Source: Gammaproteobacteria bacterium
GTDB taxonomy: Bacteria > Pseudomonadota > Gammaproteobacteria > Pseudomonadales > Pseudohongiellaceae
Direction: 5' to 3'
DNA length: 39,912 nt
NCBI GenBank assembly: GCA_002729315.1
Contig: PBTW01000068.1
Span: forward strand, 1 to 39,912
The notes beneath the pieces are model-generated. The model did not search any database. It was not told the origin of the DNA and worked only from the letters and a program-made list of their open reading frames with translations. Shown piece by piece: positions 1 through 39,912 of the stretch (the first letter of the stretch is position 1; each line of letters begins with the position of its first letter). A program made the position numbers and the translations under genes.

Positions 1-12
1 ATCAGGCGATGA
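1..12 (+). CDS. 3' end of an upstream gene, perhaps proA
   Basis: The first twelve bases read Ile-Arg-Arg-stop, and the TGA stop overlaps the nadD ATG in an ATGA arrangement. In pseudomonads proA (gamma-glutamyl phosphate reductase) precedes nadD, and ProA proteins commonly end in a short -IR tail, so this could be the end of proA. Three codons cannot prove identity, so this rests on synteny only. Confidence 0.25.
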   Translation: MRR

Positions 13-662
13 AATCGCGTCTCGGTATCTTTGGAGGTGCGTTTGATCCTGTTCATCAGGGGCACATTCAAGCCGCGCGCTTTGCACTGGAAACTCTGGA
101 TCTGGACGCGGTACAGATGATCCCCTGTAATGTGCCCAACCATAAGGAGTCCTTGTCAGCCAGCACAATGCACCGCATGGCGATGCTGGAACTCGCCCTG
201 CGGGACGAGCCTTCAATCAGGCCGGATGATTGCGAAATCCGCCGGGGCGGTATTTCCTACGCGTCAGATACGGTTAGCGCCTTCGCGGAGGCCGGATGCT
301 GGCAGCATCGGGTCTTCGTTATGGGAATGGATGCGTTTAATGGTTTGCTGTGTTGGCATAATTGGCAGGGCTTTCTGGAGTCCTGTCATATCCTGGTGCT
401 TGGTAGATCCGGGCAGCGTGTTGATGAACTGGTGGCCGCGGAGTTAGATCTCGAGCGCCGGCAGGTGACAGAGCCCCATGAATTATTTGAGCAGAGCGTT
501 GGCAAGGTGCACTTGGCCCGGCTGTTCGATGTGGAGCTCTCTTCCACACAAGTGCGGAGCCTGCTCGGGGGAGATGGCGGTGTCAGCGGACTCCTTAACC
601 CCAGTGTATTAAATTATATCGAGGAACATTCGCTCTACGGATGTAGGGCTCCAGAGCAGTGA
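9..662 (+). CDS. nadD: nicotinate-nucleotide adenylyltransferase
   Basis: NadD adenylylates nicotinate mononucleotide with ATP to give deamido-NAD in the cytoplasmic NAD pathway. The 217-residue product matches the family length (about 213 in E. coli). The N-terminal nucleotide-binding loop GGAFDPVHQGH (residues 9-19) carries the HxGH adenylyltransferase signature at 16-19, and the C-terminal SSTQVRSLL segment (near 178-186) is the second nucleotide-binding motif of the superfamily. It opens the block nadD-rsfS-rlmH-mrdA-mrdB, with rsfS 9 bases downstream. The start overlaps the stop of the preceding gene, which suggests translational coupling. In the usual gamma order holA sits just upstream of nadD; here holA is about 20 kb away, so the cluster has been split. 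Confidence 0.96.
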   Translation: MKSRLGIFGGAFDPVHQGHIQAARFALETLDLDAVQMIPCNVPNHKESLSASTMHRMAMLELALRDEPSIRPDDCEIRRGGISYASDTVSAFAEAGCWQHRVFVMGMDAFNGLLCWHNWQGFLESCHILVLGRSGQRVDELVAAELDLERRQVTEPHELFEQSVGKVHLARLFDVELSSTQVRSLLGGDGGVSGLLNPSVLNYIEEHSLYGCRAPEQ

Positions 663-671
663 CAAGGCATA

Positions 672-1070
672 ATGAGTGGGCAGGTAAAAGAGTTGAAGAG
701 TAAGAAAATCGTACAGCTGGTTGTGGAAGCGCTGGAAGATCTTAAGGGCGAGTCGATCCGTTCTATTGATGTACAAAAATTGACAGAAATAACCGACTAT
801 ATGGTTATCGTAACTGGCCGTTCCAGTACCCACATCAAAGCTTTGTCTGACTCGGTAGCGAAGAAGGTTAAAGAGGCAGGGCTCGATATTTTGGGTATAG
901 AGGGCAAGCTACAGTCTGAGTGGATTCTCGTTGATGTCGGAGGGGTAGTCGTGCACATTATGTTGGGGTCGGTCAGGGCCTTATACAACCTTGAGGACCT
1001 ATGGAGTTTTGACGCGTCTAAAGGTGCAGCGCGGGCTGTTTCTGCTGAAGGCCCTGCTCAAGGATCATGA
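672..1070 (+). CDS. rsfS: ribosomal silencing factor RsfS (YbeB/Iojap family)
   Basis: RsfS binds uL14 on the 50S subunit and blocks subunit joining in stationary phase or starvation. The 132-residue protein contains the Iojap/RsfS core in residues about 10-112, with the family pattern DYMVIVTGRSSTH (near 43-55) and the segment WILVDVGGVVVHIM. It is longer than the 105-residue E. coli protein because of a short Ala/Gly-rich C-terminal tail after the LEDLWS core end. Its stop codon overlaps the rlmH start (ATGA at 1067-1070), consistent with coupled translation. Family identification is firm from sequence and context. Confidence 0.95.
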   Translation: MSGQVKELKSKKIVQLVVEALEDLKGESIRSIDVQKLTEITDYMVIVTGRSSTHIKALSDSVAKKVKEAGLDILGIEGKLQSEWILVDVGGVVVHIMLGSVRALYNLEDLWSFDASKGAARAVSAEGPAQGS

Positions 1071-1537
1071 GGACGCGATTGCTGTCAGTTGGCACCAAGA
1101 TGGCGAATTGGGTGATCACGGGGACGGAGCATTACAGCAAGCGTATCGAGCGGGAGATGAACTTTTCTCTTGTTGAGATTCCGCTGGCCAAGAGGGTAAA
1201 AAACCAATCGCCAGCGGTCGGCAAAGCCAGAGAAGCAGCCGCTCTTTTATCTCAGATTAAACCGGACGACTACGTCGTGGCGCTGGACGTTAAAGGCAGA
1301 TCACTTAGCACTGCGCAACTCGCCGATAAGCTGCGTGAATTCCGGATGTCAGGAAAAGATCTGGCGCTTCTGATTGGTGGTCCTGACGGCTTGGATGGCG
1401 ATTGTCTGGGGCGGGCCGATGAGTGTTGGTCTCTATCAAGGTTAACTCTTCCGCATCCGCTGGTCAGGGTGCTGGTGACGGAGCAGCTGTATCGGGCGAT
1501 TGCGATGATTAACGGCCATCCCTATCATCGTGACTGA
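1067..1537 (+). CDS. rlmH: 23S rRNA pseudouridine-1915 N3-methyltransferase
   Basis: RlmH is a SPOUT-class methyltransferase that uses SAM to methylate pseudouridine 1915 in helix 69 of 23S rRNA on assembled 70S ribosomes. The 156-residue length equals the family norm (155 in E. coli). Visible signatures are the N-terminal LLSVGTKMANWV, the SPOUT knot segment LLIGGPDGL (near 102-110), and the very conserved C-terminal end SLSRLTLPHPLVRVLVTEQLYRA (in two parts) finishing with HPYHRD. The start overlaps the rsfS stop by four bases. A 163-base gap with a perfect hairpin separates it from mrdA, so mrdA may have its own transcript. Confidence 0.96.
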   Translation: MRTRLLSVGTKMANWVITGTEHYSKRIEREMNFSLVEIPLAKRVKNQSPAVGKAREAAALLSQIKPDDYVVALDVKGRSLSTAQLADKLREFRMSGKDLALLIGGPDGLDGDCLGRADECWSLSRLTLPHPLVRVLVTEQLYRAIAMINGHPYHRD

Positions 1538-1611
1538 GGTTTCCGGATACGGATGGAGCTGGCTGGAAGCGGTAAACTTTTGGCTTTTTCTGGGGTCTAT
1601 ATTCCCAGCAG

Positions 1612-1628
1612 CCTGCTTTTCAAGCAGG
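1612..1628. repeat. perfect inverted repeat upstream of mrdA
   Basis: CCTGCTT-TTC-AAGCAGG is a 7-bp perfect stem with a 3-base loop in the 163-bp rlmH-mrdA gap. No T-run follows, so it is not a standard intrinsic terminator. A weaker inverted repeat (CTGGG...CCCAG, about 1590-1608) lies just upstream. It could be an attenuator, mRNA-stability element or operator for the mrdAB part of the operon. The function is not known from sequence. Confidence 0.5.
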
Positions 1629-1700
1629 AGAACAAATTGCCGACTAAATTGACTAGTTCATTTTCAAGATGATGAATGTTTTCAAGGCGCTGAATCTGCA

Positions 1701-1814
1701 ATGAAAGGTAAGTGGCAGCAAAAAGGTCATGAGGCTGAGAGGCGGCTTTTTACCCGAATGAAAGGTAAGTGGCAGCTAAAAGACCATGAGGCTGAGAAGC
1801 AGCTTTTTACCCGA
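1701..1814 (+). repeat. 57-bp tandem duplication at the 5' end of mrdA
   Basis: Positions 1701-1757 and 1758-1814 are two in-frame direct copies of the first 19 codons of mrdA. They match at 52 of 57 bases by manual alignment, and each begins with ATG AAA GGT AAG TGG CAG and ends with CTT TTT ACC CGA. Known PBP2 proteins carry only one such segment before the transmembrane helix, and the second copy (LKDHEAE) resembles the family more closely. The first copy therefore looks like the added unit. Confidence 0.95.
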
Positions 1815-3734
1815 CGGCTGGCTGTTGCGGCGGTAATCGTCGCACTTCTGTTCTGCGCGCTGATTATCAAACTGCTGAACCTTCAGGTTGTACAGTATGA
1901 GTATTTCTCTGCCCGGTCCGATGGCAACAGGCTCCACTCTCAGTTCGTGCCCCCAGCGCGAGGTCTGATTTTTGACAGCCAGGGAGAACTCCTGGCAGAC
2001 AATCAGCCAATATTCAATTTAACCATTGTCAAAGAGCAGGTAGAGGATCTTGATTCCACCCTAGCCTACTTGACGACACTGATTCGGCTGTCGGACGATG
2101 ATATTGAGCAATTTCAAAACCGCTTGAGCCGCAATCGGGTACCTTTCTCCTCCGTAACTTTGCGGTATCTGCTCAGTGAAGAAGAAAAAGCCAGAGTTGC
2201 GGTCAACAGTCACCAGCTTGCCGGCGTGGCAATTGAATCGCAATTTGTCCGCAGTTATCCGCTAGGCTCACTGACAGCGCATTCGGTGGGCTATGTCTCC
2301 GAGATAAACCGCGAAGAGATGAATGCGCTTACCGATGCGGAAAAAGAAAATTACGGAGGCACTTACCATATCGGGAAAAGCGGCGTGGAGAGAACGTACG
2401 AGGAATTGCTGCACGGTACCGTAGGCTATGAAATCGTTGAGAAAAATAACCGGGGCCAGATCATGCGGCGATTGGACCGCGCTGACCCTGTCGCCGGGAA
2501 GAATCTGACTCTCTACCTAAATGCAAAACTGCAAATTGCGGCAGAGCAAGCGCTGGGCGATTTTCGCGGTGCTGTCGTTGCCATTGAACCGGCTACCGGT
2601 GGAATTCTCGCAATGGTCAGCAAACCCGGATTTGATCCAAATCTCTTCGTCACCGGCATCACCAACGATGATTACTCCGTGCTGGTAAATGATGTGGTAA
2701 ATACCCCACTTTTCGATCGCTCGACTAGTCCGTATCCACCAGGTTCAACAGTTAAACCGTTCATCGGTCTTGCCGGGCTGCAAAGCGGCACGATCGACTA
2801 CGAGTTTACGATTCAGGATCCGGGGTATTTCAGGCTTCCAGGAGTGTCTTACCGCTGGGGTGACTACACCCTTCGCACCGCTATCGGGGGCGGTCATGGA
2901 GAGACAGACTTACGAAAAGCTATTTATCAGAGCTGTGACACTTTTTTTTATGATCTGGGTCACCGCCTCGGTGTTGACAGCATCCACGGGTTTCTTTCCC
3001 AATTTGGATTTGGTGACAACTTCGCGCTTGACGTCGGCTACGCTAGAACCGGCGTCCTCCCCTCCCGCGACTGGAAAATGGAAAGTCGGGGAGAACCCTG
3101 GTACCCCGGTGATACCGTCAACGCGTCGATTGGGCAGGGGTACATGTGGGCAACACCACTTCAGCTTGCGACAGCTACCGCTATTCTGGCCAATCGGGGC
3201 GCGGTGATTCAGCCGCGAATGCTCAAGGCAGTCGATGGCGTGCAATTTGAGCCATTGAACAGCAACTCAAAGCCGGACGTCTTCACCGACGACGCCGATT
3301 ATTGGAGCTACATTCATGAAGCGATGACGATGGTAGTTCATCGGCCCTATTCTGATGTGTTCCGTGACTACGGCACAGCCTATGAATCAATCGCCATGCA
3401 GGATCGCGCCATGCCTTACATCATGGCTGGCAAATCAGGGACCGCGCAAGTTGTCGGAATCAGTCAGGAGATCCTGTCCAGCGAAGACATTGTCGTTTCT
3501 GATCTCAATAAGGATCACGGACTGTTCGTTTCTTTTGCTCCAGCGATGCATCCCGAGATTGACCCGAAAATCGCCGTCGCAGTCTTTGTCGAAAATGGTG
3601 AACATGGCAGCAGTGTTGCGGGGCCCATTGCCAAGCAAGTGATTGATAGCTATCTGCTTGATATTCTCCGATTGAATTTCCACGCGGCAGATCTTGAAGT
3701 TGGCGAGGTAAGTGTGTCGCAGTTAGATGACTAA
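1701..3734 (+). CDS. mrdA: penicillin-binding protein 2 (elongasome transpeptidase)
   Basis: PBP2 is the inner-membrane D,D-transpeptidase that works with RodA to elongate the lateral cell wall. The order is a short cytoplasmic N-terminus, one transmembrane helix (near residues 40-62), a PBP dimerisation domain, and the transpeptidase domain. Active-site motifs are S349-T-V-K352, S411-C-D413 and K578-S-G-T581, so the enzyme should be active and beta-lactam sensitive. At 677 residues it is longer than E. coli PBP2 (633), partly because the 19-residue N-terminal segment is duplicated. The ATG at 1701 has an AAGGCG-like ribosome site upstream. The ATG at 1758, which starts the second copy, corresponds to the family's usual start but has no visible ribosome site. 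It overlaps mrdB by 8 bases. Confidence 0.96.
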   Translation: MKGKWQQKGHEAERRLFTRMKGKWQLKDHEAEKQLFTRRLAVAAVIVALLFCALIIKLLNLQVVQYEYFSARSDGNRLHSQFVPPARGLIFDSQGELLADNQPIFNLTIVKEQVEDLDSTLAYLTTLIRLSDDDIEQFQNRLSRNRVPFSSVTLRYLLSEEEKARVAVNSHQLAGVAIESQFVRSYPLGSLTAHSVGYVSEINREEMNALTDAEKENYGGTYHIGKSGVERTYEELLHGTVGYEIVEKNNRGQIMRRLDRADPVAGKNLTLYLNAKLQIAAEQALGDFRGAVVAIEPATGGILAMVSKPGFDPNLFVTGITNDDYSVLVNDVVNTPLFDRSTSPYPPGSTVKPFIGLAGLQSGTIDYEFTIQDPGYFRLPGVSYRWGDYTLRTAIGGGHGETDLRKAIYQSCDTFFYDLGHRLGVDSIHGFLSQFGFGDNFALDVGYARTGVLPSRDWKMESRGEPWYPGDTVNASIGQGYMWATPLQLATATAILANRGAVIQPRMLKAVDGVQFEPLNSNSKPDVFTDDADYWSYIHEAMTMVVHRPYSDVFRDYGTAYESIAMQDRAMPYIMAGKSGTAQVVGISQEILSSEDIVVSDLNKDHGLFVSFAPAMHPEIDPKIAVAVFVENGEHGSSVAGPIAKQVIDSYLLDILRLNFHAADLEVGEVSVSQLDD

Positions 3735-4875
3735 TCCTGATTTTGTGCGTCAGTCCAGGAGTCTTGGTGTGCCACGCAGGAGAGGCGTCAGCCTGTTGCC
3801 AACTCTTCACATTGATCCTCCGCTCCTGATCGGGGTCTGCTTACTCTGTGCATTCGGATTGTTTGTGCTTAACAGCGCTACTGGCGGAGATGAGTCAGTG
3901 ATTCAGCGTCAGGGGATTGTCATGGTCGTTGGCCTAATCGTCATGTGCGCTGTCGCGCAAGTCAACGTGCATCTTTTTCGGCGCTGGGCACCACCGATTT
4001 ACGGGGCTGGGGTAGCATTGCTAATCCTAGTTCTGTTCGTCGGTGCTGAGGTAAACGGCGCGAAGAGCTGGATAGATTTGCCTGGTTTGCCCAGATTTCA
4101 GCCCTCAGAAATTATGAAGTTTGTCGTGCCTGCGCTGCTCGCATGGTACCTGGCGAGCCGCCCTTTGCCGCCCAAGTTCAAACATCTTTTCTGGTCTGCT
4201 GTCATGATCGTCATTCCTGCTGGACTGATCGTTCTGCAGAACGATACGGGCACGGCGATTATGGTGTTCATGTCTGGTGTGTTTGTGATTTTGCTGGCGG
4301 GAATTCGCTGGCGTGTTGTATTTGCAGGGCTGTTCGCAGGTTTTCTGGGCTCGCCCGTCTGGTATCTGTTCCTGGCTCAAGCGCATCAGAAAAACCGCAT
4401 CCTGACCTTCCTGGATCCCTATCGCGACCCTACAGGTGCCGGTTATAACATTATCCAATCTCAGATCGCGATTGGATCTGGCGGCATTTATGGCAAAGGA
4501 TACGGCAACGGTGCGCAGTCTCATCTTGATTTTATACCGGAAAGCCACACAGACTTTATCTTAGCAGTTCTGGCCGAAGAATTCGGTCTGCTTGGTGTGC
4601 TGTTTCTGATTGGGCTTTATCTGTTTGTATTGCTCAGGGGTTTTGCGATCGCTTATGCTGCAAGAGATTTATTTGGTCGTCTGTTGGCCGGCAGTATTAC
4701 TCTCACATTCTTTCTGTACGTTTTTATCAACATGGCCATGGTGTCGGGGCTAGTGCCCGTCATCGGCTTACCGTTGCCGCTGATCAGCAGAGGGGGCACT
4801 TCGATTGTGACCCTGTTTATTGGGTTCGGGCTGCTCATGTCAATCCAGAACCATCATCGCCAGAAGTTTTTCTAA
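3727..4875 (+). CDS. mrdB: rod-shape peptidoglycan glycosyltransferase RodA (SEDS family)
   Basis: RodA polymerises lipid II into glycan strands and partners with PBP2 in the elongasome. The 382-residue protein is almost entirely hydrophobic, with about ten predicted membrane segments (E. coli RodA 370). SEDS signatures are visible: SWIDLPGLPRFQPSEIMK (near 116-133), FLDPYRDPTGAGYNIIQSQI around residue 230, and the C-terminal LPLPLISRGGTS. The start lies inside the end of mrdA, so the pair is translationally coupled. A non-coding 161-bp stretch follows before rlpA. Confidence 0.96.
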   Translation: MTNPDFVRQSRSLGVPRRRGVSLLPTLHIDPPLLIGVCLLCAFGLFVLNSATGGDESVIQRQGIVMVVGLIVMCAVAQVNVHLFRRWAPPIYGAGVALLILVLFVGAEVNGAKSWIDLPGLPRFQPSEIMKFVVPALLAWYLASRPLPPKFKHLFWSAVMIVIPAGLIVLQNDTGTAIMVFMSGVFVILLAGIRWRVVFAGLFAGFLGSPVWYLFLAQAHQKNRILTFLDPYRDPTGAGYNIIQSQIAIGSGGIYGKGYGNGAQSHLDFIPESHTDFILAVLAEEFGLLGVLFLIGLYLFVLLRGFAIAYAARDLFGRLLAGSITLTFFLYVFINMAMVSGLVPVIGLPLPLISRGGTSIVTLFIGFGLLMSIQNHHRQKFF

Positions 4876-5036
4876 AATACTAAAAAATGTAAAGATATAT
4901 TATTTCTGTCGGGTAGGGCCCTCCTTTACCCTGCTTGTTGAATTATTCGCTACAGCTGAAGGGGCCAAGGTGTTAAAAATTTCTTGCGATCGGACGTTAA
5001 GTAATTCGAACGACTGACGTTTTTCGGTGACTGATT

Positions 5037-5921
5037 GTGTTAAACCTGTTCAAGACACTGTGCTTTCGGCGCTCGCTTACTGGTCTGATGGTGGCGATAA
5101 CGCTGGCAGCCTGCAGCTCCGCGCCGAGTTCCTCCCCCACATCAAATTCAGGGGGTCGCTATTCGATTGCTCAAGACCGCGCCCCATCCGGGCAGGTACG
5201 CCTTGGCTCTATCCGTGAAGTCATACCCAAACCTGTGATCCGCACCCAGGCAGGGAATCGCTCCCCCTACACGGTCTTGGGGAAAACCTATACGGTCCTG
5301 CCGACGGAGAAGGGATATAGCAAAACCGGTATTGCTTCCTGGTATGGTGAAAAATTCCACGGCCATAAGACGTCTAATGGAGAAGTTTTTGACATGTATC
5401 AGGCCTCGGCGGCTCATAAATCTTTGCCTATTCCCAGTTTTCTGCGTGTGACCAATCTTGAGAACAATCGCAGTTTAATTGTGCGAGTAAATGATCGCGG
5501 TCCTTTTCATGGTGACCGGATTATAGATTTGTCCTATGCAGCTGCTCTGAAGCTCGGATATGCGGACCGAGGCACGGCACGAGTCCAGTTGGATGCAATT
5601 GTTGTAAATGAAGACGGTCGGACTGTGACGTATTCTAATAGCCGGATAGGTTCGCCCGAGCGGGGTGCCAGAGAGGTGGTGAGCGGTAGAAGATTTCTTC
5701 AGGTCGGCGCTTTCTCGGAGCTCCATTCCGCTCAAAGGGTTTCCGATCAGCTGCGCCGACTCACCAGCCACCCAGTGTTCATTCGGTCCATAAAAAATGG
5801 TTCAGGTAACGTGCTGCATCGCGTGAGAGTCGGCCCTTTGCCGGACAACCGAGAAATACGGGTCCTGAGCCAGCGCGTGGTTGCTGCTAACCTGGGAAGC
5901 CCGTACACTGTAACAGAATAG
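5037..5921 (+). CDS. rlpA: septal ring lytic transglycosylase RlpA, lipoprotein
   Basis: RlpA is an outer-membrane lipoprotein that cleaves peptide-free (denuded) glycan at the septum in pseudomonads. The start is GTG with a CGGTGA-like site upstream. A short signal peptide ends in the lipobox LAAC with lipidated Cys26. A double-psi beta-barrel domain (about 97-185) keeps Glu116, His127 and Asp153, with the same relative spacing as the catalytic residues of Pseudomonas RlpA, so enzymatic activity is likely. The C-terminal SPOR domain (about 220-294, starting near FLQVGAF) binds denuded septal glycan. The linker between lipobox and domain is Ser/Pro-rich. It sits between rodA and dacA as in E. 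coli. Confidence 0.94.
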   Translation: MLNLFKTLCFRRSLTGLMVAITLAACSSAPSSSPTSNSGGRYSIAQDRAPSGQVRLGSIREVIPKPVIRTQAGNRSPYTVLGKTYTVLPTEKGYSKTGIASWYGEKFHGHKTSNGEVFDMYQASAAHKSLPIPSFLRVTNLENNRSLIVRVNDRGPFHGDRIIDLSYAAALKLGYADRGTARVQLDAIVVNEDGRTVTYSNSRIGSPERGAREVVSGRRFLQVGAFSELHSAQRVSDQLRRLTSHPVFIRSIKNGSGNVLHRVRVGPLPDNREIRVLSQRVVAANLGSPYTVTE

Positions 5922-6009
5922 CCAGGATTTAGCGTGCGCAAGCTTTTTTTGCCGGAAATGCCGGTTCTTTTTGTTCGATCAATCCAGATTTTTTCTATTG
6001 GTATCCGTT

Positions 6010-7188
6010 ATGTCCTTTAAGCACCTTCAGCTGTTCGTGATTCGCTTATTCTTCAGTGTCGTACCGTTTGTGTCTCCGTCTCTCGCCATGGCGCAGGTCA
6101 TCATTCCGCGTGCACCTGATATCGCCGCTAACAGTTATGTGCTGCTGGACGCGCAAACTGGCAAGATTCTGGTAGAAGAGAATGCTGATGAGCCCCTGCC
6201 GCCCGCCAGCCTGACTAAAATTATGACTGCCTATATTGCTATCGAAGAGATCATCAATGGCAATTTGGAACTGGCTGACCAGGTACACATCAGTGAAAAA
6301 GCCTGGCGTATGGAAGGCTCCAAGATGTTTGTCGACGTGAATTCCCAGGTCAGTGTTGAGGATCTGCTCCGCGGCATTATTATTCAGTCCGGTAATGACG
6401 CCAGCGTTGCTATTTCTGAACACATCGCCGGGAGTGAGGAAGCGTTTGCCGATATGATGAATCAATACAGCGAAGTTCTGGGCATGAAGGACAGTTTTTT
6501 TATGAATGCTAGCGGGCTGGATACTGAACTCTACTACAATACGATGTCAGCCAGAGATTTGTCGATTCTTGCCACCGCTACCATTCAGCGGCACGGTCAG
6601 TTCTATCCCATGTATGCGGAAAGAGAATTTACCTATAACAATATCCGTCAGGGCAATCGAAATACGCTGCTGTTTCGCGATCGCAATGTGGATGGCATGA
6701 AAACAGGCTGGACCGACGCCGCAGGCTATTGTTTGGTTGCCTCCGCCAAGCGTGACGATATGCGATTGATCTCTGTCGTAATGGGTACGAGCAGCGAAGA
6801 GGCTAGGGCGATTGAAACGCAAAAGCTGCTCACATATGGCTTCCGATATTATGAAACGCACAAGCTATATGATGCCGGTCAGATCCTGGCCTCAGTGCCA
6901 GTCTACTTCGGTGTCAGTGATTCTGTGCAGCTGGCCATTGAGGAAGAGGTCTACGTCACGATTCCGAGAGGTGCGGCTGAGTCTATGACGGCGACAGTTG
7001 ATGTTGACGAAGTCATTCAGGCGCCCATCCCGCAGCAGCAGGCTATCGGAACAGTGAATGTGATGCTCGGTGACGAGCAAATTTTCAGCGGTGAAGTGGT
7101 GGCTGCGCAAGCAGTCGAAGAGGGTGGGATGCTCAAGCAATTTGTAGACTGGATCAACTTGATGTTCAGCGATGCGATGGTGGAATAG
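6010..7188 (+). CDS. dacA: D-alanyl-D-alanine carboxypeptidase (PBP5/PBP6 type)
   Basis: DacA trims the terminal D-Ala from pentapeptide stems in the periplasm. From the ATG at 6010 the protein has 392 residues, with a clean signal peptide ending around AMA-QVI (residue 28). An upstream in-frame TTG at 5971 would add 13 residues in front of the signal peptide and is less likely. Active-site motifs are S67-L-T-K70, S127-G-N129 and K231-T-G233. The C-terminal PBP5-associated beta domain follows, and the end FVDWINLMFSDAM forms the amphipathic membrane anchor typical of the family. ybeD starts 3 bases downstream. Confidence 0.95.
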   Translation: MSFKHLQLFVIRLFFSVVPFVSPSLAMAQVIIPRAPDIAANSYVLLDAQTGKILVEENADEPLPPASLTKIMTAYIAIEEIINGNLELADQVHISEKAWRMEGSKMFVDVNSQVSVEDLLRGIIIQSGNDASVAISEHIAGSEEAFADMMNQYSEVLGMKDSFFMNASGLDTELYYNTMSARDLSILATATIQRHGQFYPMYAEREFTYNNIRQGNRNTLLFRDRNVDGMKTGWTDAAGYCLVASAKRDDMRLISVVMGTSSEEARAIETQKLLTYGFRYYETHKLYDAGQILASVPVYFGVSDSVQLAIEEEVYVTIPRGAAESMTATVDVDEVIQAPIPQQQAIGTVNVMLGDEQIFSGEVVAAQAVEEGGMLKQFVDWINLMFSDAMVE

Positions 7189-7191
7189 ACG

Positions 7192-7497
7192 GTGTCAATG
7201 GAAGGTGATCCGGAGCGGGGCCTCTCTTCGCCTGAAGAGGCCCCGCCGAAAATTGAATTCCCCTGTCTCTACCCGATTAAGGTCATCGGTCACGCTGTGG
7301 ACACTTTCAGAACTCAGGTTCTGGAGTCTATTGAGCGACATACTGGAGCGATCGACCCAAATTTGGTTCAGCTCAAACCCAGCAAGCACAGTAATTATCT
7401 GTCAATTACAGTCACGATTGCTGCGACCGGTGAGCCTCAATTAGAAAGCATCTTCAGCGACCTCAAAGAGATCGAAAGCGTCAAGTTGGTGTTGTAG
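7192..7497 (+). CDS. ybeD: YbeD family protein (DUF493)
   Basis: This small cytoplasmic protein of 101 residues belongs to the YbeD/DUF493 family, which has an ACT-like alpha/beta fold. Recognisable features are FPCLYPIKVIG near residue 22 and the C-terminal half with SNYLSITVTI. The proposed start is GTG at 7192; an ATG two codons later is an alternative. It is wedged between dacA (3-base gap) and lipB (1-base gap), the standard gamma arrangement. A role in regulating the adjacent lipoate pathway has been suggested for the family from its position, but no biochemical function is established. Confidence 0.9.
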   Translation: MSMEGDPERGLSSPEEAPPKIEFPCLYPIKVIGHAVDTFRTQVLESIERHTGAIDPNLVQLKPSKHSNYLSITVTIAATGEPQLESIFSDLKEIESVKLVL

Positions 7498-7498
7498 C

Positions 7499-8224
7499 TT
7501 GCATCTGTCGGACTACAAGTGGTTTGCCGCAAAGGCTGCAGGAAGCGGCCCATCTGCTGCACTGGTGGTGCGGCGGCTTGGCTTGCAGGACTACGAGCCG
7601 ATCTTTAAGTCGATGCGTTATCTTGCAGAACATCCTAAGCCAGATAGGTCAGATGAAATCTGGCTTCTGAGCCACAAGCCTGTTTACACCCAGGGACAGG
7701 CAGGCAAGCCGGAGCACATTCTAAACTCGGGCGATATTCCAGTAGTGCAGGTTGATCGCGGCGGCCAGATTACCTATCACGGTCCAGGCCAGCTGGTCGC
7801 CTACTTGCTGATCAATGTCAGACGCAGAAAAATGGGTGTCCGCAGTCTGGTTGATTTAATAGAGCAGGCAATTATAAAGACCTTATCTGATTATGAAATC
7901 GAGGCGGCAACTCGGCCGGGTGCTCCCGGCGTGTATGTAAATGATGCTAAAATTGCCGCTTTGGGCCTGAGGATAAAGAACGGATGGACCTATCACGGTC
8001 TCAGTCTTAACGTAAACATGGACTTATCTCCTTTTCGTAATATCAATCCCTGCGGCTTTGAAAAGTTGCAAATTACTCAGGTTACTGACCTTGTCCCAGG
8101 TGGGGAGCAGTTGCTGCTGTCGGTAAGTCGTAAGCTTGCTGATGCGCTCTTGCAGGGCCTGGGATATTACCCGCATTACGGCCTGTCGGCATCAGAGGAC
8201 AGCCGAGCGACTAAGTTTGGATGA
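7499..8224 (+). CDS. lipB: octanoyl-[ACP]:protein N-octanoyltransferase
   Basis: LipB moves the octanoyl group from acyl carrier protein to lipoyl domains, the first step of lipoate assembly. Conserved blocks are [23 protein letters not shown], the [12 protein letters not shown] motif, [17 protein letters not shown] with the catalytic-region Lys, and INPCG with the catalytic Cys. The TTG start at 7499 sits one base after the ybeD stop and gives an N-terminal extension of about 22 residues compared with E. coli. GTG codons at 7565 or 7568 would give the family-typical length, so the start is uncertain. Its stop overlaps lipA (ATGA at 8221). Confidence 0.94.
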
Positions 8225-9198
8225 AACAGATTATGGCCGAGCGCAAAAGACGAAACGTATTGGTGGAAGGCGAGAAGCTTCGGGGTGCAGAAAAAGTAAA
8301 ACGCATTCCCGTGAAAGTCATCCCTACCGTCGAATTGCCTGCCAAGCCAGACTGGATACGGGTCAGGATCCCGGCTTCCCCCAAGATAAGTCATATTAAA
8401 CAAAAGCTAAGAGAACATCGCTTGGCTTCTGTGTGTGAAGAAGCGTCTTGTCCGAATCTAGGGGAATGCTTTAGCAATGGTACGGCGACTTTTATGATTA
8501 TGGGAGATATCTGTACGCGGCGATGCCCGTTCTGCGATGTGGCGCACGGTAAACCCAGACCGCTCGACCCAAACGAGCCGACTGAGCTTGCCCGGGCAAT
8601 CCAAGAAATGGACTTGAGCTATGTTGTGATTACATCAGTAGACAGAGACGACCTGAAAGACAGTGGTGCGCAGCATTTCGCGGACTGCATCACGCAGACT
8701 AAATTGTATAATCCTGATATTGAGGTCGAGGTGCTGGTGCCTGATTTCAGGGGGCGAATGAATATTGCGCTCGACATCCTGCAGTCCGCGCCTCCAAATG
8801 TGTTTAATCACAATCTTGAGACAGTACCAAGGCTGTATCGTAAGGTCAGACCAGGCGCTGATTATCAATGGTCGCTTGATTTGCTGAAGGCTTATAAGTC
8901 GAGATGTCCTGAAGTGATCACAAAGTCAGGCCTGATGCTGGGCTTGGGTGAGACTATTGTTGAAGTGAAGCAAGTTCTTCGTGATCTCAGGGCGCACAAG
9001 GTAGACATGATTACGCTGGGCCAATACCTGCAGCCCAGCAAGGACCACGTGAAGGTTGATAGATTTGTGCGTCCCGCCGAGTTTGAGGCGCTAAAGACGT
9101 TTGCCGAAACCCTCGGATTTGATCAGGTTGCCAGCGGTCCACTCGTGCGATCTTCCTATCACGCTGATAAGCAGGCCCATGGAGTAACGGTTGCCTGA
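8221..9198 (+). CDS. lipA: lipoyl synthase (radical SAM)
   Basis: LipA inserts two sulfurs into protein-bound octanoyl chains. The 325-residue protein shows the two cluster motifs of the family: the auxiliary [4Fe-4S] set C72-x4-C77-x5-C83 and the radical SAM set C98-x3-C102-x2-C105. The C-terminal RSSYHAD segment contains the Ser that ligates the auxiliary cluster. With lipB immediately upstream (4-base overlap) it completes the endogenous lipoate pathway. It is the last gene of the conserved left block; downstream synteny breaks. Confidence 0.97.
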
Positions 9199-9207
9199 AA
9201 TGAAGGC

Positions 9208-9935
9208 ATGACGGTTACACTCCGACAACTGACTTTCAGCCTTTTGGCAGTTCTAGCCGCACCGGGCGTCCTCACGGTTTTTATGGGAAACCCTGAGTTC
9301 GTCGGTTCTCAAGCTTTATTGAGCCGCGCTGCGATCCTAGACTTTGCCATATTGCTGTTTATCCACTAGCTCCGGTGTTTGTTAAACGACCCGAAACTTA
9401 CGGCTTCGCGGTTCGCCTGCCTGCAATGTTCCCTGCGATTTTGTATTTTGTTTGGCTGCTACCGCGGCAAAGTCCGGAGGAAATACAGGGAGACCAGCTG
9501 AACAGAGCGCTGATCACAGACGCATCCAGCAATGGACTGGTAGAGGTTGGCTTTGCGTATCCGATTTATACGCCTCTTATCACCCTTCGAAATACTGGGT
9601 TATTCACCGAATACGTCAATGTTTTCTTCAGGGTGACCCATGCAAATGATGGATCTGCTTAATTCCGCGCGGTACGGGCCGAAGTGCCTGGCGCTGGCTT
9701 GAGCGTAGAGTCTTCTGTGCGCGGGATGCTCAGCAGTCACGGCGATTACCGTTTTAATCCGCTAGCTTTTTCACCCGCGAAGACAGTTCAAGGCAGGATG
9801 GTGTTCATCATTTCAAGCCTGGATGGTGGCACCAGCTTTACCGATTCGCTGCCTAATGCTTTCAAGGCTGAATTCGAAATTAGATATCCCGCGACAGGGG
9901 CTTTGATCACAAGCTTCCCTCTGGATAGGCTCTAG
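9208..9935 (+). pseudogene. decayed gene for a small membrane-anchored protein of unknown family
   Basis: Three adjacent open fragments look like one broken gene. The first (9208-9369, 53 residues) is very hydrophobic. The second (9375-9662) is in another frame and starts with a further hydrophobic segment (FPAILYFVWLL) followed by a soluble part. The third (GTG 9684-9935) is in the same frame as the second, separated only by a TAA at 9660-9662; the coding character reads straight through it (HANDGSA, stop, FRAVRAEVPGAG). The simplest reading is a frameshift near 9360 plus one in-frame stop. The soluble part is beta-rich and ends in SFPLDRL. Its stop overlaps the stop of the gene on the opposite strand. 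Alternatives are two or three separate small genes, or sequencing error. Confidence 0.5.
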
Positions 9936-11170
9936 GGATACAGTGAGGTTTGATTGTCCATGCCAGATTTTCCAGCGTTTCGCATTCCGACCAAGAGCAG
10001 TGTCAACGAGACGATGAGATAGCTGGAGAAAACCAGTTGGTATCCGGCAGTCAGCTGAATCAAAGGCAGAAGCAGGACAGCACCGCCAAGTCTCAGTAAT
10101 TCATGGAAGGCACTGTAAGTTCTTCCTTCTAACCAGAAGCCGTGAGCGCATAGCGAATAGGTTAAAAATGCGACTATCCACACGGTTTTCTGATAGCCCC
10201 AGCCCGGCGCATTGATCATGGTGTACAAGGCAAGCCCGGTGGTGACCAGGAATTGCCCGAAAACATAGATTTTTCCGAAGCTATTGATGTGCGGGTTGAA
10301 TTTTTCAGCCCTGGTTGGATGTATACGTTTGCTTTGACAGGTGCTGGTATGTCCGGGCGCCCGCCATCCGGGTCGACGCAACGTCAGCATGAGCTTGTTA
10401 AGAAGGCCCGGGGTATGCCAGCAATCCAGCATGAGTCGCCAGTAAACATGCCCATTTGCCCACAGTGGATTCCAGCTTTTGAGTGGTTTGCGTAGGCCAA
10501 AAATGACGGGTTCCTCCGCCAATTCGTCCTGAAAAGTACCGAAAAGGCGGTCCCAGAGGATAAAGACGCCCCCATAGTTACGATCAATATACTGCTCGTT
10601 TCGACCATGGTGCACCCGGTGATTCGAAGGGGTGACGAAGAGCCACTCCAGAGGCCCCAATTTCTGAATATGCTCGGTATGAACCCAAAACTGATAAATC
10701 AGATTGAGACTGACAACAGAGAACAGGACTTCCCCCGGAAAGCCAGCAGCGAAGAACGGAAGATAGAAAATAAAACTGTAAAAGTCTGTGCTGGTTTGGC
10801 GGAGGGCGGTGGCAAGATTAAAATCTTCGCTTTGATGGTGCGCGACATGAGCTCCCCAGAACAGCGCCACTTCGTGTCCCCATCGATGCTTCCAGTAGTA
10901 CGCCAGGTCGTAAAGCACAAAACAAGACAACCAGGTCCAGAGGCTCTGTTCTGATAGCTGCGTCAGCGTGAATGTTGTCGCTACAAATTCATACAGGCCA
11001 GCCGAAGTCCCAACGACCAGCAATGCCTGCAACCTGCTGAGGGTCCCCATTGACAGACTGTTGATCGTGTCATTAAGACGGTAGGTATTTCGAGCGCACA
11101 GCAGGCCGTAGCTAAATTCCACAAGAATCAGCAATAGGAACACCGGAATAGCGTACAGTATAAGATCCAC
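9932..11170 (-). CDS. sterol desaturase / fatty acid hydroxylase family membrane protein
   Basis: This is an integral-membrane di-iron oxygenase of the fatty acid hydroxylase superfamily, 412 residues. The His clusters that bind iron are all present: H95-x3-H99, H108-x2-HH112, HTEH (164-167) and H184-x2-HH188, embedded in N-terminal hydrophobic helices. A C-terminal hydrophobic block (about 300-400) contains several more membrane segments, as in alkylglycerol monooxygenase-like members. The substrate is unknown: sterols, hopanoids, ether lipids or fatty acids are all possible. It starts 6 bases after the end of the Hsp70-like gene on the same strand, so the two are probably one transcript. 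Confidence 0.88.
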   Translation of the reverse strand: MDLILYAIPVFLLLILVEFSYGLLCARNTYRLNDTINSLSMGTLSRLQALLVVGTSAGLYEFVATTFTLTQLSEQSLWTWLSCFVLYDLAYYWKHRWGHEVALFWGAHVAHHQSEDFNLATALRQTSTDFYSFIFYLPFFAAGFPGEVLFSVVSLNLIYQFWVHTEHIQKLGPLEWLFVTPSNHRVHHGRNEQYIDRNYGGVFILWDRLFGTFQDELAEEPVIFGLRKPLKSWNPLWANGHVYWRLMLDCWHTPGLLNKLMLTLRRPGWRAPGHTSTCQSKRIHPTRAEKFNPHINSFGKIYVFGQFLVTTGLALYTMINAPGWGYQKTVWIVAFLTYSLCAHGFWLEGRTYSAFHELLRLGGAVLLLPLIQLTAGYQLVFSSYLIVSLTLLLVGMRNAGKSGMDNQTSLYP

Positions 11171-11176
11171 GAGTCG

Positions 11177-12649
11177 CTAAAACCTGCTCACTGATTCCGG
11201 CCCGCTGTAGGTCTGAGCGCCTAGACCCTGATACTCTGCGATTGCTAAGCCTGCAGCAACGCTGGTGAATGGGTCATGTTCAATCACTTTGTCGGGGAAC
11301 GACTCATCCAGTAAGCGTTTGACGGCAGGGATTAGTGAGGAGCCTCCAGTACGAAGGACCAACTGTATCTGCTCAGCTTTGATATTTGTGCGCTGTAAGA
11401 TCGTCTTGATCGCCGCTTGCAATTCTGTCAGGACGGGTATGATGATTCCCTCAAAATGTTCACGGGATACCGTGAGATCTATATCAATCTCTGGGATGTC
11501 CAGTTTAGCCGTGTCACAAACAGACAGCTCAGCTTTTAGATCTTTCAGTGACTGAAAAACAAGATAGCTATAATTGTTTTTTATCAGGTCGTACAGACGT
11601 CTAAACTTAATCGACGCTTCGTCTTTTTCTTCGATACGCTGCATCAGTGGCGTGGTGAAGCGATTTTGGTTGAGCATGTAAGAAATTGCCCAATTGAGCA
11701 ACAGTTCCTCGTAGTCTTCGAAAGGGAAGAACGTTTCAATTTCTCGGTCTGAGCCTGCACGCCGCCAACGCTCGCCCTTTCCTAGAAGAGGAAAGAGAAG
11801 TTTTCTAAACATCAGCTTGTCAATATGATCACCGCCTAGTCCGATTCCATGGGTGCCTATGACTTTAAAGCCTTCTTCAAAACGCTTGAGCAAACATAGA
11901 TCCAGCGTTCCACCGCCAAAGTCGACGGCAAGAATGGTTCGCTGACTGGCGGCTGGGTATTGATGCAGATAGCTCAAGGCTGCCGCGACGGGCTCTGGAT
12001 ACAGACTCTGACGGCTAAAGCCGGCATATCCGTAGGCTTCTTTGAGCAGAGTGAGGGCGAACTGATTCCGCCCTTGCTCAGTCCCTTCGAAATTGACTGG
12101 ATGGCCGATACAGGCGTGGTCAGCTGGCTTCGGATCTGACTCGAATCTTCGAGTCAGCCGTTCGACACTCTGCTGAATACGCACTAACAACGGCGTGATT
12201 AGTGCAACAAGGCGGAATGGTCGGTTAAACACCATCAGGCGCGGCGAATTCCGGTTTCCCAAGAGTCGTTTTATACCGCGGAACAACCGACCCTGCAGTC
12301 CTTCGTCAACGAATGATTGACCATATATTAGTTCGGTCTGCGCCTCTTCCGGAAGTCCTTTGTCGCCGATTTGACCTGTGGTGGAGCGGCCTTCACCAAG
12401 TACCTCTGCAGTGAGTTCAACCGTTCTTCCCATGTTACTTTCCACGTAGAGATCAATGGCTGCCTGTCCCGTGGTTATTTTCAGCTCTTTGTCGATGTAA
12501 GTCGCGGAAGGCATCACGACGTCGGTTTTTTCGAGTGGGATCAGGTGTATGCGTTTGCCGTCATAGACAGCGGCGGCACTATTACTGGTGCCGAAGTCAA
12601 CGCCAATGCCAAATCGCGGTGAAAATTCTGTTGTAACAGGGGGCTTCAA
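11177..12649 (-). CDS. Hsp70-family chaperone-like ATPase, YegD type
   Basis: The 490-residue protein has the actin/Hsp70 nucleotide-binding fold but no room for the full substrate-binding domain of DnaK. Phosphate-1 loop IGVDFGTSNSAAAV (about 15-28), phosphate-2 segment ILAVDFGGGTLDL, a GIGLGGDHIDK loop, and adenosine motif LRTGGSSLIPAVKRLL are visible. This matches the YegD group (E. coli YegD 450 residues), whose function is unknown. The start is TTG at 12649; no good ATG lies near it in frame. A connection with the downstream di-iron lipid enzyme is suggested only by the 6-base spacing. Confidence 0.88.
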   Translation of the reverse strand: MKPPVTTEFSPRFGIGVDFGTSNSAAAVYDGKRIHLIPLEKTDVVMPSATYIDKELKITTGQAAIDLYVESNMGRTVELTAEVLGEGRSTTGQIGDKGLPEEAQTELIYGQSFVDEGLQGRLFRGIKRLLGNRNSPRLMVFNRPFRLVALITPLLVRIQQSVERLTRRFESDPKPADHACIGHPVNFEGTEQGRNQFALTLLKEAYGYAGFSRQSLYPEPVAAALSYLHQYPAASQRTILAVDFGGGTLDLCLLKRFEEGFKVIGTHGIGLGGDHIDKLMFRKLLFPLLGKGERWRRAGSDREIETFFPFEDYEELLLNWAISYMLNQNRFTTPLMQRIEEKDEASIKFRRLYDLIKNNYSYLVFQSLKDLKAELSVCDTAKLDIPEIDIDLTVSREHFEGIIIPVLTELQAAIKTILQRTNIKAEQIQLVLRTGGSSLIPAVKRLLDESFPDKVIEHDPFTSVAAGLAIAEYQGLGAQTYSGPESVSRF

Positions 12650-12880
12650 TGTCGTGCTTGAATTCTTGGTATTGCCGGGGCCTCGAGTGTCTGCAGACCG
12701 AAGCGCAGGAACAAATAGTTAATGTCGATTTAACCCGTCTGGGCCAAAGCATTGTAACTCAGGATAACGGCTTAGAGAAAAATAAGATTTGTGTCAAACT
12801 ATTTGCATTTGTTATTGAATGTGTTGAAGTTTTTCGGCAGTTGACCTATTCTTCGGTCGCTTATTCGGGCAGGTAATACC

Positions 12881-13834
12881 GTGTTTCTTTTATACCTTCA
12901 TTTCCGTCAGTTCCTGCTGCTGCGCCGAGTGGTGGTGTTGCTTGGTTGCGTCGTTATTCTGAATTTCAGTTCGCGTATTCAGGCCGGCACGATTGTCAGG
13001 GTGAGTACCTCTGTCGGCGATTACTCGATAGAGCTTCTCGAAGAGTCCGCACCAGCTACGGTTCAGAACTTTCTCAATTACGTCAGACGCGGAGACTATA
13101 ATGCCACCTATCTACACCGGGTGCCCGATGACTTTGTCGTGCAGGGCGGTGCCTACAGATTTCAGCCTTACGTGGGGCCTGTCGATGTTGCGACAGATTC
13201 TCCGGTCATTAACGAATTCGGTGCCTCCAATACCAGAGGCACGGCAGCTATGGCCAAGATAGATGGCGATCCCGACAGCGCGACCAACCAATGGTTTGTA
13301 AATCTCAGTGATAATACCTCGTTAGATACGTCAAACGGTGGCTTCACCGTATTTGGTAACGTTCTTGGAAACGGCATGGCGGTGCTCGATACGATTAACG
13401 GCCTGCCGAAAATTAGCCTCGGCTTCAAAGCCCAAGATGCGCCGTTTATAACCGGGGTTTACAATGACCCCCGCGACCTAGTTTACATGAACGTATCGGT
13501 TGTCGAGCGCTACAGCGAGGCGGCCCACGTGTTTGAATCAAATTCGGGGTTGTTGATTACTTCCGTGAACGTCAATAATGACGAAGACGTAGTAAGCCTG
13601 TACCTTCGCGAGATTCCGTCCAGCAGTGGGCTTCACTTACAAGTCGATCTGGGCTCTGTCATCCCTCGCACCAGTTTCACTGGCATCGCTACTTATTCCG
13701 CTTCGAACAATCGTCTGCAGATACCCTCGCTTGAAGTCAATCAGAATGGCCTGGTCGCGGTTCTGAGCAATGTACTGTTAGAGCTTACCGACCCAGACGC
13801 ACTCATTTTCACGCTTGTCTCCTACGATCAATAA
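12881..13834 (+). CDS. exported cyclophilin-type peptidyl-prolyl isomerase with extra C-terminal domain
   Basis: The 317-residue protein begins with GTG and a signal peptide (hydrophobic stretch RVVVLLGCVVIL, likely cleavage near IQA-GTI, residue 36). The cyclophilin domain (about 37-205) has the typical blocks APATVQNFLNYV, YLHRVPDDFVVQGG with the catalytic-region Arg, SATNQWFVNLSDN and FTVFGNVLGNG. Proline isomerisation in the periplasm or outside the cell is expected. Residues about 210-317 are an additional beta-rich region with no family I recognise. E. coli PpiA lacks this extension (190 residues). The gene stands alone on the + strand, divergent from the Hsp70-like gene. Confidence 0.87.
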   Translation: MFLLYLHFRQFLLLRRVVVLLGCVVILNFSSRIQAGTIVRVSTSVGDYSIELLEESAPATVQNFLNYVRRGDYNATYLHRVPDDFVVQGGAYRFQPYVGPVDVATDSPVINEFGASNTRGTAAMAKIDGDPDSATNQWFVNLSDNTSLDTSNGGFTVFGNVLGNGMAVLDTINGLPKISLGFKAQDAPFITGVYNDPRDLVYMNVSVVERYSEAAHVFESNSGLLITSVNVNNDEDVVSLYLREIPSSSGLHLQVDLGSVIPRTSFTGIATYSASNNRLQIPSLEVNQNGLVAVLSNVLLELTDPDALIFTLVSYDQ

Positions 13835-13949
13835 GTCTCCATTTACGCGCTCCTCGCTTTGATTTACTCTTCAAGTAGGGATCCGCGTCGGTCTTTAAGG
13901 CAAATAGACGATTAGCGGGGGATAAAAAAATAAAAAGAGATTTGACGTC

Positions 13950-15290
13950 ATGGCGGCTCCCCGAGGTGAATTCACGTCTAGGTTCGGTTTTTTGATGGCT
14001 GCCTCCGGCTCGGCGGTTGGCCTAGGAAACATCTGGGGCTTCCCGACGAACGCGGCTTCTAATGGCGGGGCTGCTTTTTTATTCACGTATCTAATTCTGG
14101 CCTTTGCTCTGGCCTATCCGGCGTTGATGGCCGAGCTCATCATCGGGCGCTATGCCAGAGCAAATGCGGTGACGGCGCTGCGTACCATATCCTCCGGCAA
14201 CAAGACGCGGCTCGCAGCTCTGCTGGTCGGATTCATTGGTATCGTCACCGTCAGTTTTATCCTCAGTTTTTACGGCATCGTCAGCGGCTGGATGATTGCG
14301 TTTTTCTTCGATCCTATTGCCCGCCTGTTGGGTGCGTCGCAACTGTCTGCTTGGCTGACCAATGATGCAGTCATGCGGAACAGCTTGTTCGTGGTGTTAT
14401 TTATGCTGGTGACCATTTACATCATCAGCGCGGGCGTGAAGGAGGGTATCGAGAAATGGGCTTCGCGCCTGATGCCATCTCTGATTGTGATTCTTCTTTT
14501 GCTTATTGTTTATGTCTTGACACTGCCGGGAGCAATGGATGGACTCCGTGCCTATCTCGTTCCGGATTTTTCTCTGATAGCAGATCCTTCGCTGCTCGTT
14601 GATGCCATGGGTCAGGCTTTTTTTTCTTTGTCTTTAGGGGTGGGTACGATGCTGATCTATGGTTCCTACATAAGCAGCAATGAAAACCTACCTACCATTG
14701 GCAGCCTGGTCGCGTTGCTTGATGTCGGCATCGCGGTGATGGCAGGGATGCTAATTTTGCCGGCAATGTATGTCGCGCTCGCCAGCGGTGTAGAAATTTA
14801 TGATGACGCGGGTGGCTTGATCGCGGGACCAGGATTGATTGTTTCAGTTTTACCGTCACTGCTCACTACGATGGGTGCTATCGGCGTATTTGTCGCCATT
14901 GCCTTTTTCGCACTTATGACGATCGCCTCCCTGACGTCATCTATTTCGATGTTGGAGGTGCCGGTCGCCTACGCGGTTGAGCATCATGAGCTTGAACGTC
15001 GTCGGGCGGCGATGCTCATAGGGTCAGCCATAACCGTCATCTCGCTAGTTATTGTCTTCAACTTTGATCCGCTTTTCGACCTTGTGGTGACAGTTACGAC
15101 TGAGGTAAGTCAGCCGCTTCTGGGATTCGCTTTCTGTATTTTTGCTGCCTGGATTTGGCAGCGCAGTGAAATTCTTGAGGAGATCAAACAGGGGTGCCCT
15201 GAAGTCGAGTCAGGAATTTTCTGGAAAATCTGGCCTTTCTACGTCAAATTTATCTGCCCAGTCGCGATTCTGGTGGTGTATTTTCAGTAA
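13950..15290 (+). CDS. sodium-dependent NSS/SNF-family transporter
   Basis: This is a secondary transporter of the neurotransmitter:sodium symporter family (LeuT/MhsT fold), 446 residues. The TM1 signature GSAVGLGNIWGFP (about 20-32), which lines the Na+ and substrate sites in LeuT, is followed by ASNGGAAFLFTYL. About 11 hydrophobic helices can be counted, the common bacterial number. The substrate is most likely an amino acid or related compound; which one cannot be read from sequence. A short AAGAGA ribosome site precedes the ATG after an AT-rich run. The gene ends 73 bases before the convergent aminotransferase gene. Confidence 0.93.
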   Translation: MAAPRGEFTSRFGFLMAASGSAVGLGNIWGFPTNAASNGGAAFLFTYLILAFALAYPALMAELIIGRYARANAVTALRTISSGNKTRLAALLVGFIGIVTVSFILSFYGIVSGWMIAFFFDPIARLLGASQLSAWLTNDAVMRNSLFVVLFMLVTIYIISAGVKEGIEKWASRLMPSLIVILLLLIVYVLTLPGAMDGLRAYLVPDFSLIADPSLLVDAMGQAFFSLSLGVGTMLIYGSYISSNENLPTIGSLVALLDVGIAVMAGMLILPAMYVALASGVEIYDDAGGLIAGPGLIVSVLPSLLTTMGAIGVFVAIAFFALMTIASLTSSISMLEVPVAYAVEHHELERRRAAMLIGSAITVISLVIVFNFDPLFDLVVTVTTEVSQPLLGFAFCIFAAWIWQRSEILEEIKQGCPEVESGIFWKIWPFYVKFICPVAILVVYFQ

Positions 15291-15363
15291 TCAAGTCAAG
15301 TGGCCTCGTTTAGCTGGACTCAACCGATGCAAGCTGATCTTCCAATTGTTTCCAGTATCGTAG

Positions 15364-16533
15364 TCAGAAGCGATCAATGACCTGCATGAAACGCTCAATC
15401 TCACTGCCACTGTTGTAGTAGTGCAGAGAGGCCCTGATAACGTCATCTCGCATTTCTCTGTCTAGATCCAGCATTGCATTTTTTCTTTTGCTGATCGATG
15501 TATTGATGCCCCGCTGATACAGGTGGCTCTGAAGCGCAGCTGCTTTTGCGCCGGTCTTGCTGAAGGTCACAATCCCTGATCTAGGCTCACTCAATTCATG
15601 TATCCGAACCCCTTGAATACTCTGAAGTCCAGCCACCAGTCTCTCAGCGAGACTCTGGATGCGGGCGGCAATGTGTATTATGCCCAATGAATTGGCATAC
15701 TCAACGGCTAGACCTAATCCAATCTGGCCGGCGAGATTGCGCTCAAAGCTTTCGAACCGACTGGCGCTTTTCTTTACAGTAAAGCTTTCTGCTGTGTCCC
15801 AGGAAGCGGACTGTAAATCAAGCACTCGTGGGATGAAGCTTGCTGTGCTTTGACCGCGAGCGAATAAAAATCCGGTCCCTCTGGGACCTCTCAAGTATTT
15901 ACGTCCGGTGGCGCAGAGAAAATCGCATTTGATCTCCTGCAAATCGAGAGGCAACTGGCCAACGGACTGACACGCGTCTACCAGGAGGCAAATGCCCTCT
16001 GCCTGGGCGATTTCACCTATTGCCTTGATATCTTGGATATCTCCCCGCTGGCTGGCAATGTGGGTAACTAATATGGCTCGTGTTTTTTTGCTTAACTGTT
16101 TTTCCAGCTTTTCAGCCTTTATGCGACCATCAGCCTCAAGGGCCAGTGTCCGAAGCTCGATACTTCGGTGGCGGGTCAGCGAAAGTAAACTGAGGTAGTT
16201 TCCGACATACTCGTTGCCAGCGGTGATGATTTCGTCTCCTGCTTTGAGGTCTAGGGAAAGCAGTGCGGATTGCCATGCCCTCGTAGCGCTCTCCATGAAC
16301 GCAATTTCTGAACTTTCGCAGTTAAGCATTTGTGCCAGTTGGGTGTAGAAATTGGCGACTTGTTTTTCAGCCTGTGAGGCCGCTTCGTATCCGCCAATCC
16401 GCTGCTCAAGCTGAAGATGACTGATCACCGAATCGGTTACGAGATTCGGGCTCAGTGCGCATCCGGCATTGTTGAAATGGATGATCTTTTCGCATCCGGG
16501 TGTTTCAGCCCGAACTGTTTCTAGGTCAATCAT
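15364..16533 (-). CDS. class V-fold PLP-dependent aminotransferase
   Basis: The 389-residue protein is a fold-type I PLP enzyme of the class V group (cysteine desulfurase / isopenicillin N epimerase-like). The N-terminal HFNNAGCALSP resembles the substrate loop of this group. Cofactor residues are D186 (LLVDACQSVGQLP), H158 (VTHIAS) and the Schiff-base lysine K212 in ATGRKYLRGPRGTGFL. The GRKYLRGPRGTGF pattern points to the epimerase/EgtE-like side rather than IscS/SufS, and no IscS-like active-site Cys loop is obvious. The actual substrate is undetermined. It is divergent from the dehalogenase-like gene, with 112 bases between starts. Confidence 0.9.
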   Translation of the reverse strand: MIDLETVRAETPGCEKIIHFNNAGCALSPNLVTDSVISHLQLEQRIGGYEAASQAEKQVANFYTQLAQMLNCESSEIAFMESATRAWQSALLSLDLKAGDEIITAGNEYVGNYLSLLSLTRHRSIELRTLALEADGRIKAEKLEKQLSKKTRAILVTHIASQRGDIQDIKAIGEIAQAEGICLLVDACQSVGQLPLDLQEIKCDFLCATGRKYLRGPRGTGFLFARGQSTASFIPRVLDLQSASWDTAESFTVKKSASRFESFERNLAGQIGLGLAVEYANSLGIIHIAARIQSLAERLVAGLQSIQGVRIHELSEPRSGIVTFSKTGAKAAALQSHLYQRGINTSISKRKNAMLDLDREMRDDVIRASLHYYNSGSEIERFMQVIDRF

Positions 16534-16645
16534 AGGAGTGATGATTCGGCATATCTGGATTGATTTTAGCTTTGAGTCAGAATACCAAATAGGTATGCTG
16601 ATGTTCTATTATTCCTGATTCTGAGACAACAAGAGCACTTTTCCT

Positions 16646-17512
16646 ATGCGCCATTCCAACATGCAAGATAAGATTTCTGCTGATGACTCTGAGATAACCA
16701 GCCGGTTTGCCTTGAGGCGAAATGCGATGCGGTTTGTGGGGCTCTCCTCCCTTCTGGCCGCGTTTCCAGTATTAGGGGCGGAGACAGACAGTTCTCCATC
16801 TCTGCGCACAAGCATCAGGGCACTGCTGTTTGATGTTTTCGGTACCGTTGTTGACTGGCGCTCTTCCATCATCAGAGAGGGTAGATTGCTCTCACAGCAA
16901 AAGAACCTGCGGGTCGACTGGGAAGAATTTGCGGATAGCTGGAGGGCAGGCTACGGACCCGCCATGAATAAAGTGCGCTCGGGAGAGCTTCCCTGGACTG
17001 ATATTGATGATCTTCACCGAATGATTCTGGATGAATTGGTTGTTGAGTTTGGCCTTGATGGCCTTTCAGAAGCGGAACTTGATTACTTTAATCGTGCGTG
17101 GCACCGCTTAACTCCCTGGCCAGATACTGTAGGCGGTCTGCATCGACTGAAGAGTCAGTTTGTAATTGCGACCTTGTCGAACGGCAACGTATCCTTGCTG
17201 ACCAATATGGCGAAGCATGCAGGCTTACCCTGGGACGCAGTGTTTTCTGCCGAGCTCGCGCAGCAATATAAGCCAGACCAAAGGGCGTATCTGAAAGCCG
17301 TTGAATTGCTGAATTTGGAGCCCAGTCAGGTCTTGATGGTCGCTGCGCACCCCGGAGACTTGCGTGCAGCAGCACAAGCGGGCTTAAAAACCGCCTATGT
17401 ATACCGGCCTCTCGAATGGGGGGAAGAGCGAGTCAGAGAGCGAAATACAGCGGGCGAGTTTGATTTTGATGCGGACAGTTTCCTTGATCTTGCTAGTCAG
17501 CTAGGGGCATAG
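16646..17512 (+). CDS. HAD-superfamily (haloacid dehalogenase type II-like) hydrolase with Tat-like leader
   Basis: The 288-residue protein carries a HAD domain: nucleophile D63 in LFDVFGTVVDW, motif II Ser in ATLSNGN, the motif III Lys in QQYKPDQRAYLKA, and VAAHPGDLRAAAQAG as in type II 2-haloacid dehalogenases. Unusually, about 45 extra residues precede the domain. They contain R24-R25, a hydrophobic stretch VGLSSLLAAFPVLGA and a likely AxA-type cleavage site before ETD, which resembles a twin-arginine export signal. If so, the enzyme is periplasmic. The RR-x-x-x-R-F pattern is not the canonical SRRxFLK. Alternative substrates are phosphate esters or haloacids. Confidence 0.87.
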   Translation: MRHSNMQDKISADDSEITSRFALRRNAMRFVGLSSLLAAFPVLGAETDSSPSLRTSIRALLFDVFGTVVDWRSSIIREGRLLSQQKNLRVDWEEFADSWRAGYGPAMNKVRSGELPWTDIDDLHRMILDELVVEFGLDGLSEAELDYFNRAWHRLTPWPDTVGGLHRLKSQFVIATLSNGNVSLLTNMAKHAGLPWDAVFSAELAQQYKPDQRAYLKAVELLNLEPSQVLMVAAHPGDLRAAAQAGLKTAYVYRPLEWGEERVRERNTAGEFDFDADSFLDLASQLGA

Positions 17513-17770
17513 TGCACGACGTTAGGCAGGATGCCAGGTGCGCTCAATCGCTCACTGAGCCCGCTTGCCTACCGCTGATTAGTTCACAGTAAGATTTGAT
17601 CGGCCCGGCTGCGGCTTGTCGAGAGACCCGCTAGAATACCATTTGAGCACTCCTTGGGTGCCGACGCTGAGTCCAAGTTTTAGCTTTTGCAGTCAGGAGG
17701 AGTAGCGCCTGCCAAACTCTTCCACCCTGGAACCTTGTAAGACTGTTTTATTTTAAGGTCTATTCATCCT

Positions 17771-19963
17771 ATGAGAATTAAATTTTTGTACCTTGCAGCA
17801 TCGAAAATACTTGCGGTCGGTCTGGTCGCGTGCTCTGAGCCGCAAAATACGAGCGTTAATAATTCAGTTTCAATTCAATCCAATGAGTCTGCTATGTCAG
17901 AAAAATCCGATTTCTCTACCGTGGCGACGAATCCATTTTTAGAGGAGAGTCCGCTTATTCTGCATTATCCCCAATTTGACCTGATCCAAACCTCACATTA
18001 CCTGCCGGCTTTTCAACGCGGTATGGCTGACCAATTGGCAGAAATTGAGGCCATCTCTAATCAGGGTGGGGATCCTGATTTCGAAAACACGATCATTGCG
18101 CTGGAACTCTCGGGTCAGTTGCTCGACCGAGTGTCCAAGGTATTTTTCAGTATGAGCAGCGCGCACACTAATGACGAAATCCGGTCGTTGCAGCAACAGC
18201 TAGCGCCCCAGCTGGCCACACACAGTGACGCCATTCTGTTGAATCGTGCCCTGTTCGCAAGAATACAAACTTTGTTTGATCAGCGTCAGGAATTGCCTCT
18301 CGAACCTGAGGCGCTGCGCCTCTTGGAGCAGTACCATCTCGACTTTGTCAGGGCCGGAGCTGCTCTGACTGAGTTGGAGCAGGACAGAATGCGGGAGATT
18401 AACGCCGAGATGGCAACCCTGCAGACGCAATTCAGCCAGAATGTTTTGAGTGAGGTCAACGATCTAGCAATCGTTGTGGATACTGAAGAAGAAATGGCGG
18501 GAATGGATGATGCATTGAAGCAGGCAGCCAGTGAGGAAGCTGCCGAACGAGGCCTTCCGGGGAAGTATGTCATTCCTCTGCTGAATACCAGCGGCCAGCC
18601 TGCACTGGCCAGCCTGCAGAACAGAAGTGTCCGGCAACGGATTTTTGAAACGTCCTTGTCCCGAGGCAACCGGGGGGGTGATTTTGACAATCGGGACGTT
18701 CTCTCAAAAGTTCTGAGCCTCAGAGCAGAGCGCGCGGCATTGCTGGGGTTCGCAAATCATGCTGAATTTATCCTGGCCAATCAAACGGCTCAGACCGTGG
18801 AGGCGGTTAACCAAAGACTGGCTGAGCTTGCAGCGCCTGCTGTGGCCAATGTAAGGCGCGAGGCGAATGATCTTCAGGCCCTTATTGAGTCTGAGGGGGA
18901 TGACTTTCAGCTTGCCGCGTGGGATTGGGATTTCTACACGGAAAAATTACGAGCGAAGAGATTTAATTTCGACGCTAATCAGTTACGCCCGTATTTTGAG
19001 CTGGACAATGTCCTGAATCGTGGCGTTTTCTACGCGGCGGAACGGCTGTTCGGGGTTCGCTTCGAAGAGCGTGACGAACTGCCTGTTTACCAGGAGGATG
19101 TCAGAGTCTTTGAGGTCGTTGACGTCAACGGCTCAGCACTGGGGATGTTTATCGCAGATTTCTATGCAAGACCCAGCAAACGTGGTGGGGCCTGGATGAA
19201 TTCCTATGTTTCGCAAAGTGCGCTGATGGGACAATTGCCAATTGTTGCAAATCATCTGAACATTACGAAGCCACCTGCTGGTGAGCCAACCTTGCTCACC
19301 TTCGACGAAGTGACCACTATGTTTCACGAGTTTGGACATGCCTTGCACGGTCTTTTTTCAACCGTAGAGTACCCCTATTTCTCCGGAACTAGTGTCCCAC
19401 GCGACTTTGTCGAATATCCGAGTCAGGTCAATGAAATGTGGGCCACCTGGCCTGAGATTCTTGAAAACTATGCTGTGCACTATGAATCTGGTGAAGCCAT
19501 GCCGCGCGAATTGCTGGAGAAGGTGCTATCGACCCAAACTTTTAATCAGGGCTTTGCTACGACCGAATATCTGGCGGCTTCCATAGTTGATCAGGCTCTG
19601 CATCAACTGACTGTAGATGAAGTGCCGTCGGCAGAACTGATTTTGGATTTTGAAACGCAAGCTCTGGAGGCTGCCGGTATTCAGGTTGATGAAGTCCCGC
19701 CTCGCTATCGCGCAACCTATTTCTCACACATTATTGGAGGCTACTCGGCGGGCTATTATTCCTACATATGGAGCGAAGTGCTGGACGCAGACACCGTGGA
19801 TTGGTTCCACGAAAATGGCGGATTACTGCGCGAAAATGGTGACCATTTCAGACAATCTTTGCTTTCACAAGGGGGGAGCAGAGACGCCATGGATTTGTAT
19901 CGATCCTTTACGGGTCGGGAAGCGCAAATCTTGCCGTTACTCGAGCGTCGCGGCCTCAATTAG
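17771..19963 (+). CDS. dcp: M3-family peptidyl-dipeptidase (Dcp), predicted lipoprotein
   Basis: Dcp removes C-terminal dipeptides from peptides in the periplasm. The 730-residue protein has a lipoprotein signal peptide with lipobox LVAC (Cys21) followed by a Ser/Asn-rich linker, so it is probably membrane-tethered. The zinc site is H519-E-F-G-H523 with E548 as third ligand, the same 29-residue spacing as in E. coli Dcp. The C-terminal blocks HIIGGYSAGYYSYIWSEVLD and FRQSLLSQGGS are typical. A 258-bp upstream non-coding region separates it from the HAD gene. Its last 8 bases overlap the end of the convergent holA. Confidence 0.94.
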   Translation: MRIKFLYLAASKILAVGLVACSEPQNTSVNNSVSIQSNESAMSEKSDFSTVATNPFLEESPLILHYPQFDLIQTSHYLPAFQRGMADQLAEIEAISNQGGDPDFENTIIALELSGQLLDRVSKVFFSMSSAHTNDEIRSLQQQLAPQLATHSDAILLNRALFARIQTLFDQRQELPLEPEALRLLEQYHLDFVRAGAALTELEQDRMREINAEMATLQTQFSQNVLSEVNDLAIVVDTEEEMAGMDDALKQAASEEAAERGLPGKYVIPLLNTSGQPALASLQNRSVRQRIFETSLSRGNRGGDFDNRDVLSKVLSLRAERAALLGFANHAEFILANQTAQTVEAVNQRLAELAAPAVANVRREANDLQALIESEGDDFQLAAWDWDFYTEKLRAKRFNFDANQLRPYFELDNVLNRGVFYAAERLFGVRFEERDELPVYQEDVRVFEVVDVNGSALGMFIADFYARPSKRGGAWMNSYVSQSALMGQLPIVANHLNITKPPAGEPTLLTFDEVTTMFHEFGHALHGLFSTVEYPYFSGTSVPRDFVEYPSQVNEMWATWPEILENYAVHYESGEAMPRELLEKVLSTQTFNQGFATTEYLAASIVDQALHQLTVDEVPSAELILDFETQALEAAGIQVDEVPPRYRATYFSHIIGGYSAGYYSYIWSEVLDADTVDWFHENGGLLRENGDHFRQSLLSQGGSRDAMDLYRSFTGREAQILPLLERRGLN

Positions 19964-21008
19964 TTTCGGCTAGGTGCCCGGTCGCTGTACAAACCTGGCT
20001 GCCGCTGAGGCGAATTAGCAGCATACTCAGTTCATCCCAGGGGTTGGCCGGGTTCATGCCCTTGCAGGCCTGATCTACCAGCCGGGCATGATCCAGCAGT
20101 TCCCAGATGAGGGAGCTAGACAGTCTTGAGATTGCCGTTCTGACTGCCTGTTTGCGATTGAAGAATATGCGGGCGGATTGCAGGATGGCTGTAAGAGGCT
20201 GACCTTTTTCTCGTTTTTCAACCATCGGTTGTAATATTCTGAGCTCCCGCGTAACGGTCCCCAAGATGGCTAAAGGATAAGCGTCCTCAGCCTGTAATCC
20301 ATTCAGAATTTTTTGTGTACGTGCCAGATCTCCGACTAAAGCCGCATCAACCAGTTGATAGAAATTGTATCGGGAATTGTCTGCTACGACCTGCATGACC
20401 GTTTGCGCGTCAAGTTTGATCGTGTCACTTGTTCCTGCCAGCAGTTTGAATTTTTCGATTTCCTGTACGGCTGCTAGCAAGTTCCCCTCAATGCGATCTG
20501 TCAATATTTTCAGGGCATCCGGTTCCGGGTGTATATTTGCCTGCATCATCCTCGCCTCCAGCCAGCGCGGCATATTTCCCCGATCTATAGGCCATATCTG
20601 TACCACTACCGACCTCGATTCGATTGATTTGAACCATTTCGTCTGTAGGACGCTGGACTCAAGTTTCGGGCTGCTGATTAAAACGATCAGATCGGCATGG
20701 TTGGCCTCTAGAAAATCTGCTAGGGCAAGCTTTCCCTCATCTTCAAGTTTGGGCTGCAGTAGACGAAGCTCTATGATTCTTCGTTCAGCGAAAAGAGAGA
20801 GGTTTTCGGTAGATTTTCTGAACTGTCCCCAGTTGAAATTCCGGTCGACAGTGTGAGTTTCTCGATCGGTAAAACCTGCGTCGCGGTGATACCGTCGAGT
20901 CTGGTCGGCGGCTTCCTGTAACAGCAACGGCTCATCGCCACTCAACCAGTAGACTGGATATGTGTTGGCTTTCAACGTTCTGGCCAGTTGGTCAGTCTTG
21001 ATCTTCAT
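19956..21008 (-). CDS. holA: DNA polymerase III delta subunit
   Basis: HolA is the clamp-loader wrench that opens the beta sliding clamp. The 350 residues match the family (343 in E. coli). Recognisable are the N-terminal PVYWLSGDEPLLLQEAAD, the AAA+ fold with ERRIIELRLLQPK, and the C-terminal collar domain with YPLAILGTVTRELRIL. The start overlaps the lptE stop (ATGA), forming the standard leuS-lptE-holA unit. In relatives nadD follows holA; here the next genes belong to the inserted block, and holA ends inside the 3' end of the convergent dcp. Confidence 0.95.
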   Translation of the reverse strand: MKIKTDQLARTLKANTYPVYWLSGDEPLLLQEAADQTRRYHRDAGFTDRETHTVDRNFNWGQFRKSTENLSLFAERRIIELRLLQPKLEDEGKLALADFLEANHADLIVLISSPKLESSVLQTKWFKSIESRSVVVQIWPIDRGNMPRWLEARMMQANIHPEPDALKILTDRIEGNLLAAVQEIEKFKLLAGTSDTIKLDAQTVMQVVADNSRYNFYQLVDAALVGDLARTQKILNGLQAEDAYPLAILGTVTRELRILQPMVEKREKGQPLTAILQSARIFFNRKQAVRTAISRLSSSLIWELLDHARLVDQACKGMNPANPWDELSMLLIRLSGSQVCTATGHLAETN

Positions 21009-21499
21009 TCGGGGACTGATTCTAATCGACGCATCAGTTGATTTATTAGTTCTTGTCGAAGCTCATTGGCAATTATTTGGGCTTCTTCCTGATTGCCGGC
21101 AATATTCTCAATATCTTGAAAGTAGGTTCTGACAACGGTGAGTGTCTCCTCGGGGATTAATGACTGTCCGCCGATTGTCAGGGCGATGCTAGCGCTGAGT
21201 CTAAGTTCTACCTGTGAGGCCCGAGCTCTCGGATTGATCGATACAGGTCGGGTTAAAATCTGTTCATTGCTCACCTTTAGGATCGGCGCGGCCTCGAGCT
21301 GCTGAGCCGACAGAGTGACGCCTGCGGCTGTTAGACTGTGTTGGAGGAGAGCAGAAAAATCACTTTGCGGTTGCTCCAGTTCCAGATTCAGGCTGCTGAA
21401 CCTCGACACAAAGGCGTCATTGCTACGTAGTGTGAATCCGCAGGCCTGTACGGAAAGTGCAAGGATAAAGGCGAGTAATCTCTGAGCGGTATTGCGCAT
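21005..21499 (-). CDS. lptE: LPS-assembly lipoprotein LptE
   Basis: LptE plugs the LptD barrel in the outer membrane and guides lipopolysaccharide insertion. The 164-residue product is a little shorter than E. coli LptE (193). The signal peptide ends at the lipobox-like VQAC with Cys20, followed by GFTLR, the family's characteristic sequence after the lipidated Cys. The mature part contains the mixed alpha/beta LptE fold with NEQILTRPVSINPRARASQ. It lies 2 bases after leuS and overlaps holA by 4 bases. Confidence 0.93.
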   Translation of the reverse strand: MRNTAQRLLAFILALSVQACGFTLRSNDAFVSRFSSLNLELEQPQSDFSALLQHSLTAAGVTLSAQQLEAAPILKVSNEQILTRPVSINPRARASQVELRLSASIALTIGGQSLIPEETLTVVRTYFQDIENIAGNQEEAQIIANELRQELINQLMRRLESVPE

Positions 21500-21501
21500 C
21501 G

Positions 21502-23985
21502 CTAGCCTATAACGATATTAACGAGTTTCCCGGGGACAACGATAACTTTTCGTACCAATCCTTCGCCGGTAAAGCGCTGTATTACGTCATCCTCAAGAGC
21601 AAGCTTTTCGAGCTCGTCCTTGGCAATATCACGGGAGACTTCGATTTTGTTGCGGAGTTTGCCGTTTACCTGTAGTACGATCAGCATGGTGTCCTGAACA
21701 AGGGCGCTCTCCGCCACTTCGGGCCACATGGCGTCCATAGCAGCGCCTTCGTGTCCAAGTCGCTGCCAGGCGGCATGGCAAAAGTGGGGGACAATCGGAG
21801 CTAGCATCAGAACGCTGAATTCCAGGGCTTCCTGCACAATAATGCGGTCTGTTTCATCCTGGTGATCTTCCGAAAACTTTGAAATCGCGTTCAGTAATTC
21901 CATTGTAGCGGCAATTGCAGTGTTGAAGGTGTGCCGTCGTTCATAATCGTCAGTAACTTTGGCCAGAGTTTGATGGCTTTTGAGCCTTAGCTTCTTCTGC
22001 TCGGTCGACAGCGTCAGGCTGCTCATCTCCGGCAGGGGCAGCGCCTCGTGTTCCGAAAGCTGCTTCCAGAAGCGTTTTAGGAAACGATAGCTGCCTTCCA
22101 CGCCGCTGTCAGACCAGTCGAGCGACTGATCCGGTGCTGATGCGAACATGATGAACATCCTTACAGTATCTGCGCCATAGCGATCTATCAGGGACATCGG
22201 GTCAACGGTGTTCCCTTTAGACTTCGACATTTTGGCACCGTCTTTCACGACCATACCCTGAGTTAGCAAACGGGCAAAGGGTTCATCGGTGTTGACAAGA
22301 CCTTCGTCCCGCAAGAGCTTATAGTAAAAGCGCGCATACAGCAGATGGAGAATGGCATGCTCGATGCCGCCGATGTATTGATCAACCGGGAGCCAGTAGT
22401 TGGCTCTGGCGTCCAGCATGGAAGTGCGCTGATCCTTGCAAGCAAAACGAGCGAAGTACCAGGAAGACTCCATAAAGGTGTCAAAAGTGTCTGTCTCGCG
22501 CCTTGCTTCGGCGCCGCAGGCAGGGCAGTCTGTCTTGTAGAATTCAGCCATTTTGCCAAGCGGTGAGCCGGATTCATCTATTTCAATATCTTCGGGTAAC
22601 AGAACGGGCAACTCGGACTCGGGGACCGGAACCGCGCCGCAGGCGTCACAGTTGACCATTGGAATCGGTGCCCCCCAATATCTCTGGCGGGAAACCCCCC
22701 AGTCACGCAAACGGTAGTTGACGGTTTTCTTGCCAAGTCCTCGTTCCGTCAGGTACGCTGCGATTGCTTCGAATGCTTCAGTAAAGTTCAGGCCGTTGAA
22801 CTGGCCGGAATTGATCAGCCTGCCTTTTTCTACAAAAGCCTCACGGTTCAGGTCACAGATTGCCTCACCGGATAGTGGCTCTACGACCTGTTTGATCTCA
22901 AGGCCGTATTTTGTGGCAAAGTCCCAGTCCCGCTGGTCGTGTCCGGGTACAGCCATCACTGCGCCAGAGCCGTAACTCATGAGTACAAAATTGGCGGTAT
23001 AGATTGGTAAGTTTTCACCGCTGATCGGATGAATGGCTTTAAGTCCGGTATCCACCCCGAGTTTTTCCATGGTTGCCATTTCCGCTTCTGCAACCTTGAT
23101 CTGATTTTGTTCCGCGATGAATTGAGCCAGCGTGTTGTTCGTCTTGGCAGCCTTTGTGGCAACTGGGTGCTGGGGAGCTACCGCAACATAGGTCACACCC
23201 ATAAGGGTGTCAGGACGGGTGGTGTAGACAGAGATGCACCTAAGTGATTCGTCTGTTTCTTCAGCAACCTCGAAATCCAGGTTCACGCCCTCAGATCTGC
23301 CGATCCAGTTGTTTTGCATGATCTTCACTTTTTCGGGCCAGCCTTCCATCTTGTCTAGATCGTCAAGAAGCTCCTGCGCCATGGCGGTGATTTTCACAAA
23401 CCATTGAGGAATATTGCGTCTCTCTACTAGGGCGCCTGAACGCCAGCCTCTGCCGTCAACGACCTGTTCATTAGCAAGTACTGTCTGGTCGACCGGGTCC
23501 CAGTTGACTTCGGCCTCCTTTTTATAAACCAGCCCCTTAGCGTACAGGCGGGTGAAAAACCACTGCTCCCACTTGTAATAATCACGGTGGCAGGTGGCTA
23601 ACTCTCTTTCCCAGTCATAGGCGTAACCTAACTTCTGGAGCTGGTTGCGCATGTAATCTATGTTGCTGTAAGTCCATCTGGCAGGGGGAACCTTGTTCTG
23701 CATGGCCGCATTTTCGGCCGGCAGTCCGAACGCATCCCACCCCATTGGTTGCAGTACATTTTTGCCCAGCATACGCTGAAAGCGGGCTATGGCGTCCCCG
23801 ATTGTATAGTTGCGCACGTGCCCCATGTGCAGATGGCCGCTTGGATAGGGGAACATGGATAGGCAGTAGAATTTCTCTTTGTCGGGGTCTTCCGTGGCTT
23901 TGAAAGAGCTGTGGGCGTCCCAGTAGGCTTGAGCCTCAATTTCCACTTGCTTTGGATTGTAGACAATCATGTCGTTGTTAGTCAT
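21502..23985 (-). CDS. leuS: leucyl-tRNA synthetase
   Basis: LeuS charges tRNA-Leu with leucine. The 827-residue class I synthetase shows the HIGH motif as HMGH (53-56, in [14 protein letters not shown]) and the KMSKS motif at 585-589. A CP1 editing domain with [12 protein letters not shown] lies between them, and a zinc-like CDACG ... CPACG insertion is present. The C-terminal domain ends in [11 protein letters not shown] ... KLVNIVIG, as in E. coli (860 residues). It heads leuS-lptE-holA; the 122-base gap to corC has no gene, so lnt is missing from its usual place. Confidence 0.98.
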
Positions 23986-24107
23986 GGATCAAACTTCTGT
24001 GTTCTTGGGCGGCTCTGGCGCCGCGTTTCGGTGAGCGCAAGCATACCGCAGGGCTCGGACAGCAGGTAGTCTTGGCGCTAAATTTATGGCTACATGGACA
24101 CTGCCTT

Positions 24108-24986
24108 TTAAGCCGGGTACTGTGATCCTGAGTCTGGATCTTGTAGGGTGTTGGTGTTGACTTTTAGGAGTTTAATCTGGCGACTGTCAGCATTGAGCAC
24201 AGTTACCTGCAGAGTGCCCAGCACAACGGACTCGCTGCGTTCGGGGATGCGACCAAACTGTTGCAAGATCAGGCCCCCTAGTGTGGTGAACTCTTGATCA
24301 CTGAACTCGGTGTCGAAATATTCATTGAATTCATCCACCGGGGTAAGTGCTTTGACGATGTAATTGGTCTCGTCAAACTTTTTGATGAAGCTATCGTCAT
24401 CCACATCGAATTCATCCTCTATCTCACCGACGATCTGTTCAAGGACATCTTCAATCGTCACTGCGCCGCAGACACTGCCATATTCATCGATCACGATGGC
24501 CATGTGCTGCCGCGTTTCACGGAACTCTTTCAGCAGGACGTTCAGTCTCTTGCTTTCCGGAACGAAGGTGGCGGGGCGTACGAGGTCTTTGATGTCAAAA
24601 CGCTCTTGACTGTCAGTCAGTAACAGAGGGAGTAGATCCTTCGCATGCAGAATGCCCGTTACATTGTCTACGTTTTCCCCAACTACTGGAAAGCGTGAAT
24701 GTGAAGCTTTGGTTACCAGTTCGACTATATTACTAAGGGTGAGATCAGCCGGAACAGTCACAACCTGAGAACGGGGGATCATGATGTCACGCACCTGCAT
24801 GCTGGACACCTGCAGTGCACCTTCTATGATGCCGAGTGCATCAGCGTCGAGAACCTGATCTTGCTCTGCGTTACGCAGTAACTCGAGGAGGCTCTTTTTA
24901 TCGGTGGGTTCGTCAGAAAAAACTTGCGCGATTTTATCGATCCAGGACCTTGGTCTCGGATCGATGCTAGTTTGGTCGTCTGTCAT
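24108..24986 (-). CDS. corC: CorC/YbeX family CBS-domain protein
   Basis: CorC/YbeX is a cytoplasmic CBS-pair protein linked to magnesium/cobalt efflux and, more recently, to ribosome metabolism. The 292-residue length equals the E. coli protein. After an N-terminal acidic region come the linker VRDIMIPRSQVVTV, two CBS motifs (about 70-185) with the inter-CBS segment HMAIVIDEYG, and the C-terminal CorC/HlyC domain (about 205-285) starting near DEFNEYFDTEF. It follows ybeY in the miaB-ybeZ-ybeY-corC operon with a 40-base gap. Confidence 0.94.
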   Translation of the reverse strand: MTDDQTSIDPRPRSWIDKIAQVFSDEPTDKKSLLELLRNAEQDQVLDADALGIIEGALQVSSMQVRDIMIPRSQVVTVPADLTLSNIVELVTKASHSRFPVVGENVDNVTGILHAKDLLPLLLTDSQERFDIKDLVRPATFVPESKRLNVLLKEFRETRQHMAIVIDEYGSVCGAVTIEDVLEQIVGEIEDEFDVDDDSFIKKFDETNYIVKALTPVDEFNEYFDTEFSDQEFTTLGGLILQQFGRIPERSESVVLGTLQVTVLNADSRQIKLLKVNTNTLQDPDSGSQYPA

Positions 24987-25026
24987 GGACGGGCGGCTGT
25001 CAGCCTCCTTCGAATGGCGGTAAAGA

Positions 25027-25500
25027 TCACACTAACAAATACGGATTACTAATTCCAAGCTTTTTCAAGCATTCGGTTTCAAGCGCCTCCATCGTGGCAC
25101 TTTCGCTTTCGGTAACATGGTTGTAGCCAATCAGGTGATAGAACCCGTGGACAAGCATATGGGCCCAGTGATCCTCAAGGTTTTTCAATTGTTCTCGCGC
25201 CTCTGCTTCAACAACGATCGGACAGATCACAATATCTCCCAGCGGCTCCGAGGTAAGGTTGTCCTTCAGTTCTTCAGGCCATTCAGCGCGAAAGGAAAGC
25301 ACATTGGTCGAGGCGTTTTTCTCTCGCCATGTGGAATTCAGGGCCAGAGACTCCTCAGCGTCGACAAAGCGCAGGCTCACGGTGACATCTCGGTTTAGGC
25401 CGACCGCTTGGCAGGCTGTCGTTAAAACACGAAGGCAGAAGTCAAAATCGGGAGCCCAGTGACTCGGGCAAGCATCGTTGAGCTCAATGGTCGCTGTCAT
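25027..25500 (-). CDS. ybeY: endoribonuclease / rRNA maturation factor YbeY
   Basis: YbeY is a single-strand-specific metallo-RNase needed for 16S rRNA 3'-end maturation and 70S quality control. From the ATG at 25500 the protein has 157 residues, close to the E. coli size (155). An upstream ATG at 25572 would add 24 residues that lie inside ybeZ and do not resemble the family. The zinc motif H118-GFY-H122-LIGYN-H128 is intact, and the conserved Arg region STWREKNASTNVLSF is present. The start overlaps the end of ybeZ by 17 bases, implying coupled translation. Confidence 0.94.
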   Translation of the reverse strand: MTATIELNDACPSHWAPDFDFCLRVLTTACQAVGLNRDVTVSLRFVDAEESLALNSTWREKNASTNVLSFRAEWPEELKDNLTSEPLGDIVICPIVVEAEAREQLKNLEDHWAHMLVHGFYHLIGYNHVTESESATMEALETECLKKLGISNPYLLV

Positions 25501-26509
25501 GTTTGCCGCTGCTGCCCGGATGAGAAATGGATGTGACAGACTTGTCGTCGAAAGCGTCATAGGCTTCAACAATCTGCTGCACGAGTCGGTGTCTCACAAC
25601 GTCTTGAGAGCTGAAGTAAGCGAAACCAATCCCTTTTACGTGCTTTAGTACTTGGCTGACGTGTACCAGCCCGGAGCGTTCGCCTTTCGGTAAATCAATT
25701 TGGGTGACATCTCCCGTGATGACTGCTATTGAGCCGAATCCGATTCGGGTGAGAAACATTTTCATCTGAGCAGTTGTTGTGTTCTGGCTCTCATCGAGAA
25801 TGATAAAAGAATTATTCAGCGTTCTGCCGCGCATGTAGGCCAGAGGTGCCACTTCAATCACGTTTTTTTCAATCAAACGCCCGACCCGTTCGAAACCCAG
25901 CATCTCATACAGAGCATCATACAGAGGTCTCAGGTACGGATCTATTTTCTGCGATAAGTCACCGGGCAGAAAACCTAGTTTTTCTCCGGCTTCTACGGCT
26001 GGCCGGACCAGCAGAATACGGTTGATTCTTTCTGTGGTAAGTGCCTCAACTGCACAGGCAACCGCGAGATAGGTCTTGCCAGTGCCAGCGGGGCCAATAC
26101 CGAAATTGATGTCGTGCCGCCAGATGTTCTGTACGTAATCCCGCTGATGTCTGCTGCGAGGTTTGATACTGCCTTTGGGGGTGCTGATCAGTGCTGATGG
26201 TTCTGTTGCACGATCGCTCCCAGTTTCAGCGGGTTCATTATTTAGGAATTCTTGCATGGCCAAGTGAATCTGACTCGGACTCAGGAGTTTTTCATTTTCG
26301 GTCGCTCGATAGAGCATTTCAAGCAGTTCGCAGCCACTAGTAACTGCCTGTTCATCCCCATTGAGCTGAAAAATATTGCCCCGCTGACGTATCCTTAATT
26401 GCAAACCCAGTTCAATCTGCTGGATATGCTCATTGAGCCTTCCGCACAGATTGGCAAGCCGTTGGGCGCTGTCAGGGAGTAGGGTGAGGTTAATTGATTG
26501 ACTGGCCAT
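25484..26509 (-). CDS. ybeZ: PhoH-like ATPase YbeZ
   Basis: YbeZ is a cytoplasmic PhoH-family P-loop ATPase that works with YbeY in RNA maturation. The 341-residue protein has an N-terminal KH-like region (about 1-100), the Walker A motif GPAGTGKT (139-146) and a Walker B-like FIILDESQNTT, followed by the conserved MKMFLTRIGFGS and TGDVTQIDLP. It sits between miaB (55-base gap) and ybeY (17-base overlap), the usual order, which supports the shared RNA-processing role. Confidence 0.94.
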   Translation of the reverse strand: MASQSINLTLLPDSAQRLANLCGRLNEHIQQIELGLQLRIRQRGNIFQLNGDEQAVTSGCELLEMLYRATENEKLLSPSQIHLAMQEFLNNEPAETGSDRATEPSALISTPKGSIKPRSRHQRDYVQNIWRHDINFGIGPAGTGKTYLAVACAVEALTTERINRILLVRPAVEAGEKLGFLPGDLSQKIDPYLRPLYDALYEMLGFERVGRLIEKNVIEVAPLAYMRGRTLNNSFIILDESQNTTTAQMKMFLTRIGFGSIAVITGDVTQIDLPKGERSGLVHVSQVLKHVKGIGFAYFSSQDVVRHRLVQQIVEAYDAFDDKSVTSISHPGSSGKHDSDH

Positions 26510-26564
26510 GAAAATTAGACAAATTAGAGGCAGATTCTGCCGTGTCGGGTTTATTGATGCTGCA

Positions 26565-27959
26565 TTAGAGTGCTCCGGCGAGGTTTCCTAACAAAGAGTT
26601 CGGGAGTGCATCGGCAATCTCTATCTTTGCAAATCGGCCAATCAAGGAATGGTCATCGCAGCGGAAGTTAACAACCCGGTTATTTTGTGTCCGACCCTGC
26701 AGCGCGCCTGGGTCTTTCTTGGAAATGCCGATAACCAGCACCGACTCTTCCCCACCTACCATCGCCTCACTGATCGCGCTGGCTTGGGAGACGATTTGCG
26801 ATTGCAGAGTTGCCAGGCGATGTTTTTTCTCCTGCTCACTAGTGGGATCCTGCATTTCGGCAGCGGGTGTGCCCGGGCGGGCACTGTAAATAAAGCTGAA
26901 TGACGTGTCGTAGCCGACATCAATAATCAGCTTCATGGTGTCCTCAAAGTCTGCATTTGTTTCTCCTGGAAAGCCGACAATAAAGTCAGATGACAGGCTC
27001 ATCTCCGGCCGGTTCGCTTTGATTTTGCGGATCAATGACCGGTATTCCAATGCAGTATGGCCGCGCTTCATGGCTGCCAGTATACGGTCAGACCCGCTCT
27101 GCACCGGTAGGTGCAAATGAGAGACCAATTCCGGTGTCTGTCTGTAAGCCTCTACCAGGTTTTGATTAAATTCAACCGGATGTGAAGTTGTGAATCTAAT
27201 TCGGTCGATGCCTTCTATGGAAGAGATGTAATTGATCAACAGAGCTAGATCAACGATCTCGCCCTCATGCGAAAGCCCTCGGTAGGCGTTGACATTCTGG
27301 CCCAGTAAGTTGATTTCTCTGACACCCTGTTCGGCAAGATAGACCGCTTCCGCCAGCACATCATCGAGGGGTCGGCTCACTTCTTCCCCTCGAGTGTACG
27401 GGACAACACAAAAACTGCAGTACTTGCTGCAGCCTTCCATAATGGTTAGAAATGCATGACAGGCGCTCACTTCAGGCTCAGGCAAACGATCGAATTTTTC
27501 AATTTCTGGGAAACTGATATCAACCATTGTTTCGCCGGACTGAGAGGCTGCGAGCATCTCCGGTAACTTATGAAGTGTTTGCGGACCGAATACCACATCG
27601 ACGTAGGGTGCGCGTTTACCAATGGCTTCCCCTTCCTGGCTGGCGACGCAACCACCTACCGCGATGCGCACATTCGGATTCTGCTCTTTAAGCGTTCGCC
27701 AGCGTCCCAGTTGATGGAACACCTTCTCCTGAGCTTTTTCGCGAATAGAACAAGTATTCAGCAGCAGTATGTCAGCTTGTTCGGCTGAGTCCACCAGGAC
27801 CGCGCCCTCGTTCTGCTTGAGCAAATCAAGCATTCTCGCGGAGTCATATTCATTCATCTGGCAGCCGTGGGTCTTGATGAATACGCGCTGCTGGCCTGTC
27901 TGCTTCGACTTCGCTGGTTGCAGATTATGTTCTGAACTCTCCACTTTATCCTCGGCCAA
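26565..27959 (-). CDS. miaB: tRNA-2-methylthio-N6-isopentenyladenosine37 synthase
   Basis: MiaB methylthiolates i6A37 in tRNAs reading UNN codons. The 464-residue protein has the three N-terminal cysteines of the MTTase cluster (C33, C70, C104), the radical SAM motif C177-x3-C181-x2-C184, and a C-terminal TRAM domain for tRNA binding. About 23 residues precede the conserved [14 protein letters not shown]. It heads the - strand operon miaB-ybeZ-ybeY-corC; its start faces the + strand DUF1820 gene across 290 bp. Confidence 0.96.
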
Positions 27960-28249
27960 CTCGTTTCAATTGATGTGCTGATTGACTTCTATTCCGAAAG
28001 CACAGTTAATCGGGTTCTGATGCGCCCAGCGCTGGTATCGCAGCCGCGATATTGTACTCTGGTCAAACTCATAACATTAAGTATAGCAGGTCTGGCGCAC
28101 CTTCTCAGTGGCCGCAGCCCTTGAATTCTGACGCCTTAACGCAATATATGCCCTGTTGGCAACCAGAAACTCCTTTCGGCCAGAGAGCTGCCGTTATTTG
28201 CAGCGAGTACCGTATGCGCTACCTTTAACTCTTTAAGAGATTGATTTAA

Positions 28250-28588
28250 ATGACAAATATGACAGAAATCTACAAGATAACGTTCCTCAACAAAGGCAAG
28301 ATTTACGAAATATTTGTCAAACAAGTTTACCAGAGCGACTTGTACGGATTTATCGAAATAGAGGAATTTTTGTTCGATGAGCGGTCTAAGGTGGTGGTTG
28401 ATCCCAGCGAGGAGAAACTGAAATCTGAATTTACCGGCGTCAGACGCAGCTTCATCCCGATGCAGGCGATTATAAGGATAGATGAAGTAGAGAAAACTGG
28501 GGTCGCCAAGATCTCCAACGGCGACAAAATCACGCCGTTTCCCGTTTCCCTCGTCGGCAGTACAAAAAGCGATAATAAGGACGTCTGA
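28250..28588 (+). CDS. DUF1820 family protein
   Basis: This small protein of 112 residues belongs to the DUF1820 family, common in gammaproteobacteria and without an assigned function. Conserved features visible are YKITFLNKGKIYEIFVKQVY (residues 8-27), GFIEIEEFLFDERSKVVVDP, the basic FIPMQAIIRIDEVEK block and an end rich in Asp/Lys. An ATG three codons in (28259) is an equally plausible start; an AAGAGA-like ribosome site lies upstream. It is divergent from miaB and precedes srkA on the same strand by 44 bases. Confidence 0.88.
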   Translation: MTNMTEIYKITFLNKGKIYEIFVKQVYQSDLYGFIEIEEFLFDERSKVVVDPSEEKLKSEFTGVRRSFIPMQAIIRIDEVEKTGVAKISNGDKITPFPVSLVGSTKSDNKDV

Positions 28589-28632
28589 CTCGTTAGTGAA
28601 ATGTCCCTTTTTCGAGCTAGGTGACAGATTAG

Positions 28633-29625
28633 GTGGTTTACGAGCCTGAACATCCGTTTGCCACACTGACGCCAGATCGGGTTCTAGCTGCTGTCGAGTC
28701 CCTTGGCTTCAACACGGACGCCCGCTTTTTCGCTCTAAATAGTTATGAAAATCGGGTCTATCAGATCGGCCTGCTCGATGGGACCAGTCTTATTGCGAAA
28801 TTTTACAGGCCCGGCCGATGGGAGGCTCGGCAAATTCGCGAAGAGCACGCCTTTACTCAGGAGTTGTTCGATCTGGAAATACCTGTCGTCCCGCCCATGA
28901 AGCTGGAGAGCACTAGAACGCATGTTAAGGTTGATGGCTTTGAGCTTGCGTTGTTTCCGCAGCTCATCGGTCGGACTCCAGAGCTTGATGATCTGGGCAG
29001 CCTGTTCACGATGGGCAGATTTGTCGCCCGAATCCACGCCGTAGGATCTCAGAGCAACTTCGACTTTCGGGAGCACATCAGTCTTGATACAGCGATACGG
29101 AGTAGCCGTTATCTGCTTGAGAAAGACTTCCTACCGGCTGACCTGATTACCGCGTACGAAACTCTCATGCGCGATCTGTTCGACAGGATGTCAGAACAGC
29201 TTGCGTCAGCAGGCGATTGGCGATCGCTGCGGATCCATGGTGACTGTCATCTGGGGAACGTTTTATGGCGCGAGGGTATTCCGCACTTTGTTGATTTTGA
29301 TGACACGTTGATGGGGCCCGCAATACAGGATTTATGGATGCTGCTTTCTGGAGATCGAGAACACAGGCAGGCGCAATTGCTCGAGCTAGTCGAAGGGTAC
29401 AATGAGTTTTACGACTTCAGGGTGAGCGAACTAGCGCTGATCGAAATCCTGCGTACTATGCGCCTCATTAATTACAGTGCGTGGCTCGCTAGACGCTGGA
29501 CCGATCCTGCTTTTCCCCTAAACTTTCCCTGGTTCAATACCCAGAGATTCTGGTCAGATCATATCCTGGAACTGCGTGAGCAGATTGCTGCCCTTGACGA
29601 GCCGCCCCTACAGCTCGTTCAATAA
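28633..29625 (+). CDS. srkA: stress response Ser/Thr kinase SrkA (YihE/RdoA)
   Basis: SrkA is a cytoplasmic choline-kinase-fold protein kinase that protects against stress-induced programmed death in E. coli. The 330 residues align along the whole length with E. coli SrkA (328), sharing LNSYENRVYQ, the ATP-site lysine in IAKFYRPGRWEA (K56), the catalytic HGDCHLGNVLWR (H202-G-D204), the metal-binding VDFDD (220-224) and DPAFPLNFPWF. The start is GTG at 28633. In E. coli the gene is followed by dsbA; here the convergent apbE-like gene lies 2 bases away instead. Confidence 0.95.
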   Translation: MVYEPEHPFATLTPDRVLAAVESLGFNTDARFFALNSYENRVYQIGLLDGTSLIAKFYRPGRWEARQIREEHAFTQELFDLEIPVVPPMKLESTRTHVKVDGFELALFPQLIGRTPELDDLGSLFTMGRFVARIHAVGSQSNFDFREHISLDTAIRSSRYLLEKDFLPADLITAYETLMRDLFDRMSEQLASAGDWRSLRIHGDCHLGNVLWREGIPHFVDFDDTLMGPAIQDLWMLLSGDREHRQAQLLELVEGYNEFYDFRVSELALIEILRTMRLINYSAWLARRWTDPAFPLNFPWFNTQRFWSDHILELREQIAALDEPPLQLVQ

Positions 29626-29627
29626 CT

Positions 29628-30533
29628 TCAGTTTGCGAGGCCCGCTCCGCCGATTTGCCCGGCGCCGTCCATAAAAACGAACGGTAGTCCGGATTCTGTC
29701 AGCCAGTTTAAAGCATCCTGCTCTTGCTTCAGCATGGCGATTGTTGCGAAGGATCCTGCAACCGTGCATAGATTCGCTGAAACGCTTACAGCTCTCAGTC
29801 CTGCGCAGGGCCAGCCTGTTGTGGGGTTTAACAGATGGCTGTAACGTTTTCCATCAAATATGAAAGAACGCTCATAATCACCAGAAGACGCCAGACCACC
29901 TTCAGATAAATGAAAATGTGATATAGTTTTCGTTGGGTCTTCCGGGTGGGTGATGCCTATCGGCCAGGGTCGATTTTCCGGCTGCAATCCGATTGCAGCG
30001 AAGTCGCCCCCAAGATTGATCAGACCGCGCTTGACGCCGAGCTCCCGAGCCAGGTTGGCCAGACTGTCCGCGGCATATTCCTTTACAATGCCACCAAAAT
30101 CAATTTCCATATTCTCTGGTAGGAATAGTATATCGTCATGCCAGTTAAGCCTTTCTTGCCCAATTAGTGGTAAAAGCTCTTGAAGCTCGGATTCGTCGGG
30201 TATCCGTTTGCGACTGAAATCCCAAGCTCGACGCAGAACTCCCGCAGTGATATCAAATAGCCCGTCGCTCTGTTCATAGCAGGTCTGCGCATGTTCAAAA
30301 AGCTTCTGAGTCTCGACATCTATTTTAATGCCAGTCTGATCGCCCGCACTGCGGTTGATTTTGCTGAGAAAACTGTCGTCTCGGTAGCGCGTGTATTTGC
30401 TCTCTAGCCGGTTGACCTCGCCAATCAGTCGTCGAACCATTCTCTTGGCTCTGATTCGAGACGGTTCGTAAAGCTGAATCTCGCAGTAGGTTCCCATTGC
30501 CTTGAATCCTGCATGGCGCAGATTGGTGCTCAT
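29628..30533 (-). CDS. ApbE-like FAD:protein FMN transferase, leaderless and with altered metal site
   Basis: ApbE enzymes move FMN from FAD onto Thr/Ser of redox proteins, normally in the periplasm. The 301-residue protein shows the FKAMGTYCEIQLY start, NRLESKYTRYRDDSFLSKIN (41-60), GLFDITAGVLRRAWDF (91-106), INLGGDFAAIG and the FAD-side SGDYERSF ... HLLNPTTGWP. Two oddities stand out. No signal peptide or lipobox is present, and a TAA lies in frame a few codons before the ATG. In addition, the usual C-terminal metal motif (A-D-A-L-x-T) reads A-G260-S-F-A-T264, so the Mg-binding Asp is missing while the Thr is kept. It is last in the TlpA-DUF4266-DUF3570-ApbE operon, 15 bases after DUF3570. 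Confidence 0.9.
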   Translation of the reverse strand: MSTNLRHAGFKAMGTYCEIQLYEPSRIRAKRMVRRLIGEVNRLESKYTRYRDDSFLSKINRSAGDQTGIKIDVETQKLFEHAQTCYEQSDGLFDITAGVLRRAWDFSRKRIPDESELQELLPLIGQERLNWHDDILFLPENMEIDFGGIVKEYAADSLANLARELGVKRGLINLGGDFAAIGLQPENRPWPIGITHPEDPTKTISHFHLSEGGLASSGDYERSFIFDGKRYSHLLNPTTGWPCAGLRAVSVSANLCTVAGSFATIAMLKQEQDALNWLTESGLPFVFMDGAGQIGGAGLAN

Positions 30534-30548
30534 CGCTTTTCCATGCGG

Positions 30549-31706
30549 TTAGAACGCGTAATTCACGCCGAGCGATAGTCGGGTGAACTGGACCAGCCCT
30601 GGGCTGGGTTGATCGACGGTGAAAGCCGAGTACTTTTCATTAGCTACGTAACGTTCGGCGGTAAGAGTCGCGCTCCACCCACCAAAATCCGCGACTACGC
30701 TCAGGCCTCCGCTGACGGCACCGAATGCCGACAGTCGATAATCGCTGGACTGACTCTCAGACAGCGGCTTCAGGAAATCATCAATATTTGTATAAAAGTC
30801 GGCGGCAGTCTGACTGTAATAGCGGAGCATCGGAACGATTTTGAGTGACCGTGTTACGTTCTGGAACCAAGACAGATCGAGCGTGTGGGAACGAATGCCA
30901 AAATCGTCCCGATAATAACGATAGTCGCTCTGCAGTGCGCCATCTGCCTCGATAAAGAAATAGCGCAGTGAATTCGCAAACGCAATTTGGGTCTTTTCAT
31001 CTGGCCTGCTGTCCTGAAGTTTGTATGGATCAGATAAAAAGCCCGATTGCCCGGTCAGACTCAGTGCCGTCTGGAAACTGGCAACTGGGTTCAGCACCTG
31101 GCTCAAACTCACTGCCACCGAGCTTGCACGCTTGTTCTCATAACGCACGCGATTAAAGCGCTCAGCATCGCTGGGAAAGATGCTGTCATCAGAATGACTC
31201 AGACTCACTGTCAGAGTAGTCAAATCATTGTTGAAGTTCCGTGAGCCGCTCATGCTGACGTATTTAGCACGGTAGTCATTTTCCTCCGAGTAGCCAATGG
31301 CTCCACCGATATTCCCGCGTGTGCCATAGTACCGAGCACCAATGCTGACCTCGCTCCTAGAATCGTAGATGCCGCTTGCTCCGCTCATGTTGATCACCGG
31401 CTGTCCGTTGGTGCCTGCTGTCGAGAACCATGGAGAAGCGCCGCTCATATTTTCATGATTCGCGTTTATGAATAGCGCATAGTCACGACCAAGCGGAGAA
31501 ATAAATTGAAATTGATGGACGTCGATGTCGTATCGCTCGAGTTCGCCGAATGGAACCTGTTCCCGACTTAGTTCATCTTCCTGATAGTTCGAAATCTTAT
31601 AAGAAAGTGAAGACGTTAAGGGCGGCGCATCAGCCTCGGCGATGCCGGGCAGTGCAAGGGCCGAAGTGGACAAAGCGATTAGGCTGCGTGACGCGGGTTT
31701 TTTCAA
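30549..31706 (-). CDS. DUF3570 family outer-membrane beta-barrel protein
   Basis: The 385-residue protein has a signal peptide ending near AEA-DAP (residue 26) and a mature part full of alternating hydrophobic/aromatic strands, such as YFFIEADGALQSDYRYYRDD. It ends in an aromatic YAF, the C-terminal signature for BAM insertion, and an outer-membrane barrel of about 16-18 strands is likely. It matches the DUF3570 family, which has no established function. The start is TTG at 31706, with a GAGG ribosome site 7 bases before it (31714-31717). It lies between the DUF4266 lipoprotein (41-base gap) and the ApbE-like gene. Confidence 0.88.
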   Translation of the reverse strand: MKKPASRSLIALSTSALALPGIAEADAPPLTSSLSYKISNYQEDELSREQVPFGELERYDIDVHQFQFISPLGRDYALFINANHENMSGASPWFSTAGTNGQPVINMSGASGIYDSRSEVSIGARYYGTRGNIGGAIGYSEENDYRAKYVSMSGSRNFNNDLTTLTVSLSHSDDSIFPSDAERFNRVRYENKRASSVAVSLSQVLNPVASFQTALSLTGQSGFLSDPYKLQDSRPDEKTQIAFANSLRYFFIEADGALQSDYRYYRDDFGIRSHTLDLSWFQNVTRSLKIVPMLRYYSQTAADFYTNIDDFLKPLSESQSSDYRLSAFGAVSGGLSVVADFGGWSATLTAERYVANEKYSAFTVDQPSPGLVQFTRLSLGVNYAF

Positions 31707-31747
31707 AGGGAGACCTCAATGGTCGGAAGGCCGGCGAGCCCTGAAAA

Positions 31748-31975
31748 CTAGTTGCATCCGCAACCGCCGCCGGCGGCGATGTTGCCACCTGAGGAGGCTT
31801 CTTTACTGAAAAAAATATGGTCGTTAAGAGCGCGTTCCATAGGGTCGCTGTCCCAGGCCATTTCCTGTTTAGCCAGGTAGCCACGCTCCCAGGGCTGAAC
31901 CTGACTGCAGCCAGTGAGTACTCCAAGCGTGATCAGGGCCATCATCAGTGGTTTCATAACAGCATACCGATTCAT
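31748..31975 (-). CDS. DUF4266 small lipoprotein with C-terminal CGCN tail
   Basis: The 75-residue protein has a signal peptide with lipobox LTGC (Cys23), so the mature lipoprotein is only 53 residues. The family core WERGYLAKQEMAWD (29-42) is followed by DPMERALNDHIFFSKEAS, then a Gly-rich tail ending in GGGCGCN with C72 and C74. Two Cys in a CxC arrangement at the very C-terminus, next to a thioredoxin-like gene, suggest a redox or metal-binding tail. That is inference. The canonical ApbE flavinylation motif is not obvious. Its ATG overlaps the tlpA-like stop by 4 bases (31972-31975). Confidence 0.88.
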   Translation of the reverse strand: MNRYAVMKPLMMALITLGVLTGCSQVQPWERGYLAKQEMAWDSDPMERALNDHIFFSKEASSGGNIAAGGGCGCN

Positions 31976-32478
31976 TCTGGCAGGTTAGAGACGATCGCGG
32001 CTTCGATCACCTCCATGTCTGTTGGTCGAAACCCCATATGCACCATTTTGACTTCGCCATCAGGTCCGATCAGGTAGGAGGATGGCATGCCGATGACACT
32101 GAACTGTGTCGCCATATCTCCCTCAGGGTCTGAAGGGATAAGAAAATCTAGGGGAGTGTCCAGCAAGAAATCCAGTCCATCTTCAATAGGGTTGTCCACA
32201 TTAATGGCTACTACTACGAGTCCCTGATCCCGATATTTGTTGTACAGGTCGTTGTAGAGCGGTAACGAGGTCAGGCAAGGGGCGCACCAAGACGCCCAGA
32301 AGTCCACGTAAACGGTTTTACCCGGCATGTTGGCCAGTGCAATTACCGGTTGATCCGCGTAGATTGACGGGAGAGCAAAGTCCGGAGCAGGGTCGCCCTC
32401 TTCAACGGCATGGGCTAGGCCGACTAGTGCGCTCGCCACGAGGCCCAGCGCTATCGTCAGAAAACCTTTGTTCATCAT
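31972..32478 (-). CDS. TlpA-family periplasmic thioredoxin-like oxidoreductase
   Basis: The 168-residue protein has a signal peptide (cleavage near AHA-VEE, residue 24) and a thioredoxin fold with active site W64-C65-A-P-C68 in DFWASWCAPCLTSLP and the cis-Pro segment GMPSSYLI. TlpA/ResA-type proteins usually reduce disulfides of cytochrome or copper-site partners. The first gene of a four-gene operon, it is likely to act on the Cys-containing DUF4266 lipoprotein encoded next; that is inference. Two tandem ATGs are possible; the second (32475) has the better spacing from a strong AAGGAGT ribosome site. Confidence 0.9.
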   Translation of the reverse strand: MMNKGFLTIALGLVASALVGLAHAVEEGDPAPDFALPSIYADQPVIALANMPGKTVYVDFWASWCAPCLTSLPLYNDLYNKYRDQGLVVVAINVDNPIEDGLDFLLDTPLDFLIPSDPEGDMATQFSVIGMPSSYLIGPDGEVKMVHMGFRPTDMEVIEAAIVSNLPE

Positions 32479-32482
32479 TGTG

Positions 32483-32489
32483 ACTCCTT
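32483..32489 (-). promoter_or_regulatory. strong Shine-Dalgarno of the TlpA-DUF4266-DUF3570-ApbE operon
   Basis: On the minus strand AAGGAGT lies 4 bases before the first and 7 bases before the second of two tandem ATG codons. The spacing favours the second ATG (32475) as the start of the TlpA-like protein. It is the best ribosome site in the region and suggests high expression of the first operon gene. Confidence 0.7.
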
Positions 32490-32687
32490 AATTTCTCCAA
32501 AAGTCTATACTGTTTGTCGCTAATGCCAGTTTAATCGCGATCGCCTTCATGACTGGCTGATGGATGCGGAATGTCACCCAAAACAGCCACAGTGCCTTAA
32601 CATTACAGGTATTACTGTCGGCCGGTTCACTCATCGCATCAGACTATAGCGCACCAGCGAAAAATTCGTCTACTAAGAGCTATGCTG

Positions 32688-33833
32688 CTAGGCAGCGGTC
32701 GCCATAACGGAGTGGAGACTCCGCAGCAATTCATGCCATCGCTTGCGTTGAATTTTCAGCGCAAATTTCAGTTCCACATAGCTGTCACGCAGTTCCATCC
32801 GCTCCCACTGCGCAAGCGTTTCTTGGAGACGCTTCTCCCGCGCTTCGAGCCATTTTTGCCGGGTCGCATTCCATTCTTTTAGCAGTTGCTGGAATTGTTG
32901 ATACTCCTGCTCCAGTTTTGCTCGGAGGTTGTCCGGGATGTCGCGAAACTCGAATTGTTCCCGTGCTCGCTGGTACTGCATTTGTAATCTTGCTGTTTCT
33001 ACGCGGGCAGGATCGGTCCTTTTCAGGTCTGTGGTCAGACCCACGCAGGATAAACTGCGAATCATCCATTTTGTGGGATCGAAGTGCCACCATTTGACCC
33101 CATTGCGATAATCCCACTGGAACGTGTGGTGATAGTTGTGATACCCCTCACCATAGGTGATGAGTGCCAGCAGTGGGTTATCCCGCGCCGAACTGGCGTC
33201 GCTGTAAGTTTGTTTGCCCCACATGTGTGCAATCGAGTTGATCAGGTAAGTCACATGCTGGCTCATCACCAGTCGGAGTAACCCCCCAAGGAGAAGGCAA
33301 GCGATAATGTCGCCGTGGAGGAAGCCCAAAAATGCTGGGAGCCCGATGTTGGTAAGCAGCACAAGAAGTAGATAATGCTGATGCTGCCAGAGCGCTATCT
33401 TGTCCTGCTGGATGTCCTTGATATTTGAAAAGTCCTCTTTCCCGCTGTCATAGTGACGCAGAATCCAACCGATATGGGAAAACCAGAAACCTCTGCCAGC
33501 GGAGTATGGATCGAGATCATTCTGATCAACATGGCGGTGGTGGCGGCGATGATCCGAGGCCCAGTGCATAACGTCATTCTGCAAAGCACAGGCTCCTCCG
33601 AGTGCGAAGATCAATCTGAGAAAAGGGTGTCCCTTGTAAGCTTTGTGAGACCACATGCGGTGGTATCCGGCGGTAATCGACAGGCCGCAAAAGAGCATCA
33701 TGCCGAGAAAGACCAGCCACTCGTAAAGATCGTAACCGTCGAGATAGCCGTAAAGTGGAACCAGAATGACAGCCAGCAGCGGTGTCAGGCTGAACAGCAG
33801 CATATTTGTCAAGTTAATTGGTGCTTTTTCCAT
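32688..33833 (-). CDS. acyl-lipid/acyl-CoA delta-9-type fatty acid desaturase
   Basis: This is a membrane di-iron desaturase that introduces a double bond into fatty acyl chains, aiding membrane fluidity. The 381-residue protein has four hydrophobic helices and the three His boxes: H58-RMWS-H63, H95-RRHH99 and HNYHH near residue 232. Residues from about 275 onward form a long charged, Gln/Glu/Arg-rich helix (LEQEYQQFQQLL, QKWLEAREKRLQETLAQW) that looks like a coiled coil, beyond the catalytic core. The gene is separated from the TlpA-like gene downstream by 209 bp with no ORF of note. It is divergent from slyX. Confidence 0.92.
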   Translation of the reverse strand: MEKAPINLTNMLLFSLTPLLAVILVPLYGYLDGYDLYEWLVFLGMMLFCGLSITAGYHRMWSHKAYKGHPFLRLIFALGGACALQNDVMHWASDHRRHHRHVDQNDLDPYSAGRGFWFSHIGWILRHYDSGKEDFSNIKDIQQDKIALWQHQHYLLLVLLTNIGLPAFLGFLHGDIIACLLLGGLLRLVMSQHVTYLINSIAHMWGKQTYSDASSARDNPLLALITYGEGYHNYHHTFQWDYRNGVKWWHFDPTKWMIRSLSCVGLTTDLKRTDPARVETARLQMQYQRAREQFEFRDIPDNLRAKLEQEYQQFQQLLKEWNATRQKWLEAREKRLQETLAQWERMELRDSYVELKFALKIQRKRWHELLRSLHSVMATAA

Positions 33834-33927
33834 AATTGTCGAAAGGATTTTGAGTGGTAGAGCCGCCAGTGTAGCGGATTTTGCTCAAAGAGCCAGTAGT
33901 GTAATCTTTCAGGTTTACCGCAACGCC

Positions 33928-33933
33928 GGGAGA
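33928..33933 (+). promoter_or_regulatory. Shine-Dalgarno that sets the slyX start
   Basis: GGGAGA lies 7 bases before the ATG at 33941, an ideal distance. The in-frame TTG at 33935 would be only one base away, so ATG 33941 is the better slyX start. Confidence 0.7.
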
Positions 33934-33940
33934 TTTGCTG

Positions 33941-34159
33941 ATGCAGGACACGAACGATCGATTAGAGGGCATAGAGACTCAGCTGGCTTTTCAGGAAGAC
34001 GCCCTCGAGCAGTTTAATTCTGTAGCCGTTAGCCAGCAGGGGCAGATAGATGAGCTTAGAGCCCAGCTGCGGGTTCTGCAGGAACAGTGCAAAGCGCTGC
34101 CTGACGGTTCGCTTCAGTCCGCAGTCGATCCTGCGCTAGAAAAGCCGCCGCATTATTGA
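33941..34159 (+). CDS. slyX: SlyX family protein
   Basis: SlyX is a small cytoplasmic coiled-coil protein of unknown function found widely in proteobacteria. The 72-residue product reads DRLEGIETQLAFQEDALEQ then a heptad-rich helix QGQIDELRAQLRVLQEQC and ends in the family's KPPHY. The E. coli homologue is 72 residues. The ATG start is supported by the GGGAGA site. It is divergent from the desaturase gene, with 107 bases between the starts. Confidence 0.9.
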   Translation: MQDTNDRLEGIETQLAFQEDALEQFNSVAVSQQGQIDELRAQLRVLQEQCKALPDGSLQSAVDPALEKPPHY

Positions 34160-34233
34160 GCCCAGTCAATCCGCAGAAAAAACCAAACTCTGTTATCGCT
34201 CCAGCTTGGATTCATCGTAGCTCCACTAGATTT

Positions 34234-34374
34234 GTTAGCGCCTGGAAGGTTGAAATGTGTTTAGCGACGCTAACAAGTATGAGAGGTCCGATTTGAAAAT
34301 TAGAATTAAAGGGCAAGCAACCTTCCGCATGAACAGGTAGCCTGTGTGCTAGGGTGGCGTTGTTAGCGTCAGTG
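34234..34374. repeat. repeated GTTAGCG/CGCTAAC motif cluster in the slyX-tauE gap
   Basis: The 299-bp gap between slyX and the TauE-like gene holds GTTAGCG at 34234-34240, the near-palindrome TTAGCG-A-CGCTAA at 34261-34273 (which contains the inverted copy CGCTAAC at 34268-34274), and another GTTAGCG at 34362-34368. Further inverted repeats follow: GTGCG-AG-CGCAC (about 34372-34383) and CTGTCA-CCA-TGACAG (34422-34436). No gene is visible in the gap. The cluster could be operator sites or a structured RNA. Confidence 0.5.
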
Positions 34375-34421
34375 CGAGCGCACTATGCGGAGCGAGTGTT
34401 GTAGTAAAGTTGCCCGCATTC

Positions 34422-34436
34422 CTGTCACCATGACAG
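34422..34436. repeat. perfect inverted repeat downstream of the TauE-like gene
   Basis: CTGTCA-CCA-TGACAG is a 6-bp perfect stem with a 3-base loop, 23 bases past the stop codon of the - strand permease gene. No T-run follows in either direction, so it is a possible transcript-end stabiliser rather than a clear intrinsic terminator. Confidence 0.4.
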
Positions 34437-34458
34437 AAAGCTCTAGCTATGGGCTTGA

Positions 34459-35346
34459 CTATCCGAGGGTAAAGACTGCGCCCACCGCGATGAGCGTCAT
34501 GATGAAGAGTGCCCATTTGAGCGTGGTCTGAGAACTGCGCACGGCGATTTTTACCACAAGGTATGCGCCGACCATGTTACCGCCCGCCAGGATCAGACCG
34601 GGTACCCATTCGATAAGATCAAAGACTATAAAGATCGCGACTGATACAAAGGTGAAAGCCAGCGTGCAAACCATTTTAAGTGCATTGGCCCGCACCAGGT
34701 CATAACGGAGACCGCCGGCAAGGGCGGCGAGCAGGATAAAACCGACACCAGCCTGAACAAACCCTCCGTACATACCAGCAGCAAATAACCCCCACCAAGC
34801 TCCAAGTTTCTCGTTCGGGGAAAGAGTGGGAGTATTGGCAGGCGGGGCAATAACCCCCGGCCGCAGCAAGATAAGCAGGGACATTCCTAATAGGGTAGTC
34901 AGCATAATTGGCTTGAGATAAAGATTTGGCAAAAAGGCGGCAGTCAGGGCGCCCGCAGCTCCTCCAGCAAGGGTAGGTATAAGGATTGGGCGGACTGCTG
35001 GTCGATCCAGCATCTGGTTCTGGTCAAAACCTGCGACTCCTACCGAGCACTGCATCAGTACGGCGACCCGATTGGTGGCATTAGCGATATCAGCGGGCAG
35101 TCCCATAATCATTAGCATAGGTATGCTCAGATTTGAGCCGCCGCCTGCCAGGGTATTGATTCCGCCCGCAATGAGACCCACCAGACATAGTCCGACGAGA
35201 TCGAAAGTTGTGATGTCGTTAATCAGAATAAAGCTCTGCTGTTGTCGGATGGCCTCGAGACCGTCACCGATTGGTTTTCTGGGGTTTATTTCCTGATTAT
35301 ACCCGACTGCATAGATCAGCTGGGCAGTTAAGGCAGTTCGAACCAA
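34459..35346 (-). CDS. TauE/SafE-family sulfite/anion exporter-like membrane protein
   Basis: The 295-residue protein is mostly hydrophobic, with about eight membrane segments. It has the family signature GLIAGGINTLAGGGSNLSIP (in residues about 57-76) and a second related AAGMYGGFVQAGVGFI repeat. Members export sulfite, sulfoacetate or other anions, or are of unknown substrate. The start is weak: TTG at 35346 gives about 45 polar residues before the first helix, which is unusual, and no ATG lies between this TTG and the first repeat. The true start may be another non-ATG codon inside that stretch. Confidence 0.85.
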   Translation of the reverse strand: MVRTALTAQLIYAVGYNQEINPRKPIGDGLEAIRQQQSFILINDITTFDLVGLCLVGLIAGGINTLAGGGSNLSIPMLMIMGLPADIANATNRVAVLMQCSVGVAGFDQNQMLDRPAVRPILIPTLAGGAAGALTAAFLPNLYLKPIMLTTLLGMSLLILLRPGVIAPPANTPTLSPNEKLGAWWGLFAAGMYGGFVQAGVGFILLAALAGGLRYDLVRANALKMVCTLAFTFVSVAIFIVFDLIEWVPGLILAGGNMVGAYLVVKIAVRSSQTTLKWALFIMTLIAVGAVFTLG

Positions 35347-35500
35347 TGAAGCGATGACGTCATTAGAATATTGACCATCGGGAGGCTGCCTATACCATCG
35401 ATGATGGAGATTACGGATCTAATGGGACAAACAGAAATAATGTCTTTCGCTTTTTCATGATCGAGTACAATACACATCCTCTATAAAAGTGAACGGTGAA

Positions 35501-35506
35501 GAAGGG
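35501..35506 (+). promoter_or_regulatory. Shine-Dalgarno that favours the TTG start of the ThiO-like gene
   Basis: GAAGGG lies 6 bases before TTG 35513, whereas the alternative in-frame GTG at 35489 has no purine-rich site ahead. A TACAAT box at 35466-35471 upstream could be a -10 element, but no good -35 accompanies it. Confidence 0.5.
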
Positions 35507-35512
35507 CAAAAT

Positions 35513-36667
35513 TTGAAGCGGGTTCCTGATTTTCTTGTGGTGGGGGGCGGCATTAACGGGCTGTTGATTTCCCGCAATCTGCTGACACTCGGTGCTTCGG
35601 TCCTGCTGATCGACCAAAGTGAGGTGGCTCGCGAGGCCTCGTGGGCAGGGGGTGGGATCGTTTCGCCTCTATATCCGTGGCGATATTCTCCTGCCGTGAC
35701 CGCGTTGGCGAGCTGGGCGCAGGGATATTACCCGCACCTAGTTCTGCAGTTGCTTGCAGAAACTGGCATTGATGCTGAATTTGAGCAGAGTGGGCTTTTA
35801 ATGCTTGATGCGCCCGATCAGTCAGAAGCAGTTTCATGGGCGACTTCCGAAGGCAAGGCTATGGAAGTGTGGGGAACTGCCCAGATTTGTGATGCAGAGC
35901 GAAACCTTGCGTCCGGATTCAGCGATGGCCTGTGGATGCCGCACCTAGGTCATGTGCGCAACCCCAGGCTGTGCAAGGCGCTGCTTGCCAGCCTTGAGCA
36001 GTCTCCGTCTTTTTCGCTGCTGACCCATACGCGCGTCACAGGCTTCGAGGAGATAGATAGCCGAATAGTCAAAGCTTATGCGAATACTGCTGGGTCTGCA
36101 GAGGAGCAAGTATTGCGGGCTGGTGCTTTTATCCTGACTGCGGGTGCCTGGACCCAACAGTTGCTTGGCCCACTGAATGTCGAGTCTGGCGTGGCTCCTG
36201 TAAAAGGCCAAATGCTTCAGTACCGATTGCCTAAGCCGCTGATTGATTCGATGGTGCTTTACCATGGCAAATATCTGATACCCCGAAGAGATGGACATCT
36301 ACTAGTCGGTAGTACCCTGGAATACACAGATTTCGATAAATCGAACACAGAGCAAGGCAGGAAAATGCTGCAAAATGCAGCTGTCGGTATGCTGCCCGAC
36401 TTATCGCGACTAGATCCAATTCGTCAATGGTCCGGTTTGAGGCCTGGGAGAGAAGGGGGGGTGCCGATGATCGGTTTGGTGGAGCCGCGTGAAAATCTGT
36501 TCGTGAATGCTGGTCAATTTCGGAATGGACTCGTGCTTGCGCCGGCGTCTGCGCACCTGTTGTCTGAACTGATTATGGGTGAGCAGCCTTCTATTGATCC
36601 GAAGCCCTACCGTCCTACATTGGATCCGAGGGAGCTAATGGCGTCTACCAGAGCCTCAGTCTTTTGA
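35513..36667 (+). CDS. thiO: FAD-dependent glycine oxidase, ThiO-like
   Basis: ThiO oxidises glycine to iminoglycine (dehydroglycine) for the thiazole half of thiamine in many bacteria. From TTG 35513 the protein has 384 residues. It shows the Rossmann dinucleotide motif LVVGGGINGLL (8-18), the ThiO-typical EASWAGGGIVSPLYPWRY, the substrate-domain GVAPVKGQMLQYRL, and the C-terminal RQWSGLRPGREGGVPMIG plus GQFRNGLVLAPASAHLLSEL. A GTG at 35489 would add eight residues. No other thi gene is adjacent, so related D-amino acid oxidation cannot be excluded. A non-coding 416-bp stretch follows. Confidence 0.85.
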   Translation: MKRVPDFLVVGGGINGLLISRNLLTLGASVLLIDQSEVAREASWAGGGIVSPLYPWRYSPAVTALASWAQGYYPHLVLQLLAETGIDAEFEQSGLLMLDAPDQSEAVSWATSEGKAMEVWGTAQICDAERNLASGFSDGLWMPHLGHVRNPRLCKALLASLEQSPSFSLLTHTRVTGFEEIDSRIVKAYANTAGSAEEQVLRAGAFILTAGAWTQQLLGPLNVESGVAPVKGQMLQYRLPKPLIDSMVLYHGKYLIPRRDGHLLVGSTLEYTDFDKSNTEQGRKMLQNAAVGMLPDLSRLDPIRQWSGLRPGREGGVPMIGLVEPRENLFVNAGQFRNGLVLAPASAHLLSELIMGEQPSIDPKPYRPTLDPRELMASTRASVF

Positions 36668-37083
36668 GTTAGTAACGAAGGTATTGAAGGGACTTGGCGA
36701 ATTTAATTGTTGCGTCGATTTTGTCCCAGTGTGACTCATCGGACGTTGGCTAAATCGCCCGAGGCAACAATTTGTCCTCGTCGATTCGATTGTGCTCTCG
36801 CAGAGGGCTGCACGTTGCAGAATGTCCTCCGGTCTCCTCTCTTCGCTTATAAATGCGTAGCTCGCATTGGATATGGTTTTGCTCTAATCGAATGCTAATC
36901 GGTGAACTACCTACCTCGATTTTGGAAATGTGGAACCTGGGTCTAGGATTTATCGTACAATACAATGACGAGTTTGGGGCTGTCAGGCATCCCGAATGCA
37001 GGCATCCGCTATTGATTATTAGAGCCACTCATTTGTTTGAGTAGTCCAACGACGCTGGAAGAGGCGTCCAAAACAGGCAACAG
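36668..37083. other. 416-bp intergenic region, no gene recognised
   Basis: Only short frames with no ribosome site or family resemblance occur on either strand. No tRNA-like fold or T-run terminator is seen. The longest frames (36853-37044 on +, 36750-37028 on -) have compositions unlike the neighbouring genes. It may hold the nadE promoter and perhaps remnants of a lost gene. Confidence 0.6.
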
Positions 37084-38724
37084 ATGTCAGAACAGTTAAG
37101 CATAGTGATGGCCCAATTAAATTTTCTGGTTGGGGATATCGAAGGAAATACTGAACTTATCTTGACCTCTGCCAGACGAGCTGCTGATGAATTCGCTGCG
37201 GACGTCGTGGTGTTTCCGGAGTTGGCATTAACCGGTTATCCGCCTGAGGACTTACTGCTGCGACCCAGTCTCAAACTCAGGGTAGAGAAGGCCCTGCAAC
37301 GCATTCTTCAGGAGAATCTTGATCCGATCCTTGTGATAGGGTTCCCGGAGAGCACTGGAGATGAAGTGTACAATTCATTGTTAGTTACCCAGCAAGGAGA
37401 CATAGCGGCCAAGTACCGCAAGCAGTGCTTGCCAAATTATCAGGTTTTCGACGAACGAAGATATTTCGTTGCGGGTGATACTCCCTGCACGATTGATCTG
37501 AAAAACACTAAGATTGCTTTCACGATTTGTGAAGACTTATGGGAAGTTGAACCTGCCCGGCAGGCGAAAGATGCAGGCGCGCAGATGCTTATTAATATCA
37601 ATGCGTCACCTTTCCACACCACAAAGCTTAAGGAAAGACAAGCGCTAGTTTGCAAGCGCAGCATAGAAGAAGGCTATCCGGTTGTGTACGTCAATTTGTT
37701 GGGCGGTCAGGATGAGCTCGTGTTTGACGGAGGCTCCATGGCGGCCAGCGAGGGTCAGTTGACCTGCCAGATACCCCAGTTTGTCGAAGGATTATTTCCG
37801 CTGCAGGTTCAGATCGACACTATGGGTGTATGTCGGATCATTAAACAAGAGATTTTGCCTAGTCTGAGCCTGGAGGCTCAGGTTTATGAAGCGCTCGTTT
37901 TGGGATTGCGGGATTATGTTATGAAGAATCGATTTTCCGGCGTGGTTTTAGGGCTGTCTGGTGGGATTGACTCGGCTTTGAGCCTGGCTATTGCAGTAGA
38001 CGCTTTAGGTGCCGAGCATGTCGAGGCAGTTATGATGCCATTTGCCTACACCTCTCAATTGAGTCTTGACTGTGCTGAGCTTCAGGCCAACACCCTCGGT
38101 GTCAGCTATCAAATTATCGCCATTAATGAAATTTACGCGAGTTTTCTCGATGCGCTGAAACATGAATTCCAGGGCCTGAATGAGGATGTCACAGAGCAAA
38201 ATATTCAATCACGAGCGCGCGGTGTGGTTCTGATGGCTATTTCGAACAAAAAAGGCTTGCTTGTACTAACGACGGGTAACAAGAGCGAAATTGCCGTCGG
38301 ATACTCTACTCTGTATGGGGATATGGCAGGTGGCTTTGACGCCTTGAAAGATGTATCTAAAACATTGGTTTACAGACTTGCTCGGTACAGAAATGAGCTG
38401 CAAACCGGTTTGGAAGTGATTCCTCTTGAAGTGATCCAGAGACCACCGTCAGCTGAGCTTGCACCTGGTCAGTTGGATCAAGATAGCCTGCCAGACTACG
38501 ACACACTGGATAATATTCTGGAGATGTATGTTGAGCATGACATGAGCTTTGAATCGATTCTTGAGAAAGGATTTTTGGAAGCGGATGTCAAGCGAGTGTT
38601 GCGGCTGGTTGATCTGAACGAGTACAAACGACGTCAAGGGCCAATCGGAGTGAGGCTTACTCAGCGTGGATTTGGCCGCGACAGACGCTACCCGATCACC
38701 AATGGCTGGTCGCTTGGTGAGTAG
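37084..38724 (+). CDS. nadE: glutamine-dependent NAD+ synthetase
   Basis: NadE amidates deamido-NAD to NAD using ammonia from glutamine. The 546-residue protein joins an N-terminal nitrilase-type glutaminase domain (catalytic triad E46, K113, C149 in FPELALTG, KYRKQCLPNYQVFDE and FTICEDLW) to a C-terminal ATP-pyrophosphatase synthetase domain with SGGIDS at 292-297, TTGNKSE and KRRQGPIGVRLTQRGFGRDRRYP. The two-domain form uses glutamine; E. coli NadE (275 residues) has only the synthetase domain. The window therefore encodes the last two NAD steps (nadD, nadE) at opposite ends. The downstream bamD is convergent. Confidence 0.96.
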   Translation: MSEQLSIVMAQLNFLVGDIEGNTELILTSARRAADEFAADVVVFPELALTGYPPEDLLLRPSLKLRVEKALQRILQENLDPILVIGFPESTGDEVYNSLLVTQQGDIAAKYRKQCLPNYQVFDERRYFVAGDTPCTIDLKNTKIAFTICEDLWEVEPARQAKDAGAQMLININASPFHTTKLKERQALVCKRSIEEGYPVVYVNLLGGQDELVFDGGSMAASEGQLTCQIPQFVEGLFPLQVQIDTMGVCRIIKQEILPSLSLEAQVYEALVLGLRDYVMKNRFSGVVLGLSGGIDSALSLAIAVDALGAEHVEAVMMPFAYTSQLSLDCAELQANTLGVSYQIIAINEIYASFLDALKHEFQGLNEDVTEQNIQSRARGVVLMAISNKKGLLVLTTGNKSEIAVGYSTLYGDMAGGFDALKDVSKTLVYRLARYRNELQTGLEVIPLEVIQRPPSAELAPGQLDQDSLPDYDTLDNILEMYVEHDMSFESILEKGFLEADVKRVLRLVDLNEYKRRQGPIGVRLTQRGFGRDRRYPITNGWSLGE

Positions 38725-38949
38725 CCACCATCAAAAGTAGCCGCGCGAACTACGTTGGAATGATAGGTTGTGATCGATCTGACGGCAACAGTACCTCTTC
38801 CTAAACTCTACACACTGTGCCGTTGACGAGTTTTTGAGTCGACGCCGGATATTTCTTTTTCGTATTCGCAGATCGAGGATAAAAATGGTGAGTCGAATAT
38901 TCCATGGCCGGCTGATGATTCATGTGCGGTGTAAAAAGTTGCTGTAGTT

Positions 38950-39912
38950 TCAGTCAAGAAGTCCGAAAGTGATGATGCTTAGAAGGGACCGCCCGCTTGA
39001 TGACTGATTCCTTTGGGAATTTATTATCTGTTGGCTGCCCGACGTCCCGGGTCGCTGAGTGGGAGCTAGCGGAGGATCCCCTCGATTATCCCCGAGCAGC
39101 CCGAAACTCACCGTATAGAGCAAGGAAGGGTCGGTAATTTCCGTCCTGACCCGAAAATCACCGTCGTTATCAATAGAGACGTGGTCTGGATAGTTTTCTT
39201 TTAGAAGTGCCAGAGATGTGTCTGCGAGTTCATTCAGGCCCAGTCTGAGGTAGGATTCCACCATGATTGCCACGCCATCCGACACAGCAGGTGTGCCCTG
39301 AAAGTTTTCAACGACATACTGGCCTCGGCGCAACGCCGCGATATAAGCCCGACGATCTAGATAGTAGTTGGCAACGTGAATCTCGTAGGCTGCCAAGTTG
39401 TTCCGGAGATATACCATCCTGGCCCGAGCATCCGCAGCATAGGCGCTGTCTGGATACAGCGCTAGCAATTGAGCAAAGTCATTGAACGATTCCTGAGCCA
39501 GTCCAGGATCGCGTTTGGTGTAATCCACAGGAATCAGGCGACTCAGAATGCCGCTGCGATCGTTGAAGGATGCCAGCCCTTTCATATAGTAGGCGTAGTC
39601 GATGTTTTCATTTTCAGGATGCAGTCTGATGAAGCGATCAGCCGCTGCACGGGCTGCCTCCTCGTCACCGTTACTGAAATAGGCATAAACAATCTCAATC
39701 TGCGCTTGAGCTGCGAAGCGGCCAAAAGGAAACCGCGACTCGAGGGCCTGATAGGTAGAAATTGCACCCGAATAGTTCCGGCTTTCCAGCTGTTCCAGCG
39801 CCCTTCGGTAGAACTGCTCCTCCGTTGTCAGGCCAGAAAATTCGTCGGCTTCATCCCGGTCGAATAGCCCGCATCCGCCGAGGAGCAGCAAAAGGGCGGC
39901 AACATGCAAATA
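38950..39912 (-). CDS. bamD: outer-membrane assembly lipoprotein BamD (5' end outside the window)
   Basis: BamD is an essential TPR lipoprotein of the BAM complex that recruits outer-membrane barrel proteins. The visible part, with the lipobox LGGC and the following GLF, includes five TPR-like repeats ([19 protein letters not shown] ... RFPFG), [13 protein letters not shown] and the [15 protein letters not shown] helix. The frame is open to the window edge (TAT-TTG-CAT at the end) and the leader looks short, so the true start lies beyond 39912. The protein is at least 319 residues versus 245 in E. coli because of a C-terminal tail in which [12 protein letters not shown] is repeated as [12 protein letters not shown] at the very end. 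Confidence 0.93.

Follow-up and report, generated by a model that had tools for sequence, protein, structure and literature searches.

The closest described system is a gene cluster for a thioredoxin, DUF4266, DUF3570 and ApbE (Meheust et al. 2021; PMC8238504). In the parts of that paper available to us, the DUF3570 protein of Chlorobium luteolum was flavinylated by ApbE at two [S/T]GA[S/T] motifs, and 227 DUF3570 clusters with DsbD were counted apart from 316 four-gene clusters without it. The first construct reported there was a signal-peptide-truncated ApbE, and the C. luteolum work followed a comparable design; when C. luteolum DUF3570 was produced with its cognate ApbE in E. coli, most of it was in the pellet, was extracted with 6 M guanidine, and was still flavinylated (PMC8238504). 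A paper on disulfide reduction in Shewanella proved unrelated in the part consulted (PMC10986466).

The operon analysed here lies in the window, by which we mean the whole stretch of 39,912 nucleotides. It is a four-gene module with a predicted flavinylated barrel, already known in kind and poorly understood. A preliminary description of this DNA had called it uncharacterised and knew no described function for DUF4266 or DUF3570; that statement is superseded by the 2021 publication of the cluster and of DUF3570 flavinylation, as far as the consulted part of PMC8238504 goes.

Composition of the operon

All four genes lie on the minus strand, with spacings of -4, 41 and 15 bases in the order TlpA, DUF4266, DUF3570 and ApbE. 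The features are as follows.

32483..32489, minus strand, ribosome-binding site AAGGAGT for the TlpA-like gene that opens the operon, from the sequence
31972..32478, minus strand, exported TlpA/ResA-like thioredoxin, 168 aa, WCAPC, N-terminal signal peptide by sequence (Pfam Redoxin 2.9e-20, AhpC-TSA 5.4e-20, Thioredoxin_8 8e-15)
31748..31975, minus strand, precursor of the DUF4266 lipoprotein, 75 aa with a mature chain of 53, LTGCSQ (PF14086, 1.4e-22)
31754..31762, minus strand, CGC (CxC) at the C-terminus of DUF4266, tail GGGCGCN
30549..31706, minus strand, DUF3570, predicted outer-membrane barrel of 385 aa beginning with TTG, end NYAF, signal peptide judged from the sequence (PF12094, 2.9e-58)
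31434..31445, minus strand, SGAS, predicted FMN attachment motif 1, residues 88-91 of DUF3570, by motif reading
31374..31385, minus strand, SGAS, predicted FMN attachment motif 2, residues 108-111 of DUF3570, by motif reading
29628..30533, minus strand, FAD:protein FMN transferase of the ApbE family, 301 aa, with HLLNPTTG and lacking a signal peptide (PF02424, 1.3e-72)

The preliminary description was exact in its coordinates, single strand, spacings and AAGGAGT site, and its WCAPC, 53-residue mature lipoprotein ending in GGGCGCN and barrel end YAF were confirmed. The two SGAS motifs in DUF3570 and the missing signal peptide in ApbE had been overlooked in it.

Distribution and gene order

DUF3570 was found in 36 of the 58 genomes of relatives (window genome included) and DUF4266 in the same 36; for 133 of 135 DUF3570 genes, DUF4266 was at most 2.5 kb away. 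Clusters were mapped for 133 of the 135 genes (L238 and L245 left out), and TlpA-DUF4266-DUF3570-ApbE was the common order among them, indicating that the arrangement in the window is not due to chance. The co-occurrence check proposed in the preliminary description thus showed that the families travel together, and its view that the four act together gains support, as regards their belonging together, from the conserved order and the same phyletic pattern.

Over wider ranges, DUF3570 occurred in 20 of 299 genomes of the window's phylum and in 21 of 194 genomes of the phylum labelled Verrucomicrobia, to which the L242 genome belongs; regions were taken from 18 of these 21 genomes, three being left out. 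The DUF3570 loci of the wider search are the best 80 of at least 422 confirmed, and isolates of Colwellia and Paraglaciecola are among the carriers of the operon there. The final tally comprised 161 locus rows, with L341, L300 and L189 giving two rows each. Neighbour scans of 40 proteins showed no constant fifth gene partner; VIT1, DsbD, two-component systems, DUF1501 with PSCyt-type cytochromes, and HZS_alpha-like proteins were occasional neighbours, each in some clusters. In four clusters that lack the thioredoxin and come from the same genus, a protein with one CxxCH is encoded upstream. None of four pattern-matching stretches in viral contigs encoded a DUF3570 relative. Elsewhere in the window genome, the one DsbD_TM match (G000:C2) was located outside the cluster, and another ApbE, hydrophobic at its N-terminus (G000:C17), and two FMN_bind matches were also present.

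Sequence features of the lipoprotein, barrel and ApbE

The end GCGC[NY] closed 154 of 158 distinct DUF4266 ORFs. By the usual rule, a serine after the lipobox cysteine sorts a lipoprotein to the outer membrane; such a serine in the window DUF4266 therefore predicts outer-membrane placement.

Judged by sequence only, the window DUF3570 has the traits of an outer-membrane barrel, namely a signal peptide, amphipathic strands and a C-terminal aromatic residue, the last being aromatic in 117 of 135 family members. Strand count and sidedness were taken from a hydropathy profile of 72 sequences, in which we read approximately 16 amphipathic segments. Insertions follow strands 3, 7, 9 and 15 (numbered by reading), all on one side, and both SGAS motifs fall between strands 3 and 4; between strands 10 and 11 the profile also shows a two-column gap, on the inner side. 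From this profile we infer that loop 2 contains both predicted flavin sites, which would either face outward or sit within the pore's outer half. Compared with solved structures, the DUF3570 profile gave no match at E up to 1. In the window protein, no acidic residue stands three places ahead of the second SGAS. The last residue of the motif was taken to be the flavinylated one, and on this assumption eight barrels of the L242 phylum with AGAT or VGAT were counted as site-bearing. Scanning the genome with a DNA pattern for the motif gave no useful contrast (706 and 715 matches vs 647 and 640 for the control). Export of a folded, flavin-loaded barrel by Tat was rejected, the twin-arginine pattern being present in only 1 of 117.

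The window ApbE was identified by its PF02424 match and by HLLNPTTG, which fits H-x-x-N-P-x-T-G, a stretch characteristic of the ApbE FMN transferases. It bears neither the N-terminal signal nor the lipobox of a classical exported ApbE; the sole start codon ahead of the domain sits 15 bases past an in-frame stop. When starts were picked by candidate codons and hydrophobicity rather than by SignalP, the best-possible N-terminus hydrophobicity was below 1.9 in 106 of 108 DUF3570-linked ApbEs and at least 2.3 in all 31 ApbEs away from DUF3570, these controls coming from the window's order only and one of the 149 ApbE matches being left out because its N-terminus was missing. A tree of 86 ApbEs, comprising 55 of the 108 no-signal rows (alternate rows, with that of the window added) and 31 with a signal, was split into these two groups by one branch with support 100/94.

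Once regions from the L242 phylum and plasmid records had been added, a signal-less ApbE was beside 128 of the 130 site-bearing DUF3570 genes that had a readable linked ApbE. At L248, one of the two exceptions, the hydrophobic ApbE starts fall within the DUF3570 gene, so that the exported flag is a start-codon artefact, and this ApbE was labelled no-signal by hand in the tree. The other, L351, looks real and is likely an exception to the rule: its ApbE has a signal, and in its barrel the first site reads SSAS and is followed 14 residues later by SGAS, within the range that contains all 133 strict motifs. L351 was counted as site-bearing; placed in the SSAS class, a choice that favours cytosolic loading, it would change the count to 128 of 129. 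Readable ApbEs of SSAS-type barrels were exported in both cases (L141 and L300), or in 3 of 3 if L351 is counted as SSAS, and the Fisher test of site type against ApbE signal gave 6.9e-4 with L351 as site-bearing and 1.1e-5 with L351 as SSAS.

Two or more ApbE matches were detected in 33 of 36 DUF3570 genomes vs 1 of 22 without DUF3570 (Fisher 1.2e-11, kinship ignored). In G052 and G057, a site-bearing DUF3570 without adjoining ApbE was accompanied by a signal-less ApbE elsewhere in the genome. Fifteen strict-motif ([S/T]GA[S/T]) barrels had no ApbE within 2.5 kb. Six of them were at contig ends; the other nine had flanking sequence to inspect, and for only some of these nine was an ApbE located at another place.

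These comparisons strongly indicate that the window ApbE, of a signal-less group tied to DUF3570, works in the cytosol, in which case FMN would be attached before export. The preliminary description had counted all four products as envelope proteins; for ApbE, with no export signal and a predicted cytosolic location, this does not hold. The C. luteolum ApbE itself (ABB24423) may bear a signal, given the truncated-ApbE strategy in the consulted part of PMC8238504, and flavinylation of the largely insoluble C. luteolum DUF3570 indicates that a chain not folded into a barrel can serve as an ApbE substrate in the cytosol.

Proposed route, alternatives and comparison with known systems

By analogy with the C. 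luteolum experiment, ApbE is predicted to put FMN on both SGAS motifs of the barrel. Loading would take place, as is strongly indicated, in the cytosol on the unfolded precursor, ahead of Sec export and outer-membrane insertion, and the loop 2 sites of the finished barrel would then face outward or line the pore's outer half. Reducing equivalents from the inner membrane might be relayed by a DsbD-type protein, encoded elsewhere in the genome, to the exported TlpA-like thioredoxin, which would hand them on to the CxC tail of DUF4266 in the outer membrane. From there they would reach the barrel-bound flavins, and these could reduce an acceptor at the surface, for example ferric iron or a small organic oxidant. 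The module would thus be a haem-free counterpart of porin-cytochrome conduits. We give this whole explanation, from cytosolic FMN loading and export to outward flavins fed by the thioredoxin and CxC lipoprotein, close to an even chance. More tentative, at distinctly less than even, is the proposal that a dedicated cytosolic ApbE group loads FMN before Sec and barrel assembly, that a largely unfolded flavinylated chain is exported, and that the thiol-fed outward flavins are a haem-free electron outlet. If cytosolic loading is true, the view that envelope flavinylation occurs outside the cytosol is overturned for the DUF3570-linked family, FAD export is not needed, and a chain with two bulky flavins crosses Sec and the barrel-assembly machine.

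The SSAS-type clusters bear on another explanation, that the TlpA/DUF4266/DUF3570 core serves to mature or export redox proteins of the surface other than the barrel, haem or metal proteins for example, with the CxC lipoprotein and thioredoxin handling thiols or metal and flavin being optional. Eight SSAS-type barrels had no ApbE within 2.5 kb, indicating that flavin is not essential to the core, which these clusters keep without the usual flavin site. A CxxCH gene was present within 5 kb in 7 of the 8 SSAS clusters with 2 kb of upstream sequence vs 19 of 108 SGAS clusters (some of the 19 spurious); two of the encoded proteins, of approximately 890 residues, match HZS_alpha, and in two DUF3570 ORFs (L119 and L156) a His/Met-rich stretch leads on to a second part. 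We nevertheless consider such a maturation or export role unlikely, because most clusters mapped have no constant extra gene beside the four and the large majority retain the site together with a signal-less ApbE. Addition of FMN in the periplasm, the signal-less ApbE being exported by an unknown or piggyback route, is improbable, since the signal is missing in 128 of 130 linked ApbEs and FAD is synthesised in the cytosol. According to the consulted part of PMC12052999, most characterised ApbEs are exported lipoproteins and Salmonella ApbE needs its periplasmic location for growth without thiamine, which favour that route; against it, the same source describes a cytosolic ApbE of Klebsiella pneumoniae serving soluble fumarate reductase, and the recombinant DUF3570 acquired its flavin in E. 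coli in largely insoluble form (PMC8238504).

The interpretation in the preliminary description, with the DUF4266 lipoprotein as a flavin or metal cofactor carrier and possibly flavinylated itself, is very improbable. The conserved CxC tail could bind metal, and the lipoprotein gene lies between those of the thioredoxin and the barrel; however, no [S/T]GA[S/T] was found by reading the window DUF4266, for which reason a flavinylated lipoprotein was rejected. The window DUF3570 holds both motifs, making the barrel the predicted flavin carrier, and in a relative, C. luteolum, DUF3570 has been demonstrated to be the protein that ApbE flavinylates (PMC8238504, consulted in part). What stands of that interpretation is that the four genes belong together and that flavinylation is part of the module; the lipoprotein as flavin carrier and the set of four envelope proteins do not. 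The lipoprotein may nonetheless be a redox carrier presented at the barrel.

Compared with the clusters of Meheust et al. (2021), the window shares the four families, the two [S/T]GA[S/T] motifs in DUF3570 and the CxC tail of DUF4266, and it is of the kind without adjoining DsbD. The thioredoxin named there is PF13899, whereas that of the window matches Redoxin, AhpC-TSA and Thioredoxin_8, and the main text of PMC8238504 speaks neither of a cytosolic ApbE nor of a barrel. We found no mention in print of a signal-less DUF3570-linked ApbE; new relative to the published cluster, ApbE appears to work inside the cell before barrel export. The ApbE of K. pneumoniae likewise lacks a signal peptide, but its substrate is soluble, whereas that in the window is an exported outer-membrane protein (PMC12052999, in part). 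NqrC/RnfG flavinylation depends on the same enzyme family and motif, with an exported ApbE lipoprotein and an FMN-binding domain, unlike the window operon (partly from PMC12052999, consulted in part). If the flavins sit on an outward loop, the module offers a simple haem-free electron route to the cell surface. The porin-cytochrome conduits MtrCAB and PioAB, in which an outer-membrane barrel with a redox cofactor is thought to move electrons outward, are likewise built on such a barrel. Unlike these, the window operon has no haem protein, its four proteins containing no CxxCH by reading and hence no multihaem cytochrome, and the flavin would sit on the barrel itself.

Genes of the operon and their published counterparts

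The operon and its neighbours were arranged as follows.

28633-29625, convergent with the operon: APH-family kinase gene, its end two bases from the ApbE stop codon
29628-32478, minus strand: four-gene operon of TlpA (exported thioredoxin), DUF4266 (CxC lipoprotein), DUF3570 (outer-membrane barrel) and ApbE (FMN transferase)
32688-33833, upstream on the strand of the operon: fatty acid desaturase gene, one of which likewise lies upstream at locus L214

Sequence checking agreed with the preliminary description in the layout of four genes with spacings of -4, 41 and 15 bases behind an AAGGAGT site, and in the WCAPC of the thioredoxin, the 53-residue mature lipoprotein ending in GGGCGCN and the barrel ending in YAF. 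The four proteins matched Redoxin/AhpC-TSA, DUF4266, DUF3570 and ApbE in Pfam (E 1e-20 to 1e-72); in NCBIfam, the barrel and the lipoprotein had no match. Because SGAS occurs at residues 88 and 108 of the barrel, DUF3570 is the predicted flavin carrier, in place of the lipoprotein, which had been proposed as possibly flavinylated.

The statement that no function was described for DUF4266 or DUF3570 has to be withdrawn, since the passages seen of PMC8238504 already report the cluster and DUF3570 flavinylation. There, ApbE is reported to flavinylate DUF3570 at two [S/T]GA[S/T] motifs, the evidence for the Chlorobium luteolum protein being co-expression and serine replacement; DsbD accompanies 227 of the DUF3570 clusters counted and is missing from 316 four-gene clusters, and the CxC of DUF4266 is said to be possibly cycling. 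Full-text searching for DUF4266, DUF3570 and their Pfam numbers returned nothing beyond this paper.

Conservation of the cluster

Co-occurrence of the families, proposed earlier as a check, was observed: in a set of 58 genomes, made up of 57 relatives plus that of the window, DUF4266 was found in 36 and DUF3570 in the identical 36. A phylum sample of 299 genomes had DUF3570 in 20 and DUF4266 in 21, one of the latter below the family cut-off. Loci were compared in 60 regions from these genomes and the best 80 of 422 named loci, for which the presence of DUF4266 is built in because they were retrieved by it. In this set, 133 of 135 distinct DUF3570 genes had DUF4266 within 2.5 kb, the remaining two being at contig ends, and 116 had a TlpA relative nearby. 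The common order across 133 clusters compared from this set was TlpA-DUF4266-DUF3570-ApbE; the order was DUF3570-ApbE-TlpA-DUF4266 in 19/20 regions from the phylum to which the L242 genome, titled Verrucomicrobia, belongs, and thioredoxin-ApbE-DUF4266-DUF3570 on two Hymenobacter plasmids.

Several loci were atypical. L120 (G009:C47), a third cluster copy with DUF4266 split over two frames and no ApbE in the stretch retrieved, looks like a decaying copy. At L290-L293 (genomes G036, G019, G015 and G026), a signal-less ApbE directly followed TlpA, with no DUF4266 or DUF3570 match within the 4 kb retrieved; the DUF3570 locus of these genomes was on a different contig. L217 carries a DUF3570 cluster whose ApbE grouped among gammaproteobacterial ApbEs, and its record title, Rickettsia typhi MAG, is probably wrong.

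ApbE without an export signal

The sole start codon ahead of the domain of the window's ApbE yields MSTNLRHAGFKAMGT, and a stop codon lies 15 bases ahead. Signals were scored as the best nine-residue hydrophobicity over every possible ApbE N-terminus. ApbEs linked to DUF3570 (n = 108, from the set with the best 80 of 422 loci) had a median of 0.13, and 2 scored at least 1.9. Of 40 non-linked ApbEs, the 31 away from DUF3570 all scored at least 2.3; the other 9, scoring lower, were either second records of linked clusters or neighbours of DUF3570 that the linking rule did not cover, including two on the opposite strand. The linked exceptions were L141, with a signal-like hydrophobic N-terminus and a barrel having SSAS where others have SGAS, and L248, hydrophobic only from starts within the DUF3570 gene.

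The set was enlarged to 161 rows with 20 regions of the L242-genome phylum, two Hymenobacter plasmids and one Vibrio plasmid. Here, 128 of 130 readable linked ApbEs of site-bearing DUF3570 (again from a set with the best 80 of 422 loci) were signal-less; flagged were L248 and L351, the latter counted as site-bearing because its barrel has, 14 residues after SSAS, SGAS. Where the linked ApbE of an SSAS-type cluster was readable, it was exported in both cases, L141 and the Bacteroidota locus L300 (Fisher 6.9e-4 for site type versus signal, kinship uncorrected). At SSAS-type L299, the match did not cover the ApbE N-terminus and a hydrophobic stretch precedes the matched part; 8 SSAS-type barrels had no ApbE within 2.5 kb.

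In a tree of 86 ApbEs, one branch (support 100/94) separated those without signal (55) from those with signal (31), the positions of L141 and L160 being unsure owing to long branches, as the tool warned. At least two ApbE matches were present in 33/36 genomes with DUF3570 versus 1/22 without. Genomes G052 and G057, with a site-bearing barrel lacking an adjacent ApbE, had a signal-less ApbE elsewhere (L285, L286). The operon ApbE thus looks cytosolic. Because the window's genome encodes another ApbE whose N-terminus is hydrophobic, the operon ApbE is probably not needed for its FMN_bind proteins (two matches).

In the published test, DUF3570, cloned without signal peptide according to the strategy stated in the passages of PMC8238504, was co-expressed with ApbE in E. 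coli. Since the recombinant protein, most of it pelleted and purified in guanidine, still carried flavin there, folding of the barrel is apparently not required by ApbE. As a counterpoint, those passages could also mean that a signal was likewise removed from the C. luteolum ApbE. Loading of FMN onto the barrel in the cytosol is strongly indicated.

Flavin sites and the role of the unit

Topology was read by eye from an alternating-residue profile averaged over 72 DUF3570 sequences, in which approximately 16 segments resemble strands. Insertions with a mean length above one residue follow strand 3 (at two points) and strands 7, 9 and 15, with a further one close to the N-terminus; strand 1 is followed by a long stretch with gaps. 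Except for the N-terminal insertion, all lay on one side of the barrel; the other side had a gap of two columns, between strands 10 and 11. Because the last strand ends in the periplasm, the insertion-rich side would be the outside. Both SGAS motifs, between strands 3 and 4, are thus predicted on the outer side.

Taken together, the signal-less ApbE would attach flavin to DUF3570 in the cytosol, the attachment itself having been demonstrated for C. luteolum DUF3570; flavins on the finished barrel would face outward and may receive electrons from thioredoxin by way of the CxC lipoprotein. The window's genome also encodes a DsbD-type protein, outside the operon.

SSAS-type clusters speak against a pure flavin conduit. 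Their lipoprotein and barrel are kept in the absence of the usual flavin site, and a CxxCH gene is near 7/8 of them versus 19/108 SGAS clusters (from the set with the best 80 of 422 loci), which suggests that haem may replace flavin or that the core has another task. The nearby protein (L141, L142, L144, L151, L170, L171 and L231) has 817-962 residues and one to three CxxCH; the two tested, of L141 and L142, matched the hydrazine synthase alpha middle domain.

Among thioredoxin-less clusters of the window's genus, L112, L130, L133 and L138 have a protein with one CxxCH upstream of DUF4266; that of L130, the one tested, had no Pfam match. Two DUF3570 frames of approximately 900 residues (L119:5812-8685 and L156:5766-8504) run on past the DUF3570 part into a region rich in His and Met and then a further part, which in L156, the one tested, had no convincing Pfam match; they resemble copper-related barrels.

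For flavin loaded in the cytosol and facing outward, a word search found neither "cytosolic ApbE" nor "barrel" in the main text of PMC8238504, and the 2024 follow-up (PMC11334425) was not among the papers in which a full-text search found DUF3570. A signal-less dedicated ApbE and outward flavin sites, not found within the full-text searches and the passages of PMC8238504, are both directly testable. Cytosolic ApbE as such is known from Klebsiella fumarate reductase (passages of PMC12052999), and because the cluster is described in those of PMC8238504, the operon is ordinary as a cluster, one more case of the described kind.
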